A stretch of DNA of 61,355 nucleotides from Burkholderiaceae bacterium. Lineage in GTDB: Bacteria; Pseudomonadota; Gammaproteobacteria; Burkholderiales; Burkholderiaceae_C. The translations under genes and the position numbers were made by a program. The stretch covers positions 1-61,355 of the forward strand of contig JAMLIT010000021.1 of the NCBI GenBank assembly GCA_023954035.1, in the 5' to 3' direction. Shown here piece by piece: positions 1 to 61,355 of this stretch (the stretch's first letter is position 1; each line of letters opens with the position of its first letter). The notes beneath the pieces were generated by a model that searched no databases, was not told the DNA's origin, and saw nothing but the letters and a program-made list of their open reading frames with translations.

Positions 1-37
1 TGTCTCCTCAGATGGATTTGGTTTTTTGTGGTGTGGA

Positions 38-469
38 TCAGTGCGCTTTGCAGCCGCTTGGCACGGTGTCGGTGCGGGTCATTTCTTCGGTCTCGCCCAG
101 CATCTCGGTGCCGATGTAGGCACGCACGGCGAGCACCTTGCCGTCATGCTTGACGCGGATGGCGCCCTTGTAGTTTTTCTTGTCGCGCGGGTCGTGCACC
201 CAGCCCTGGCGCCAGGCCTCGCCGTCAAACGTTTGCAGCTTGGCGATGCGCACGCCGCAGGTGTCTTCGGGGGTGCCGGCGTCCTTGTCCCACACGATCT
301 GGCCGCACAGCGCCGCAGGGGCATCGGCGCAGGGCTTGAACTCGATCACCGCCGCCTTGTCGGCACTCAGCCACAGGCCCTGGGCGTCTTGCGGGCTGGC
401 GCTGTAGGCTGGCACAGCGGCCAATAGCAGGGTAAGCAGGGTAGAGAGGGAAAGGGCATGGCGCGGCAT
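38..469 (-). CDS. DUF2147 family exported protein
   Basis: A 143-residue protein with an N-terminal signal peptide (hydrophobic stretch about residues 7-20, cleavage after AYS/AS). The mature part has the DUF2147 pattern: an early GLW motif, then paired cysteines and a WVHDPRDKKNYKG-type segment. DUF2147 proteins are small periplasmic or envelope proteins of unknown reaction. The start at 469 was chosen because it begins the signal peptide; the frame is open further upstream but only over the neighbouring gene. It lies 35 nt after the PLP enzyme on the same strand and may be the last gene of the set beginning at the cytochrome c. Family assignment is fairly sure; function is unknown. Confidence 0.8.
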   Translation of the reverse strand: MPRHALSLSTLLTLLLAAVPAYSASPQDAQGLWLSADKAAVIEFKPCADAPAALCGQIVWDKDAGTPEDTCGVRIAKLQTFDGEAWRQGWVHDPRDKKNYKGAIRVKHDGKVLAVRAYIGTEMLGETEEMTRTDTVPSGCKAH

Positions 470-504
470 CAAGGTCTCCGGGGGTGGTGTGAAAGGCGCA
501 AGGC

Positions 505-1800
505 TCAGGGCGCAGGGGGGAACACGGGCCAGTGGTCCACCACCTGGCCGCCCGACACCACGACGATGGCGCCGAACTGCTGCAGCAGTGCTTCGCTCTT
601 TTGCGGGCGAAAGAACACGGTGTCGCCAGGCACCAGCGCCTGGCGACCCGAGCCCACCATGACCTGCTGGTTGGGCGAGAGACCATAGAGGCCGCTGGGC
701 GCAAGCCCCGCAGGCGAGACCGCGTCGGCGCGCCACTGGCCGCCATACAGGAACACGCCGTGGCGCTGGTTGCGGTCCCACCACTGGGCGGCGCTGCCGA
801 TCCACTCGACGCCCGTGGGCAGCTGGAAGGCGCCGCTCTTGAGCACCGGCGTGGCGATGAAGCAGGCGGGCTCACAGACATCCAGATGCGGCAGATCGAA
901 TTCGGCCGGCTTGACGAAGGCCGAGCCCACGCTGACCTCGTTGGCTGCACCCTGGCCGTCGTACATGTGGAAGGTGGGCGACCCGGCGGCGTTCCAGGTC
1001 AGCGCGGCGGCCTGTTCACGCGCGGCGGGCAAGGCCGCCAGGGCCTGGGCCTTGTAGCTGTCGTACACCTTTCGGGCGTGCGCCGCAGCGGCGGAGCGTG
1101 CACCCGGCAGATCGGGGATTTCCGTGACATGGGGGTCGTATCCCATCATTCCCGAGAACTCCAGCAAGGGCTCTGATTTCAAAATGGACAGGGCCTTTTC
1201 GAGCGCTTGCGCGTCAGCGAATCCGCCGCGATGCAAGCCCACATCGATCTCCAGGTTGACGCGCAGCTTGTGGCCCAGCGCGCGGGCCAGTTGCTGGTAT
1301 TGGGCGAGTCGCTCGGGCGTGTCCACCAGCCACTGCAACTGGCGGCTGGGGTCAAACGCTCCGCCCCGAAATCTTTGGTAAAAGGCCTGCGCTGCCCCTG
1401 CTGGAAGGGGCTTTCCGAGCAACAGGTCAAACTGGGGTCGCTCGGCAGTTTGCAGCTGCAGATAGGGTAGGTTGAACACCATCTGCCGCGTGCTTTGCGT
1501 TTGCTGCGCAATCAAATCGAGCAGCGCAAAGCACGGCAGCGACTTGGCAACCACGCGCAGCGCGACGGCCTGGTTTTTCAATGCCAGTACCTTGCGAATA
1601 TTGCCCTGCAATCGGTCGCGGTCGATCACCATCACGGGCGTCGTCGCGTCGGTGGCGGCATCGGACGCCCGCAGCGCGCGTGCCAGCTCGGAAAAGTAGG
1701 GCCCGTGCGGAGCACCGGTCTCGCCTGGACGCAGGGCCAATGCGGCGACGGCGGCCGCGCCGGTACCGGCCAGCAACAAGCGGCGACGGGATGTTTTCAT
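505..1800 (-). CDS. Tat-exported PLP enzyme, alanine racemase/D-threonine aldolase fold
   Basis: A 431-residue protein. Residues 1-25 form a twin-arginine-type signal (RRR at 5-7 followed by a hydrophobic stretch). The body resembles the alanine-racemase N-terminal barrel of DSD1/D-threonine aldolase-like enzymes: the VVAKS segment contains K86, the likely PLP-binding lysine, and the C-terminal part is a beta domain. The His/Cys metal pair of true D-threonine aldolases is not evident, so the substrate is unknown. The ATG overlaps the stop of the upstream lactone oxidase by 4 nt (1797-1800), implying translational coupling. Export of a cofactor-loaded PLP enzyme is unusual and fits the Tat route. 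Fold assignment is good; the reaction is not known. Confidence 0.75.
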   Translation of the reverse strand: MKTSRRRLLLAGTGAAAVAALALRPGETGAPHGPYFSELARALRASDAATDATTPVMVIDRDRLQGNIRKVLALKNQAVALRVVAKSLPCFALLDLIAQQTQSTRQMVFNLPYLQLQTAERPQFDLLLGKPLPAGAAQAFYQRFRGGAFDPSRQLQWLVDTPERLAQYQQLARALGHKLRVNLEIDVGLHRGGFADAQALEKALSILKSEPLLEFSGMMGYDPHVTEIPDLPGARSAAAAHARKVYDSYKAQALAALPAAREQAAALTWNAAGSPTFHMYDGQGAANEVSVGSAFVKPAEFDLPHLDVCEPACFIATPVLKSGAFQLPTGVEWIGSAAQWWDRNQRHGVFLYGGQWRADAVSPAGLAPSGLYGLSPNQQVMVGSGRQALVPGDTVFFRPQKSEALLQQFGAIVVVSGGQVVDHWPVFPPAP

Positions 1801-3281
1801 GCAGTCTCTCCAAACAGTTTGCGCAGGTGGGCGTTCAAGAAGCGGCCTTGCGGATCCAGCTCGCGCCGCAGGGCAAGAAAGTCGCCCCAGCGCGGGTACA
1901 GCGCGGCCAGTTGCGCCGCGCCCAGGTCGTGCAACTTGCCCCAGTGCGGGCGGCCCTGGTATTTGCGAAAGATCGGCCCGATCTCGGACACCAGGTAGTC
2001 GTACGGTTCGCCCACCGCCGCGTGCACGGCAATCGAACAACTCGCGCGCTGGTAGAACGGGCTGAGCCACGCCGCCTCGTCGGCGGCGACAAAGCGAAAC
2101 TCCATCGGGAAGTACACGTCGTTGCGCTTCTCCAGCGCGGCGATCACTTCCTTGGCGCAGGCAACACCCGCTTCTTGCGGTACGTGGTACTCGGTTTCGT
2201 TGAAGCGCGTCGGCCGCTGGGTGGCCAGCAGGCGCCAGGCGCGGTTCTTGGCTTCTTCCTTCTGATCGGGATCGATGGCCCAGCCCGCCACCTTGCGCCG
2301 CAGCGCGGGGAAGTGCCCGAGCCAATCGCGCAGGCGGCGCAGGTCGCGCAGCACGTCTTCGTCGGCGGCGTGCGGCATGAGCACCTGGCCGCTGGTGTCG
2401 ATGTCGTGCGCAATGCCCGCGGCGTAACCGGTAAAGGGCAGGTAATAGAACTCGAAGTTGCGGTGCTTGCGGGCGAGTTCGGGGGCCCGCTCCAGGAGTT
2501 GCATCGCAGGCTCCAGCCACACGCGGCGGTGCAGGCTGTAGGCCGGCACCACCCGCACCCGCGCTTGCGTGATGACGCCCAGGCTCCCCAGCGACACACG
2601 CGCTGCGGCCAGCAGATCGGGGCGCTGCTGCGCATTGCATTCGATCACCTCGCCGCGCGCCGTCACCAGGCGCAGGCCCACCACATCGGCATGCAGGGCC
2701 GGCAGTTGCATGCCGGTGCCGTGGGTCGCGGTGCTGATGGCACCGGCGTAGCTTTGCACATCGACATCCGGCAGGTTGCGCAGCGCCAGGCCCGCTGCAT
2801 CCAGCAGGCGCGAGACCGTGGCCAGGCGCGTGCCGCCCTGCACCAGCACCGTGTCCTTGCCCGGCGCCATCTCGCCCACCCCGGAGAGCTGGTCCAGCGA
2901 CACCAGCCATTGGTCCGTGGGCACCAGGGCGGTAAACGAATGTCCGGCGCCCACGCACCGCACCGGGCCGTTGGGCGCTTCGCGCAGCGCCTGGGCCAGC
3001 GCAGCCTCGTCGCGGGGCACCAGAAAGCGCTTGGGCTGGCATTGCTGAATGCCCGACCAGTTCTGCCAGCGCGCCGGGGCGCCGCCAGCGGCTGGCGCAC
3101 TGCCAGGGGACGATGGGATGGTTGTCGGTCCGGTGGCGGCCACTGGCGCGGCCGCACGGACCGCCGGGGCCAACGCGGCACCCAGCGCAACGCCGGTGCT
3201 GGCACGCAACAAGGACCGGCGAGCTGCGCTGCCAAGCAAACGGGGCGCGGCAGCAGTGCGCGGTGGTTTGTGCAATGGCAT
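1797..3281 (-). CDS. FAD-dependent aldonolactone oxidase/dehydrogenase, Tat signal
   Basis: A 494-residue flavoprotein of the vanillyl-alcohol-oxidase superfamily, closest by pattern to D-arabinono-1,4-lactone/L-gulonolactone oxidases. RR at 21-22 plus a hydrophobic run to about residue 44 suggests Tat export. A typical WQNWSG segment lies near residue 72. GAGHSFT at 111-117 holds H114, the position that carries covalent FAD in this family. The PHWGK motif near the C terminus belongs to the ALO domain. The ATG at 3281 starts the signal region. It sits 11 nt after the cytochrome c gene, which could take the electrons, making this a dehydrogenase rather than an H2O2-forming oxidase. The sugar substrate is not deducible. 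Confidence 0.82.
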   Translation of the reverse strand: MPLHKPPRTAAAPRLLGSAARRSLLRASTGVALGAALAPAVRAAAPVAATGPTTIPSSPGSAPAAGGAPARWQNWSGIQQCQPKRFLVPRDEAALAQALREAPNGPVRCVGAGHSFTALVPTDQWLVSLDQLSGVGEMAPGKDTVLVQGGTRLATVSRLLDAAGLALRNLPDVDVQSYAGAISTATHGTGMQLPALHADVVGLRLVTARGEVIECNAQQRPDLLAAARVSLGSLGVITQARVRVVPAYSLHRRVWLEPAMQLLERAPELARKHRNFEFYYLPFTGYAAGIAHDIDTSGQVLMPHAADEDVLRDLRRLRDWLGHFPALRRKVAGWAIDPDQKEEAKNRAWRLLATQRPTRFNETEYHVPQEAGVACAKEVIAALEKRNDVYFPMEFRFVAADEAAWLSPFYQRASCSIAVHAAVGEPYDYLVSEIGPIFRKYQGRPHWGKLHDLGAAQLAALYPRWGDFLALRRELDPQGRFLNAHLRKLFGETA

Positions 3282-3292
3282 ATTCGTTTGTT

Positions 3293-3700
3293 TCAGTGGT
3301 CGTGGGCCATGAAAACCACCAGCGCGCGCAGCTCTTCTGTCGTGCAATCGGCGCATTGCCCGCCCGGCGGCATGCTGCCCAGTCCTTGCTGCGCGTTGCG
3401 CACCAGGGTCTCCATGCCCTTCTCCAGGCGTGCTTTCCAGGCGGGTGCAAAGCCGGTGAGCGGTGCATTGGCGGCGATCCGGCTATGGCAGACCATGCAT
3501 GAGCGCTCGTACTTTTCAGCCAACGCGGTCGATTGGGGCCGCAACTGCTCAGCACGGGCCTCATCCTGCGGACCAGGCTCAGCAGGCTGCTGGCAGGCGG
3601 TGAGGGCGCTGAGTGCCACCAAAATGGCGCCGCACCAGAATGGCGAAAAGGCAGTGATACTCTTCGGCGAAATCGATGGCCTGGAATGCGTTTTTGTCAT
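3293..3700 (-). CDS. lipoprotein c-type cytochrome
   Basis: A 135-residue class I cytochrome c. A signal peptide ends in a lipobox (LTAC, C36), so the protein is probably anchored in a membrane facing the periplasm. The haem motif is CMVCH (C68, C71, H72) and the likely axial methionine is M110 in SMPPGG. A second CxxC pair (C116, C119) follows that methionine but lacks the histidine, so it is not a second haem site. First gene of the minus-strand set; probable electron acceptor for the adjacent flavoprotein. The ATG at 3700 was preferred over further upstream codons because it starts the signal peptide. Confidence 0.85.
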   Translation of the reverse strand: MTKTHSRPSISPKSITAFSPFWCGAILVALSALTACQQPAEPGPQDEARAEQLRPQSTALAEKYERSCMVCHSRIAANAPLTGFAPAWKARLEKGMETLVRNAQQGLGSMPPGGQCADCTTEELRALVVFMAHDH

Positions 3701-3716
3701 ATCACTGTTTCTTTCG

Positions 3717-3747
3717 AAAACAATCATCTCAAATAACACGTTGTTTT
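3717..3747. promoter_or_regulatory. inverted AAAACAA arms between divergent genes
   Basis: AAAACAA (3717-3723) and TTGTTTT (3741-3747) are inverted arms in the 131-nt gap between the cytochrome c gene and tetR. The position suits an operator for the TetR protein, but the 17-nt spacing and A/T simplicity make this tentative. Confidence 0.25.
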
Positions 3748-3831
3748 TTTATGGGGATTCCCCGAATGGACAATGCCGCCGTGTCGCGGGAGCCAATGGA
3801 CGGCTGCGAGCAGCCGAGCACAATAGGCAGC

Positions 3832-4584
3832 ATGAAGACCGACACCCGCAAGGCCCGCACCGCACCACCACCGAAAGCCAAGGCCGCGCAGCTGCCTACC
3901 GATCTCGACCGCACTGCACGCCCACGTCCAAGCCTGCGCGACAAGGAGCAGCAGGCACGTCGCCAGTTGTTGCTGGCAGCCGCACGCCGCCTGCTGCGCA
4001 AAGGGGGCGCACAGGCCGTGACCATGCGCGCCGTGGCCGACGACGTAGGGGTCTCCACCACGGTGGTTTATGGCTTTTTCTCCGACAAGGCTGCACTGGT
4101 TGCACAGGCCGTCGATGGCGACCTCAAGCGCTTCGCGCGCCATCTGAAGCAGGCGGTCGATGAGGCCAGTAGCCCCGCAGACGCACTGCACCGCGTGGCC
4201 CAGGCCTACGTGGCGTTTGGCCTCGCACATCCGCAGTCCTATCGCGTGATGTTCATGGAGCCTCGCCCGTCATCGGCCGTAGAGGATTCGTCCATCGAAT
4301 ACGGCAACCCAAGCGAAGACGCCTACGCACTGGCCCGTGCGCTGGTCGAAGGTTTTCTGGCTGGGGAGACGGTGTCTGCCGACGAGGGCACCATTGAAAT
4401 GGCTGCGCAGATGTTCTGGGAAATGGTGCACGGCATCACTTCGCTGCGCATCAGCTCTGGGGATGACCCATGGTTTCATCGCCTACCCGTTGTGCAACAC
4501 GCCGAGCGGATGGTTCGGGTGTTCATCGCCGGTCTGTTGCAGGATGTGAGTCGGTGCGCGGCAGGCGCAAGAGATTCCATCTGA
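3832..4584 (+). CDS. TetR/AcrR family regulator (WHG-type C domain)
   Basis: A 250-residue regulator with a basic N-terminal tail of about 40 residues, then a TetR DNA-binding domain (helix-turn-helix around residues 62-82, ending VVYGFF) and a C-terminal ligand domain with the HPQSYRVMF segment typical of TetR_C_33/WHG proteins. Divergent from the cytochrome c/lactone oxidase operon, so probably its local regulator. The start was set at 3832 because a -10-like CACAAT lies 7 nt before it, the same arrangement as at other genes here; the frame stays open upstream over the divergent gene. Confidence 0.85.
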   Translation: MKTDTRKARTAPPPKAKAAQLPTDLDRTARPRPSLRDKEQQARRQLLLAAARRLLRKGGAQAVTMRAVADDVGVSTTVVYGFFSDKAALVAQAVDGDLKRFARHLKQAVDEASSPADALHRVAQAYVAFGLAHPQSYRVMFMEPRPSSAVEDSSIEYGNPSEDAYALARALVEGFLAGETVSADEGTIEMAAQMFWEMVHGITSLRISSGDDPWFHRLPVVQHAERMVRVFIAGLLQDVSRCAAGARDSI

Positions 4585-4966
4585 TCGCTACTGGCGCTTA
4601 CGGTGCGCGCGCCAGCTGCCATTTTTTCTCGCAGTCCTGCCCGTGCTTTACAGCGCTCGATGCGCACACAGACGTCGTGGTTCTGGGTAACGTCCACGAG
4701 AGGGACCACGTCATCGGCCGCGCAGCCTCGAGGCCTCTGGCAAGACCCCGAACACACTGCCCAAGGCGCTCGAAACTTGTCAGTAACAAGGCCACTGGAC
4801 GCGTGCGGCCTGCCAACTGGCTTGGATGCCAGCAATCTGCACGCGCCGGCCCGGCGCCAGGGGCTCACGGCTATAGCTATCGTTTCAAGAGCAGCAAGCA
4901 CTTATTTCATAAACGCTAGGCGCCATTTTTATTCAAGAATCTGGCGCAGCCTAAGATGCGCCTGCC
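4585..4966. other. intergenic region with one repeat copy
   Basis: No convincing gene. Open frames on both strands show no family resemblance. The right part holds a degenerate repeat-A copy (4870-4930) and a possible -10 (TAAGAT, 4952-4957) 9 nt before the ATPase start. No Shine-Dalgarno precedes that start. Confidence 0.5.
4870..4930 (+). repeat. repeat A, copy 1 (two-hairpin intergenic repeat)
   Basis: Shares the layout of the well-preserved copy at 28086-28135: a short GCTAT/ATAGC-like hairpin, then an AGCGCTTAT...ATAAGCGCTAG-like hairpin (here GCACTTAT and ATAAACGCTAG), then a C/T-rich tail. The stems are partly eroded. Confidence 0.6.
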
Positions 4967-6256
4967 ATGATCAAGCTCCTCCACCTGCAAAACCTCAAAG
5001 CCTGGCGCGACAGTGGCCCCGTGCGGCTGGCCCCGGTGACCATGCTGCTGGGCACCAACTCCTCGGGCAAATCGACGCTGCTGCAAAGCCTGTTGCTGCT
5101 CAAGCAAACGGCCGCTGCGCCCGACCGCATGACGCACCTGAACCTGGGGGGCGACGAGGCCAACGATTTTTTCCACTTCGGCGGCTTTAATGCCGTGCTG
5201 TCAAACGGCGTCGCGGCGCCACGCCAGTTCTCGATCGCGCTGGAATTCGAGCGCCCCGAAGGTGAGCGCGTGCGCCATGCGCGCTTTGCCTGCAGCTACG
5301 GGCAGACGGCCAGCGGGGCCGTGGTGGTGCAGGAGCTGAGCCTGTCCACCGTGGCGCGGCGCTTTCGCGTGGTGCGGCGCGAACGCGGCGCGTACTCGGT
5401 GTGGGTGGACGACGAGGCCCAGCCGCGCGGCAAGGGACCGCAGTACGCGCCCGAGCGCTCCATTGCCTTCTCCGCCGAGGCGCTGGCGCTTCTCGGCGCC
5501 GACGGCGCGCATTTGCAAGACCTGAGCCTGGCGCTGCGGCGCGAGCTCGAAGCCATCGTGTACCTCGGCCCGCTGCGCCGCCAACCCGCACGAGACCAGG
5601 TGTGGAGCAAGTCGGCGCCTGGCGAATTGGGGAGCGACGGCAACCAGGTGATGGAGGCGCTGCTGGCCAATGCACTGCTCAGGTCCGACACCCAGGGCGC
5701 GATCCTGGCCAATGTCTCGCAGTGGCTGCAGCGCATGGGCATGGCCGACCAGATAAGCGTGCGCCAGGTGGGGCGCTCCAGCCGCCATGAAGTGGTGGTG
5801 CACAAAGACGGCGTGGTCGCCAACCTGCGCGACGTGGGCGTGGGCGTGGCCCAGGTGCTGCCCGTGCTGGCCATGGCCTTCTGGGCGCCGCCTGGCAGCA
5901 CGGTGCTGGTGGAGGAGCCCGAAATCCACCTCCACCCGCTCGCCCAGGCCGTGCTGGCTGAAATGTTCTCGCAGGTCAGCCAGCAGCGCCAGGTGCAGTT
6001 CATCGTCGAGACGCATTCCGAGCACCTGTTTCGCCGCATGCAGACGCTGATGGCGCAGCGCAAGACCAGCACGCAGCAATGCCAGATGCTGTTTGTCGAG
6101 CGGCACGGCGCCGACGCCGTGCTCGTGCCCCTGGATGTGGACGAGTTTGGCGCCGTGCGCAACTGGCCGCCGCGCTTTTTTGGCGATGCGATGGGCGAGG
6201 CACGCGAACAGGCGCGCGCACGTGCGCAGCGCCTGCGCGAGGCCGCCAGTGGCTGA
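4967..6256 (+). CDS. AAA/ABC-type ATPase, DUF3696-like, of a nuclease-ligase cassette
   Basis: A 429-residue RecF/SMC-like ATPase. Walker A is GTNSSGKST (residues 29-37), an ABC-signature-like segment GVGVAQVLP lies near 290-300, and Walker B with its catalytic glutamate is VLVEEPEIHLHP (about 312-323), followed by a THSEH switch. It resembles single-chain ATPases annotated with DUF3696. There is no TOPRIM domain, so it is not an OLD nuclease and would need a partner for cleavage. The next gene, a PIN nuclease, starts 8 nt before this gene's stop codon and is the obvious partner. Similar ATPase-nuclease pairs occur in defence systems; that role is inference here. A possible -10 lies 9 nt before the ATG. 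Confidence 0.85.
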   Translation: MIKLLHLQNLKAWRDSGPVRLAPVTMLLGTNSSGKSTLLQSLLLLKQTAAAPDRMTHLNLGGDEANDFFHFGGFNAVLSNGVAAPRQFSIALEFERPEGERVRHARFACSYGQTASGAVVVQELSLSTVARRFRVVRRERGAYSVWVDDEAQPRGKGPQYAPERSIAFSAEALALLGADGAHLQDLSLALRRELEAIVYLGPLRRQPARDQVWSKSAPGELGSDGNQVMEALLANALLRSDTQGAILANVSQWLQRMGMADQISVRQVGRSSRHEVVVHKDGVVANLRDVGVGVAQVLPVLAMAFWAPPGSTVLVEEPEIHLHPLAQAVLAEMFSQVSQQRQVQFIVETHSEHLFRRMQTLMAQRKTSTQQCQMLFVERHGADAVLVPLDVDEFGAVRNWPPRFFGDAMGEAREQARARAQRLREAASG

Positions 6257-6812
6257 GGCACGGGCCGTGCAGGCCCGCCTGGTGGACACCAATGTGCTCA
6301 TCGTCGCCAGCGCGGCGGACGACGGTTCGCGCTTTCGCGCCGAGGCGACCCCGGTGGAAGAAGCGGCGCTGCGCCAACAGGTGTTCGACTGGCTCGAAGC
6401 CTTCGAGGCCGACAGCACGCGCCACGCCGTGCTCGACGTGGACTGGCATGTCTGCGGCGAATACCGCCACAAGCTCACCGAGCAGGACTACGGCTGGCTG
6501 GCGATGATGCACAAGATCGACCGCAACGAGGTCGTTTGGGTCGGGGTGGCGCTGGATGCCGACGGCAACGCGGTGCTGGAACCCACACTCGCTGCGGCCA
6601 TCACCGATCTGGCCGACCGCAAGATGGTGGCGGCCGCCCTGGCCGCGCTGGCTGCCGGCCACGCCTGCCTGCTCACCAACGCCAGCGACACCGACTGGAT
6701 CGATTGCGAGCAAGCCTTGCGCACCGCTGGGCTGGAGGTGGAAAACCTGCTCCCCGACTGGCTGCAGGCGCGCTGGCGGCGAAAGCACCCGCGCATCCGG
6801 CGCGCTAAATGA
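6249..6812 (+). CDS. PIN-domain nuclease
   Basis: A 187-residue protein with the acidic residues of a PIN nuclease: D13 in LVDTNVLI, E71 in CGEYRHKL, D123 in LADRKMV and D147/D149 in TNASDTDW. PIN domains are Mg2+/Mn2+-dependent, usually RNA-cutting, nucleases. The GTG at 6249 overlaps the ATPase gene by 8 nt, and GAGG lies about 7 nt upstream. Unlike VapC toxins (about 130 residues, with a small antitoxin gene), it is larger and is coupled to an ATPase and followed by an RNA ligase. The fold is well supported; the target RNA is unknown. Confidence 0.8.
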   Translation: MAEARAVQARLVDTNVLIVASAADDGSRFRAEATPVEEAALRQQVFDWLEAFEADSTRHAVLDVDWHVCGEYRHKLTEQDYGWLAMMHKIDRNEVVWVGVALDADGNAVLEPTLAAAITDLADRKMVAAALAALAAGHACLLTNASDTDWIDCEQALRTAGLEVENLLPDWLQARWRRKHPRIRRAK

Positions 6813-6819
6813 GGCCCCT

Positions 6820-7500
6820 ATGTCAGAAGACTTTTTTCGCTTTCCCCACACCCCCCACATCGCCTGGCTGGCCGCCGGCGAACCACGCGACGACAAGGTG
6901 CTCTCGCGCGCCGAGGCCGAGGAACTGCTCAGCGGCCCCGTGGTGCTGGAGGAAAAGCTCGACGGCGCCAACCTGGGCTTCTCGGTCTCGCCCGACGGCG
7001 TGTTGCGCGCGCAGAACCGTGGCCAGTACCTGCCCCAGCCCTTCCACGGCCAGTTTGCCCGCCTGGGCCCCTGGCTGGCCGCGCACGAGGACAGGCTCTT
7101 CGATGCCTTGGGGCCGCACCTGGTAGTCTTTGGCGAATGGTGCGCCGCGCGCCACTCGCTCGACTACGCCACCCTGCCCGACTGGTGGATGCTGTTCGAC
7201 GTGTACGACCGCCAGGAGCAACGCTTCTGGAGCACCGCGCGCCGCAACGCCTGGGCCGCCGAGATGGGCTTCAATACCGTGCCGCGCCTGTACGCGGGCG
7301 AAGCCACGCTGGACCAGCTGCGCGAGTGGGTGCACGCCCACGACAGCCAATTCCGCCAGGGACATCTGGAGGGCATCGTGGTCCGGCGCGAAAACGCCGA
7401 CTGGCTGGAGAGCCGTGCCAAATTGGTGCGGGCGGACTTCACGCAGACGATTGACGCGCACTGGCGCAGCCGGGCGCTGGAGTGGAACCGGGTGGTGTGA
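6820..7500 (+). CDS. ATP-dependent RNA ligase (Rnl2-like)
   Basis: A 226-residue nucleotidyltransferase with ordered ligase motifs: motif I EEKLDGANLG with nucleophile K46, motif III FGEW (104-107) followed by RHSLDY, motif IIIa FDVYD, motif IV EGIVVRRE (184-191) and a motif V lysine around K201. These fit the RNA_ligase (PF09414) family, which seals nicked or broken RNA using ATP through an enzyme-AMP intermediate. It lacks the large C-terminal extension of T4 Rnl2 and is close to a minimal catalytic core. It lies 7 nt after the PIN gene, so it is co-transcribed; together they suggest RNA cutting and resealing. Confidence 0.85.
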   Translation: MSEDFFRFPHTPHIAWLAAGEPRDDKVLSRAEAEELLSGPVVLEEKLDGANLGFSVSPDGVLRAQNRGQYLPQPFHGQFARLGPWLAAHEDRLFDALGPHLVVFGEWCAARHSLDYATLPDWWMLFDVYDRQEQRFWSTARRNAWAAEMGFNTVPRLYAGEATLDQLREWVHAHDSQFRQGHLEGIVVRRENADWLESRAKLVRADFTQTIDAHWRSRALEWNRVV

Positions 7501-7645
7501 AGAGCTTGCATGCGATTTGGCGCAGCACTTTCGAGTTGCTGCCCTGCGCGGCGAGCTTGCGCGTGCAGCAGTTTGCTAGCATGCCGAGTGGGTCGTTTCG
7601 GCCAGCCAGCGCCTGTCTTTGTGTAGGCACCATCCAGGAAAAGAC

Positions 7646-8779
7646 ATGCAAGACGCTCACGGCGCCGATGTGCGACTGCATCAGCTCAAGCTGTATGTAG
7701 ACAACCATCTGCACGACCGCTATCTGGCCCCGCCCTTGACAGTGGTGGTCGCGGTCTTGCTGACCGCCTGGGTGCCCGTCTGGCAGGCGGCTCTGTGGGC
7801 GGGACTGGAGCTGCTGGCCATCGCGGTGTACATCGCCGTGTATTTCAGGTTTCGCCAAGCCTCGCCAGAGGCACAGAGCAACGGGCACTGGACGCGGCGG
7901 ATCGCACTGGCCCACGGCGTGCACATGGCGATGTGGTCGTCCATCGTGGTGTGGGCCTATGTGCCTGGCAATGCAAGCAGCCTGATGTTTGCCATGCTGG
8001 TGCACGTGGGGCTCATCTCGCTCACGGTGGTGATGAGCAACCCGCACCGCCAACTGCTTTTCTCCGACCTGCTGGCGCCCACCGTGGCCTTGGTCGGACC
8101 GCCCCTGCACGACGGCACGCTGTTCAGTCTCGGCTTGACGGCGCTGGGGGTGTTTTACATCGCGTTGATGCTGATGGTGGGCCTGAAGATTCACGCCAGC
8201 ACCACCGAAACCCTGGTGCTGCGTCAGCGCAACGACGCACTGATTCGCGAACTGGAGCAGCAGGTGCGACGCGATGGCCTGACAGGCTTGAGCAACCGCG
8301 CCCATTTCATCGCCACCGGGCGCTTTGAGCTCGAACGTGCCGCGCGCTACCGGCACCCGCTGGCGCTGCTGATGCTCGATATCGACCATTTCAAGCGCAT
8401 CAACGACAGCTACGGTCACCTCGCCGGCGATGAAGTGCTCAAAGCCGTGTCCCGCGTGTTCGAGGACGTCGTGCGCGCCAACGACTGCCTGGCCCGCCTG
8501 GGCGGTGAGGAGTTCGCGGTGCTGATGCCCGAAACGGCGCTCGACCCGGCCAGTGCGGCGGCAGAGCGGCTTCGGGTCGCGGTATCCCGACTGCGCTGCG
8601 AATTGCAGGAGGGTGTGGTCACCCCGACGATGAGCGTCGGCGTGGCCATCGCAGACGAAGGCGGCGAAAGCCTGTCGTCACTGATGCGCCGGGGCGACCT
8701 GGCGATGTACGAGGCCAAGGCACAAGGCCGCAATTGCGTGGTGGTGGCGCCTGCTCCGGCAGCTCGGTTGGTAGCCTGA
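7646..8779 (+). CDS. membrane-bound diguanylate cyclase
   Basis: A 377-residue protein. The first 180 residues hold about six hydrophobic segments (MASE-like membrane sensor). A C-terminal GGDEF domain starts at RDGLTGLSN and has an intact active site GGEEF (about residues 285-289). RAND five residues before it matches the RxxD inhibitory I-site, so product feedback is likely. It converts two GTP to c-di-GMP at the inner membrane. The ATG at 7646 is preceded by AGGAAAAG. Monocistronic; the input signal is unknown. Confidence 0.88.
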   Translation: MQDAHGADVRLHQLKLYVDNHLHDRYLAPPLTVVVAVLLTAWVPVWQAALWAGLELLAIAVYIAVYFRFRQASPEAQSNGHWTRRIALAHGVHMAMWSSIVVWAYVPGNASSLMFAMLVHVGLISLTVVMSNPHRQLLFSDLLAPTVALVGPPLHDGTLFSLGLTALGVFYIALMLMVGLKIHASTTETLVLRQRNDALIRELEQQVRRDGLTGLSNRAHFIATGRFELERAARYRHPLALLMLDIDHFKRINDSYGHLAGDEVLKAVSRVFEDVVRANDCLARLGGEEFAVLMPETALDPASAAAERLRVAVSRLRCELQEGVVTPTMSVGVAIADEGGESLSSLMRRGDLAMYEAKAQGRNCVVVAPAPAARLVA

Positions 8780-8815
8780 GCTGCAGGGCCATGGCTTGTC
8801 AGCTCGCAGGCAGGT

Positions 8816-12486
<3,671 letters not shown>

Positions 12487-12897
12487 ATGAACATCGACAA
12501 ATTCAAAGATCAGCATGTGCAAATCCTGCAAAAACTGGCCATCCTGCGCGAGCTGACCCACGGGGGCGTCGTTCAGAACGCCACGCAGATTGCGCGAAGC
12601 ATCATGGACATGAGCAGCACCATCAAACTGCATCTCGCGGCTGAAGACATGGCGCTCTACCCGGCGCTGCAGCGCAGCGGCAATGCGGAACTGGCGCACA
12701 TGGCCGATGCGTTGCAAAAAGACATGGGCACCATTGCAGCGGCCTATGAGGCTTTTGCCAGGCAGTGGAGTCACGCCGACCACTTGCGAAACGACGAGGC
12801 AGGGTTTCGCCGCGATGCCAACGAGGTACTGCGCACTTTGCACCATCGGGTACAAAGGGAAAACACAGATTTCTATCCCCGCATAGAAGCTCTTTGA
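12487..12897 (+). CDS. hemerythrin-domain protein
   Basis: A 136-residue helical-bundle protein with candidate di-iron ligands H10 (DQH), H49 and E53 (LHLAAED), and H120/E125 (LHHRVQRENTDFYP). The pattern fits the hemerythrin HHE cation-binding family, which binds O2, NO or iron. AAGGA precedes the ATG. It is divergent from the tpl operon across a region with an FNR/ANR box, so a role in low-oxygen physiology is plausible. No signalling domain is attached. Confidence 0.82.
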   Translation: MNIDKFKDQHVQILQKLAILRELTHGGVVQNATQIARSIMDMSSTIKLHLAAEDMALYPALQRSGNAELAHMADALQKDMGTIAAAYEAFARQWSHADHLRNDEAGFRRDANEVLRTLHHRVQRENTDFYPRIEAL

Positions 12898-13268
12898 TCG
12901 TCGGCTGCGGGCGCTGCGCAGCCAATCCCTGATGGCCAGTCCGCGTATTGGCCATTCGCCGCACACCAGTGCTGCCGCCTTGCGCTGGCGCACACTCCCT
13001 GGCCGGTTCCAACCACTGAACCAAAACCTGCGCCTGCGTGCAGACAATCTGGCAGGGCGCCTGGAGTCGGACATAACGCTATGCTAATGGTGGCATCAAC
13101 CGCGCATCCAATGGGCGCTGGATGCGTTTTTGCATCCAAATCACCCCCAAACAACTCCAAACGGCTACTGAGGAACTCCACAGTTGTTGCTTTGCCCTGC
13201 GGGGCGTAGCCTTACCCTCCGCGCCTGTCAATGTCGTCTGGGCGACAAATTTCGATAACGAGACAAGC
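12898..13268. other. intergenic region before the chemoreceptor
   Basis: 371 nt with no convincing gene or terminator. GCATCCA and GGATGC-type words recur around 13105-13137 (GCGCATCCAATGGGCGCTGG, then TGCGTTTTTGCATCC), a possible weak hairpin. The promoter of the chemoreceptor presumably lies in the last 100 nt, but no clear -35/-10 pair is visible. Confidence 0.4.
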
Positions 13269-14876
13269 ATGCAAGTGATTTCTGTGCGCAGCCTGGCGGC
13301 CCGGCTCTCCCTGGGCTTTGGTGTCATTCTGGTGTTGCTGCTCGGCATGGCCGTCCTCTCCCTGCTGCGCATGCAGGCGCTCTCCTCTACGCTGGAAGAG
13401 ATCACCGTGCACAACGCCGCGCGTTCCCAGACGCTCAACGTGATGGCGCGCAGCGTCTCCGGCTATGTGCAGGCGCTGGGCGATTTGGCCAGCACCGATC
13501 TCGAAGGTGGTCCGGCCGTGCTGGAACGGGTGCGCACCACCCTGGCGCAGTACGACCAGGCGCAGGCGCGGCTGGAAACCTTGCTTGCCGGCAACGCGCA
13601 TGCGTTGGCCTTGCTCGAACCCATCCAGTCCGCTGGAGGCGCTGCGCGTGAGCTTCTCGCGTTGGGCGAAAAGCTCACTGCAGGTCGGGGCGACGCGGCC
13701 ATGGCGTTCCAGATGCGCAACGAGTACGGCAAGGACCCGGCGGCCTGGAGCGCGCGCCAGCAGGCTTGGGGCGATGCTGTCAACGCCTTGAGCGACTGGC
13801 AGGACCGCGCGAACACCGCCAGCTCGGCGCGGGCCACAGCCGACGCCCGCACGGCGCGCGTGCTGATCATCGTCGGCGCGCTGCTGGCCTTGGCCTTGGG
13901 CAGCGCCCTGGCTTGGTGGCTGGTGCACGACACCCGCGCCGCCGTGCGCGAAGCTGTCGACGCCACCCGCCGCATGGCCCGGCACGACCTTTCGCAGCCC
14001 ATCGATACCCAACGGCAGGACGAGATTGGCGGCCTGCTGAGCGCGCTGGAGACCATGCGGCGGAACCTGCTGGAACTTGCCAGGGGCGTGCGCCAGGCGT
14101 CGGACGACATCAACAACGCCAGCGGCGAAATTGCCCAGGGCAGCCAGGACCTGAGCGACCGCACCGAGGACGCAGCCAGCACGCTGGAGACCGCTTTGGC
14201 ATCCCTCGGCCAGCTCACCGTTTCGGTCCAGGAGACCAGCGCGACGGCCGGTGAAACCCAAAGAATTTCCGGCCAGGCCCTAAATGTGGCGGCGCGCAGC
14301 GGAAGCGAGATGGAGCAGGTCGTCTCGACCATGCGCGAAGTCGACGCGGCTTCACACAGGATCTCCGAGATCATCTCCATCATCGATGGCATTGCCTTCC
14401 AGACCAACATCCTGGCGCTCAACGCCGCCGTCGAAGCTGCCCGCGCGGGCGAACAAGGCAGGGGCTTTGCCGTGGTGGCCAGCGAGGTGCGGGCCCTGGC
14501 CGGGCGCAGCGCCGCCGCTGCCAAGGACATCAGCAGCCTGATCCATACCTCGCTGACCAAGGTGGCCTCGGGCACGCGGCAGGTCGGCCGCACAGGCCAA
14601 ACCACCGCCGAAGTGACCACCGCGGTCGAGAACGTCTCGGACCGGATTTCGACCATCGCCACCGAGGTCCACCAGCAGATGGAGCGCATTGGCGAAGTCA
14701 ACCAGTTTGTCGGTCAGCTCGACCAGATGGCACACCAGAACGCCGCCCTGGCCCAGGAATCGGCCGCCGCCGCCGCGTCGCTGCGCCAGCATGCGAGCCA
14801 GCTCAACCTGCTGGTAAGCCAGTTCGAGCTGGGCGCTGCGCGCGGCCCAGCTGCGACCTTGCGACTGGCCTCCTGA
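13269..14876 (+). CDS. methyl-accepting chemotaxis protein
   Basis: A 535-residue chemoreceptor. TM1 is about residues 12-34, a periplasmic four-helix-bundle-like sensor follows to about 195, TM2 is near 197-219, a HAMP linker follows, and the cytoplasmic signalling hairpin has its conserved tip ([20 protein letters not shown]) near 378-400. The C terminus ends without the NWETF-type CheR tether. It senses an unknown ligand and signals to CheA/CheW, which are not encoded here. The ATG at 13269 was chosen as the codon just before TM1; the frame is open further upstream. Confidence 0.9.
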
Positions 14877-14928
14877 GACAAGCGTCGCGCGCAGGAGAAC
14901 TGGCCGAACTTTATGGTCATAATCGTGC

Positions 14929-14976
14929 CTAGCGCCTATCCATAAAGCGTTATCAGCTATTAATTTTGATAATCCT
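14929..14976 (-). repeat. repeat A, copy 2
   Basis: In reverse orientation: CTAGCGCCTATC...CATAAAGCG hairpin followed by AGCTATTAATTTTGAT. Same order of elements as the other copies, between the chemoreceptor and threonine dehydratase genes. Confidence 0.6.
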
Positions 14977-15026
14977 GGCAGCGGACATGCGCCCGCCATG
15001 CGGCATTCGCCTCCACAATGCTAGCG

Positions 15027-16226
15027 ATGATTACTCTGCAAGACATTCAGGCTGCCGCCGTTCGGCTGCAAGGCCAGGTGCTCGATACGCCCTGCGTCGA
15101 GTCGCGCACGCTCTCCGAAATCGTCGGCGCGCAAATTTTTCTCAAGTTCGAGAACCTGCAGTTCACTGCCTCCTTCAAGGAGCGTGGCGCGTGCAACAAG
15201 CTGGCGCAGCTCACGCCCGAGGAACGCGCGCGCGGCGTGATTGCCATGAGCGCCGGCAACCACGCGCAGGGTGTGGCCTACCATGCGCAGCGCTTAGGCA
15301 TTCGCGCGGTCATCGTCATGCCCAGCTTCACGCCGGGTGTCAAAGTCGAGCGCACGCGCGGCTTTGGCGCCGAGGTGGTGCTGCACGGAAGTACCTTGGA
15401 TGAAGCGCGCCAGCACGCCTACACGCTGGCCGAAAAGCAGGGGCTGGTGTTTGTCCACCCCTACGACGACGAGGCCGTGGCCGCCGGCCAGGGCACGCTC
15501 GCGCTGGAAATGCTCGCTGCCGTGCCCGACCTGGACACGCTGGTCATTGCCGTGGGTGGTGGTGGCCTGATTGCCGGTGTCGCCACGGCGGCCAAGGCAC
15601 TGCGCCCGGGCATCGAGATCATCGGCGTGCAGACCGAGCGCTTTCCTGCCATGGTCAATGCCGTCAAGGGCACGCACCACGTCCAGGGCAGCTCGACCAT
15701 CGCCGAAGGCATTGCCGTGGGCACGCCCGGCACGGTCACGCTGGAAGTGGTGCGACGCCTGGTGGACGATCTGGTGCTCGTCGATGAAGGCGACATCGAG
15801 CAGGCCGTGCTGATGCTGCTGGAGATCGAGAAAACGCTGGTGGAAGGCGCGGGCGCCGCCGGCCTGGCCGCGCTGGTGCGCTACCCGGAGCGCTTCAAGG
15901 GCAAGCGCGTGGGCCTGGTACTGTGCGGCGGCAACATCGACCCGCTGCTGCTGGCCGCCATCATCGAGCGCGGCATGGTGCGCTCGGGGCGGCTGGCGCG
16001 CATTCAGGTGAGCGCGCGCGACGTGCCCGGCGTGCTGGCGGCTATCACCAAAACCGTGGCCGACGCCGGCGCCAACATCGAAGAAGTGCACCACCAGCGG
16101 GCCTTCACGCTGCTGGCGGCGCAGAACGTCGAGATCGAGCTGGTGCTGCAGGCGCGCGGCAAGGCCCACGTGCAGGAGGTGCTGGAGAAACTGCGTGGCG
16201 CCGGCATGGAAGCGGTTTTGCGCTGA
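15027..16226 (+). CDS. ilvA: threonine dehydratase (TdcB/IlvA-type, with ACT domain)
   Basis: A 399-residue fold-type II PLP enzyme. The PLP lysine is K51 (TASFKERGA), the phosphate-binding glycine loop is VGGGGLIAG near 176-184, and residues about 325-399 form one ACT-like regulatory domain. It deaminates threonine (or serine) to 2-oxobutyrate (pyruvate). At about 400 residues it matches the single-ACT TdcB-like class rather than the 500-residue biosynthetic enzyme, so the symbol is approximate. The start at 15027 was preferred over the ATG at 15018 because a -10-like CACAAT (15014-15019) would put transcription start after the first ATG. Confidence 0.88.
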   Translation: MITLQDIQAAAVRLQGQVLDTPCVESRTLSEIVGAQIFLKFENLQFTASFKERGACNKLAQLTPEERARGVIAMSAGNHAQGVAYHAQRLGIRAVIVMPSFTPGVKVERTRGFGAEVVLHGSTLDEARQHAYTLAEKQGLVFVHPYDDEAVAAGQGTLALEMLAAVPDLDTLVIAVGGGGLIAGVATAAKALRPGIEIIGVQTERFPAMVNAVKGTHHVQGSSTIAEGIAVGTPGTVTLEVVRRLVDDLVLVDEGDIEQAVLMLLEIEKTLVEGAGAAGLAALVRYPERFKGKRVGLVLCGGNIDPLLLAAIIERGMVRSGRLARIQVSARDVPGVLAAITKTVADAGANIEEVHHQRAFTLLAAQNVEIELVLQARGKAHVQEVLEKLRGAGMEAVLR

Positions 16227-16275
16227 GCGGCCTAGAATCGCCACTTTTCTCCGTCCCAGTTTCAGGAGTGTCTCC

Positions 16276-16437
16276 ATGTCCGATCCCCACAGCCCCGCAC
16301 CTGCCGCATCGGGCGCCGTGCCCGCCCATCCGATCGATCCGGTGGAATCGGTAGTGCATGTCATCCCCTTTGTCATCCCGGCGGTGGGCGCCATCATGAT
16401 TTTCCTGCTCGCCATGATCGCGGTCTACATGGCCTGA
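16276..16437 (+). CDS. small single-pass membrane protein
   Basis: A 53-residue protein: a Pro/Ala-rich N-terminal half followed by one hydrophobic helix (about residues 28-53) ending at the C terminus. CAGGAGTG precedes the ATG and a strong terminator follows, so it is a genuine gene. I do not recognise a family. It may be co-transcribed with threonine dehydratase, 49 nt upstream. Confidence 0.65.
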   Translation: MSDPHSPAPAASGAVPAHPIDPVESVVHVIPFVIPAVGAIMIFLLAMIAVYMA

Positions 16438-16458
16438 AGCCATGGCCTCGGATTGCCG

Positions 16459-16482
16459 GCCCCGCATTGCGGGGCTTTTTTT
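16459..16482 (+). terminator. rho-independent terminator
   Basis: Stem GCCCCGC/GCGGGGC with a short ATT loop followed by seven T. It ends the threonine dehydratase/small membrane protein unit. Confidence 0.85.
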
Positions 16483-16825
16483 CGTGGACTCGCCCCTATC
16501 CGGCGCATTGCGCCCAGGGGCAGACGGCAGCTCGCCGAATCCATCCGCACGAGGGTAGAGACAAGGAAACATAACCTCATGCATGGTTTGCATGGATTTG
16601 ACTCCCGGCTGACAGACAGCGCGGGGTGGGCTTCATAAAATCGGTCTCCCAGCCGACCCGCGGAGCCCGTGGATGCGCTTTCGCCCTGCGGGGGGCGACA
16701 CGCGCCCCGAGAGCCGACTGAGTTCAAGCCGCTTTTTCAAAGGCAGTCCAGCGCCTGTGTCTGCCGCCGCGACCTCGTTCGTCTGCTTCCTTTGAAAAAC
16801 CGATTTCAACTTAAGGAAGCTCCCG
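16483..16825. other. leader region of pckG
   Basis: 343 nt without a gene. It has a GCATGGTTTGCATGG near-repeat (16581-16595) and an A/T-rich TTCATAAAATC (16632-16642) that could hold the -10, then a GC-rich leader and AAGGAAG just before the PEP carboxykinase ATG. Confidence 0.4.
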
Positions 16826-18694
16826 ATGAACGCACCCACCATGCAGGGCCTGAACCTCAGCGCCCCTGCTTACGTCAAGAACGCCCGCCTGCTGGCCTGG
16901 GTAGCCGATATGGCTGCACTGTGCAAGCCCGACAGCATTGTGTGGTGCGACGGCTCGAAGGAGGAGTACGACCGCCTCTGCCAGCAGCTCGTGGACGCGG
17001 GCACGTTCCAACGCCTGAACCCTGCCAAGCGCCCCGACAGCTTCCTGGCCCTGTCGGACCCGTCCGATGTGGCTCGCGTCGAAGACCGCACCTACATCTG
17101 CTCGGAAAAGCAGGAGAACGCCGGCCCCACCAACAACTGGATGGCTCCCGCCGACATGCGCGCCACGCTGCAGCCCTTGTTCGACGGCTGCATGCGCGGG
17201 CGAGCCATGTACGTCGTGCCTTTTTCCATGGGGCCGCTGGGAAGTCCCATTGCCCACATTGGCGTCGAGCTGACGGACAGCCCTTACGTGGCCGTGAACC
17301 AGCGCCTGATGACGCGCATGGGCAAGGCGGCGATCGACGTGCTGGGCGCCGACGGCGAGTTCGTGCCCTGCATGCACACCGTGGGCGCGCCGCTGGCCAA
17401 GGGCGAGAAGGACGAAACCAGCTGGCCTTGCAACCCCACGGTGAAGTACATCGTGCACTACCCCGAGACGCGCGAAATCTGGAGCTACGGATCGGGCTAC
17501 GGTGGCAACGCCCTGCTGGGCAAAAAGTGCCTGGCGCTGCGCATTGCCTCCACCATGGGCCGCGACCAAGGCTGGCTGGCCGAGCACATGCTGGTGCTGG
17601 GCGTGACCAACCCCGAAGGCAAGAAGTACCACGTCGCTGCCGCCTTCCCCAGCGCCTGCGGCAAGACCAATTTTTCCATGCTGGTGCCCCCCGCGGGCTT
17701 TGACGGCTGGAGCGTGACGACGATCGGCGACGACATCGCCTGGATCAAACCCGACGCCACAGGCAAGCTGCGCGCCATCAACCCTGAAGCGGGTTATTTT
17801 GGCGTGGCACCCGGCACCAACATGCACACCAACCCCAACTGCATGCGCTCACTGGACCGCGATGTCATCTTCACCAACGTCGCGCTCACCGACGACGGCG
17901 ACGTGTGGTGGGAAGGCATGGAAAAAGACACGGGCAAGCTCCCCGACCACCTGATCGACTGGAAGGGCAACGACTGGACGCCGCAAATCGCCAAAGACAC
18001 CGGCGCCAAGGCCGCGCACCCGAACTCGCGCTTCACCGTGGCCGCCACCAACAACCCCGCACTTGACCCGGCCTGGGACGACCCAGCCGGCGTGCCGATT
18101 GACGCCTTCATCTTCGGTGGCCGCCGCTCGACCACGGTGCCGCTGGTGACCGAGGCGCGCAACTGGCAGGACGGCGTGTACATGGCCGCCACCATGGGCA
18201 GCGAGACGACCGCAGCCGCCTTTGGCAAGCAGGGCGTGGTGCGCCGCGACCCGTTTGCCATGCTGCCCTTCTGTGGCTACAACATGAGCGACTACTTCCA
18301 GCACTGGCTGGACCTGGGCGCCAAGCTCAAGACTTCGGGTGCCACCTTGCCGCGCATCTTCACCACCAACTGGTTCCGCAAGGACGAGGCTGGCAAGTTC
18401 GTCTGGCCCGGCTACGGCGAGAACATGCGCGTCCTCAAGTGGATGCTCGACCGCATCGAGGGCAAGGCCGAGGGCCAGGAGACGATGTTTGGCATTGCAC
18501 CGCAGTACAGCGAAATCAACTGGACCGGCCTTGACTTCAGCCCTGCGCAGTTCGACACCGTGACCGCCATCGACAAGGCCGCCTGGAAGGAGGAGCTCAA
18601 GCTCCACGACGAGCACTTCGCCAAGCTGGCCTACCACCTGCCCAAGGAATTGCTGGCAACGCGTGCAGCCATCGAGGCACGGCTGGACGCCTGA
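16826..18694 (+). CDS. pckG: phosphoenolpyruvate carboxykinase (GTP)
   Basis: A 622-residue GTP-dependent PEPCK. The hallmark P-loop with the reactive cysteine, [12 protein letters not shown], is at about 275-286 (C278, K280). The [10 protein letters not shown] segment and [15 protein letters not shown] are also family-typical. It converts oxaloacetate and GTP to PEP, CO2 and GDP, the first committed step of gluconeogenesis from organic acids, which fits the several TRAP organic-acid importers nearby. A good AAGGAAG precedes the ATG and a terminator follows directly; monocistronic. Confidence 0.97.
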
Positions 18695-18720
18695 AATCGC
18701 GCCTGCGCGAAACGCTTGTC

Positions 18721-18750
18721 AAAAAGCCGCGCTGGGTGCGCGGCTTTTTT
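18721..18750 (+). terminator. terminator after pckG
   Basis: AAAAAGCCGCGC/GCGCGGCTTTTTT-type hairpin with a TGGGT loop and a T run. Confidence 0.88.
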
Positions 18751-18783
18751 ATTGCCGGATAGCGGAAATATTGTGAAAACCGG

Positions 18784-18832
18784 CGCTAACGCTTGATGTG
18801 TCAGTGGTTCTAGCTATTACTGTAATAGCAAC
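18784..18832 (-). repeat. repeat A, copy 3 (degenerate)
   Basis: Reverse orientation: GCGCTAACGCTTG remnant of the long hairpin, then a well-kept GCTATTACTGTAATAGC hairpin (about 18813-18829). Lies between pckG and the convergent glyoxalase gene. Confidence 0.55.
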
Positions 18833-18855
18833 TGTGTACCGTGCGACCCCAAGGC

Positions 18856-19311
18856 CTACGCGGCAGGTGCCTGCTCGGCGCCGTCCTGCTCATCGGAAGG
18901 CGGCCCGTTCTTGGTGGCCTCCGGGTCCATCCACATCAGCTCCCACAGGTGGCCATCGAGGTCTTCAAAACCATGCTGGTACATAAACCCGTGGTTCTTG
19001 GCCTCGTAGGGCGTGCTGGCGCCTGCGGCCACCGCCTTGGCCACCAGCGTATCGACGGCGGAGCGCGATTCGCACGACAGGCAAAGCAGCACTTCCGTAC
19101 TGCGCCTGGCGTCTGCAATGGGCTTGGGGGTGAAGGTGGCAAAAAACTTTTCCACCAGCAGCATGACGTAGATGTGGCCGTCGTCGACCACCATGCAGGT
19201 GGCGTCTTCGTTGGTGAACTGCGGGTTGAAGCGGTAGCCGAGCGCGGTGAAGAACCCGACGGATCGCTCCAGATTTTTGACGGGCAGGTTGACGAAAATC
19301 TGCGTGCTCAC
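18856..19311 (-). CDS. VOC-family (glyoxalase-like) protein
   Basis: A 151-residue protein with two beta-alpha-beta-beta-beta repeats of the vicinal oxygen chelate fold: N-terminal IFVNLPVKNLERSVGFFTALG and C-terminal HGFEDLDGHLWELMWMDP. Such proteins are metalloenzymes or bleomycin-resistance-like binders; the substrate is unknown. The GTG at 19311 overlaps the upstream gene's stop (19308-19311), which supports that start and translational coupling. Confidence 0.85.
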   Translation of the reverse strand: MSTQIFVNLPVKNLERSVGFFTALGYRFNPQFTNEDATCMVVDDGHIYVMLLVEKFFATFTPKPIADARRSTEVLLCLSCESRSAVDTLVAKAVAAGASTPYEAKNHGFMYQHGFEDLDGHLWELMWMDPEATKNGPPSDEQDGAEQAPAA

Positions 19312-19667
19312 GGCCGGCCCACTTCCAGAACCGGGGTGAAGCCGCCGTAAATCATCCGCTTGCCATCGAACGGCATGTCGCCCAGATCCTGCATGCGCGG
19401 GTCGCTGTGCATCTTTTGCTCGCCGGCGTCGGCCGTGGCTTTGTCGGGCCAGACCATCCACGAGAAGACAACAGTTTCGTCGTCTTTGGCTTGAACTGCG
19501 CGCTTGAAGTCGGTCACCTTGCCATCGGGCACGTCGGTGCCCCAGGCTTCCACCATCTCCACCATTCCATATTCCTTGAACAGTTCGGCCGCCTTGGCGG
19601 CGTGGGCCCGGTAAATTTCCTTATTGGCCGTTGGTACGGCGAGGACGAATCCGCTGATGTAGCTCAT
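19308..19667 (-). CDS. DUF1428 family protein
   Basis: A 119-residue protein starting MSYISGFVLAVP with a central EAWGTDVPDGKVTDF segment typical of DUF1428, a dimeric alpha/beta-barrel (ABM-like) family of unknown reaction. CAGGAG lies 8 nt before the ATG. It is often found near VOC proteins; here it is coupled to one. Confidence 0.87.
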   Translation of the reverse strand: MSYISGFVLAVPTANKEIYRAHAAKAAELFKEYGMVEMVEAWGTDVPDGKVTDFKRAVQAKDDETVVFSWMVWPDKATADAGEQKMHSDPRMQDLGDMPFDGKRMIYGGFTPVLEVGRP

Positions 19668-19894
19668 GGGTTTGCTCCTGTGTGCGAAGGGTTTATGTGT
19701 ACAGCATCCACAATGAAGCCGCAGCATACCTGCGCAAGGCCCAAGAACGCAAGCCAAACAAAAAAACTCGGGTGAGCTGGCGCCCGCCGCGGGCCTTCCG
19801 GGAGCTTGGCTTCGGCCAGTGTGGTGGGCTGAAAGCGCGTTGAAAAAAGGGGGAAATTGGCGTCAGGCGAGGCGCGAAATTCCCACTTGCGGCA

Positions 19895-21319
19895 CTAGAA
19901 CACCGCCAGCAGATCGAGCGTGCGCACCCACAGCAGCACCGGAACGGCCGCCGCTGCCGCTACGAGTGTGGTGGCAATCGACGCGCGCCAAACCGGCAGA
20001 TCCGCGCGCCGCAACTGTCCCACGCACAGCGCCAGACAGCCCAGCCAGGCGACCGCCAGTAGCGTCAGCCGCGCCTGCGGCAGCCAGTGAAACACGATGC
20101 CCTCGGTGCGCAACTGGGTCAGTGTGAGCATGGAGAGCCCCAGAAACAGATTGGCGGCGGCCATGGGGACCAAACTCAGCGCAAGCACCTTCCAGTCGGT
20201 GCGCACTGCGCGCGCGCCCAGCACCATGGCGAGGTGGGCAAAACCTCCCACCAGCACAGCGGCACCCGTGAGCCAGGCGACGATGCCCGCACCATCGAGC
20301 CAGCTGAACACGTCGGACACCTGCGGGTAGTGCGTCATCACCCACCACGGTGCGTTGCTGGCCAGCGGCCAGAACACGTCGTGCTCCACCAGCCAGGTCG
20401 CCAGCCACTGCTTGGCCTGCACAAAGCCCGGCGCCATGGTCCACTGGAAGGCCCCCAGCGCAAAGCCCAGCATGCCGTAGAGCAACAGCAGCGCTTCGTA
20501 GCGACCGACGTCCCCCGGCTTGCTGGCGACTATCTCGCTGCCGGGCCAGCGCAGCGTCAATGCGACGGCATCCCTGTGCCCGCTGCAGCGCCCGCACGAA
20601 TGGCACTGCGACGCGCTGGCGAGCGCATGCACGTTAAGGAGCGGCGGGCAGTCCACCGCAGGAATGTGGGCCGGTTGCAAATCCCAGGCGGCGCGGTCCA
20701 CCTTGAAGTGCACCGGTGCCAAGCGGGCGAGCAGGGCGAACACGCCGGTCACCGGGCACAGATAGCGGCACCACACGCGCTTGCCGCGTCCGTAAACAAT
20801 GCCGACTGCAATGGCTGCGACGGTGGAGCCGCCAAGAATCACCAGCACGGGCCCTGGGTACTCGTACACGCTGATGAGCTGACCGTAGAGCGTCGTACCC
20901 AGGAAGCCCACCAACGGCCAGCCGGGCCAACGCATCCAGCGCGGAATCGGCAAGCCTTTGCCGGGCCGCCCGGCGAATTCGGTCAGCGCGCCTTCCGGAC
21001 ACATCACGCCACACCAGAAACGCCCAATCAGCAGCATGGAGGCAATGACAAACGGCCACCACACGCCCCAGAACGCGAATTGGGCAAAGCGCGTCAGGCT
21101 GGTGAACATGCGCGCATCTTCCGGCGGCATGGGCAAGAACGCCGGCACTGCCACGAGCACAAAGTACAGCACCACAATGGCCCACTGCAGCTGGGCGATG
21201 CGGCGACGGTTGCGCGCCATCCAGTCGCCCAGCTTGGCGAGCCGGGTGCGCGGAGCACCCGCCATGACGCGCACCGTGCTGACGCCCTCCCGGGTGCGTG
21301 TGAAGCTTGTGGCTTGCAT
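19895..21319 (-). CDS. ftrD: polyferredoxin-like membrane protein of ferrous iron uptake (FtrD)
   Basis: A 474-residue inner-membrane protein with several TM segments and cysteine motifs of the NapH/CcoG type: RFWCGVMCPEGALTEF, WCRYLCPVTG and a CHSCGRCSGH cluster. In Bordetella/Burkholderia FtrABCD systems this subunit is thought to pass electrons in ferrous iron transport. It begins 2 nt after the FTR1 permease gene and is the last gene of the operon. FetM/P-like alternatives have a different architecture. Confidence 0.85.
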   Translation of the reverse strand: MQATSFTRTREGVSTVRVMAGAPRTRLAKLGDWMARNRRRIAQLQWAIVVLYFVLVAVPAFLPMPPEDARMFTSLTRFAQFAFWGVWWPFVIASMLLIGRFWCGVMCPEGALTEFAGRPGKGLPIPRWMRWPGWPLVGFLGTTLYGQLISVYEYPGPVLVILGGSTVAAIAVGIVYGRGKRVWCRYLCPVTGVFALLARLAPVHFKVDRAAWDLQPAHIPAVDCPPLLNVHALASASQCHSCGRCSGHRDAVALTLRWPGSEIVASKPGDVGRYEALLLLYGMLGFALGAFQWTMAPGFVQAKQWLATWLVEHDVFWPLASNAPWWVMTHYPQVSDVFSWLDGAGIVAWLTGAAVLVGGFAHLAMVLGARAVRTDWKVLALSLVPMAAANLFLGLSMLTLTQLRTEGIVFHWLPQARLTLLAVAWLGCLALCVGQLRRADLPVWRASIATTLVAAAAAVPVLLWVRTLDLLAVF

Positions 21320-21321
21320 GC

Positions 21322-22137
21322 CTAGGCCTTCACCCGCTGCTGAGCGCGCCCGGGCCGCCAGCGCTGCGCCGCCATCAGCGCCCAGAAACCAAAGAACACC
21401 AGCACATCGGCCGCCGCCGGTCGCGCGCGGTAGCCAAACAAGTCGGCCAGCCATTTGCCGAGGCCCCTGCCGTCGTCCAGCAGCGCGCTGGTGTCCCACA
21501 GCGGGTCGATGCCGGGCGGTATCCATTCCATGCCGATGAGGCGGTCGGTTCCCAGCACCAGCATGCCGGCTGCAAACAGCAGCAGCAGGTTGGCGCTGAT
21601 GCGCAGCACCTGGTGTTGCGGCAACAAACGCAGACCGCGCGCGGCGGCCCAGGCCGTGAGGGCTGCGGCTCCGAAGCCAGCCAATGCCGAGGGCAGCAAT
21701 GCGCCCCAGCCCGAGCCGGTGGCAATGCCCTGCAGAAAGATCACGGTTTCCGCGCCCTCGCGCGATACCGCAAGCGCGGCCACTGCGGCAATGCCCCAGG
21801 CGCCGCGCAGTTCTGCTGCGCGGTCGAGCGCGCCTTCCATTTCGCGCCGCAGACCGCGGGCGTGGCGGCGCATCCAGAGCACCATGTGCGTCATCAACGC
21901 AGCAGCGAAGAGGATCAACAGTGCCTGAAAAATTTCCTGGCCACGGTCCGACAGGCTGCCCAGCGTTCCCTGCATCACGGCCGCAAGCGCGACGGCCAGC
22001 GCTGCACCCGCAGCGACCCCGGACCACAAACCGGTGCGCACCCCCCCGCCGCGCCCTGTCGCCCATGCAGCCAGAATGCCGATGACCAGCATGGCTTCGA
22101 GGCTTTCGCGCCAGACGATGATGAAGGCATTGAGCAT
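21322..22137 (-). CDS. ftrC: FTR1-family iron permease (FtrC)
   Basis: A 271-residue polytopic protein with the two REXXE-type iron motifs of FTR1/EfeU permeases: RESLE (residues 10-14) and REGAE (126-130), in TM1 and TM4. It moves oxidised iron across the inner membrane. It lies 9 nt after the cupredoxin gene and 2 nt before the polyferredoxin gene. Confidence 0.92.
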   Translation of the reverse strand: MLNAFIIVWRESLEAMLVIGILAAWATGRGGGVRTGLWSGVAAGAALAVALAAVMQGTLGSLSDRGQEIFQALLILFAAALMTHMVLWMRRHARGLRREMEGALDRAAELRGAWGIAAVAALAVSREGAETVIFLQGIATGSGWGALLPSALAGFGAAALTAWAAARGLRLLPQHQVLRISANLLLLFAAGMLVLGTDRLIGMEWIPPGIDPLWDTSALLDDGRGLGKWLADLFGYRARPAAADVLVFFGFWALMAAQRWRPGRAQQRVKA

Positions 22138-22146
22138 GGAGAGGTC

Positions 22147-22485
22147 CTAGCGAGCGACGATGTGGCCCTGGGCTGTGTCGGGGTGGAATTCACCAAAAAA
22201 GCGATAGCGCCCCGGCTTGAGCGGCGCAAACACCTGGAAGCTGCTGGCGCCAGGAGCGAGCACTTTTTCCTTCTTGAGCTCCAGGCTCTCGAACTCTTCA
22301 GCTTGCGTGCCGGTGTTGTGCAGCTCCAGCTTGAAGCGGGTGTTCGCGGGCACCACGATTTCGGTCGGGTTGAAGATGCCGTTGTTCATCTCCAGGCGGA
22401 AGGTGGGGAGCGCCTGCGCGTGGGCAGCGCCCGCAGCCAGCAAAAGCGCTGCCGCGGTGCTGAGCAACCGTGGTCGTATCTGCAT
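22147..22485 (-). CDS. ftrB: periplasmic cupredoxin-like protein (FtrB)
   Basis: A 112-residue protein with a signal peptide (cleavage after AHA) and a cupredoxin_1 beta-sandwich: NNGIFNPTEIVVPANT early and GRYRFFGEFHPDTAQGHIV late. The usual Cys of type I copper sites is absent. In FtrABCD systems it is proposed to oxidise Fe(II) before permease uptake. A TTG two codons upstream overlaps the porin stop; the ATG at 22485 is the likelier start. Confidence 0.83.
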   Translation of the reverse strand: MQIRPRLLSTAAALLLAAGAAHAQALPTFRLEMNNGIFNPTEIVVPANTRFKLELHNTGTQAEEFESLELKKEKVLAPGASSFQVFAPLKPGRYRFFGEFHPDTAQGHIVAR

Positions 22486-22487
22486 GG

Positions 22488-23897
22488 TCAAAACCCCACC
22501 CGCGCGCGCAGGCCGAGCACGGCAATGCGTTTCGCATCTGCGTTGGCGGCCGGCCGCGAAATGACTTGCAGGCTCGGCGTGATCTCCACATGGTCGTTCA
22601 GGTGCAGGCGGTAAAACAGCTCACCGATGCGCTCGGAACCTCGCGCGGCATAGCCGTAGCCGGCAGGGTCGGCGGCCGAGGCCGATGCGTAGCGACCACT
22701 GGTGCGCAGCATGCCAAAGGCCACGCCAAGGCCGTCGGAGCCGCGTCGCCAGGCCGAGCCGTCAAGTTCCGCGCCCAGCGTGAGCGCGTTGTCGAACAGC
22801 ACGCGCCCAGAGGTCTGGTGGCCGTAGCGGGCAAACAAGGTCAGGTCGTCGCTGACGCGCTGGTCCAGCGAAACGCCGATGCCTGCGTGGCGCGCTTCGC
22901 TGCCGTCGAAATCGGCAGCGCGTGCGTTGCTCCATGCATAGGCTCGGTAGGTGCCCGGCAGCTGGTTGATGCGCGGCGACACCCAGGCCTGCGCGATGAC
23001 GAATGGCCTGCCGCTGCTGCCACTGAAGTTGGCGCTGTTGCCTGAGCCAAACACGCCAAGCGACGCGCCCCAGGGCATGGCCTTGTCGCTGGTGTTTTCG
23101 TAGGCCGCTATGGCGCCCGGAGAAAAACCAAAACGGTCGGCGCCGATGTCGCCGCCCGAATCAAGCAGCGGGTTGTGGACGAACACGTTGTTGCTGAAAT
23201 GGCGCGTCTCGTCGTCGGCGATGGCGTTCTGGTCGAAGAAACCGAACGGGTCGATCTTACCCAGCGTGAAGGTGGCCTTGTGCGAATCGCCCTCGCCCAG
23301 CGGCATGTCGAGCTGGTACCAGGCCTGTGCCAGCGTGAATTGCGTGTCGTCCGGGTCGGTGCCCGAGAAAGTCGTGCTGTTGGCGGTGCCGGTGTAGGTG
23401 GGGCGCAGCCCCAGACCTGCCCCCTGGCCAAAGCGGGCGTGCACGAAGACCGTGCCTTTGCTTGCGCCGAAATCACCGCCGGGCAAGGTGACGGCCAGGT
23501 CGCCCCGGTAGTTGGCGCGGCTGCGGCCCGACGTCGGGTCGGCCAGCGCATTGCGGCTGGCGTGCTGCACCATGCCCGTCAGGCTGCCTTCGACGCTGAT
23601 GCCATCGAAGGCTTCGGCCAATTTCCCGGCGGGGCCTTTCATCGCCTGCTGCTGTGCTTCCACGGCCTTGAGGCGGGTGGCCAGTTCGGGCTCGGTGTCG
23701 CTGATGCGGTCGGATTCGAGTGCGGTGCGCAATTGGATGTTCTGGGCTTCCAGGCGCTCAACGCGCTCGGCCGGCGCCTTGACCTGCGCTATCAAGGCAT
23801 CCGTGTCTGTGGCGGCGACACTGGAGAGCGGCAGCGCGGCAGCACTCAGAGCCGCTGCCAGCGCCAGAGCGCTGCGGGCGCAGAGCTTGCGCGGCAT
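22488..23897 (-). CDS. outer-membrane porin inserted in the iron operon
   Basis: A 469-residue protein with a signal peptide (residues 1-29), a short coiled-coil-like segment (about 35-75), a beta-rich barrel and a C-terminal phenylalanine (RARVGF) as in outer-membrane proteins. The barrel resembles OprB/S-layer-type carbohydrate-selective porins. It lies 1 nt after ftrA and 2 nt before ftrB, so it is co-transcribed with iron uptake and may admit iron or a chelate across the outer membrane. FtrABCD operons as I know them lack this gene. Confidence 0.82.
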   Translation of the reverse strand: MPRKLCARSALALAAALSAAALPLSSVAATDTDALIAQVKAPAERVERLEAQNIQLRTALESDRISDTEPELATRLKAVEAQQQAMKGPAGKLAEAFDGISVEGSLTGMVQHASRNALADPTSGRSRANYRGDLAVTLPGGDFGASKGTVFVHARFGQGAGLGLRPTYTGTANSTTFSGTDPDDTQFTLAQAWYQLDMPLGEGDSHKATFTLGKIDPFGFFDQNAIADDETRHFSNNVFVHNPLLDSGGDIGADRFGFSPGAIAAYENTSDKAMPWGASLGVFGSGNSANFSGSSGRPFVIAQAWVSPRINQLPGTYRAYAWSNARAADFDGSEARHAGIGVSLDQRVSDDLTLFARYGHQTSGRVLFDNALTLGAELDGSAWRRGSDGLGVAFGMLRTSGRYASASAADPAGYGYAARGSERIGELFYRLHLNDHVEITPSLQVISRPAANADAKRIAVLGLRARVGF

Positions 23898-23898
23898 G

Positions 23899-24444
23899 TC
23901 AATACCCACCCTTCTTGCCGACGCCGGCGTAGGTGAAGTCCCATTCCAGCTCGACGGTCTTGAACCACGGGCGAACGCCTGTAGCACGGTCTGTGTGGCG
24001 GCCATAGTGCATACCCATGGTGTTTTCCTTGGCGCTTGGCGGGTACACAGTGAACTTCACGTGGTACTTGCCAGGCCCGGCCAGCTTGACGTTGTCGCCA
24101 TAGTGCGGGCCATCGCTGGCCACCATGGGCATCATGTCGCCCCGGATCACCTCGCCCGAGCCCTGCTTGGTCAATTCGTACTTCACCAGCAGGAAGGGAA
24201 TCCACGCGCCTTCGGAGTACCCATTGACGTTGCTGGCCAGCGCGTGAATGTCGGCTTCCAAATGAATGTCGGAGTCCGCCACCTTTCGCATGTGGCCCTC
24301 CGGCTCCATTTCTACCGGCTGCAGATACACCGCGCCCACCTCCATACCCGAGACATTGTGCGGAGCACCTATCGGATACTCCAAAGCCCAAGCGGTCAGA
24401 CTGAGGCCCAGCAGGCCGGAGAAGATGAGCGAACGAAGACGCAT
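23899..24444 (-). CDS. ftrA: periplasmic iron-binding P19 protein (FtrA)
   Basis: A 181-residue exported protein of the P19/ChpA family. Signal peptide 1-20, then GMEVGAVYLQPVEMEPEGHM, DIHLEADIHA and a YGDNVKLAGPGKYHV segment, which carry the Met/His residues of the copper and iron sites. It delivers iron to the FTR1 permease. First gene of the operon; a Fur-like box lies about 70-85 nt upstream. Confidence 0.93.
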   Translation of the reverse strand: MRLRSLIFSGLLGLSLTAWALEYPIGAPHNVSGMEVGAVYLQPVEMEPEGHMRKVADSDIHLEADIHALASNVNGYSEGAWIPFLLVKYELTKQGSGEVIRGDMMPMVASDGPHYGDNVKLAGPGKYHVKFTVYPPSAKENTMGMHYGRHTDRATGVRPWFKTVELEWDFTYAGVGKKGGY

Positions 24445-24511
24445 GAAAAATCCTGGTTTTGCAGTTGTAAAAACTTCAGCGCACGCTAACGCAAGGAATA
24501 GCTACGCAAGT

Positions 24512-24530
24512 GAGAAGGATTCGCATTCTG
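24512..24530. promoter_or_regulatory. Fur-box-like palindrome upstream of ftrA
   Basis: GAGAAGGATTCGCATTCTG matches the 19-bp Fur consensus at about 12 positions, in particular GA-AA-GAT and CATT-T. The position upstream of an iron-uptake operon makes it credible, but the match is partial. Confidence 0.45.
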
Positions 24531-24688
24531 CTTTAATTTCGGTACTTCGTCATTGCGCGCAGTCAAAGTTTTTCGCTCGCTCTATTTTTTTTCTGATGCT
24601 GCGTACCGGCTGACACTGCGTGCTGCCGAGTGCATCCGCAGCGGAGACGACCTGGAAATCGGCGCTCTGCGCTTTTCCAATCGCCCAC

Positions 24689-24717
24689 AAAAAACCGCGC
24701 TCGGGGCGCGGTTTTTT
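24689..24717. terminator. bidirectional terminator
   Basis: Perfect 12-bp arms AAAAAACCGCGC and GCGCGGTTTTTT around TCGGG. It serves the minus-strand DUF1127 gene ending at 24741 and would also stop plus-strand transcription. Confidence 0.85.
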
Positions 24718-24740
24718 GTGAGTGTTCTGGCCAGGCGAAC

Positions 24741-24947
24741 TCAGTCCTGGCGGCTCCGGGCGCAGGCCAGCTCGGTCATCACGCGGGCATCACTCTGGGC
24801 CAAGGCCCACAACTCGCGATCTTCGCGGGCCCGACGGCGCTCAGCACGCCAGGCCGACAACATGGCAGCCAGACCGGGGAGCGGTTTGGCCGACACAGCA
24901 GGCACGGTCAACGAGCGAATGAAAGAGGAATGGGTGAGTGTGGTCAT
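24741..24947 (-). CDS. DUF1127 small protein
   Basis: A 68-residue basic protein. The C-terminal half (LSAWRAERRRAREDRELWAL) matches the arginine-rich DUF1127/YjiS pattern of small, often stress- or RNA-related proteins. TTTAGGAT lies just before the ATG at 24947 and a strong terminator follows. Divergent from a LysR gene, so possibly its target. Confidence 0.72.
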   Translation of the reverse strand: MTTLTHSSFIRSLTVPAVSAKPLPGLAAMLSAWRAERRRAREDRELWALAQSDARVMTELACARSRQD

Positions 24948-25027
24948 GGCAAATCCTAAAAACGAGGGCACACTTTGGTGCGATGGGTGTATCTTAGGGT
25001 TTACCCGACTATTGTTCAACTTTATGT

Positions 25028-25049
25028 TTGTGATGACAGTCATTCACAA
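25028..25049. promoter_or_regulatory. inverted repeat TTGTGA-N10-TCACAA
   Basis: The arms TTGTGATGA and TCATTCACAA pair with one bulge in the gap between the divergent DUF1127 and LysR genes. The symmetry and location suit an operator for the LysR regulator. The half-site spacing is too wide for a CRP site. Confidence 0.4.
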
Positions 25050-25083
25050 CACGAATAATTGAAGCCTGCTTCCTTCAACCACC

Positions 25084-26088
25084 ATGTCTGATGCTTTCCG
25101 TCGCCTGGACCTGAATCTTCTGCGTGTTTTCGACGCGGTGATGGCCGAACGCAACCTGACGCGTGCAGCCCACAAGCTGGCGCTGACGCAGCCTGCCGTG
25201 AGCAATGCCTTGCGCCGTCTGCGCGAGACCCTGGGCGACGAGTTGCTGCGCCGCAGCGGCACCGGCGTCGAGCCGACACCGCGCGCGCAGGCGCTGTGGC
25301 CCGTGGTGCAGACGGCGCTGGCGCAGCTTGAGGGCGCGCTGGCACCCGAGCGCTTTGAGCCGGCGTTGGCCGACAACAGTTTCGTGCTGGCCATGGCGGA
25401 CGCCACCGCGGCAGCGCTGCTGCCGCACATGGTGCGCATCCTGGCCGCCGAAGCGCCAGGAATTTCCGTGCGCGTGCTTCCACTGGCCACCCGCGACCCG
25501 CGCCGCCTGCTGGACGACGAGGCGGCGGACCTCGCCATTGGCTACTTCCCCGCAGTGCTGGCGGATTTGACGGCGCGCAACCAGACGGGCGACGCCGTGG
25601 CCTACGCCCACCAGAGGGTCTATGACGGCCAATACGTTTGCCTGATGCGCAAGGACCACCCATTGGCCGCCCTACCCCTGACGCTCGACCAGTATTGCGC
25701 GGCGCGCCATCTGCTGGTGAGTTTCTCGGGCCGACCCTATGGCTTCACCGACGAGGCACTGGCCGCGTTGGGCCGTGAGCGCCGCATCGTGCTGACCGTG
25801 AACCAGTTCTTCACTGCCGGTCGCGTGGTGGCCAACTCGGATCTGTTGACGGTGCTGCCGCTGCATTTTTTTGGCGTCACCGGGCTCGAAGGCGCGCTGG
25901 TTTGGCGGCCGCTGCCGCTGCAGTTGCCCACCGTCCACGTGGATGCTCTGTGGCACATGCGCCGCGCCGAGGGCGCTGCTCAGCGCTGGCTGCGCGGCGT
26001 GGTGGCGCGCGCGGCCGCCGCCGAGCGTCTGCCCGAGCCGGGTCGCTTTCACGCCCAGGACGACCCGGTTCAGCCCCGCGAATCGTAG
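25084..26088 (+). CDS. LysR-family regulator (NodD/LeuO-like)
   Basis: A 334-residue LysR regulator. N-terminal winged HTH with the family pattern LDLNLLRVFDAVMAERNLTRAA and TQPAVSNALRRLRE, then a PBP2-like effector domain. The NLLRVF/ALTQPAVSNAL style is that of the NodD/LeuO/PnbR branch. The effector is unknown; an inverted repeat lies 35 nt upstream. Confidence 0.9.
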   Translation: MSDAFRRLDLNLLRVFDAVMAERNLTRAAHKLALTQPAVSNALRRLRETLGDELLRRSGTGVEPTPRAQALWPVVQTALAQLEGALAPERFEPALADNSFVLAMADATAAALLPHMVRILAAEAPGISVRVLPLATRDPRRLLDDEAADLAIGYFPAVLADLTARNQTGDAVAYAHQRVYDGQYVCLMRKDHPLAALPLTLDQYCAARHLLVSFSGRPYGFTDEALAALGRERRIVLTVNQFFTAGRVVANSDLLTVLPLHFFGVTGLEGALVWRPLPLQLPTVHVDALWHMRRAEGAAQRWLRGVVARAAAAERLPEPGRFHAQDDPVQPRES

Positions 26089-26176
26089 GTTTTGCCGACG
26101 TGCCCGATGCGCCGGACGGGTACCATCGCCCGGCCTGGCCTGCGTGCCGCGCAACTTTTCATTGGAAATCGCCTTC

Positions 26177-27178
26177 ATGCAACAACTTCTGGCGCTCGTT
26201 CTTGGCGCGATCGGCGCTTTGGCCGGCCTGCCGACTCCTGCTTTTGCCGGCAGCCCGGAAACCGGCCGCATTCATCTGCTGCTGCTCCACGCCGATGAGC
26301 AGCCCGTCGTGGGGGCCACGGTGCGCGGCGCCTGCCGCTCCGACGACGGCGCCTTCTTCGGCGGCACCAAGCTTGAGGCGCCCTGGAGCTGCACCAGCGA
26401 CGCGCTGGGCGTCTGCAGCGCCCAGGTGCGCCTGCTCCCCAAGCCAGGCTCCGACCAGGCCAACGCCTGCAAGGCCCTCGCGCCTACCGAGATCGTGGAG
26501 AGAGGCGCGGCTGCGGTCAAAAGCAGCTATTTCACGTTTTTTGCCGATGGCCGGGCAGAGAGCTTCAACCTGCTGCAAAAAGGAACGAGCTGGAAACACG
26601 GCGACTACCTGTTCAAATCGCTGAACGGGCAAGCGGAGTTCGACGACTGGAAGGGCCGCAACACGGGCGACTACTACCAGCGCCGGGTGAGCGTGCAGGA
26701 CGATCCTGCGACTGCGCTGCGCACGCTGGACACCGCTGCCGCGCACGCGCCGCAGAGCCGCGAATACCCGAATACCGAGTTTCTGCGCGCGCGGGTCGAC
26801 CGCAAGAGCGGCCAGACGACGGTGGAAGTCGTCGTCACGGACACCTACATCGACTACGCGATGCATTTGCTGGACCGCGCTCGCTATGGCAGCGGCGCAA
26901 GCGAGACAACCGTTGCGGTCACCGTCGGCAAGCAGGGATCCACCTGCAACATGCGCGACCTGTTCGAGCGCAAATGCACCTACCAGGAAACGGTGAGTTT
27001 CCCCGTCGACACGCAGAGCTTTCGCCAGGCTGCGGCAAGCTACCAGCCGGACAAGCGAACGCTGTGGTCTTTTCAGATTCTCGCCAAATCAGGACACACC
27101 CGCGTGCGCTCGCTCAGCCATGCCGAATTTCACGCCTTGGCGCAGGCCATCGAGAAAACACTCGCCGATCGGCCGTAG
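26177..27178 (+). CDS. exported protein of unknown function
   Basis: A 333-residue protein with a signal peptide (residues 1-24, cleavage after AFA). I recognise no family. The mature protein has an N-terminal segment resembling a beta-sandwich (HLLLLHADEQPVVGATVRGA), two cysteine pairs (near residues 54/74 and at CKAL/CNMRDLFERKC) that could form disulfides, and no catalytic motif. It is 89 nt after the LysR gene, same strand. No good Shine-Dalgarno is visible, but the signal peptide fixes the start near 26177. Confidence 0.65.
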   Translation: MQQLLALVLGAIGALAGLPTPAFAGSPETGRIHLLLLHADEQPVVGATVRGACRSDDGAFFGGTKLEAPWSCTSDALGVCSAQVRLLPKPGSDQANACKALAPTEIVERGAAAVKSSYFTFFADGRAESFNLLQKGTSWKHGDYLFKSLNGQAEFDDWKGRNTGDYYQRRVSVQDDPATALRTLDTAAAHAPQSREYPNTEFLRARVDRKSGQTTVEVVVTDTYIDYAMHLLDRARYGSGASETTVAVTVGKQGSTCNMRDLFERKCTYQETVSFPVDTQSFRQAAASYQPDKRTLWSFQILAKSGHTRVRSLSHAEFHALAQAIEKTLADRP

Positions 27179-27223
27179 TCGCTTGATCTAGCGGTTGCGC
27201 GCTGCGCGGGCGAGAATCGGTCC

Positions 27224-28081
27224 ATGAACATTCAGCTGCTGTCGGACCTGCACCTGGAGGTCCACCCTCAGTTTGAACCGGAACCTGCGCCACAGGCCGA
27301 CGTTTTGGTGTTGGCGGGCGACGTCGGGTCCTACCAGACGGGTTCGCTGCTGCAGGGCGAGCACTTTGGCTTGGAGCGCTTTTCGCCCCTGCCGCAGTAC
27401 GCGGCCTGGCCCACGCCGGTGATTTTTGTCCCCGGCAACCACGAGTACGATGCCCAGGATTTCCACGCGGCGCAGGACCGTCTGCGCGCCAGTTGCGAGC
27501 GTTTGGGGCTGATCTGGCTTGAGCGCGAGACCGCAGTGCTGGGCAGCGTGCGCTTTGTCGGCACCACGCTGTGGAGCGATTTCGACGCACTTGCCGACGA
27601 CGCCGGCGTGGGCAAGGACCAGCGCCTGGCGATGCGCGAGAAGGCCTTTCGCGCAGCCAATTACTACCTGCGCACGACCGGATCGACCTTGGACGGCATG
27701 CCCCTTCTGGCGCCTGAGGTGCGCAGCCTGGCGCTGCAATGCAGGGCCTGGCTTGCGCAGGCCCTGAGCCTGCCCTTCGATGGCCCGACCGTCGCCATCA
27801 CCCACTTTGCCCCCAGCTTGCGCAGCGCCGACCCACGCTACGGCCTAACGCCGGGCACGGCCGGTTTCTGCAATGCGCTGGACGCCTTGCTGCCGTCTGC
27901 GTGCTTGTGGCTGCATGGCCATCTGCATACGCCGATCGATTACACGGCCCGAGGCGTGCGTGCCGACAGCAGTTCCTGGTCGTGCCGGGTACGCGCCAAC
28001 CCGCTGGGCTATGCGCGCAAGGACGAACAATCTTTCTTCGATCCGCTGTGCTGTGTGGCGCTTGAGAAGTCAGCACCGTGA
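27224..28081 (+). CDS. calcineurin-like metallophosphoesterase
   Basis: A 285-residue cytoplasmic phosphoesterase. Metal-binding motifs in order: SDLHLE (7-12), AGDVG, PGNHEYD, THFAPS and HGHLHTP. These coordinate two metals and hydrolyse phosphoesters; the substrate is unknown. A -10-like GAGAAT lies 6 nt before the ATG and there is no Shine-Dalgarno, so the mRNA is probably leaderless. Confidence 0.88.
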   Translation: MNIQLLSDLHLEVHPQFEPEPAPQADVLVLAGDVGSYQTGSLLQGEHFGLERFSPLPQYAAWPTPVIFVPGNHEYDAQDFHAAQDRLRASCERLGLIWLERETAVLGSVRFVGTTLWSDFDALADDAGVGKDQRLAMREKAFRAANYYLRTTGSTLDGMPLLAPEVRSLALQCRAWLAQALSLPFDGPTVAITHFAPSLRSADPRYGLTPGTAGFCNALDALLPSACLWLHGHLHTPIDYTARGVRADSSSWSCRVRANPLGYARKDEQSFFDPLCCVALEKSAP

Positions 28082-28085
28082 AATA

Positions 28086-28140
28086 CTATAGTTTTTATAG
28101 CTTCTAGCGCTTACTATATAAGCGCTAGAGGTTTTTTCCC
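28086..28140 (+). repeat. repeat A, copy 4 (best preserved)
   Basis: Hairpin 1 CTATA-gttttt-TATAG (28086-28100), then hairpin 2 CTAGCGCTTA-ctata-TAAGCGCTAG with a perfect 10-bp stem (28104-28128), then a pyrimidine tail. Reference copy for this family. Its T-rich tail might also let it act as a terminator for the phosphoesterase gene. Confidence 0.75.
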
Positions 28141-28279
28141 TCTATTTTTCACCCGCTTTGTGCGGGCCGGCATTGCATCGGCTGCCCGTATGATGGCGCA
28201 AGCGCAGAGGCTCAGACGTTTGCGCACGACCAAGGCCCTCCACTGGGCCGATCCCTGTCACCGTTCCTGGAGAAACGCG

Positions 28280-28702
28280 ATGAACATTCTTCTTGCCGTC
28301 GACGGCAGTGCCTACACCAAAAAAATGCTGGCCTACCTTGCGGCCCACGACGAACTGCTGGGCAACAAGCACGAGTACAGCGTGATCACGGTGCAGGCCG
28401 AACTCCCGGCGCGGGCACGCGCGGCACTGGGCAAGGACGTGGTCGACAAGTACTACGCCGACCAAGCGGAAAAGGTGCTCGGGCCGGTATCGAAGTTCCT
28501 GGAACGCAAAGGACTGGCGATCAAACGCATCGTCAAGATCGGCCCCGCCGGCGCCAACATTGGCAAGGTCGCCGATGCGGGCAAGTACGACCTGCTGGTC
28601 ATGGGTTCGCACGGCCATGGCGCCCTGGCCACACTGGTGATGGGTTCGGTCACCACGCAAGTCCTGGCCAATAGCCGCGTGCCCGTGCTGATCGTTCGCT
28701 GA
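28280..28702 (+). CDS. universal stress protein
   Basis: A 140-residue UspA-family protein: N-terminal NILLAVDGS and the ATP-binding loop GSHGHGALATLVMGSVTTQV near 110-129 (G-2X-G-9X-GS), ending PVLIVR. Single-domain Usp proteins bind ATP and respond to stress or starvation. GGAGAAA precedes the ATG. Monocistronic, flanked by a terminator. Confidence 0.93.
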   Translation: MNILLAVDGSAYTKKMLAYLAAHDELLGNKHEYSVITVQAELPARARAALGKDVVDKYYADQAEKVLGPVSKFLERKGLAIKRIVKIGPAGANIGKVADAGKYDLLVMGSHGHGALATLVMGSVTTQVLANSRVPVLIVR

Positions 28703-28727
28703 GCACCACCCCGGCCTGTCTCGCAGC

Positions 28728-28754
28728 GCCCTGCCTTGCGCAGGGCATTTTTTT
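28728..28754 (+). terminator. terminator after the universal stress protein
   Basis: GCCCTG/CAGGGC stem with a 7-nt loop and a run of seven T after one A. Confidence 0.85.
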
Positions 28755-28877
28755 GGCCAATCGTGAACGTTCAGTCTTATAAATAACCGTACGGTATGCA
28801 TGGAGACTGTTTGGTAATACATTTCGACAGCGCCCATCTTGGCGTGGCTTTTCCATCTCACCCCAGAGGAACGACCC

Positions 28878-29333
28878 ATGAAGAAAACCTTGATTGCATT
28901 GGCACTGACTGCGGGCGCCACATTCACGGCCCTGGCGCAGGACATCGTCGATACCGCCGTCAAAGCGGGCAATTTCAAAACGCTGGTGGCTGCGGTTCAG
29001 GCTGCTGGCTTGGCGGATACGCTCAAAGGACCTGGACCTTTCACCGTGTTCGCCCCTACGGATGAAGCCTTCGCAAAAATTCCCAAGGCCACGCTCGATG
29101 GTTTGCTGGCGGACAAGGCAGCACTGACCAAAGTACTGACTTACCACGTCGTGCCCGGCAAGGTCATGGCCAAGGATGTGAAGGCGGGCAAGGTCAAGAC
29201 CGTGCAGGGTCAGGAGCTTACGGTGAGCACCCAGATGGGCGTGATGGTGGACCAATCCAAGGTGATCGCCACCGACGTCGCCGCGAGCAACGGCGTGATC
29301 CATGCGATCGACACCGTGCTGATGCCCAAATGA
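28878..29333 (+). CDS. exported fasciclin (FAS1) domain protein
   Basis: A 151-residue protein: signal peptide 1-20 (cleaved at ALA-QD), then one FAS1 domain with H1 motif [17 protein letters not shown], the YHV box (LTYHVVPG) and H2 motif [17 protein letters not shown]1 domains mediate adhesion or bind small ligands outside the cell. AGAGGAACG precedes the ATG. A second FAS1 gene follows after 61 nt. Confidence 0.92.
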
Positions 29334-29394
29334 TCCCGGCCGCATCGCGCCGAGCGCCTACGCGACTTTGAGAACCACCAACGGAGACTTCGCC

Positions 29395-30333
29395 ATGAAG
29401 ACAGTATTCAATCGCCGCACCCTCCTGATGGCTGCCGCCGCAGGCGCCAGTGCCAGCCTGCTGCAAGCCTGTGGGGGCGGCAGTGATGCACCCGAGCGCA
29501 ACATCGTAGAGATTGCCCAGGCCGACCCCAACCTCAGCATCTTGGTCGAGGCCGTGGTTGCAGCAGACCTCGCAGCCACTTTGAGCACCGGTTCCCTGAC
29601 GGTGTTTGCGCCCACCAATGCCGCATTTGCTGCGCTGCTGAGTGAGTTGGGCGTATCCAAGGCCGAGCTTTTGGGAAACAAGCCGCTGCTGACGGCGGTG
29701 CTGAGCTACCACGTGCTCGGCCAGAAGGTGGAACGCGACGCGATCCCGCTGGGCAGGGCGATCGCTCCCCTGTCGGGTGGTTTTTTCAAAATCGAGGCGT
29801 CTGGCGGGCTGAAGATGACCGATGGACGCAACCGCGTCGCCAACATCGTCGACACGGACATCGAGGCGACCAATGGGGTGGTGCACGTGATCGACCGCGT
29901 TTTGCTGCCCGCCGACAAGGACATCGTGGCGACCGCCCAATCGCTTCCGGATTTCAGCATTCTGGTGGAAGCGGTGGCCGCCGCCGGCCTGGTGCAAACG
30001 CTGCAGGGCGCCGGGCCTTTCACGGTGTTTGCTCCGAGCAACGAAGCGTTTGCCGCCGCGCTGAGCGAACTGGGCTTGACCAAGGCCGAACTGTTTGCCA
30101 ACAAGGCCCTGCTGACCAAGGTGCTCACCTACCACGTGGTAGCCGGCCGGGTGCTCAAGGCCGAAGTCCCGCTGGGCCAACCGATCGCCACCGTGGAGGG
30201 CCAGACCTTCACGATCAACGCGAGCCTGCAGATCACCGATCAGAACAACCGCGTGAGCACGCTTGCTGCGACCGATGTGTTTGCCAGCAATGGCGTGATC
30301 CACGTGCTGGACCGGGTCCTGCTGCCTGCCTGA
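29395..30333 (+). CDS. lipoprotein with two FAS1 domains
   Basis: A 312-residue protein. NRRTLLMAAAAG suggests a twin-arginine signal and SLLQACGGG contains a lipobox (C27). Two FAS1 domains follow, each with TVFAPxNxAF, YHV and NGVxHVxDRVLLP motifs (about 40-175 and 178-312). The repeats are similar enough to point to internal duplication. Surface or periplasmic adhesion/ligand role by family; the target is unknown. Confidence 0.9.
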   Translation: MKTVFNRRTLLMAAAAGASASLLQACGGGSDAPERNIVEIAQADPNLSILVEAVVAADLAATLSTGSLTVFAPTNAAFAALLSELGVSKAELLGNKPLLTAVLSYHVLGQKVERDAIPLGRAIAPLSGGFFKIEASGGLKMTDGRNRVANIVDTDIEATNGVVHVIDRVLLPADKDIVATAQSLPDFSILVEAVAAAGLVQTLQGAGPFTVFAPSNEAFAAALSELGLTKAELFANKALLTKVLTYHVVAGRVLKAEVPLGQPIATVEGQTFTINASLQITDQNNRVSTLAATDVFASNGVIHVLDRVLLPA

Positions 30334-30351
30334 GTAGCGCCTGGCCAACGG

Positions 30352-30380
30352 AAAACGCCCGCAGCGCGGGCGTTTTTTTT
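30352..30380 (+). terminator. terminator after the FAS1 genes
   Basis: ACGCCCGC/GCGGGCGT stem with an AGC loop and eight T. Confidence 0.9.
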
Positions 30381-30392
30381 GGTGCAAGGGCG

Positions 30393-31025
30393 TTACCGAG
30401 CGCGCAGCCCTTCAAAGCAGGTGCGCAACACCAGATCGACGATTTCCTCATCGCGATACAACGTGCTGTCTTTCAAAAAACCCACCACCGGGTCGCAAGC
30501 CCGCGCATACAGGGTGTAGAGCACCACGATGGGGGGCAGGTCGGCGTCGATCACGCCCTGCTCCTGCGCCTGGGTGATCCATTCGCCCATGAGGTCGCTC
30601 ACCTCGATGACGCCGTCCGCGTACGACCTGTTGGCCATGAGCACGGCGCGCAGCGTCGAGTTGCGGCTGGGAAGCAGGGGCATTTCCTGCGCCAGCAGGC
30701 GCTCGAGCGACCAACGCACTGCCGCTTGGAGCTTGTCGAGCGCAGACAGGGAGCCATCGAGCGACTTCAAATAAGCCTGCGCTGCAGACAGGACCTCGAC
30801 CATCGCCGCGCTGCACAGTTCTTCCTTGCTGCCGAAGTGCTTGTACAAGCTGGCCTTGGCGATGCCCACCTTGCCTGCGACGTCGTCCATGGTCATCGCA
30901 TCGAACGACTTCTCGCCCAGCAGATCGCAGGCCGACTGCAAGATCGCACGTTCGCGGGCTTGGTGCATCTGCTCTTTAAAAGAGACTTTGGCTGGTGCGG
31001 ACTGCATACCCGCTATCTTATGCAT
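30393..31025 (-). CDS. TetR/AcrR family regulator
   Basis: A 210-residue regulator with HTH at about 45-68 (MTMDDVAGKVGIAKASLYKHF) and an all-helical ligand domain. The alternative ATG at 31007 gives 204 residues; neither start has a clear Shine-Dalgarno. Downstream of it is the convergent FAS1 operon, upstream the LysR gene on the same strand. The ligand is unknown. Confidence 0.87.
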   Translation of the reverse strand: MHKIAGMQSAPAKVSFKEQMHQARERAILQSACDLLGEKSFDAMTMDDVAGKVGIAKASLYKHFGSKEELCSAAMVEVLSAAQAYLKSLDGSLSALDKLQAAVRWSLERLLAQEMPLLPSRNSTLRAVLMANRSYADGVIEVSDLMGEWITQAQEQGVIDADLPPIVVLYTLYARACDPVVGFLKDSTLYRDEEIVDLVLRTCFEGLRAR

Positions 31026-31105
31026 CTTGGTAGAAAATTGGATGCACTGGTCACATTAAAACTTTAGGGTTTTTACGCGACCCAGCTCCGGTTTCTCTCT
31101 AGGTT

Positions 31106-32014
31106 TCAAGCCAGCGCGCTGGCAGCGCCACCGATCAGCGCCTGCGTCAGGCTGTCGAGAACGGCCGATTCCAGGTTCCAGCAGTGCCAGTACAGGGCGA
31201 TCGAAAGTGTCTGACCAGGCAGCAAGTCCACCAGCCGTCCCTGAGCAAGTGCATCGCGCACCAGAATCTCGGGCAGGATGGCCACCGCCCATCCCGCCTG
31301 CACCGCGCGCAGCTGGCCCTCGGTGCTGGGCACGAACAGCTGGTGCAGCGACACCCGCTTGAGGCCGAAGGCGCGCGCAACAAACTCCACCGCCATGTCG
31401 TCCTTGCGGTTGAAGGAGACAAAAGAGACTTCACGAAAGCTGTGCTGCGTGAGCCCCCGGGGCAGGCAGCGCGCGGCAAACTGGGCCTCGGCCACGGCCA
31501 CGTAGCGCATGGAACCCAAGGGGACCATGCGGCAGCCGCGCAAGGCCTGCTTGAGCGTGGTGACGCAGCCTAGCACCTGGCCCGAGCGCAGCCACTCCTG
31601 GGTGAAATCCTGGTCGTCGGCAATGATCTCCAGCGGCAGGCGCTGGCGCGCCAGCGGGCCGAGCGCGTCAAGCGCCCAGGTGGCAATGCTGTCGGCGTTG
31701 ACGGCAATGGCAATGCGCTCCTCCTCGCGCCCGCCGCCTTGCGCGCTGGGCGCCAGCTCCTGGAGGTCGCGCTCGAGGTCCGCACGCAGCAGCCGCATCT
31801 GTTTGGTGTGCTTGAGCAGCAACTGCCCCGCGCTGGTGGGACGCAGCGGGCGGCTGCGGACGATCAGTACCGACCCCACCTGCGCCTCCAATGCCCGCAG
31901 GCGCTGCGAGACGGCCGATTGCGTCACGTTCAGCCGTTGGGCCGCACGCTCGAACCCTCCTTCTTCCACGATGGCGGCGAGGCATTCAAGGGCGATGGGA
32001 TCGAAAGTGCTCAT
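31106..32014 (-). CDS. ArgP/IciA-type LysR regulator
   Basis: A 302-residue LysR regulator. The N-terminal DPIALECLAAIVEEGGFERAAQRLNVTQSAVSQRL and central domain (ALRGCRMVPLGSMRYVAVA) follow the ArgP pattern. ArgP proteins usually control a LysE/ArgO basic amino-acid exporter next door; no such gene lies beside it here, so the target is unclear. Confidence 0.86.
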   Translation of the reverse strand: MSTFDPIALECLAAIVEEGGFERAAQRLNVTQSAVSQRLRALEAQVGSVLIVRSRPLRPTSAGQLLLKHTKQMRLLRADLERDLQELAPSAQGGGREEERIAIAVNADSIATWALDALGPLARQRLPLEIIADDQDFTQEWLRSGQVLGCVTTLKQALRGCRMVPLGSMRYVAVAEAQFAARCLPRGLTQHSFREVSFVSFNRKDDMAVEFVARAFGLKRVSLHQLFVPSTEGQLRAVQAGWAVAILPEILVRDALAQGRLVDLLPGQTLSIALYWHCWNLESAVLDSLTQALIGGAASALA

Positions 32015-32132
32015 GGAGGCCCCGCAGTGTGGGAATCGGCTTGCCTCCGATTAGATAACAAACGCCCGCGACGCTACCTGCCTTCTCCTCGACCCAAGCC
32101 CTTCGACCCCGTGGGAGCCGCCATGGGGCGCA

Positions 32133-33338
32133 TCACTTCTTGCGTTGCACGATCAGGTTGCGCCGGGCGTCCTCGGGGTAGGCAAACGTGATGGCACCGC
32201 CCTGGACTTTCCCCATGACCAGCATATTGGCTGTTAGCGCATCCTTGTCCTTGCTGCTGAACGGGCGCTCATAGGTGGCAACCACGCCGTAGTAAACACG
32301 TGGAATGTTCTCTAGCGCGGTCTTCATGGCCGGGCCGCCCAGCTTTCCGTCGCGGATGCCGAGCAGCGCATAGGTGAACAGATAGACCGCGTCGTAGCCC
32401 TGCGCAGCCGCCATCGGAACCACCATGCGCCCACCCCATTTGCGTGCATAAGCGCTCAAAAACGCGGCGCGGCGCTCGTTGCTGGGTTCGGCGATGAAGG
32501 TCTGCGCCATCAACGCTCCGTCAGCGGCCTCGCGCGCGCCCTCGATGAAGAAGGGAAAGGACAGCGGCCAGGCGCCCACCTGCGGCACCTTCCAGCCCAG
32601 GTCGCGCCGGCCATTGGCAATGGCCGCATTCTCCGGACCCACGGTGTAGCTGAAAACCACGTTCGCACCCGCGTCGCGCGCCACCTTGAGCTGCTCGCGC
32701 AAGTCGGTGACGCCCAGGGGAAAGCGGGTGACGTTGACCGCGCGCAACTGGTGCGAAGCCAGCGCCGCCTCCACGTCCTTCAGGCCCGCTTCGCCGTAGC
32801 CGGTGGTGTCGGCAAAGATCGCCACCTTGGTCCAGCCGCGCTTGACCAGGTCATTGACGACGAACGGCGCCTGGATGCTGTCGCGCGCCGAGGTACGAAA
32901 AATGTAGCTCTCAGCGGGCGCGTACTTGGCGGTCAGCGGCGTGCCGGTGGCGCAAGGAATGATCAAGGGGCTTTTTGCCTCCTGAAACACTTCCAGTGCC
33001 TTCTGCGCCACGCCGGTGTTGCAAAAACCGATGGTGCCGACCACCTTTTCAGCCAGCACGTCGCGCGCGGCCTTCACTCCCACGTCGGGCGTGCCCTGGT
33101 CGTCGCGCACCACCAGTTCCAGCGGCCTGCCGAGGTAGCCGCCTACGGCATTGATCTCTTCCACCGCCAGCTCTATCCCTTGCAGCAGCGGTTTGCCAAA
33201 ATCCGACGAAGGCCCCGTAAACGGGCCGATGACGCCCAGTTTGACCGGCTCCTGCGCCAGGCAGAGCAAGGGCAAGGCAGCGCACAGCACGGCCAATACG
33301 GCGCGCAATCCGCCTCTGTGAGTGCGAATGCATGGCAT
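32133..33338 (-). CDS. periplasmic binding protein, branched-chain amino acid (LivK) type
   Basis: A 401-residue protein: signal peptide to about residue 28 (LCLAQ-EP), then the Peripla_BP_6 pattern (KLGVIGPFTGPSSDFGKPLLQGIELAVEEIN, VGTIGFCNTG, WTKVAIFADTTGYG). These feed ABC permeases or act as receptors. No permease or ATPase genes adjoin it, so it is an orphan component. The ligand is not predictable. Confidence 0.88.
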   Translation of the reverse strand: MPCIRTHRGGLRAVLAVLCAALPLLCLAQEPVKLGVIGPFTGPSSDFGKPLLQGIELAVEEINAVGGYLGRPLELVVRDDQGTPDVGVKAARDVLAEKVVGTIGFCNTGVAQKALEVFQEAKSPLIIPCATGTPLTAKYAPAESYIFRTSARDSIQAPFVVNDLVKRGWTKVAIFADTTGYGEAGLKDVEAALASHQLRAVNVTRFPLGVTDLREQLKVARDAGANVVFSYTVGPENAAIANGRRDLGWKVPQVGAWPLSFPFFIEGAREAADGALMAQTFIAEPSNERRAAFLSAYARKWGGRMVVPMAAAQGYDAVYLFTYALLGIRDGKLGGPAMKTALENIPRVYYGVVATYERPFSSKDKDALTANMLVMGKVQGGAITFAYPEDARRNLIVQRKK

Positions 33339-33460
33339 CTTTTCCTCCCGTAGTGCGGCAAGCCGCCGCTTTGGGAGAGGATGAGTCAGAAGCGGGCCCG
33401 GCCATTTCGGCGTTTACCCTGGGCTGGCAAGGCCTTGTCAGCAATCAGAAAGACTGGCGG

Positions 33461-34372
33461 CTACGATGCCGGACCGGTCTTGCCACGCGGCTTGTCGCGC
33501 GCCTCGCGCACGTCGCCCGGCAGGCGCGCGTGCATCCAGCGCAGCAGATCGGCCCACATCTCGCGCTGCTCGGCCTCTTTGGGCATGCGCAGCGCATGCG
33601 GCAACTCGATGGTGACGACGGGCAGGCCCAGCTGCAGCCCACCAAAATGCCCCAGCGAACCGGGAAACACGCCCACCTGTTCGAGTCTCAACGCACCCAA
33701 CCGGCGCGGTGGCGTCATCGGGCCATCGAAATCGAGCACGCCGTACGGTGCGTGGATGCTGACCACCAACTGGGGTGCAAAGCGCTCGACCTGGTCGTTC
33801 AGAAACCGTGTTTCCGGTTCGGAAAGCGCCTCGGGGCCCGGCCAGCGCCGGGGGTCTTTGCGAGCGCGGGTTTTCCAGTGCAAGGGTGCGTCGTGGTCCC
33901 ATCCCGGCGTACGGAAATTGCGGTTGAGGTCCACGCCCTTGGCATTGGTGCGCTGGGGCCTGCGCGCCAGCAGGCCATCGGGATTGGCCACAGGGACGAA
34001 GCGCCAGTGCACGTCCCGCGGTGCCTTGGCAGCCAGCGCGATCCAGCGCATGGCCAGTGCACCGGACGTGAGTTCGTCGCCATGGATCGCACCGATCACC
34101 AGCACCCGCAGGGGCTCGGCGGACGCCTTGCCTGGCGGCGCTTTGCTGACCACGTCGCGCCAGTACAGCGGCACGCCTTTGCGCGAGAACGCTCCGCTTT
34201 CCTCCAGCCCGGCCGCTTCGCAGTCGGTCCGTGAGACGCCGGGCAGACGGGGCGCCAGCAAGGCGCAAGCGACCGTGGCCTGCGGCGGCGCAAACCGGGG
34301 CTCGGCCACCGCCTCCGTGCCGCCAGCCAGGAGGAGCAGGAGAGTGAGCAATCGCAGCGTGGACTTGGTCAC
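33461..34372 (-). CDS. M14-family zinc carboxypeptidase (MpaA-like)
   Basis: A 303-residue exported peptidase. Signal peptide 1-23; zinc ligands in GAIHGDE and SIHAPYG; substrate residues in NPDGLLARR and GVDLNRNFR; catalytic glutamate in VTIELPHA. The pattern matches murein tripeptide amidase MpaA and related M14 enzymes that trim cell-wall peptides. MpaA itself is cytoplasmic, so a periplasmic version is a variant. Confidence 0.86.
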   Translation of the reverse strand: MTKSTLRLLTLLLLLAGGTEAVAEPRFAPPQATVACALLAPRLPGVSRTDCEAAGLEESGAFSRKGVPLYWRDVVSKAPPGKASAEPLRVLVIGAIHGDELTSGALAMRWIALAAKAPRDVHWRFVPVANPDGLLARRPQRTNAKGVDLNRNFRTPGWDHDAPLHWKTRARKDPRRWPGPEALSEPETRFLNDQVERFAPQLVVSIHAPYGVLDFDGPMTPPRRLGALRLEQVGVFPGSLGHFGGLQLGLPVVTIELPHALRMPKEAEQREMWADLLRWMHARLPGDVREARDKPRGKTGPAS

Positions 34373-34574
34373 AGCGCCCCCAAGGCGGCGCGCATCAGGG
34401 CGCCACCTGGTCCGATGCGGTCGCAGGCGCGCCGAAACAGGCGCAGAAGCGAGCGACGGGCGCGGGGAGCTTGGAGCTTGGATACATCGATCGGGACCTG
34501 CCGCTGCCGCAGCCTGCGCAGCGCAATTTCAAACGGGGCTCCATAATAGCCGGCCCCGCTTGCTCCCGCCCCTC

Positions 34575-35084
34575 GTGCCGCGTCTCCTCCAGCCCCGCCC
34601 GCCCAGTTTCTCCACCCGCGAGTTCCGCTCCGCGCTCGGCATGTTCGCCACCGGAGTCACCATCGTCACGGCCCGGGCGGCCGACGGCCGGTTGGTGGGG
34701 GTGACGGCCAATTCCTTCAATTCGGTGTCTCTGGATCCGCCCCTGGTGCTGTGGAGCCTGGCGCGCGTCGCCGCTTCCATGGCGGCGCTGTCCGCCGGAT
34801 CGCACTACGCCATCAACGTCCTGGCGGCCGACCAGCAGGCGCTGGCCGAGCAGTTTGCCGCGCGCGGCGTGGACCGCTGGGCCGGCGTGGACCACGTGCC
34901 CGGCGTGGCCGGCGCGCCACTGTTGGTGGGTACGGTGGCCAGCTTTGAATGCTTCAATCGCAGCCGCTACGAAGAGGGCGACCACGTCATCTTCGTGGGC
35001 CAGGTCGAGCACTGCAGGCACCGCGCGGGTGCTGCGCCACTGCTGTACCACGGCGGGCGATTCTTTACCGAGCATCCGCTCTGA
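34575..35084 (+). CDS. flavin reductase-like FMN-binding protein
   Basis: A 169-residue protein of the flavin reductase/DIM6-NTAB family: FRSALGMFATGVTIVTARA, TANSFNSVSLDPPLVLWSL and a C-terminal PLLYHGGRF. These reduce FMN/FAD with NAD(P)H, usually for a partner monooxygenase, which is not seen here. The GTG at 34575 was chosen as the closest start before the conserved region; no clear Shine-Dalgarno is visible, so the start is uncertain. Confidence 0.85.
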   Translation: MPRLLQPRPPSFSTREFRSALGMFATGVTIVTARAADGRLVGVTANSFNSVSLDPPLVLWSLARVAASMAALSAGSHYAINVLAADQQALAEQFAARGVDRWAGVDHVPGVAGAPLLVGTVASFECFNRSRYEEGDHVIFVGQVEHCRHRAGAAPLLYHGGRFFTEHPL

Positions 35085-35091
35085 AAATGAG

Positions 35092-35113
35092 CAGCGGGGC
35101 CAACGCCCCGCTG
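35092..35113. terminator. hairpin between convergent genes
   Basis: CAGCGGGGC/GCCCCGCTG stem with a CAAC loop between the flavin reductase and dctM stops. The T run is poor, so terminator activity is uncertain. Confidence 0.45.
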
Positions 35114-35137
35114 TGCACATTCATCTGCCTGGCGCGA

Positions 35138-36421
35138 TCATTTGCCCATCATCAGTTCCGGCAGGAACAGGCTGATCTGCGGAATGTAGGTGACCATCAT
35201 CAGGAAGACCAGCAGCACCATCAGCCACGGCAGCGCGGCGCGGGTGACTTCCACCAGGCTCATGCCGGTCACCCCACTGGTCACGAACAGGTTCAGGCCC
35301 ACGGGCGGCGTCACCATGCCGATCTCCATGTTCACCACCATGATGATGCCCAGGTGAATCGGGTCGATACCCAGTTGCGTCGCAATCGGGAAGAAGATCG
35401 GCGCGAGGATCAGGATGATGCCGGTGGGTTCCATGAAGTTGCCGGCGATGAGCAGGATGACGTTGACCACCATCAGAAACATCCACGGCGCCATGCCCAT
35501 GCCGACGATTTGCTCGGCAATGGTCTGGGGAATGCGCTCGGTGGTCAGCACGTGGGCGAACAGCAGGGCATTGGCCACGATGAACATCAGCATCACCGTG
35601 GTGCGGCCCGCTTCCAGAAAGACATGCGGCAAATCCTTGAAGCCCAGATCACGGTAAATGAAAACCGCCACGAACAGGGCGTACACCGCCGACACGGCCG
35701 CCGCTTCCGTGGGCGTGAAGATGCCGCCGTAGATGCCGCCCATGATGATGACCAGCAGCATCAGGCCCCACATGGATTCGCGCAGCGCACGCAGCACTTC
35801 GCCCATGCTGGCCTTGGGCGGCGGTGTGGTTTTGAGCTTGCCGGCGCGCCACCAGACGGCAACCATCAGCATCAGGCCCAGTACCAGCCCCGGCACCACG
35901 CCCGCGAGGAAGATGCGGCCGACCGACACCTCGGTCACGGCGGCGTACACCACCATCACGATGGAAGGCGGTATCAGGATGCCCAGCGTACCGGCGTTGC
36001 AAATCACGCCCGCGCCGAACTCTTTCGGGTAGCCGTTTTTCACCATGCCCGCGATGACGATGGAGCCGATGGCCACCACGGTCGCCGGGCTCGAACCGGA
36101 CACCGCAGCAAACAACATGCACGCCAGCACCGAGGCAATCGCCAGGCCCCCTTGCAGGTGCCCGACGGCGGCAATGGCAAAGTTCACCATGCGCTTGGCC
36201 ACTCCGCCGGTGGACATGAGCACGCCGGCGAGCACGAAGAAGGGAATCGACATCAGCGTGTAGTGCTCGCTGGTCTCGAACATCTTGATCGTCAGACTGG
36301 CCAGCGAGTCCTGCGAGAAGAAAACGATGGTGACGATGCTGGACAAGCCCAGGCTGATGGCGATCGGCATGCCGATCGCCATGCAGAAGAAAAGCAACGC
36401 AAAAAGTACCAGCGTATTCAT
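35138..36421 (-). CDS. dctM: TRAP transporter large permease (DctM)
   Basis: A 427-residue, about 12-TM permease of the TRAP DctM family, with GTLGILIPPSIVMVVYA, FTPTEAAAVSAVYAL and NMEIGMVTPPVGLNLFV motifs. It is the Na+-driven transport channel. The ATG overlaps the dctQ stop by 4 nt (36418-36421). The set dctP-Q-M reads on the minus strand, next to a DctB/R-like two-component system, so C4-dicarboxylates or related acids are likely substrates. Confidence 0.95.
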   Translation of the reverse strand: MNTLVLFALLFFCMAIGMPIAISLGLSSIVTIVFFSQDSLASLTIKMFETSEHYTLMSIPFFVLAGVLMSTGGVAKRMVNFAIAAVGHLQGGLAIASVLACMLFAAVSGSSPATVVAIGSIVIAGMVKNGYPKEFGAGVICNAGTLGILIPPSIVMVVYAAVTEVSVGRIFLAGVVPGLVLGLMLMVAVWWRAGKLKTTPPPKASMGEVLRALRESMWGLMLLVIIMGGIYGGIFTPTEAAAVSAVYALFVAVFIYRDLGFKDLPHVFLEAGRTTVMLMFIVANALLFAHVLTTERIPQTIAEQIVGMGMAPWMFLMVVNVILLIAGNFMEPTGIILILAPIFFPIATQLGIDPIHLGIIMVVNMEIGMVTPPVGLNLFVTSGVTGMSLVEVTRAALPWLMVLLVFLMMVTYIPQISLFLPELMMGK

Positions 36422-36945
36422 ACCGTGTCCTCCTTGGCCTTCAGGCCCATGGCTTCGGCGGCCTCGTCGGCCAGGCGCAGGGAGTCGGCGCGGCCGCTGA
36501 GCAAGTCGTACAAGATTTGCAGGAAGCGAAAACCGGTCAGCGCCATGCCCAGCGGCATCACGGCGAGCACCCACCAGCGCTCGATCGGCATGTCTTCCAG
36601 CTCAATACCCACCTGCCTCATCTTGAGCACGTATTCCATGGAGCCCACCAGCACGAAGCCCACATACACCAGGCACAAGACCACGGCGAGCACGCCAAAG
36701 AACTTGCGTTTGCCGGCAGGCAGCAGCTTGACCAGGGCGTCGACGCCAATGTGCGAACCCACGCGCACGCCGTAGGAGACGCCCACAAAAATCATGATGG
36801 CGAAGAAAACCGTGGTCAGCTCCATGGCCCAGGTCAATCCGCTGTTGAACACATAGCGCATCACGACCTGCACGAAAGTCAGGCCAGTCATGGCCAGCAG
36901 CATGAGGGAGATGATCCATTCCTCGAGACGGTCCAGGATTTTCAT
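36418..36945 (-). CDS. dctQ: TRAP transporter small permease (DctQ)
   Basis: A 175-residue four-TM protein of the DctQ family (MRYVFNSGLTWAMELTTVFFAIMIFVG, HIGVDALV). It pairs with DctM. The ATG at 36945 is preceded by GGAG at 6 nt; a TTG four codons earlier is less likely. The Shine-Dalgarno directly abuts the poly-U of an upstream hairpin. Confidence 0.93.
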   Translation of the reverse strand: MKILDRLEEWIISLMLLAMTGLTFVQVVMRYVFNSGLTWAMELTTVFFAIMIFVGVSYGVRVGSHIGVDALVKLLPAGKRKFFGVLAVVLCLVYVGFVLVGSMEYVLKMRQVGIELEDMPIERWWVLAVMPLGMALTGFRFLQILYDLLSGRADSLRLADEAAEAMGLKAKEDTV

Positions 36946-36955
36946 GATGGGCTCC

Positions 36956-36982
36956 AAAAAAAGCCCCGGTCGCGCCGGGGCT
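36956..36982 (-). terminator. attenuator-like terminator between dctP and dctQ
   Basis: On the minus strand: AGCCCCGG/CCGGGGCT stem with a TCGCG loop, then six to seven U. It lies inside the operon and would make dctP mRNA exceed dctQM mRNA, as wanted for an abundant binding protein. The U run touches the dctQ Shine-Dalgarno. Confidence 0.8.
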
Positions 36983-37008
36983 GGGTTGCTCGCTCTGGTC
37001 AGCGGACC

Positions 37009-39137
<2,129 letters not shown>

Positions 39138-39177
39138 GCCCGCTATGCTACGGCGATGCGCGAGCCGCCACACTCCC

Positions 39178-41217
39178 ATGCACGCCTTGCCACCCACGCC
39201 GCCGCTTGATTTCGCCCTGCTGCAGCAAGCGCCGCCCGGACAAGGGCCGCGCGGGCGTCGCACGCTGTGGTGGCTGCTGGGGCTGCTGCTTCTAGTGGTG
39301 GCCTCGGTGGTGGCGCTGGTGCTGTATCTCAACGCTTTCGAGCACGAAGAAGAAGAGCGCCGCCGTGTCTCAGACGGCCAGTGGCTGGAGCAAAGCGTGC
39401 GCTTTCACTTCGTGCGCCTGGAAGAAGACTTGCGCGTGCTGGCACGCCAGGCGCTGCAGCGCCCGGATGCCCCCGCGCGCGTGGCGCCCAGCGTTCAAGG
39501 CGGTCTGCTGTGGAACCAGCCCGGTGCCGTGCTCTGGCACGGCTGGCAGGCCTACGACCCCCAGCATCCCGGCGCCAACCAGCCGCCAGACCTGCGTCGG
39601 GCGCGAGCAGCCCACCCCTGGAATGACGAAGCGCTGGCGAGCATGCTCGACATTGCCGTCGGCCTGCGCCGTTCGAGCTACGCCGGACCGCTGCGCGACG
39701 CCCAGGGCCAGGCGACCGACGTCGTCTGGCTGGCGGTTCCTTACTTCGAGCGCGGCGAGTTCCTTGGCAACTACCTGGCCGCGCTGTCGATGAATGCCTG
39801 CGTCGATGGCCTGGTGCCCGCCTGGTTCCACCAGACACACCGCGTGCAGCTGGCCAGCGATCCGGCGCTGGCGCCGGCGGGGCAGGAAGCCCCGGCCCCG
39901 GCCTCGTACCTGGCGGCGATGAACCTTCCGGGCACCGACATGTTCATTGAAATTGCACCGCTGCGGGCGCAGCCGGCCATGGTGCCCCGCCTGTTCCTTC
40001 TGGTCGCGCTGCTTTTCCTGGCGGGCATGCTCGTCAGTCTGCTGGCCCTGCGCCGCGACATTGCCAAGCGCCAGCGCGTGCAGGCGCTGCTGCAGGCGCA
40101 GATGGTGCTGCGCACCGCGATGGAGGATTCGGTCACCATCGGCATGCGCGCCTGGGCGCCCGACGGCCGAATCCTCTATGTCAACGAAGCGTTTTGCCGC
40201 ATGGTGGGCTACAGCGCCGCCGAGCTGCTCGGGCGCCGCGCTCCCATGCCGTACTGGCCGGCCAACCGCGCAGAGGAAATCCACGTGATGCACCGGGACG
40301 TAATTGCCCAGGGAACGCGCAGCGAAGGCCTGGAAGTGCAGTTCCAGCACCGCGACGGCCACCTGGTCGACGTGCTGATTCACGAAGCGCCGCTGGCGAC
40401 GGCGAGCGGCGAGCCCGTCGGCTGGATGAGTTCGGTGCTCGACATCAGCGAGAAGAAGCGCGCCGAGCGGCTGGCGGCGCAGCAGCAGGAACGCCTGGAG
40501 GCCTCGGGTCGGCTGGTGGCCGTGGGCGAGGCCGCATCCACGCTGGCGCACGAGCTCAACCAGCCGCTGGGCGCGCTCAGCAGCTTTGCCCATGGTCTGC
40601 TCAATCGGCTGCAAAGTCGCAGCGTCTCGGCCGAAGAGATCGAGCGCGTGGTGCAGCGCATGGCGCGCCTGTCGGACAAGGCCGGCGGCATCATCCAGCG
40701 CGTCAACGCCTTTGCGCGCCGCCGCGAGCTGGTACTGGCGCCCGTCGATCTTGCCCATTTCGTGCAGCGCTGCATTGCCAGCCATCCGCGCGCCGATGCG
40801 GTGCGCGTGGAATGGTCGGCCGCGCCCGCGGACGTATGGGTGCAGGCCGACGAACTGCTGCTGGAACATGTACTCAACAACCTGCTCGCCAATGCCTGCG
40901 CCTGGTCCGTGCGCTGCGGCGAGGCGCCGCGGGTGCGCGTGACGCTGGCGAGTGCACCGGCACCCGGCATGGCCAGCGTGTCGGTCGCCGACAACGGGCC
41001 CGGCGTGGCCGAGGCGGACCGCGAGCAGATTTTCAACGCCTTTTTCAGCACACAGGAGGGCGGAATGGGCATGGGTCTGGCGATTTGCCGCTCCATCGTC
41101 GAAGCCCACCATGGACGCATTGAAGTGGGGCGCGACGAGGAACTGGGCGGCGCCCGGTTCACGGTCTGGCTGCCTATGGCGCCGGGCGCAGCCTTGCAGA
41201 GCAAAGAGACGCCATGA
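39178..41217 (+). CDS. DctB-like sensor histidine kinase with PAS domain
   Basis: A 679-residue membrane kinase. TM1 about 29-50; a 230-residue periplasmic sensor; TM2 near 282-305; a PAS domain (about 320-440, RILYVNEAFCRMVGYSAAEL); HisKA with H458 in STLAHELNQPLG; HATPase with N box NNLLANAC, G1 VADNGPGVAE and G2 GGMGMGLAIC. It resembles DctB/DctS kinases that sense dicarboxylates and drive TRAP operons. The ATG at 39178 was preferred to 39124, which overlaps the divergent gene. Confidence 0.9.
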   Translation: MHALPPTPPLDFALLQQAPPGQGPRGRRTLWWLLGLLLLVVASVVALVLYLNAFEHEEEERRRVSDGQWLEQSVRFHFVRLEEDLRVLARQALQRPDAPARVAPSVQGGLLWNQPGAVLWHGWQAYDPQHPGANQPPDLRRARAAHPWNDEALASMLDIAVGLRRSSYAGPLRDAQGQATDVVWLAVPYFERGEFLGNYLAALSMNACVDGLVPAWFHQTHRVQLASDPALAPAGQEAPAPASYLAAMNLPGTDMFIEIAPLRAQPAMVPRLFLLVALLFLAGMLVSLLALRRDIAKRQRVQALLQAQMVLRTAMEDSVTIGMRAWAPDGRILYVNEAFCRMVGYSAAELLGRRAPMPYWPANRAEEIHVMHRDVIAQGTRSEGLEVQFQHRDGHLVDVLIHEAPLATASGEPVGWMSSVLDISEKKRAERLAAQQQERLEASGRLVAVGEAASTLAHELNQPLGALSSFAHGLLNRLQSRSVSAEEIERVVQRMARLSDKAGGIIQRVNAFARRRELVLAPVDLAHFVQRCIASHPRADAVRVEWSAAPADVWVQADELLLEHVLNNLLANACAWSVRCGEAPRVRVTLASAPAPGMASVSVADNGPGVAEADREQIFNAFFSTQEGGMGMGLAICRSIVEAHHGRIEVGRDEELGGARFTVWLPMAPGAALQSKETP

Positions 41218-41861
41218 ACCGCATCGCCATCCATATCGTTGACGACGACGCCGACGTGCGCGACGGGCTGGCCTGGCTGTTTGATTCCAGGGGCTACCAC
41301 GCGGCCACCTGGTCCGGCGGAGACGCCTTTCTGCACGCCATTGGCAAGCTCGCGCCCGACTGGGACCACGCCGTGGTGCTGATGGACATCCGCATGGAGC
41401 CGCTTTCTGGCCTGGCGACGTTCGAGCGTCTGCAGCAAATGGGATGCCCCTGGCCCGTGCTGTTTCTGACCGGGCACGGCGACGTGGGCATGGCCGTGGC
41501 AGCCGTGAAAAACGGCGCCTGGGATTTTCTGGAAAAACCGTTTCAGGACAACCTGCTGGTCGACCGCATCGAGCAGGCCCTGGCCGCCGCCAGCGCGCAG
41601 CGCGCCACCGACCTGAAGGCCCAGCGCCTGCGCACCGCACTGGCCAGCCTGAGCCAGCGCGAGCGCGAGGTGCTGGCCGAACTGATCCGGGGCCATTACA
41701 ACAAGACCATAGCCGACCACCTGGGCATCACCCAGCGCACCGTGGAGTTCCATCGGGCGAACATTTTCAACAAGCTGGGCGTGCAATCGGCGATCGAGCT
41801 GGCACACCAGATGGGACGGCTGGGCGCCGCCTCGGCAAGCAGCGCCGAGTCCGGCGACTGA
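41214..41861 (+). CDS. response regulator, FixJ/DctR type (receiver + LuxR HTH)
   Basis: A 215-residue regulator. Receiver with acidic pocket D10-D12, phospho-acceptor D58 (VLMDIRM) and K in LEKPF; C-terminal LuxR HTH (LSQREREVLAELIRGHYNKTIADHLGITQRTVEFHRANI) at about 145-205. The ATG overlaps the kinase stop by 4 nt. Probably activates the neighbouring dctPQM set. Confidence 0.93.
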   Translation: MNRIAIHIVDDDADVRDGLAWLFDSRGYHAATWSGGDAFLHAIGKLAPDWDHAVVLMDIRMEPLSGLATFERLQQMGCPWPVLFLTGHGDVGMAVAAVKNGAWDFLEKPFQDNLLVDRIEQALAAASAQRATDLKAQRLRTALASLSQREREVLAELIRGHYNKTIADHLGITQRTVEFHRANIFNKLGVQSAIELAHQMGRLGAASASSAESGD

Positions 41862-41998
41862 GCAGCCTGGCCGAAGCGGCAATGCAAGTCCCTGCGCTGC
41901 ACTGCGGCAAACCCGCGCGGTTTTGACAAGCCGGCTCAGGATGAAAAAATGACGCGATTGTCTGGGCCAACACCCGGCCCCCGTCCACCTGGAGCCCC

Positions 41999-42454
41999 AT
42001 GATCCGATTGTCATCGCTGCCCTCCCTTCTGACCGCTCTCGCCCTGCTCGCCGGCAGCGCCACCGCCAGCGCCCGCGACATGGTCGCCGTCCACCGACCC
42101 GAAATCAACATGCGCTCGGGCGCAGGCACCCAGCACGAAGCGCTGTGGGTGCTCAGCCGCGGTTACCCGCTGGAAGTCTTGGGTCGCAAGGGACAGTGGC
42201 TCAAGGTGCGCGATTTCGAGAACGACCGCGGCTGGGTGTACAAGCCACTGACCAGCGCACGCACGCCGCACCATGTGGTCAAGGTCCAGGTGCTCAACAT
42301 TCGCAGCCGGCCCAGCCTCAGGAGCCGCGTGCTGGCCAAGGCCACGCACGGGGAGATCCTCAAGACGCTCGAGCGCAAGCGCGACTGGGTGAAGATCAAG
42401 CAGGACGGAGGCCCCACGGGCTGGGTATCGCGGCGGCTGGTGTGGGGCTGGTAG
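41999..42454 (+). CDS. exported SH3-domain protein
   Basis: A 151-residue protein with a signal peptide (1-25, ASA-RD) and two bacterial SH3-like repeats: INMRSGAGTQHEALWVL and LNIRSRPSLRSRVLAKA, each ending in a GWV motif. Such proteins bind cell-wall peptides. Its end overlaps or abuts the MOSC gene. The ligand is unknown. Confidence 0.87.
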   Translation: MIRLSSLPSLLTALALLAGSATASARDMVAVHRPEINMRSGAGTQHEALWVLSRGYPLEVLGRKGQWLKVRDFENDRGWVYKPLTSARTPHHVVKVQVLNIRSRPSLRSRVLAKATHGEILKTLERKRDWVKIKQDGGPTGWVSRRLVWGW

Positions 42455-42477
42455 CGGCGCCGCCGGCCGGCCATCCC

Positions 42478-43056
42478 GTGCTGCGCGTGCTCAGCGTGAA
42501 CGTGGGCTGCTGCCAGCGGCTGCGCGTGGGCCAGCGCAGCGTGCTCTCGGCCATCGGCAAGCGCGCAGTGGCCGGTGCCGTCAGCGTGGGCCGCCTGGGC
42601 CTGGACGGCGACGAGCAGGCCGACCCGAGCGTGCACGGCGGGCTGGCCAAAGCGGTCTACGCCTACCCGGCCGCGCACTACGCCTTCTGGCAGGCGCAGC
42701 GCCGCGAGCGCGGTGTCAGCCTGTTCGACGAAACGCTGCCGCCCGGCTTCATGGGCGAGAACCTCACGGTGGAAGGCCTGCTGGAAAACGAGGTCTTCGT
42801 GGGCGACCGCCTGCATTTCCCGGACTGCGTGCTGCGCGTGGCCGCACCGCGCGAGCCCTGCTACAAATTCGATGCCGTCATGGGCTTTGCGCGGGCCGGG
42901 CGCACCATGGCGCTGGCGGGCAACTGCGGCTACTACCTCGCCGTTGAGCAGCCAGGGACGATTGCTGCAGGGCAAGAAGCCTGGCTGCAGCCCGGCCAGC
43001 GGACCTTGAGCATCGCGCAGGCCATCGCCAGCAAATGGGCCAAGCACGCACGCTAG
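42478..43056 (+). CDS. MOSC-domain protein (YiiM-like)
   Basis: A protein of about 192 residues with the MOSC/YiiM pattern: LGLDGDEQADPSVHGG, GFMGENLTVEGL, and the Mo-binding cysteine in APREPCYKF. MOSC proteins carry molybdenum or reduce N-hydroxylated purines (YiiM/YcbX class). No ATG fits; GTG codons at 42442 (overlapping the SH3 gene) and 42478 are candidates, neither with a good Shine-Dalgarno. Confidence 0.83.
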   Translation: MLRVLSVNVGCCQRLRVGQRSVLSAIGKRAVAGAVSVGRLGLDGDEQADPSVHGGLAKAVYAYPAAHYAFWQAQRRERGVSLFDETLPPGFMGENLTVEGLLENEVFVGDRLHFPDCVLRVAAPREPCYKFDAVMGFARAGRTMALAGNCGYYLAVEQPGTIAAGQEAWLQPGQRTLSIAQAIASKWAKHAR

Positions 43057-44523
43057 TCACTGCACCAGCAGCGTGGTACCCAGCGCCAGCGTGCCCTGCG
43101 ACGCCATCCATTGCACACCTGTGACACCATCGTCTGCATTGGCAAAGCGCAGCGTATAGGCCGGGTTGACTGCAAGGCTGGCCGCCGGATCGGGTGCGCC
43201 CAAGTGGACACGATAGGTTCCTGCCGCCAGCGTGGCCGGCAGTGTTATCTCGCCCCCCAGGAGCAAAGGCTCGCCGGGTGCGGCCTGGCGCAGATCTGTG
43301 CCAGGCAATGGCAGCACCGTGGTCTGGCCCTGCATATCGACGAGCGACAGCACCAGACTGCGTTCATTCAAAGGGCGGGCCCAGCCCTGGTTGAGCAAGG
43401 TCACCGACCAGGCCAGCATGCCCCGGTGAACCGCCGTACTGCTGTGCGCCACGGTTTGCAGTACCAATCGGTAGCCCAGCCGTCGGGACACTTCGGCCAG
43501 GCAGCCGCCTGCCTGCCACTGCGCAAAGAAACCTTCGTAGTAGTCGCGATTCAGGTAACTCATGTGGTACGCGGCCCCCTCGCGAAGAATGTCGGCACAT
43601 GTCATGCGGGCCTGGGTGGGCTCGGAGGGTGCACAGGTCTCCCCTCCAGCCCCCGTGACCGCCGTGGCCTGTTGCGCATAGGTGCGCAGCGTCTGCGATC
43701 CGGTAGCGGTCTCGGCAAAGTAGGTACCCACATCGTCCATGCTCGCCAGGAAACAGTCGTTGTGAAGACCGATGCGCCCAGCAGGCGGCGGCGATGACGA
43801 CATCCACTGGGCAAACGTGACAGGCTCGGGGTACCACCGTGCCAGATCCGCCGGATAGCGCACCTGTAAAAGGCGCTGCGCAGGCAGCGCCTGCAGGAGC
43901 GCATCGCGCACCGCGACCTTGCGCGCCGGGGTGGTAAGGTTGTTGGACGATGTATGCCACTCGCCCCAGGCGCCGATGAAGCCGCCCTGCATGACGGCGA
44001 TCACGTCGGCATTGCGCTGCAGTACCGGCTGCAGTTGCTGGATGTGGGATTTGACCCGCGACAGCGTGGCGTCCTGCGCGTTCAAGTACTCAGATTCGGT
44101 TTCGGGGTAGTTGTAGGCGAAGCGCAGTACTGCCTTGAGTCCCTGTCTGCGCAGGTTGGCAAAGCCCGTATCGAGCTTGTTCAGGTAGCTCGAAGGCAAG
44201 CTGCGCGTGCGGTAGGCGCTCAGATCGGCGGGCGTATAGACGAGGCGCTGCCCCTCTTGCACAACGTAGAGCAGCGAATCTGCCGTGATCCGGGATGGAT
44301 CGGTGGCGAAGCGATAGAAACCGCGTTCGGGGCCAGGAAAATCCAGGTCGGTGGGCTGCAGGACCACCTGCACCATCGGAGAGCCCGATCTCAGACGCGC
44401 CATGGGTTCGGAGGCTGCTCCTTCTGAGCGCAGGGCGCCAGATTCATCTTCGCCACCACCGCAGGCGACCAACCCCGCCGCACACAGCACCATGGCGCCC
44501 CATGTCAGAGTCAACGCCTGCAT
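43057..44523 (-). CDS. DUF4832/DUF4874 lipoprotein
   Basis: A 488-residue lipoprotein (lipobox LVACGGG near residue 20). The central part has PERGFYRF, LRFAYNYPETE and MQGGFIGAWGEWHTS of a glycoside-hydrolase-like TIM barrel (DUF4874), followed by the DUF4832 beta domain with MSYLNRDYYEGF. These occur in secreted proteins of unknown, possibly carbohydrate-active, role. A strong GGAGGGAGGG precedes the ATG. It stops immediately after the convergent MOSC gene. Confidence 0.82.
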   Translation of the reverse strand: MQALTLTWGAMVLCAAGLVACGGGEDESGALRSEGAASEPMARLRSGSPMVQVVLQPTDLDFPGPERGFYRFATDPSRITADSLLYVVQEGQRLVYTPADLSAYRTRSLPSSYLNKLDTGFANLRRQGLKAVLRFAYNYPETESEYLNAQDATLSRVKSHIQQLQPVLQRNADVIAVMQGGFIGAWGEWHTSSNNLTTPARKVAVRDALLQALPAQRLLQVRYPADLARWYPEPVTFAQWMSSSPPPAGRIGLHNDCFLASMDDVGTYFAETATGSQTLRTYAQQATAVTGAGGETCAPSEPTQARMTCADILREGAAYHMSYLNRDYYEGFFAQWQAGGCLAEVSRRLGYRLVLQTVAHSSTAVHRGMLAWSVTLLNQGWARPLNERSLVLSLVDMQGQTTVLPLPGTDLRQAAPGEPLLLGGEITLPATLAAGTYRVHLGAPDPAASLAVNPAYTLRFANADDGVTGVQWMASQGTLALGTTLLVQ

Positions 44524-44739
44524 CGCCCTCCCTCCTCGCCTGCGCAAGGTCAGGCGTCAGGGCATGCTACGGTGGCGGCCGGGCACTTTCAAACACATAA
44601 GTGCAACGCCTTGTGAGGGCACGTTACAAGATGAGCAAGCTGTTTGCAGGCCCCATGCAGGCCCACGTCCCATCGCACCCACCAGGCGCTACGGCACTGT
44701 GCGGCACCCAATGACGCGATGCGGTGGGGAAAAACAGTA

Positions 44740-45006
44740 TCAGCGTGCCGCCTCGGGCAGCTCGATCTTCACTTCGAGGACCTCCAGGTTGTCCTGGCGC
44801 TCCAGGTGCACCTTGAGGTCCTCGGGGTTGATCTTGACGTATTTGCTGATCACCGCCACCAGTTCGCGCTGCAGTGCAGGCAGATAGTCGGGTTCGGAGG
44901 CATTGCGGCCGCTGCGCTCGTGCGCCAGGATGATCTGCAGACGTTCCTTGGCGACGCTGGCGGTTTTCTTCTTTTCGCCCAGCAGGAAGGAGAGGAAAGA
45001 CGCCAT
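44740..45006 (-). CDS. minE: cell division topological factor MinE
   Basis: An 88-residue MinE: N-terminal amphipathic [24 protein letters not shown], anti-MinCD helix, and C-terminal beta domain ([13 protein letters not shown]). It stimulates MinD ATPase and confines MinCD oscillation. Three nt after minD; order minC-minD-minE is the usual one. Confidence 0.97.
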
Positions 45007-45009
45007 GGC

Positions 45010-45825
45010 TTATTTGCTCCCGAACAGGCGCTTGAAGAAGCCGGGTTTCTCGGCATCGATGAAGCGCAGCGGTTTGTCTTCGCCCAGGAAGCGGTCGATC
45101 ACATCCTTGTAGGCCTCGGAAACGTCGGTGCCCTGCAGGTGGATGGCGGGCAAACCCTGGTTGGACGCCTGCAGCACCACCTCGGATTCCGGGATGACGC
45201 CGATCAGCTTGATGCGCAGGATGTCCTGGATGTCTTCCAGGCTCAGCATCTGCCCTTCCTGCACGCGGCCGGGGTTGTAGCGGGTGATGAGCAAATGCTC
45301 CTTGATGGCTTCGCCCCCTTCGATGGCGCGCTTCGTCTTGCTGCCCAGCATGCCCAGGATGCGGTCAGAGTCGCGCACGCTCGACACCTCGGGGTTGGTC
45401 ACCAGCAGGGCCTCATCGGCAAAGTGCATGGCCATGAGGGCGCCGCTCTCGATGCCGGCGGGCGAGTCGCAGACGATGTACTCGAAGTCCATTGCCGCCA
45501 GGTCTTCGAGCACCTTGCCCACGCCTTCCAGCGAGAGCGCGTCCTTGTCGCGGGTCTGGCTGGCGGCCAGCACGAACAGGTTGTCGCAGTTCTTGTCCTT
45601 GATGAGTGCCTGGTTCAGGTTGGCTTCACCCTGGATGACGTTGATCAGGTCGTACACCACGCGGCGCTCACACCCCATGATGAGGTCGAGGTTGCGCAGG
45701 CCGACGTCAAAGTCGATCACGGCGGTCTTGTGGCCGCGCAGGGCGAGGCCGGAGGAAAAGGCGGCGCTGGTGGTGGTCTTGCCCACGCCACCCTTGCCGG
45801 AGGTCACGACGACGATTTTGGCCAT
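45010..45825 (-). CDS. minD: septum-site-determining ATPase MinD
   Basis: A 271-residue deviant-Walker ATPase: GKGGVGKTT (9-17), DFDVGLRNLDLIMG, and a C-terminal membrane-targeting helix GFFKRLFGSK. It recruits MinC to the membrane at cell poles. The ATG at 45825 matches the family start MAKIVVVTSGKGG. Confidence 0.98.
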   Translation of the reverse strand: MAKIVVVTSGKGGVGKTTTSAAFSSGLALRGHKTAVIDFDVGLRNLDLIMGCERRVVYDLINVIQGEANLNQALIKDKNCDNLFVLAASQTRDKDALSLEGVGKVLEDLAAMDFEYIVCDSPAGIESGALMAMHFADEALLVTNPEVSSVRDSDRILGMLGSKTKRAIEGGEAIKEHLLITRYNPGRVQEGQMLSLEDIQDILRIKLIGVIPESEVVLQASNQGLPAIHLQGTDVSEAYKDVIDRFLGEDKPLRFIDAEKPGFFKRLFGSK

Positions 45826-45868
45826 ATGCGAGAAGTCTCTGTGGATTGGTTCAAGAAAATGCAAGGTT

Positions 45869-46606
45869 TCAAAGCGGTTCGATCAGCAGCTTTTCACCCT
45901 CGAGCCGCACCTGGGCCGGTTTGCCCAGGACGTCCGCGGGCAGCGCGGTTTCGGTTGTGCGGTAGATGCCGGCAATGGACACGAGCTGCGGCTCCAGGCA
46001 GGTGGTAAAGATGCGCGCCGCCGTGTTGCCGCGCGCCCCTGCAATGGCGCGGCCCCGCAGCGGGGCATAGACATGGATGTTGCCGTCGGCAATCACTTCG
46101 GCGCCAAAGCTCACCACGGCCAGCACCACCAGGTCGGCGCCGCGCGCATAGACCTGCTGGCCCGAACGCAGGGGCTTGTCGATGACCACGGTGCCCGGTC
46201 CGGCCACGGGAACCTCGCGCACCACCTCGATTTCCTGAACCACCTCGCGCGCGGCGGTCTCGCTGCGCGCAGGGGCCGCGTCCGGAGCCACCGCCAGGCC
46301 AGCGCCCACCGCCGCGGCCATCTGCTCGGGGCTGCCACCGCGGACCGCGACCGGCAGCGTGGCGTGGCTGCGCAGCACCGCGCACAGTGCGGGAAAGTCG
46401 ATGGCCTCGGGCCATTCGCGCAGCGGTGCCAGGTCGATCAGCACCGCGTCCTGGTCGAAGAAGCCGGGCGCATCGGCCAGACGCTCTGCCAGATCGCCGG
46501 CGAGCTGCGCGGGATCGGGGTTTTTCAGCACCACCGCCAGCACCGGCAGCGAGGCGCTCTTGAGTTCAAGGCTGGTGCGGGTGTGGGCAGTCGTTGTCGG
46601 GGCCAT
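45869..46606 (-). CDS. minC: septum site inhibitor MinC
   Basis: A 245-residue MinC: N-terminal FtsZ-inhibiting domain, a linker of about 30 residues rich in A, P and E, and the C-terminal beta-helix with GQQVYARGADLVVLAVVSFGAEV and GRAIAGARGN. It blocks FtsZ assembly away from mid-cell. First gene of minCDE; 43 nt to minD. Confidence 0.96.
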   Translation of the reverse strand: MAPTTTAHTRTSLELKSASLPVLAVVLKNPDPAQLAGDLAERLADAPGFFDQDAVLIDLAPLREWPEAIDFPALCAVLRSHATLPVAVRGGSPEQMAAAVGAGLAVAPDAAPARSETAAREVVQEIEVVREVPVAGPGTVVIDKPLRSGQQVYARGADLVVLAVVSFGAEVIADGNIHVYAPLRGRAIAGARGNTAARIFTTCLEPQLVSIAGIYRTTETALPADVLGKPAQVRLEGEKLLIEPL

Positions 46607-46730
46607 GGAGGGTGGAGAAGCGGAGCACGCGCCCGGTTCGAGGTAGGCGCAAAGTGTACTGTGTGCGGTACGCGCCGCTGGCCACCGGCGCGGCCCCGAG
46701 CGCAGCGCGCGGGGTTGCCGGCAACGAAAA

Positions 46731-46757
46731 AGCCGGGTCTCGGCCCGGCTTTTCGCG
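46731..46757. terminator. bidirectional terminator
   Basis: AAAAAGCCGGG/CCCGGCTTTT hairpin with a TCTCGG loop, just downstream of the minus-strand Ser/Thr/Ala-rich gene and upstream of minC. Confidence 0.8.
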
Positions 46758-46777
46758 GCGGCGCGCCTGGGAGTCCG

Positions 46778-47086
46778 TCAGTTGCGGTCCGCGCGCGCGG
46801 GACGCTGCCTGTTCGAGGACGCCGAGCGTGTGGACGCCGCGCTCGCATCCATCGCCGTGCCCGAGGTACCCGAATTCATGGAACTGCCGGCCGCAGTACC
46901 CGAGGTGCCCGCAGTGCCCGTGTTGGCGGGGGGAGGGGTCTGGGCATTTTGCTGCGCCGCCGGCGTGGCGGCTGCGGAGGTGCCCTTTTGCTCGTTGGGC
47001 GGCTGGACCTGCGCGAGCGCGGCGCCCGCCAGTGCCACGCTGGCGACGGCGGCAAGCAAGCTCTTGAGAGAGGTGGATGGGGACAT
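46778..47086 (-). CDS. small exported low-complexity protein
   Basis: A 102-residue protein: signal peptide 1-25 (ALA-QV), then a disordered stretch rich in Ala, Thr, Ser, Gly, Pro and Gln with GTSGTA-like repeats, ending in basic residues. No family recognised. CAAGGAGC precedes the ATG and a terminator follows, supporting a real gene. Possibly a periplasmic or secreted filler/spacer protein; function unknown. Confidence 0.65.
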   Translation of the reverse strand: MSPSTSLKSLLAAVASVALAGAALAQVQPPNEQKGTSAAATPAAQQNAQTPPPANTGTAGTSGTAAGSSMNSGTSGTAMDASAASTRSASSNRQRPARADRN

Positions 47087-47201
47087 TTGGTGCTCCTTGG
47101 AAGATGGTTGGATAGGCCAGCGAGCCGCGGCTTGCACAATGCCGCTGTCGCCGTGGCACCACCATACTTTCAGCACGAGAAAACCGGGTCAGCCACGAGC
47201 C

Positions 47202-47969
47202 TCAGGGCGTGTCGGACGAGGCGCCCTCACGCCCGGGGCCTCGCGTCTGAGCCGTGGCGGCGCGCACTTGCTGCTCGGAGACGCCAAAAAATTCGGCTGC
47301 CGAGCGGGTCTCCGGAAGCACGTAGATCACTGCCCCTGCGCTGTGCACCAGGGGACTGAGAACGTCTTCATAAAAGCGCACCGGCATGTTGATGCAACCG
47401 AAGGAAATGCGGTTGTCCGCGGCCGTCTTGCTGGCCAGACGCTGCAAGCGCCGCTCAGACTTCACGTTCGCCCGCACGCGGTGCATGGAGACGGCAGCGT
47501 CGTAGTCGACCCACACCACATCCTCGCCGCGCTGGTTGACTCCCGGCTCGGCGACAAAACGCCCTGCGGGCGTGGTGCGCTCCTCAGGCCGGACCTGCGA
47601 CAGCGGCTTGTCGCCCACGCCGGGGACCGTGTGATCGCCGATGGCGGACCCGAGCAGCACGGGCGCTGCTCCTCGCAGCGTGCCGACCGCATCGAAAACG
47701 AAGGCTTTGGCGTTCTTCTTGTCCACCACGACCACGGCGTGGGGGCCGCGGTCGCCCGAGACAAATGCCCAACGGGCGATCAGACGCGCTTCTCGCGACG
47801 CCGCGTGGTTGCCAAAATGCGCCAGACCCCTGGCGTCGGCGCGCACCACAGCAAAGCTGTTGGGCACTGCGCAAGCCAGGGCCAGCGCTGCTGCTGGTGC
47901 CCAGCGCAGCGCCCGTTGGCCCAGCCCGAACCTGCGCCCAATCAAGCGCAGCCGATGGCATGCGTGCAT
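47202..47969 (-). CDS. L,D-transpeptidase-like (YkuD) exported protein
   Basis: A 255-residue exported protein (signal about 20-40). The catalytic YkuD signature is SFGCINMP with the nucleophilic cysteine, preceded by H in SMHRV about 25 residues earlier. Canonical enzymes have an HGT motif there, so this is a divergent member. L,D-transpeptidases crosslink peptidoglycan or attach lipoproteins. GGGAGGT precedes the ATG at 47969. Confidence 0.8.
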   Translation of the reverse strand: MHACHRLRLIGRRFGLGQRALRWAPAAALALACAVPNSFAVVRADARGLAHFGNHAASREARLIARWAFVSGDRGPHAVVVVDKKNAKAFVFDAVGTLRGAAPVLLGSAIGDHTVPGVGDKPLSQVRPEERTTPAGRFVAEPGVNQRGEDVVWVDYDAAVSMHRVRANVKSERRLQRLASKTAADNRISFGCINMPVRFYEDVLSPLVHSAGAVIYVLPETRSAAEFFGVSEQQVRAATAQTRGPGREGASSDTP

Positions 47970-48056
47970 GGTGACCTCCCGGGATGAAAGAAGATCGCAT
48001 CCTGCCACGCGCGCACGCGCTTGGGCGTTCCGGCAAACCGCAGAGGGTGTAGGAAA

Positions 48057-48932
48057 TCACCCCCTGTTGCGGGGCTCGTGCAGCCATGGCGGCAGCTCGG
48101 CGCCGCAGTGGTAGCAGTACCGCGCCTCGGGCAGATGCCCCTCCGTCAGGCACTCGTGGCAGGTGCGGGTGGTGGGGGTGCGCAGGGGGACCAGTCGCTG
48201 CGAGGCCATTTCGGCAGTGACGATGCCGGTGGGCACGGCCAGCGTGCCCCAGCCCAGCAGCATCATGACCGAGGAAATGAAGCGGCCCAGCTCGGTGCGC
48301 GGCGTGATGTCGCCAAAGCCCACCGTGGTCATGGTCGTGATGGCCCAGTAAACCGAGGTGGGAATGCTGGTAAAGCCGTTCTCCGGCCCCTCCACCACGT
48401 ACATCAGGGTGCCCATGACGAGAACGATCATCATCACACCGGCAATGAACACCGTGATCTTGCGCCGGCTGGCGCGCAGTGCATGCCCCAGGCTGCGGTA
48501 TTCGACCACATAGGCCGGGAGCTTGAAAACGCGAAAGATGCGCAGCAAGCGCAGCACGCGCACGTCGATCAGGGCATGGGCTTCGGGCAGCAGCAGCGCC
48601 AGATAGGTGGGCAGCAATGCCAGCAGGTCGATCACACCAAAGAAGCTGGTGGCGTAACGCAGCGGATGGCGCACCGTGGCCAGACGGGCCAAGTACTCCA
48701 CGGTGAATACCGCGGTAAAAAACCATTCGGCCAGCTCCAGCGGATGGTGCAGGCGCGCGCGAATCGCGGGCACGCTGTCGGCCGTCACCACCGCGACGCT
48801 GAGCACAATCAGCACAATCAGCGCCTGGTCAAACCAGCGCCCGGCGCGCGTGTCGGCCTCGAAGATGATGGTGTAGACCCGCAGGCGCCATCCGCGCAGC
48901 GCGGCAGAAGGTTCGTCAGGCAGGGGGCGCAT
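48057..48932 (-). CDS. voltage-gated-like K+ channel with C-terminal zinc ribbon
   Basis: A 291-residue six-TM channel. S4 has regularly spaced arginines (RVLRLLRIFRVFKL), the pore helix precedes the potassium filter TTVGFGD, and S6 follows. After S6 a short cytoplasmic tail carries CHEC and CYHC pairs 15 residues apart, a zinc-ribbon-like module at the extreme C terminus. The family is clear; the regulatory role of the ribbon is inference. The ATG at 48932 was chosen; the frame is open further upstream. Confidence 0.87.
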   Translation of the reverse strand: MRPLPDEPSAALRGWRLRVYTIIFEADTRAGRWFDQALIVLIVLSVAVVTADSVPAIRARLHHPLELAEWFFTAVFTVEYLARLATVRHPLRYATSFFGVIDLLALLPTYLALLLPEAHALIDVRVLRLLRIFRVFKLPAYVVEYRSLGHALRASRRKITVFIAGVMMIVLVMGTLMYVVEGPENGFTSIPTSVYWAITTMTTVGFGDITPRTELGRFISSVMMLLGWGTLAVPTGIVTAEMASQRLVPLRTPTTRTCHECLTEGHLPEARYCYHCGAELPPWLHEPRNRG

Positions 48933-48999
48933 GGCGGCACTGTAAGCCAAGGCAGCGCCGCATAGGGCGATGCAGCGCCGGCGCTTCCATAATCGGCGG

Positions 49000-49932
49000 A
49001 TGCCGGACCTGCGCAAGCCCCACCTCGATACCCTCGCCATTTCCATTCTGCTGGCCTGCTGCCTGTTCTGGGGCTTTCAGCAGGTGCTGGTCAAGGCCAC
49101 CGTGGCTGAGGTGGCGCCGGTGTTTCAGGCCTTCGTGCGATTTGCGATGGCCAGCGCTGCCGTGCTCCTGTGGTGCCTGTGGCGCGGCGTGCCGCTCCAT
49201 CCGCTGCGCGAGGGGCGCGGGGCGCTTTGGGGCGGCCTGCTGGCGGGCGCTCTGTTCGCCGGCGAGTTCGCGTGCATCTACCTTGGTCTGCAGTACACGC
49301 AGGCTTCGCGCCTGACGGTGTTTTTGTACTGCGCGCCCTTCTGGGTGGCACTGATCCTGCCGCGCTTCGTCGCCGGCGAAGGACTGCGCGGCTGGCAATG
49401 GGCCGGCCTGGCCGGAGCTTTCGTCGGCGCGGCGCTGGCGTTGGGCGACGGACTGTGGCACCCCGCCGTCCAAACCCAGCCTCTGGCCTGGCTGGGCGAC
49501 CTGCTGGGCCTGGCCGCAGGCCTGATGTGGGCGCTGACCACCGTGGTGATCCGCAGCACGCCGGTGGGCCGCATCGCCCCGGCCAAGCAATTGCTCTACC
49601 AGGTGGGGGTGAGCACGGCCGTGCTTCCCTTCGTGTCGCTGGCGCTGGGAGAGACCTGGTCCTTGCAGCTGAGCGGCTTTGCCTGGACTTCGCTGTTGCT
49701 GCAGTCGCTGGTGGGAGCGTTTGCCAGCTACCTGGCGTGGATGTGGTTGCTGGCGCATTACAACGCGACCAAGATGTCTTCGTTCGTCTTTCTGACGCCG
49801 GTATTTGCCTTGCTCTTTGGCGCGTTCTGGCTGGGCGAAGCCATCACCCCCGGCCTGCTGGCGGCGCTGACGCTGGTGGCGGTCGGCATCGTCGTCGTCA
49901 ACCGCCGACCGCGCATGGCGGCCGGCGCGTAG
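49000..49932 (+). CDS. EamA/DMT-family transporter
   Basis: A 310-residue protein with ten predicted TM helices in two EamA repeats (LFWGFQQVLVKATVAEVAP; LTPVFALLFGAFWLGE). Drug/metabolite exporters of this type move amino acids or small metabolites. A -10-like CATAAT lies 6 nt before the ATG with no Shine-Dalgarno, suggesting a leaderless mRNA. Confidence 0.88.
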   Translation: MPDLRKPHLDTLAISILLACCLFWGFQQVLVKATVAEVAPVFQAFVRFAMASAAVLLWCLWRGVPLHPLREGRGALWGGLLAGALFAGEFACIYLGLQYTQASRLTVFLYCAPFWVALILPRFVAGEGLRGWQWAGLAGAFVGAALALGDGLWHPAVQTQPLAWLGDLLGLAAGLMWALTTVVIRSTPVGRIAPAKQLLYQVGVSTAVLPFVSLALGETWSLQLSGFAWTSLLLQSLVGAFASYLAWMWLLAHYNATKMSSFVFLTPVFALLFGAFWLGEAITPGLLAALTLVAVGIVVVNRRPRMAAGA

Positions 49933-50056
49933 GTTTTCAGCCGACACGCAGGCCCGCGCTGGCCTGACGCGCACCACCCCCTGCCCCGCGCACAGTGAAG
50001 GCATGGCGGCGCGCAGCCTGCGCATCGCCCCAACACCAGCAAAAAGGAGGCCTTCC

Positions 50057-50386
50057 GTGGCCCACAGCAATCTTCTGGGCGGCGACAGCATCGCCGTGCA
50101 ACCCGATGGCCGCAGCGCCGAGGCGCTGGGCACCAGCGGAAATTCCGACAGCGGAAGCGACGTGGTCGGCACGCTCAGCCGGGCCGAACTGCAAAGCGAC
50201 AGCGACGCGACCGGCACCGGCGAGCGCTCGGACGTGGAGCGCGACAACGCCGGTGTGGCCCGCGACATCCGCCCCGACCGGGTGCGCGGCCCGGACGGCC
50301 AGCCGGCCCCGGAAACAGCGGCCCGGGACATCGACCAGCTCGCGAGTGACGACGACGCCGCGCCCGGCGCGCAGCCCTCGGTCTGA
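50057..50386 (+). CDS. small acidic disordered protein
   Basis: A 109-residue hydrophilic protein rich in Asp, Ser, Gly, Ala and Arg, without hydrophobic core or cysteine. AAAGGAGG lies 6 nt before the GTG at 50057, which decides this start over an ATG at 50003. No family recognised. It is 23 nt before the RecQ-like helicase gene and probably co-transcribed. Confidence 0.6.
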   Translation: MAHSNLLGGDSIAVQPDGRSAEALGTSGNSDSGSDVVGTLSRAELQSDSDATGTGERSDVERDNAGVARDIRPDRVRGPDGQPAPETAARDIDQLASDDDAAPGAQPSV

Positions 50387-50409
50387 GCGCCACCGGGCAC
50401 GCAGGCACC

Positions 50410-52248
50410 GTGGTTCGAGCGCTTTGCGCACGCCAGCGGCCGGCCGCCCCGCCGGCCCGGCGCCTTTCGAGCGTGCTGCGCGATGTGTTCGGCCACAAGC
50501 GCCTGCGCGCGGGCCAGCGCGAGGTGATCGAGCGGGTGCTGGCCAGACGCAGCACGCTGGCCATCATGCCCACCGGTGCAGGCAAATCGCTGTGCTACCA
50601 ACTGCCGGCCTGTCTGCTCACGGCGCGCACCGTCGTGGTCTCGCCGCTGATCGCGCTCATGAAGGACCAGGCCGACGCGCTGTCGGCGCGGGGCGTAGCC
50701 TGCGCCGCGCTCCACAGCGGCCTGGGCCAGGACGAGGAGGCCCGCGCGCTCGCGGCGATCGCAGACGGCAGCGCGCGTGTCGTGCTGACCACGCCCGAGC
50801 GCCTTTCGGATCCGCAGTTCCTGCGCCTGCTGGCGCGCCGGCCCACGGCACTGCTGGCGGTCGACGAGGCCCATTGCCTCTCGCAATGGGGGCACGACTT
50901 TCGCCCCGCTTTTCTCGACATCGCCCTGGCCGTGGACGCGCTCGGCCGCCCGCCTGTGCTGGCGCTGACCGCGACCGCCAGCGAGCGCGTGGTCGACGAT
51001 GTCTGCGCCCAGTTGGCAATACCGCGCTCGGGCGTGCTGCGCACCGGCGTCTACCGGGCCAACTTGCACTTCGCGGTGGACGCGGTGGCCGACGCCAGGG
51101 ACAAGCCCGAGCGTCTGCTGGCCCATGTGCTTCAGGATGCGCAAGGCAGCGGCATTGTCTACACCGCCACCATCAAGGCCGCCGAGGAGGTGCACGCGGC
51201 TCTGCGCGCAGCCGACGTGCGCTGCGCGCTGTACCACGGGCGCCTGGGCTCCGCGCAGCGCCAGAAGGTGCAGGACGACTTCATGGCAGGCCGCTGCCGC
51301 GTGCTGGTTGCCACCAACGCCTTTGGCCTGGGCATCGACAAGCCCGACATCCGCTTCGTGTTGCACTACCAGATGCCAGCGAGCCTGGCCACGTACTACC
51401 AGGAAGCGGGTCGCGCCGGGCGCGACGGCGCCCCGGCCCGCTGCACGCTGGTTTACCTGCATGGCGACCGCGCGGTGCAGCGCTTCTTTCTGAGTGGCCG
51501 CTATCCATCCCTGGCGGATATCGAAGCCGTGCACCGCGCCCTGCTGCGCCCCCCTCCGGACGGCGGTGCCTGGACCATGACCGCGCTGCAGACCGCGCTG
51601 GAGCGTCCGGCCAGCAAGCTGCGCGTGGCACTGGCGCAACTGCGCCGCCAGGGCGTGGTGGGCCAATCCAGCGAAGGCGCCCTCACCCTGCTGCGGCCCG
51701 AACTGCACTTGGACGAGGTGCACGGCCTGGTGCGCGCCTACGCCCAGCGTCGGGAGGACGACCTGACCTCGCTCGAAGCGATGGTGTACTACGCCCAGAC
51801 CGGCCGCTGCCGCTGGCAGGTGCTGCTGGAACACTTCGAGCCAGAGCACGAGCACCCCCGCTGCGGTCACTGCGACACCTGCCAGGCGCTGGCGCGCAAC
51901 CCAGCCCGAGGCGAGCGCGCGAACGATGCCCTGCCTTCTGCCACCGCCACCGCCAACGGCACCGCCAGCGCAAACGCCGGCGAGGGCCTCGTCTGCGCCG
52001 CCGGGCAGCCCAACGGCATCTGTGTGGCCCCCGAGGCACGGACAAGCTTTTCGCCGGGGGACCGGGTGCGCGCCAGGCGCTATGGCCAGGGCGTGGTCGT
52101 GCAGGTGGACGCGCTGTCGGTGACGGTACGTTTTGCCGATGGCAGCGAGCGCTGCTTTGCGCCCACCTTCATCACCCCCCTGCCCCCACGCCGAAGACGC
52201 ACACGACAGGCTCCCGCGCTGCGCGAGCAGGCGGCAGCCGCTGCCTGA
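50410..52248 (+). CDS. RecQ-family DNA helicase with extra C-terminal domain
   Basis: A 612-residue superfamily 2 helicase: Walker A MPTGAGKS (53-60), DEAHCLSQWGHDFRP (motif II and the aromatic loop), TATAS, and QEAGRAGRDG (motif VI). A zinc-binding set CRWQ...CGHCDTC follows near 467-495, then winged-helix-like sequence is short and there is no HRDC domain. Residues about 545-590 form a small FSPGDRVRARRYGQGVV beta domain resembling DUF3553/SH3-like modules. GTG start. It unwinds DNA in repair or replication-fork processing. Confidence 0.87.
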   Translation: MVRALCARQRPAAPPARRLSSVLRDVFGHKRLRAGQREVIERVLARRSTLAIMPTGAGKSLCYQLPACLLTARTVVVSPLIALMKDQADALSARGVACAALHSGLGQDEEARALAAIADGSARVVLTTPERLSDPQFLRLLARRPTALLAVDEAHCLSQWGHDFRPAFLDIALAVDALGRPPVLALTATASERVVDDVCAQLAIPRSGVLRTGVYRANLHFAVDAVADARDKPERLLAHVLQDAQGSGIVYTATIKAAEEVHAALRAADVRCALYHGRLGSAQRQKVQDDFMAGRCRVLVATNAFGLGIDKPDIRFVLHYQMPASLATYYQEAGRAGRDGAPARCTLVYLHGDRAVQRFFLSGRYPSLADIEAVHRALLRPPPDGGAWTMTALQTALERPASKLRVALAQLRRQGVVGQSSEGALTLLRPELHLDEVHGLVRAYAQRREDDLTSLEAMVYYAQTGRCRWQVLLEHFEPEHEHPRCGHCDTCQALARNPARGERANDALPSATATANGTASANAGEGLVCAAGQPNGICVAPEARTSFSPGDRVRARRYGQGVVVQVDALSVTVRFADGSERCFAPTFITPLPPRRRRTRQAPALREQAAAAA

Positions 52249-52263
52249 GCCTCATCGCATTTT

Positions 52264-52328
52264 GCTATCGAATGAGGAGCTGCTCGCGCCCTACAGATAA
52301 GCGCTAGGGGCCGAAAACCCTATATTTT
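52264..52328 (+). repeat. repeat A, copy 5
   Basis: TTGCTATCG...GAGCTGCTCGCGCC...ATAAGCGCTAGGGGCC: the long hairpin's right arm ATAAGCGCTAG is intact and the left arm is eroded. Sits between the convergent helicase and phosphatidylserine synthase genes. Confidence 0.6.
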
Positions 52329-52952
52329 CGGGATGCGAATGCGGCTGATCATCAGCGAGCCCGACAATGCAAACACCAGCACCAGCGGATGCAGGCCCCA
52401 GCCCGCCACCTGCCACTGGCCGAACCACAGGGTTTCGCGGACTGCGCCCAGCCAGGCGGCAACGGCCAGCAAGGCGACCCAGGCAATGGACGTGGGGATC
52501 GGCGTGCCTTCGAAATACTTGACCTTGCCATCCTCGCCCGAGAGGGTTTCCGCCGTGACGTTGTAGCGCGCCAGGCGCGAGACGCCGCAGGCGACGAAGT
52601 AGGCCAGCACGATGCGGTCCCAACCGCCCTGCATGCCGCAGGCGTAGGCCAGCACGGCAGGGGCGACGCCAAACGAGATCACGTCGGCCAGCGAATCGAG
52701 CTCGCGGCCCATGGCCGAGCTTTTTTGCCGCCAGCGCGCGACGCGGCCGTCGAGAACGTCGAAGATGAGCGCCGCCAGCACCAGGCCGGCGGCAAAGTAC
52801 ACGTGCCGCACGTCGCCGTTTTCCAGGTAAGTCATGGCGGAAAACAGCGCCCCCACGCCACACACGGCGTTGCCCAGCGTGAACCAGTCGGCGAGGTGGA
52901 ACTCGCGAATCATGGAAAAGCGCTTGGGGCGCGGGGCGCTGGAGTCGGTCAT
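52320..52952 (-). CDS. pssA: CDP-diacylglycerol-serine phosphatidyltransferase
   Basis: A 210-residue membrane enzyme with the CDP-alcohol phosphatidyltransferase signature: DVLDGRVAR, then G in AMGRELDSLAD (DG-2X-AR-8X-G-3X-D-3X-D), and several TM helices. The LADWFTLGN start and downstream pattern fit PssA type II, which makes phosphatidylserine. The start at 52952 was preferred over 52982 because a CATAAT -10 overlaps the latter. Confidence 0.88.
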   Translation of the reverse strand: MTDSSAPRPKRFSMIREFHLADWFTLGNAVCGVGALFSAMTYLENGDVRHVYFAAGLVLAALIFDVLDGRVARWRQKSSAMGRELDSLADVISFGVAPAVLAYACGMQGGWDRIVLAYFVACGVSRLARYNVTAETLSGEDGKVKYFEGTPIPTSIAWVALLAVAAWLGAVRETLWFGQWQVAGWGLHPLVLVFALSGSLMISRIRIPKI

Positions 52953-53030
52953 GGGCAGCTTTGCGGCGGACGGAGGGCCCATTATGGAAGCGCTGCCAGC
53001 GTCGCCGGTGTAGGCCGGCGCCGCAGCGGC

Positions 53031-55187
53031 TCAGCCGCGCGCCGCACGATCGGCCGCAAACGCCACGTACCAGTCCAGGCAGGCGGGGTTCGCCATGGCG
53101 TCCTTGTTGACCACTTTGTCGAGCGGCTGGCCCAGCAGCATCTTCTTGATCGGCAGCTCCTGCTTTTTGCCGCTGAGCGTGCGCGGCACCTCGGGCACGG
53201 CGAAGATGTCGTCGGGCACGAAGCGCGGGCTCAGTGCGGTGCGCACGGCGTTGTTGATGCGCGCGCGCAGCGCGTCGGTAAGCGTGTGGCCCGCTCGCAG
53301 CACCACAAAGAGCGGCATGTAGCTCTCGCGCCCCAGGTATTCCAGATCCACCACCAGGCTGTCGAGCACCTCCGGCAGGGCTTCCACGGCGCTGTAGATT
53401 TCGCTCGTGCCCATGCGCAGGCCATGGCGGTTGATGGTGGCGTCCGAGCGGCCGTAAATCACGCAGCCAGGGTGCTTCGCACTGCCGATCTCGATCCAGT
53501 CGCCGTGGCGCCAGACGGCGCCCATCTCGGGCGGCCCGTCGCCGCCACCGGGCAGGCGGCCGTGGCCCGCGGGAAAGCTGTCGAAGTAGCTCGACAGGTA
53601 GCGTTCGCCAAAGGGATGGCCCCCACGCTCCCCCACTGCGCGTGGGTCGCTGCCCCCCGAGGGGGCCTTCGCAGCTTGGGGCGGCCCGGCGCTGCTCACG
53701 TCCCCCCACAGGTACAGCGGCATCGACGGGATGGGCTGCGTGCAGACCAGTTCACCGACAGCGTCCAGTACCGGCTGGCCGTTGCTGTCCCAGGCCTCGA
53801 CAGCGGCGCCCAGCATGCGGCACTGCATGCGGCCGGGGATTTGCGGCAGCTCGCGGTTGCCGCCAATGAAGGCGCCGGCAAAGTCGGTGCCCCCCGAGAT
53901 GTTGGCCCACCAGATGCCATCTTCCCGGTTGCCATCGACCCCCGCCGCCGCCATGAAGCGCGTTCCCCATTGCTGCACTTCGGCCGACAGTGGCGAGCCG
54001 GTGGAGCCCAGCGCGCGGATGCGGGTCAGGTCGCCGCACTGGGCAGGCGTGATTCCGGCCTTCATGCAGTTGGCGTAGAAGGCCGCGCCCGCGCCAAAGA
54101 AGCTCACCCCGGTGTCAGAAGCAAAACGCCACAGCTGCGTCCAGTCGGGCGCGTCTTTGGATCCGCCGGGGTTGCCGTCAAAAATGGCGCAGGTGGTTCC
54201 CAGCAGCAGGCCCGCCATCTGCGCATTCCACATCACCCAGCCGGTCGAGCTGTACCAGTGGTAGCGCTCGCCCCAGCTGTTGGGCGCGTAGCTGCAGCCG
54301 ATGTCGTTGTGCAGGGCGCCCAGTTCCATCAGCACCAGCAGCATGCCGCCGTGGCCATGGACGATGGGCTTGGGCAGGCCGGTGGTGCCGCTGGAATAGA
54401 CGATCCACAGCGGGTGGTCAAAGGGCAACCACATCGGCTCAAAACCCTCAACTTCAGCATTATTTTGGCCGCTAGCGCTTGTCCAGCTTGTCCATCCAGC
54501 TACAGAAACAGAAGCATCCAGGTTGCCCACCACGACGCAGTGGCGCAGGCTGGGCAACTGCGCCCGCAGCTCGGCGAGCACCGGCAGGCGGTCGTGCTCG
54601 CGCCCGCCGTGGATCACACCATCGACGCCAATCAGCACCGTGGGTTCGATCTGCCGGAAGCGGTCCAGCACCGCCTGCGTTCCCATGTCGGGGGCGCAAA
54701 TGCTCCAGACGCCGCCAATGGCCGCCGTGGCCAGCAGCGCGACGGCAGCTTCAGGAATGTTGGGCAGGTAGGCCGCCACGCGATCGCCCGGCTGCACGCC
54801 TGCGGCCTGCAGGTGCAGCGCGAGCGAGGCCACCTGGCGGCGCAGCTCGGGCCAGGAGAGTTCGCGCTGCGCGCCGCGCTCGTTGCTGGCCACGATGGCC
54901 GGCATGCCGGCGGCGTGCGCGCCATCGACATGGCGCAGCGCCTGGCGCGCGTAGTTCACCTGGGCGCCGGGGAACCACACTGCGCCGGGCATGGCGTTTT
55001 TGGCCAGCACGCCCAGATGCGGCGTCGGCGACTGGATGTCGAAGAACTCCCAGATGCTTTGCCAGAACACGTCGAGATCGGTCGTGGACCAGCGCCAGAG
55101 CGCGTCGTAGTCGCCAAAGTGCAGGCCACGCTCGGCGCGCAGCCAGTCCTGGTAGAGGCGAATCTGGGGAATGTGGGGCGCTTGCAT
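53031..55187 (-). CDS. acetoacetyl-CoA synthetase with two in-frame insertions
   Basis: A 718-residue ANL-superfamily enzyme, longer than the usual 650-670. Motifs: YSSGTTGLPKPIVHG (AMP-binding P-loop), ISGGTDFAGAF, WRHGDWIEI and the adenylating lysine region LSGKKQELPIKK. The WEFFDIQSPTP start and order are those of acetoacetyl-CoA synthetases. It converts acetoacetate, ATP and CoA to acetoacetyl-CoA. Two stretches (about residues 224-242 and 494-525) are not family-like and coincide with repeat-type DNA. Divergent from the TetR/TRAP/fumarylacetoacetase operon, whose end product acetoacetate it would use. Confidence 0.9.
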   Translation of the reverse strand: MQAPHIPQIRLYQDWLRAERGLHFGDYDALWRWSTTDLDVFWQSIWEFFDIQSPTPHLGVLAKNAMPGAVWFPGAQVNYARQALRHVDGAHAAGMPAIVASNERGAQRELSWPELRRQVASLALHLQAAGVQPGDRVAAYLPNIPEAAVALLATAAIGGVWSICAPDMGTQAVLDRFRQIEPTVLIGVDGVIHGGREHDRLPVLAELRAQLPSLRHCVVVGNLDASVSVAGWTSWTSASGQNNAEVEGFEPMWLPFDHPLWIVYSSGTTGLPKPIVHGHGGMLLVLMELGALHNDIGCSYAPNSWGERYHWYSSTGWVMWNAQMAGLLLGTTCAIFDGNPGGSKDAPDWTQLWRFASDTGVSFFGAGAAFYANCMKAGITPAQCGDLTRIRALGSTGSPLSAEVQQWGTRFMAAAGVDGNREDGIWWANISGGTDFAGAFIGGNRELPQIPGRMQCRMLGAAVEAWDSNGQPVLDAVGELVCTQPIPSMPLYLWGDVSSAGPPQAAKAPSGGSDPRAVGERGGHPFGERYLSSYFDSFPAGHGRLPGGGDGPPEMGAVWRHGDWIEIGSAKHPGCVIYGRSDATINRHGLRMGTSEIYSAVEALPEVLDSLVVDLEYLGRESYMPLFVVLRAGHTLTDALRARINNAVRTALSPRFVPDDIFAVPEVPRTLSGKKQELPIKKMLLGQPLDKVVNKDAMANPACLDWYVAFAADRAARG
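53614..53706 (-). repeat. repeat B inserted in the AACS gene
   Basis: GC-rich element with the CCCCCGAGGGGG core and flanking CCCACGCTCCCCCACTGCG and CTTGGGGCGGCCCGGC segments. I recognise this type from Comamonadaceae intergenic regions. Here it encodes about 30 extra residues (SSAGPPQAAKAPSGGSDP part) with no stop or frameshift. Confidence 0.6.
54463..54515 (-). repeat. probable repeat A remnant inside the AACS gene
   Basis: On the minus strand TGTAGCTGG...ACAAGCGCTAGCGGCCAAAA: the AAGCGCTAG arm and GGCCAAAA tail match repeat A, with the first hairpin eroded. It encodes part of a non-family stretch (ASVSVAGWTSWTSASGQ). In frame. Confidence 0.5.
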
Positions 55188-55232
55188 AGGCTTTGGAGGG
55201 TAGCGCCGGGCGGGCAGCCGGGCGACTAGGGT

Positions 55233-55261
55233 TTGTACGGTTGTACAAGGGTTTTGTACGA
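55233..55261. promoter_or_regulatory. three TTGTAC repeats, candidate TetR operator
   Basis: TTGTACGG (55233), TTGTACAA (55241, a palindrome) and TTGTACGA (55254) lie in the 89-nt gap between the divergent AACS and tetR genes, overlapping the probable promoter of tetR. Confidence 0.5.
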
Positions 55262-55276
55262 GCGTTCAATACCGGC

Positions 55277-55978
55277 ATGCCCACGCTCACCCGTCCCCGC
55301 ACCGGCCGCGTACGAAGCGTCCCTGGCGAGCGACCCGATCGCCGCGCAGCCATTCTGCTGGCAGCCGAAAAGCTGTTTGCCGAACACGGCTACCACGCGG
55401 TGTCGATCCGGCAGATCGCCCAGGAGGCAGGCGTACCCCTGGCGCTGGTGGGTTACTACTTTGGCCAGAAGCACGAGTTGTTTCACGCCATCTTTGCCCA
55501 TTGGCGCGGCACCATTTCCGAGCGTCTGGCGCTGCTGGCGCACGCCGAGGCCAGCCCGCGCGATGCGCATTACCTCGGGCGCATCGTGAACGCGTTCTTG
55601 CAGCCCGTTCTGCAGCTTCGCGCCAGCAGCGAAGGCGAGTACTACGCCCTGCTGGTGGCGCGCGAGCTGCTGTACCGCACCCCAGCTACCGAACAGGTGC
55701 TGGCCGATTTTTTCGACCCCATGGCCCATGCCTTCATTGCGGCGCTGCAGGCGGCCTGCCCCGGCAGCACGCGCGCCCAGACCGCCTGGGCCTACCAGTT
55801 CACCATGGGCGCGCTGCTGCACCACCTGATCGATCACCGCGTCGAGCGCTTGTCGCTGGGCGCCAATACCCCCCACGACGCGCAGGCCGCGCCGCTGCTC
55901 ACCGCCTTCATCACCGCTGGAATTGGCGCGCTGCTGCTGCCGGCGCCCCCCCTCACGCATCCTGTCGCAACCGCTTGA
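55277..55978 (+). CDS. TetR/AcrR family regulator of the TRAP/FAH operon
   Basis: A 233-residue regulator: HTH near 35-58 (VSIRQIAQEAGVPLALVGYYF) and a CecR/DUF1956-like C domain. The ATG at 55277 has TTCAAT 6 nt upstream and no Shine-Dalgarno. It is 22 nt before dctP of the following operon and divergent from AACS, so it probably controls both. Confidence 0.88.
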   Translation: MPTLTRPRTGRVRSVPGERPDRRAAILLAAEKLFAEHGYHAVSIRQIAQEAGVPLALVGYYFGQKHELFHAIFAHWRGTISERLALLAHAEASPRDAHYLGRIVNAFLQPVLQLRASSEGEYYALLVARELLYRTPATEQVLADFFDPMAHAFIAALQAACPGSTRAQTAWAYQFTMGALLHHLIDHRVERLSLGANTPHDAQAAPLLTAFITAGIGALLLPAPPLTHPVATA

Positions 55979-56000
55979 TCCACCCACAAGGAGACTTCCT

Positions 56001-57074
56001 ATGCACCGCCGTACCCTGCACCGCCTGACCCTGGCCGCCACGCTGGCCCTGGTTGCCACCGGCGCCGCACATGCCCAGCAAACCATTCGCCTCACCGCAG
56101 CGGGCGGCCACCCGCCGGTGTTCCTGTGGGTCAAGCTGATTGACGAGTTCTTTATCCCCGAGGTGGACAAGCGCCTGGCAGCCGCTGGCGGCAAGACCAA
56201 GATCGACTGGACGCGCGCCTGGGGCGGCACCCTGATCAAGATCGGCAGCGAATCCAAGGGCATTGCCGATGGCGTGGCCGACATCGGCTTTGTTGGCACC
56301 ATTTTTGAAGCGCCGCGCTTTCCGCTGCAAAACGTGAGCTACTTTGCCCCCTTTGGCTCCGACGACATCGGCACCGTCACCAAGGTGGTCAACCAGTTGC
56401 AGCACGACGTTCCCGCCATGGGCGGCACCTGGACCAAGAACGGCCTGGTGTACCTGGGCGGCGCCGCGCTCGACTCCTACCACCTGTGGACCAACTTTCC
56501 GGTGAACTCGGTGGACGATCTCAAGGGCAAGAAGATCACGGCGCCCGGACCCTCGGCCAACTGGATTCGCGACACCGGCGCGGTGGCGGTGGCGGGCAAC
56601 CTGAATACCTACTACGAGGACATCAAGTCCGGCGTGTCCAACGGTGTCATCACCTTTGCCACCGGCGCCTGGGGTGCCAAGGTGCACGAAGTGGCGCCCT
56701 ACATCACCAAAGTCAATTTCGGCTCCCAGTTCGCTGGCGGCATCGCCATGAACAAGGGGCGCTTCGACAAGCTGCCGCCCGAGGTGCAGAAGATCTTCCG
56801 CGACGTTGGCGACGAATACAGCGCCCGCTTTGCTGCTGCGCAAGCGGCCGCTGCCGCCGGCTTGCTCAAGAAGATGGAAGAAGCCGGTGCAAAAATCAGC
56901 GAACTGCCGGCCGCCGAGCGCAAGCGCTGGGCCGACACCTTGCCGCCGATCGCCAAGACCTGGGCGGCCGACCTGCAAGCCAAGGGGCTGCCCGCCGACG
57001 AGGTGCTCAAGGGCTATGTGGAAGGGCTCAAGAAAAACGGCGCCGATCTGCCGCGCGACTGGTCGGCAAAGTAA
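56001..57074 (+). CDS. TRAP substrate-binding protein (DctP family)
   Basis: A 357-residue periplasmic protein: signal peptide 1-26 (AHA-QQ), then a DctP-type fold with IDWTRAWGGTLIKIG, ADIGFVGTIFEAPRFPL and KITAPGPSANWIRD. It differs from the dctP at 37 kb in length and motifs, so a different ligand is likely; here the operon's enzymes suggest an aromatic or cyclic acid. AAGGAG precedes the ATG. Confidence 0.88.
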   Translation: MHRRTLHRLTLAATLALVATGAAHAQQTIRLTAAGGHPPVFLWVKLIDEFFIPEVDKRLAAAGGKTKIDWTRAWGGTLIKIGSESKGIADGVADIGFVGTIFEAPRFPLQNVSYFAPFGSDDIGTVTKVVNQLQHDVPAMGGTWTKNGLVYLGGAALDSYHLWTNFPVNSVDDLKGKKITAPGPSANWIRDTGAVAVAGNLNTYYEDIKSGVSNGVITFATGAWGAKVHEVAPYITKVNFGSQFAGGIAMNKGRFDKLPPEVQKIFRDVGDEYSARFAAAQAAAAAGLLKKMEEAGAKISELPAAERKRWADTLPPIAKTWAADLQAKGLPADEVLKGYVEGLKKNGADLPRDWSAK

Positions 57075-57097
57075 GGCCGTGCGAAGCGCCTGAACCC

Positions 57098-57697
57098 ATG
57101 GAGCCCACCAACACCACAGCGCTCGCGCAAGAACCGGACGCCGTACCCAAGGACGCCTACGGCCAGCCGCTGCCGGCGGGCTTTCAGCGCGTGGTCCAGG
57201 CGCTCAACGCGCTGGGCACGCTGTGGATCGTTGCGCTCATGGTTCTCATCAACACCGACGTGCTGGGACGCAACCTGTTCCATGCGCCGGTGCGCGGCGT
57301 CACGGAACTGGTGTCGCTGTCCATCGTCGGCATCGTGTTCCTGCAGTTGGCGGACACCTTGCACAGCGGCCGCATCACGCGTGCCGACGTGCTGCTGCAA
57401 GGTCTGCAGAAGAAGCGCCCGGTGCTGGCGGCGCTGCTGCACGCGTTCTTTCACCTGGTAGGCGCGCTGCTGATGGGCACCATTCTGTGGGCTGCCTGGC
57501 CAACGCTGTGGGAGTCGATCCGGATACGCGAATACGTCGGCGCCATCGGCGACTTCACCGCGCCCGTGTGGCCGGTGCGCGTGGTGATGCTGCTGGGCCT
57601 GTGGGCCACGCTCATCACCTTTGTGTTGCTGGCGCTGGCCGATGTGCGCCGCGCTGCGCGTGTGCGCCAGATGCGCGCTACGGGGCACGGCGCATGA
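57098..57697 (+). CDS. TRAP small permease (DctQ)
   Basis: A 199-residue four-TM DctQ protein (LINTDVLGRNLFHAPVRGVTELVSLSIVGIVFLQLADTL region). The N-terminal tail of about 25 residues is hydrophilic. It ends with a 4-nt overlap with dctM. Confidence 0.9.
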   Translation: MEPTNTTALAQEPDAVPKDAYGQPLPAGFQRVVQALNALGTLWIVALMVLINTDVLGRNLFHAPVRGVTELVSLSIVGIVFLQLADTLHSGRITRADVLLQGLQKKRPVLAALLHAFFHLVGALLMGTILWAAWPTLWESIRIREYVGAIGDFTAPVWPVRVVMLLGLWATLITFVLLALADVRRAARVRQMRATGHGA

Positions 57698-59013
57698 GCC
57701 CGACGCTGATTGCCTGCGCCTCGCTGGTGCTGATGCTGGCGCTGATCTGGGCCGGCATGCACGTGGCCGTGGTGCTGGCCGTGGTGTCCTTTGTCGGCGT
57801 CTGGCTCATCAAGGGCGACCCCGGCATTGCGGCCAACCTGCTGGCACAGGCCAGCAGCGACGCCATTGCCAGTCACATCTTTGGTGTGGTGCCGCTGTTT
57901 GTGCTTACCGGTTTTCTGGTGGCCATGGCCGACATCGGCAAGGACGCGTTCGAGGTGGCCAACCAGTTGCTGCGCCGCCTGCGCGGGGGCCTGGGCATCG
58001 CCACCGTAGCGTCCAACGCCGTGTTCGCCGCCATCACCGGCATATCGATCGCCTCGGCTGCGGTGTTCACCCGCGTGGCGGTGCCCGAGATGCGTCGCTA
58101 TGGCTACAACCCCCAATTTGCCGTGGGCGTGGTCGCGGGCTCTTCGGTGCTGGGCATGTTGATTCCGCCCAGCCTGCTGATGATTCTGTATGGGTTCTTG
58201 TCCAACCAGTCGGTGGGCGACTTGTTCACTGCCGGCATCGTGCCGGGCCTGCTCTTGGCGCTGGCCTACGCCGTGGGCATCGTGGTCATGTCCTTTGTCT
58301 GGCCGCGCTCGGTGTTTGCAAGCGGCGCGCCGCTGCCAAGCAACGATGCCGATCTGATGCCGCTCGGCACCCTGGTGCGCAAGATCATTCCCAGTCTGCT
58401 GATGATCGTGGCCGTGCTCGGCGGCCTGTACGCCGGCTACTTCACCGCCACGGAGGCCGGCGCCGTGGGTGCGCTGCTCGCGCTCATCATCGCGCTGCTG
58501 CGGCGCAAGCTCAACGCGCGCACGCTTTGGAGCGTGCTGACCGAGACCGGCCATGTCACGGTGTCGGTCAGCTTCCTCATCATCTGCGCCACCATCTACA
58601 CGCGCATGCTGGCGATGTCGGGCATGCCGCAGTTTCTGGTGGAAACCATGGCGCAGGCGGGGCTGGGTGCGACGGCGTTTCTGATGCTCTATGTGCTCAT
58701 CGTGATTGCGCTGGGCATGGTGGTGGATTCCTCGTCCATCCTGCTCATCGTGCTGCCGCTGATGCTGCCGCTGGCCGAGGGCTTTGGCATGAACCTGATC
58801 TGGTTCGGCGTGGTCACCGTGGTGGCAGTGGAGATCGGCCTGCTGACGCCGCCGTTCGGCCTGTCGGTCTACGTCATCAAAAGCACGCTGCAGGACGAAA
58901 GCGTGTCGCTCGGCGACATCTTTCGCGGCACCGCGCCGTTCACGCTGATGATGCTGGCGGTCTTGCTGCTGCTCATCTTCTTTCCTGCCATCAGCCTGGT
59001 GCTGCTGAAATAG
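57694..59013 (+). CDS. TRAP large permease (DctM)
   Basis: A 439-residue, about 12-TM DctM permease (SSVLGMLIPPSLLMILYG, FTATEAGAVGALLAL, VEIGLLTPPFGLSVYVI). ATG in the ATGA overlap at 57694-57697. Completes a dctPQM set in co-directional order, distinct from the dctPQM at 35-38 kb. Confidence 0.94.
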   Translation: MSPTLIACASLVLMLALIWAGMHVAVVLAVVSFVGVWLIKGDPGIAANLLAQASSDAIASHIFGVVPLFVLTGFLVAMADIGKDAFEVANQLLRRLRGGLGIATVASNAVFAAITGISIASAAVFTRVAVPEMRRYGYNPQFAVGVVAGSSVLGMLIPPSLLMILYGFLSNQSVGDLFTAGIVPGLLLALAYAVGIVVMSFVWPRSVFASGAPLPSNDADLMPLGTLVRKIIPSLLMIVAVLGGLYAGYFTATEAGAVGALLALIIALLRRKLNARTLWSVLTETGHVTVSVSFLIICATIYTRMLAMSGMPQFLVETMAQAGLGATAFLMLYVLIVIALGMVVDSSSILLIVLPLMLPLAEGFGMNLIWFGVVTVVAVEIGLLTPPFGLSVYVIKSTLQDESVSLGDIFRGTAPFTLMMLAVLLLLIFFPAISLVLLK

Positions 59014-59024
59014 AGGAGCCAGCC

Positions 59025-60059
59025 ATGCCCAATCCACTCGACGGCTTCACCGTGGACCGCGCCGCCATCGCTTATGTCGGCCACGACCTGCAGCGCCCCG
59101 AGTGCATCCTGGCCGAGCCCGACGGCACGCTGTGGTCCGCCGATGCGCGCGGCGGCGTGATGCGCATCGCGCCGGACGGCACGCAGCGTTTTATCGGCCA
59201 GCAAGCCGACGCGCGATTTGGCGCAGCAACCGCCCAAGATGCGCAGGCGGTGGAACAAAAGTTCACCACTGGCACCCTGCCCAACGGCCTGGCCTTTGCT
59301 GCCAATGGCGACATCCTGATTTCCAACTTCGGTACCGACGTGCTCGAGGTGATGACGCGCGAAGGCCACACGCGGCTGCTCGCCGACACCATCGACGGCC
59401 AGCCCATCGGCAAAGTGAATTTCGTGCTGCGCGATGCCAAGGGCCGCATCTGGATTACCGTCTCCACCCGCATGAATCCGTGGACCCAAGCGGCCGGCAC
59501 GCGCGTGCGCGATGGTTACGTGGCGGTGCTGGACGACACCGGCGTCTACGTGGTGGCCGATGGCTTTCACTTCACCAACGAAATCCGGCTGGACGCGGCA
59601 GGCGAGTGGCTCTACATCGTGGAAACCACCGGCCCGCACATCACCCGCATGCGGGTGGACGGCAGCGGTCCACGCGTGCGCCTGACCGACCGCGAAATTT
59701 TTGGCCCCAGCCACCTGGGTGGTTTCCCCGACGGCATTGCTTTCGACGCGCACGGCAACCTGTGGTGCACGCTGGTGATGGTGGACCAATTGATTGCACT
59801 CACGCCCCAGGGCGACAAGCGCATCTTGCTCGACGACGGGAACCCCGAGGCCTCGCGGCGCCTGCTGGAGAGCATGGCCGCAGGGTACGTCAGCCCCGAG
59901 GCCATGCTGGCCGCGCGCGGCAGCATCGCGCCCTGGATGGCGAGCATCACCTTTGGCGGGCCAGACCTGCGCACCGTCTACCTCGGCAGCCTGATGGGCA
60001 CGCGCATTCCGTTTTTTCGCTCGCCCGTGGCTGGCCTGCCCCTCGCGCACTGGAATTGA
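59025..60059 (+). CDS. SMP-30/gluconolactonase-like hydrolase
   Basis: A 344-residue six-bladed beta-propeller of the SMP-30/gluconolaconase/LRE family. Likely metal ligands in RPECILAEPDG (Glu), LPNGLAF (Asn), FTNEIRLD and FPDGIAFDAHGN (Asp). Family members open lactones. AGAGGAG precedes the ATG, 11 nt after dctM. In this operon it may open a lactone formed from the imported substrate. Confidence 0.86.
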   Translation: MPNPLDGFTVDRAAIAYVGHDLQRPECILAEPDGTLWSADARGGVMRIAPDGTQRFIGQQADARFGAATAQDAQAVEQKFTTGTLPNGLAFAANGDILISNFGTDVLEVMTREGHTRLLADTIDGQPIGKVNFVLRDAKGRIWITVSTRMNPWTQAAGTRVRDGYVAVLDDTGVYVVADGFHFTNEIRLDAAGEWLYIVETTGPHITRMRVDGSGPRVRLTDREIFGPSHLGGFPDGIAFDAHGNLWCTLVMVDQLIALTPQGDKRILLDDGNPEASRRLLESMAAGYVSPEAMLAARGSIAPWMASITFGGPDLRTVYLGSLMGTRIPFFRSPVAGLPLAHWN

Positions 60060-60080
60060 TTTACCTCTTTGGAGAACCCC

Positions 60081-60899
60081 ATGGCACGCACCTTCATTGA
60101 CCTCTCGATTTACCTGGAAAACGACGTCATTTCCGACCCACCGGCGTTCGCGCCAAAGATTCAGTATTTCTCGCACGAGAACACCTTCGAGCAGATTTCT
60201 CCGTTTTTCCCTGGCCTCAAAAAGGAAGACCTGCCCGACGGCGAAGGCTGGGCAGTGGAGCTGGTGAATCTGTCAACCCACAACGGCACGCACCTGGACG
60301 CGCCCTACCACTTCCACTCCACCATGGACAAGGCGCTGGGTGAGAAGAAGCCCGCCATCACCATCGACCAGGTGCCGCTCGAATGGTGCTTTCAGCCCGG
60401 CGTGAAGCTCGACTTCCGCCACTTTGCCGACGGCTACGTAGTCACCGCGCAAGACGTGGAAGCCGAGCTGGCGCGCATCGGCCACACACTCAGCCCGCTC
60501 GAAATCGTGGTCGTCAATACCCGTGCCGGTTCGCGCTACGGCCACGGCGATTTCGTCAGCGCCGGCTGCGGCATGGGCTACGAGGCCACCATGTATCTGC
60601 TGGAGCGCGGTGTGCGCCTGACCGGCACCGACGCCTGGAGCTGGGACGCGCCCTTTGTGCACACGGCGCAGAAGTACGGCCAGACGCACGACGCCAGCTT
60701 GATCTGGGAAGGCCACAAGGCCGGCCGCGACATCGGCTACTGCCATATGGAAAAGATGCACAAGCTCGAAGCCCTGCCGGCGACGGGCTTCACCATCAGC
60801 TGCTTTCCCCACAAGATTCGCGGCGCCTCGGCCGGCTGGACCCGCGCCGTCGCCATCTTCGACGACGCCCTATTGCCTGAGAAACCCGCCAAAGTTTGA
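60081..60899 (+). CDS. cyclase/kynurenine-formamidase-like metal hydrolase
   Basis: A 272-residue protein of the cyclase family (PF04199). The metal motif is STHNGTHLDAPYHF (H67, H71, D73), and a C-terminal GHKAGRD/CHMEKMHKLE region holds further His/Glu. Relatives are kynurenine formamidase and isatin hydrolase, which open amide or lactam bonds. At 272 residues it is longer than KynB (about 210). TTGGAGA precedes the ATG. Confidence 0.86.
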   Translation: MARTFIDLSIYLENDVISDPPAFAPKIQYFSHENTFEQISPFFPGLKKEDLPDGEGWAVELVNLSTHNGTHLDAPYHFHSTMDKALGEKKPAITIDQVPLEWCFQPGVKLDFRHFADGYVVTAQDVEAELARIGHTLSPLEIVVVNTRAGSRYGHGDFVSAGCGMGYEATMYLLERGVRLTGTDAWSWDAPFVHTAQKYGQTHDASLIWEGHKAGRDIGYCHMEKMHKLEALPATGFTISCFPHKIRGASAGWTRAVAIFDDALLPEKPAKV

Positions 60900-60909
60900 G
60901 GACGCTGCC

Positions 60910-61355
60910 ATGAGCACCATCGACCACACCCACAACCCGGCGGCCCGCAGCTGGGTGACCTCGGCCAACGCACCGGGCTGCGACTTCCCGATCCAGAACC
61001 TGCCCTTTGCCGTGTTCCGCCACCACGGCGCGGGCGAGCCGTTTCGGGGCGGCGTGGCGATTGGCGACCAGGTCATCGACCTGGCGCGGGTGGCCGAGCT
61101 CGGCTGCCTGGAAGGCCTCGCCCACGAGGCTGCGCTTGCGGGTGCGCGCCCGTACTTGAACGAGCTGATGGCCATGGGCCCGCAGGCCGCACGCGCGCTG
61201 CGCCACGGCCTGTTTGCGCTGTTGAAAGAGGGCGCCGATGGCCCGGCGGTGGACGTCCTGCGCGGCTGCCTCACGCCGCAGGTGGCGGTGCAATACACCG
61301 TACCGGTGCAGGTGCACAACTACACCGATTTCTACACCTCCATCCACCACGCGCG
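60910..61355 (+). CDS. fahA: fumarylacetoacetase, 5' part
   Basis: The first 148 residues of a fumarylacetoacetase; the gene continues past the window edge. FPIQNLPFAVFRHH matches the FAH N-terminal domain, GVAIGDQVIDL follows, and VHNYTDFYTSIHHA contains the catalytic-domain entry DYTDFYSS-type motif. It hydrolyses 4-fumarylacetoacetate to fumarate and acetoacetate, the last step of the homogentisate (tyrosine/phenylalanine) route. 10 nt after the cyclase gene. The divergent AACS would use the acetoacetate. Confidence 0.9.
   Translation, partial: MSTIDHTHNPAARSWVTSANAPGCDFPIQNLPFAVFRHHGAGEPFRGGVAIGDQVIDLARVAELGCLEGLAHEAALAGARPYLNELMAMGPQAARALRHGLFALLKEGADGPAVDVLRGCLTPQVAVQYTVPVQVHNYTDFYTSIHHA

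What the first reader, a model, noticed from the sequence alone, without database searches (positions are those of the whole stretch)
4967..7500. ATPase - PIN nuclease - RNA ligase cassette: candidate RNA cut-and-reseal system
Three genes overlap or abut (8-nt overlap, 7-nt gap), so they form one unit. The sequence shows an intact RecF/SMC-like ATPase (GTNSSGKST, VLVEEPEIHLHP) without its own nuclease, a PIN nuclease with all acidic residues, and a minimal RNA ligase with nucleophile K46. ATPase plus nuclease pairs are known in antiphage systems (Septu, PARIS, PrrC/RloC), and RNA ligases reverse tRNA cleavage. I know of no described system with exactly this trio. Inference: the ATPase senses a threat, gates PIN cleavage of an RNA, and the ligase repairs host RNA or resets the system.
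Basis: partly seen in the sequence, partly recalled or inferred. Interest (0 to 1): 0.85.

Follow-up and report, generated by a model that had tools for sequence, protein, structure and literature searches.

The report
ATPase, RNA-cutter and RNA-ligase defence cassette
Three neighbouring bacterial genes encode a molecular switch, an RNA-cutting toxin-like enzyme and an RNA-joining enzyme; the same trio recurs in many bacteria, in some of them inside known virus-defence gene clusters, which suggests a defence weapon that carries its own repair tool.

Summary
The window holds an intact ABC-type ATPase (4967-6256), a VapC-like PIN nuclease (6249-6812) and a one-domain RNA ligase (6820-7500), packed as one unit. 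The trio is widespread. Of the 80 ligase loci kept from a species-wide scan, 79 have the PIN gene directly upstream and 62 have the ATPase too. It also lies on plasmids, one from Actinomycetota. Of the 80, 24 have a restriction-type or Argonaute gene as direct same-strand neighbour; in three the trio sits between hsdS and hsdR.

ATPase plus PIN alone is already PADLOC candidate HEC-03; the ligase hits no PADLOC model. ATPase and PIN trees share one split; the ligase tree needs ten changes of it, at least four forced. Some genomes have PIN plus ligase without ATPase, others ATPase plus PIN without ligase.

Best reading: an ATPase-gated PIN RNase, working like PARIS or PrrC, that carries a ligase able to reseal its 5'-phosphate/3'-hydroxyl cuts. 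The unit is well supported and its defence setting fairly so; substrate, trigger and resealing are inferred. A new variant of a known kind.

The parts
4967..6256 (+). ABC/OLD-like ATPase, AAA_15/AAA_21 + C-terminal DUF3696; PADLOC HEC-03B; no nuclease family found
   Evidence: AAA_15 2.7e-21, DUF3696 4.3e-8; HEC-03B 7.9e-82
5051..5077 (+). Walker A, GTNSSGKST (residues 29-37)
   Evidence: G29, N31, S32, G34, K35, S36 in 40 of 40 alignment members
5903..5938 (+). Walker B region, VLVEEPEIHLHP (residues 313-324)
   Evidence: E316, P318, E319, H321 in 40 of 40 alignment members; E317 in 16 of 40, Q in the other 24
6249..6812 (+). VapC-like PIN nuclease, PADLOC HEC-03A; GTG start overlaps the ATPase stop
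6285..6287 (+). PIN D13 codon (DTN motif)
   Evidence: 51 of 52 alignment members, one with G
6606..6617 (+). PIN D120 to D123 codons (DxxD)
   Evidence: both D in 52 of 52 alignment members
6820..7500 (+). single-domain ATP-dependent RNA ligase (PF09414)
6949..6972 (+). ligase motif I EEKLDGAN with nucleophile K46 (6955-6957)
   Evidence: E44, E45, K46, D48, G49, N51 in 48 of 48 alignment members

Best explanation
The trio is an accessory anti-phage (or anti-element) cassette. The ATPase is the sensor and gate, and keeps the PIN enzyme inactive until a trigger is met. The released PIN makes a site-specific cut in an essential structured RNA, most likely a tRNA anticodon loop or rRNA, and stops translation. 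Metal-dependent PIN cleavage is expected to leave 3'-OH and 5'-phosphate ends. These are the ends that an ATP-dependent Rnl2/Rnl5-type ligase joins without kinase or phosphatase help, so the third gene can reseal the cut: it mops up leaky cleavage and lets the cell recover. Shown here: gene unit, predicted folds, conserved active-site residues, recurrence, embedding in defence operons in part of the loci, co-inheritance of ATPase with PIN, exchange of the ligase. Inferred: the trigger, the RNA target, the cut chemistry and the resealing.
For: Unit: 79 of 80 ligase loci with PIN upstream, 62 with ATPase too, on one strand, PIN-ligase gap -8 to 43 nt with median 3. Independent samples: all 9 genomes with a strong short-ligase match among 300 of the order have PIN beside it, and all 4 among 369 of the class. 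Defence setting: 24 of 80 loci have a seed-family gene as direct same-strand neighbour, 13 on both sides; the seeds match PADLOC type I R-M, methylase, helicase, HNH and pAgo models. Fold: PIN closest to VapC, ligase to RNA ligases. Ends logic: all 4 longer ligases examined have an AAA_33 P-loop protein, which I read as a polynucleotide kinase, beside them; these four proteins hit none of the 949 genes called in the 80 loci and L129. Evolution: the ATPase and PIN trees share one split; the ligase tree needs 10 changes of it, at least 4 forced. Precedent: AriA sequesters the tRNase AriB (PMC12409363, passages); PrrC is embedded in a type Ic R-M locus (PMC12707154, passages).
Against: No experiment. 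In the window's own genus the trio sits among metabolic genes, not in a defence island; 56 of the 80 loci show no seed-family defence gene as direct neighbour. The ligase can be missing (G218, G388, G102, G587). The ATPase can be missing too (13 of 80 loci with room upstream; no ATPase match in genome G058), so gating is not universal. E317, at the place of the usual catalytic acid after Walker B (recalled), is Q in 24 of 40 ATPases, so ATP turnover may be weak in many relatives. VapC end chemistry is given as 3'-OH/5'-P in one review (PMC7180214, passage) but as 5'-OH in a VapC-mt11 study (PMC6459853, passage). The ligase has only the nucleotidyltransferase domain; truncated T4 Rnl2 of that kind is poor at the AMP-transfer step (recalled).
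Confidence: 0.5

Rival explanations
1. The ligase is a general RNA-repair add-on. It mends host RNA broken by other nucleases (phage, other toxins, R-M guardians), not the cut made by its neighbour PIN.
For: In 61 trios the ligase is more conserved (pairwise 54-100%, median 63%) than ATPase (median 37%) or PIN (median 30%) and reassorts, so it does not track its PIN partner; the conservation is in part due to choosing loci by ligase similarity. ATPase-PIN pairs exist without it.
Against: Of the 80 loci only one (L126) lacks the PIN; in the samples a short-type ligase without PIN was only a fragment (G155), a decayed copy (G076) or a weak match (G287). The trio has no end-healing kinase, which mending of 5'-OH/cyclic-phosphate breaks would need.
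Confidence: 0.2
2. The ligase is part of the weapon. PIN and ligase together rearrange RNA (joining wrong ends, circularising, or leaving adenylated 5' ends), so the damage cannot be undone by phage enzymes.
For: Catalytic residues are kept in the PINs of PIN+ligase pairs without an ATPase that were aligned, and in their ligases that were aligned. The ligase has no second domain (the 226-aa model is matched over nearly its whole length by the nucleotidyltransferase fold).
Against: ATPase-PIN pairs without ligase persist. Ligase conservation and exchange fit a repair role at least as well.
Confidence: 0.12
3. It is not defence but RNA processing, like the HARP RNase P that is often encoded beside an Rnl3 ligase.
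Against: Patchy within the genus and absent in close relatives; present on conjugative plasmids and inside R-M operons. HARP is rare and mostly in extreme environments in that paper, and no HARP family appears in the Pfam or NCBIfam output.
Confidence: 0.1
4. The nuclease-ligase pair acts on DNA: ATPase-controlled nicking and sealing.
Confidence: 0.08

Closest known systems
HEC-03 (PADLOC-DB v2 candidate; HEC = Hma-embedded candidate)
   Same: ATPase = HEC-03B (7.9e-82), PIN = HEC-03A (window 7.5e-6; 52 of 52 alignment members hit it). In L079 an m5C methylase and a helicase follow from 1.5 kb after the trio, as in Hma.
   Different: The ligase hits no PADLOC model. No mechanism was found: HEC-03 is named in one paper of the searched library (PMC13356809, passage). 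The original embedding paper is known to me only by recall.
PARIS (AriA ATPase + AriB tRNase)
   Same: ABC-type ATPase beside a separate RNase; AriA profile hit 1.5e-22.
   Different: Effector is a PIN fold instead of Toprim; ligase added. AriB cuts leave 3'-OH ends (PMC12409363, passage).
PrrC / RloC anticodon nucleases
   Same: ATPase-controlled RNase placed inside a type I R-M operon (PrrC in EcoprrI, PMC12707154, passage); the trio lies between hsdS and hsdR in L085, L090, L108.
   Different: PrrC is one protein (recalled) with a HEPN RNase (PMC12409363, passage). The ligase that undoes PrrC damage belongs to phage T4 (recalled); here the host cassette has its own.
HARP (PIN-like RNase P) with Rnl3 ligase
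   Same: PIN-fold RNase genetically linked to an ATP-dependent RNA ligase (PMC12153264).
   Different: No ATPase; different PIN and ligase families. HARP-ligase pairs are mostly not co-linear in that paper; here 79 of 79 are.
VapBC toxin-antitoxin
   Different: No VapB-type gene between ATPase and PIN; neighbours are ATPase and ligase.
Ligase + AAA_33 protein cassettes (L034-L037)
   Same: Related ligase, 36-40% identical.
   Different: Longer ligase, AAA_33 partner in 4 of 4, no PIN match.

Membership tests
HEC-03 (PADLOC candidate) | HEC-03B ATPase | tested here: met
   7.9e-82 over two stretches
HEC-03 (PADLOC candidate) | HEC-03A protein beside it | tested here: met
   window 7.5e-6 over residues 114-170; 52 of 52 alignment members hit
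HEC-03 (PADLOC candidate) | found embedded in Hma systems | tested here: inconclusive
   L079 has Hma-like genes near the trio; the window is not embedded. Definition recalled and from passages of PMC12988326 and PMC10855318
HEC-03 (PADLOC candidate) | shown anti-phage activity | not testable with these tools
   needs an infection assay
PARIS | AriA-type ATPase | tested here: inconclusive
   AriA profile 1.5e-22, but HEC-03B scores far higher
PARIS | AriB Toprim effector | tested here: not met
   effector gene models as a PIN fold; no Toprim family in the Pfam lists of the three proteins
PrrC/RloC | ATPase and HEPN RNase in one protein | tested here: not met
   separate genes, PIN fold, no HEPN family in the Pfam lists
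VapBC | VapC-like PIN fold with acidic site | tested here: met
VapBC | VapB antitoxin gene directly upstream | tested here: not met
   upstream gene is the overlapping ATPase
HARP RNase P | HARP family protein | tested here: inconclusive
ATP-dependent RNA ligase (PF09414, Rnl2/Rnl5-like) | family score and KxDG nucleophile with motifs | tested here: met
ATP-dependent RNA ligase (PF09414, Rnl2/Rnl5-like) | seals RNA | not testable with these tools
   needs an enzyme assay

The most novel reading that the evidence does not exclude
A defence or toxin module in which the antidote is an enzyme that undoes the toxin's work: PIN cuts RNA, the linked ligase reseals the same bond, and the ATPase tips the balance on infection. 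PIN+ligase pairs without the ATPase would then be a toxin-antitoxin type whose antitoxin repairs the damage instead of blocking the toxin, giving reversible rather than suicidal defence.
Probability: 0.4. Interest if true: 0.9.

Novelty: new variant of a known kind. Interest (0 to 1): 0.72.

Why it matters
ATPase-plus-nuclease systems are usually thought to shut the cell down for good. A cassette that carries the cutter and the matching joiner would be a built-in reset and would make reversible abortive infection directly testable with point mutants (ligase K46, PIN D13). It would also place RNA repair, known in this conflict mainly as a phage counter-weapon (recalled), on the host's side. It extends a catalogued candidate (HEC-03), for which I found no described mechanism, and gives a concrete hypothesis for what it does.

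Full report

Recurrence. In 149 relatives of the window genome (itself included) the PIN was found in 11 and the ligase in 17. All 12 PIN loci had ligase and ATPase beside them, some cut by contig ends; among them is G021 with only 36/33/63% identity to the window's ATPase/PIN/ligase. Of the other six ligase genomes, G058 has PIN+ligase (PIN found by reading and by profile), G076 a decayed ligase, and G003, G040, G043, G121 the longer ligase form. HMM searches found the PIN directly upstream in 79 of 80 and the ATPase as well in 62; the 62 include two ATPases cut by the contig end (L053, L056) and one in pieces (L115). Of the 17 without ATPase, 4 are cut by the contig end (L054, L080, L098, L110) and 13 are not; L126 has neither PIN nor ATPase. 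Record titles include Beta- and Gammaproteobacteria, Desulfuromonadales, Chlorobiaceae and Verrucomicrobia, many of them metagenome bins. Some of the 80 are the same genomes as G handles (equal contig lengths), so the sets overlap.

Independent draws. To avoid choosing by ligase, I searched even samples with a PIN and a ligase profile. Order, 300 genomes: PIN in 11; ligase in 15, of which 9 are strong short-form matches (E 1e-106 or better), all 9 with PIN beside them (in G550 the PIN is cut by the contig end), and 6 are partial matches (E 1e-31 to 1e-36, frames of 307-347 aa, taken as the longer form), none beside PIN. Among the 11 PIN genomes, ligase is beside it in 9 and ATPase in 10, one of these (G658) in two frames; the eleventh is G550. 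Class, 369 genomes: PIN in 6 (ATPase beside it in 6, ligase in 4); ligase in 7: the same 4, a fragment next to an HNH gene (G155), the long-frame G372 and a weak match in G287 (3.3e-11), these three without PIN. The window genome is in both samples. ATPase+PIN without ligase: G218, G388, G102, G587. PIN+ligase without ATPase: for example G058, listed as 100% complete, where the ATPase profile finds nothing (an empty answer without a positive control in that genome).

Mobility. Of 12 plasmid records with a ligase match at E <= 1e-20 I read six. Five hold the trio: two conjugative Aeromonas plasmids, a conjugative Rhodococcus plasmid (Actinomycetota; ligase 48% identical), one Azotobacter and one Tistrella plasmid (four of the five confirmed by profile). 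The sixth holds the longer ligase. In the window's genus the trio stays in one chromosomal region with partly shared flanks, but is absent there in G003 and G023. In G012, DNA that is 99.4% identical to the window begins 75 nt after the ligase stop, while the trio is missing. It is therefore accessory.

Defence setting. I took ten seed proteins from four loci (L067, L084, L085, L086): eight matched by PADLOC, one SMEK protein by Pfam, and one that I called DUF262-like by eye. By BLAST, 30 of 80 loci hold a relative of a seed somewhere in the stretch, and 24 of 80 have one as the direct same-strand neighbour of the cassette, 13 on both sides. Three arrangements stand out: hsdM-hsdS-[trio]-hsdR (L085, L090, L108); methylase-[trio]-HNH (L086, L088, L112, L121, L122, with a helicase gene before the methylase in L086, L088, L112); and Argonaute-[trio]-HNH (L084, L097, L109, L120). 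Only one locus of each type was scored with PADLOC itself. Both ATPase-PIN clades are represented among the 22 of these 24 that were in the tree set (10 of clade I, 12 of clade II). I ran no background control for how often such genes lie near random loci; embedding on both sides with overlaps or gaps of a few bases is the argument. Around the window's own copy I recognised no defence genes in the translations (neighbours were not scanned against PADLOC). PrrC sits in a type Ic R-M locus and is activated when that system is inhibited (PMC12707154, passages); the trio can occupy the same kind of place.

Co-evolution. In 61 trios that passed length filters, ATPase and PIN identities correlate (Spearman 0.85), ATPase and ligase hardly (0.14) (pairs are not independent). 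A split of the ATPases into two groups (29 and 32 members) is one branch on both the ATPase and the PIN tree, with SH-aLRT 100. On the ligase tree it needs 10 changes, at least 4 of them forced by well-supported branches. These are quick trees, and the program warned of long branches meeting in the ATPase and PIN trees. So ATPase and PIN travel and probably work as a matched pair, while the ligase has been exchanged several times and in these loci still lies just downstream of PIN. This fits a ligase that recognises a common product, not a particular partner. It also leaves room for a general repair role.

Mechanism. PARIS gives the nearest worked example: the AriA hexamer holds AriB until a phage protein releases it, and AriB cuts tRNA-Lys (PMC12409363, passages). 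VapC toxins cut tRNA anticodon loops or the sarcin-ricin loop and leave 3'-OH/5'-P ends according to PMC7180214 (passage); PMC6459853 states 5'-OH (passage), which would defeat direct resealing. Longer ligases of the same superfamily in L034-L037 each stand beside an AAA_33 protein, which I read as a kinase (4 of 4), as expected if their substrates need end-healing. Relatives of those four proteins are absent among the 949 genes called in the 80 loci and L129. That contrast is the main sequence-based hint that the trio's ligase works on ends that need no healing. The chain from trigger to reseal is inference.

Known or new. ATPase+PIN is PADLOC candidate HEC-03. The ligase gives no PADLOC hit. 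In the library searched, HEC-03 is named in one paper, without mechanism in the passage, and no paper holds both 'DUF3696' and 'RNA ligase'. HARP with Rnl3 (PMC12153264) is the nearest published PIN-ligase pairing that I found. I rate the trio a new variant of a known kind.

Noticed in passing
L034 7378-9465, L035 7633-9806, L036 7716-9820, L037 6203-8341; plasmid NZ_OX638702.1 (L155): A longer relative of the ligase (36-40% identical in the four loci) stands directly before a gene with an AAA_33 domain in 4 of 4 loci, and before an AAA ATPase gene on the plasmid: probably a separate RNA-repair cassette.
   Followed up: partly
window 5915-5917 (ATPase residue 317): The acid after Walker B is E in the window but Q in 24 of 40 aligned ATPases, as in the E-to-Q changes used to lock ABC ATPases (recalled); whole groups of these ATPases may bind ATP and turn it over slowly.
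   Followed up: no
L084, L097, L109, L120, directly upstream of the trio: A 473-aa Argonaute (PADLOC pAgo, 2.6e-178 in L084), preceded by a relative of the L084 SMEK-domain protein, lies 15 nt before the ATPase in one same-strand run.
   Followed up: partly
L065, L069, L073, L074, L075, L077, L117, L119, L123, L127; L081, L082: PIN+ligase pairs without ATPase: the first ten share one chromosomal neighbourhood (ExeA-like and other genes), L081 and L082 share another; the PINs aligned have intact catalytic residues.
   Followed up: partly
L156 4836-7546 (G102): An ATPase-PIN pair without ligase lies just after a phage-type repressor gene (named by eye), as in a prophage accessory site.
   Followed up: no
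L172 1-14567 (G012): At the window's locus a close relative has about 14.5 kb of other genes, with two copies of a pair that looks like a tricarboxylate receptor and an enoyl-CoA hydratase, instead of the trio.
   Followed up: partly
window 8816-11904 (-): A thiamine-diphosphate decarboxylase-like gene overlaps by 4 nt a tryptophanase/tyrosine phenol-lyase-like gene; named from the translations by eye.
   Followed up: no
L129 (IMG/VR contig, 4029 bases): A viral-collection contig holds a 67% identical ligase at its edge; may be an island rather than a phage.
   Followed up: no
L033 7944-8368 (G076): A decayed ligase with an internal stop lies without a PIN or ATPase match.
   Followed up: no
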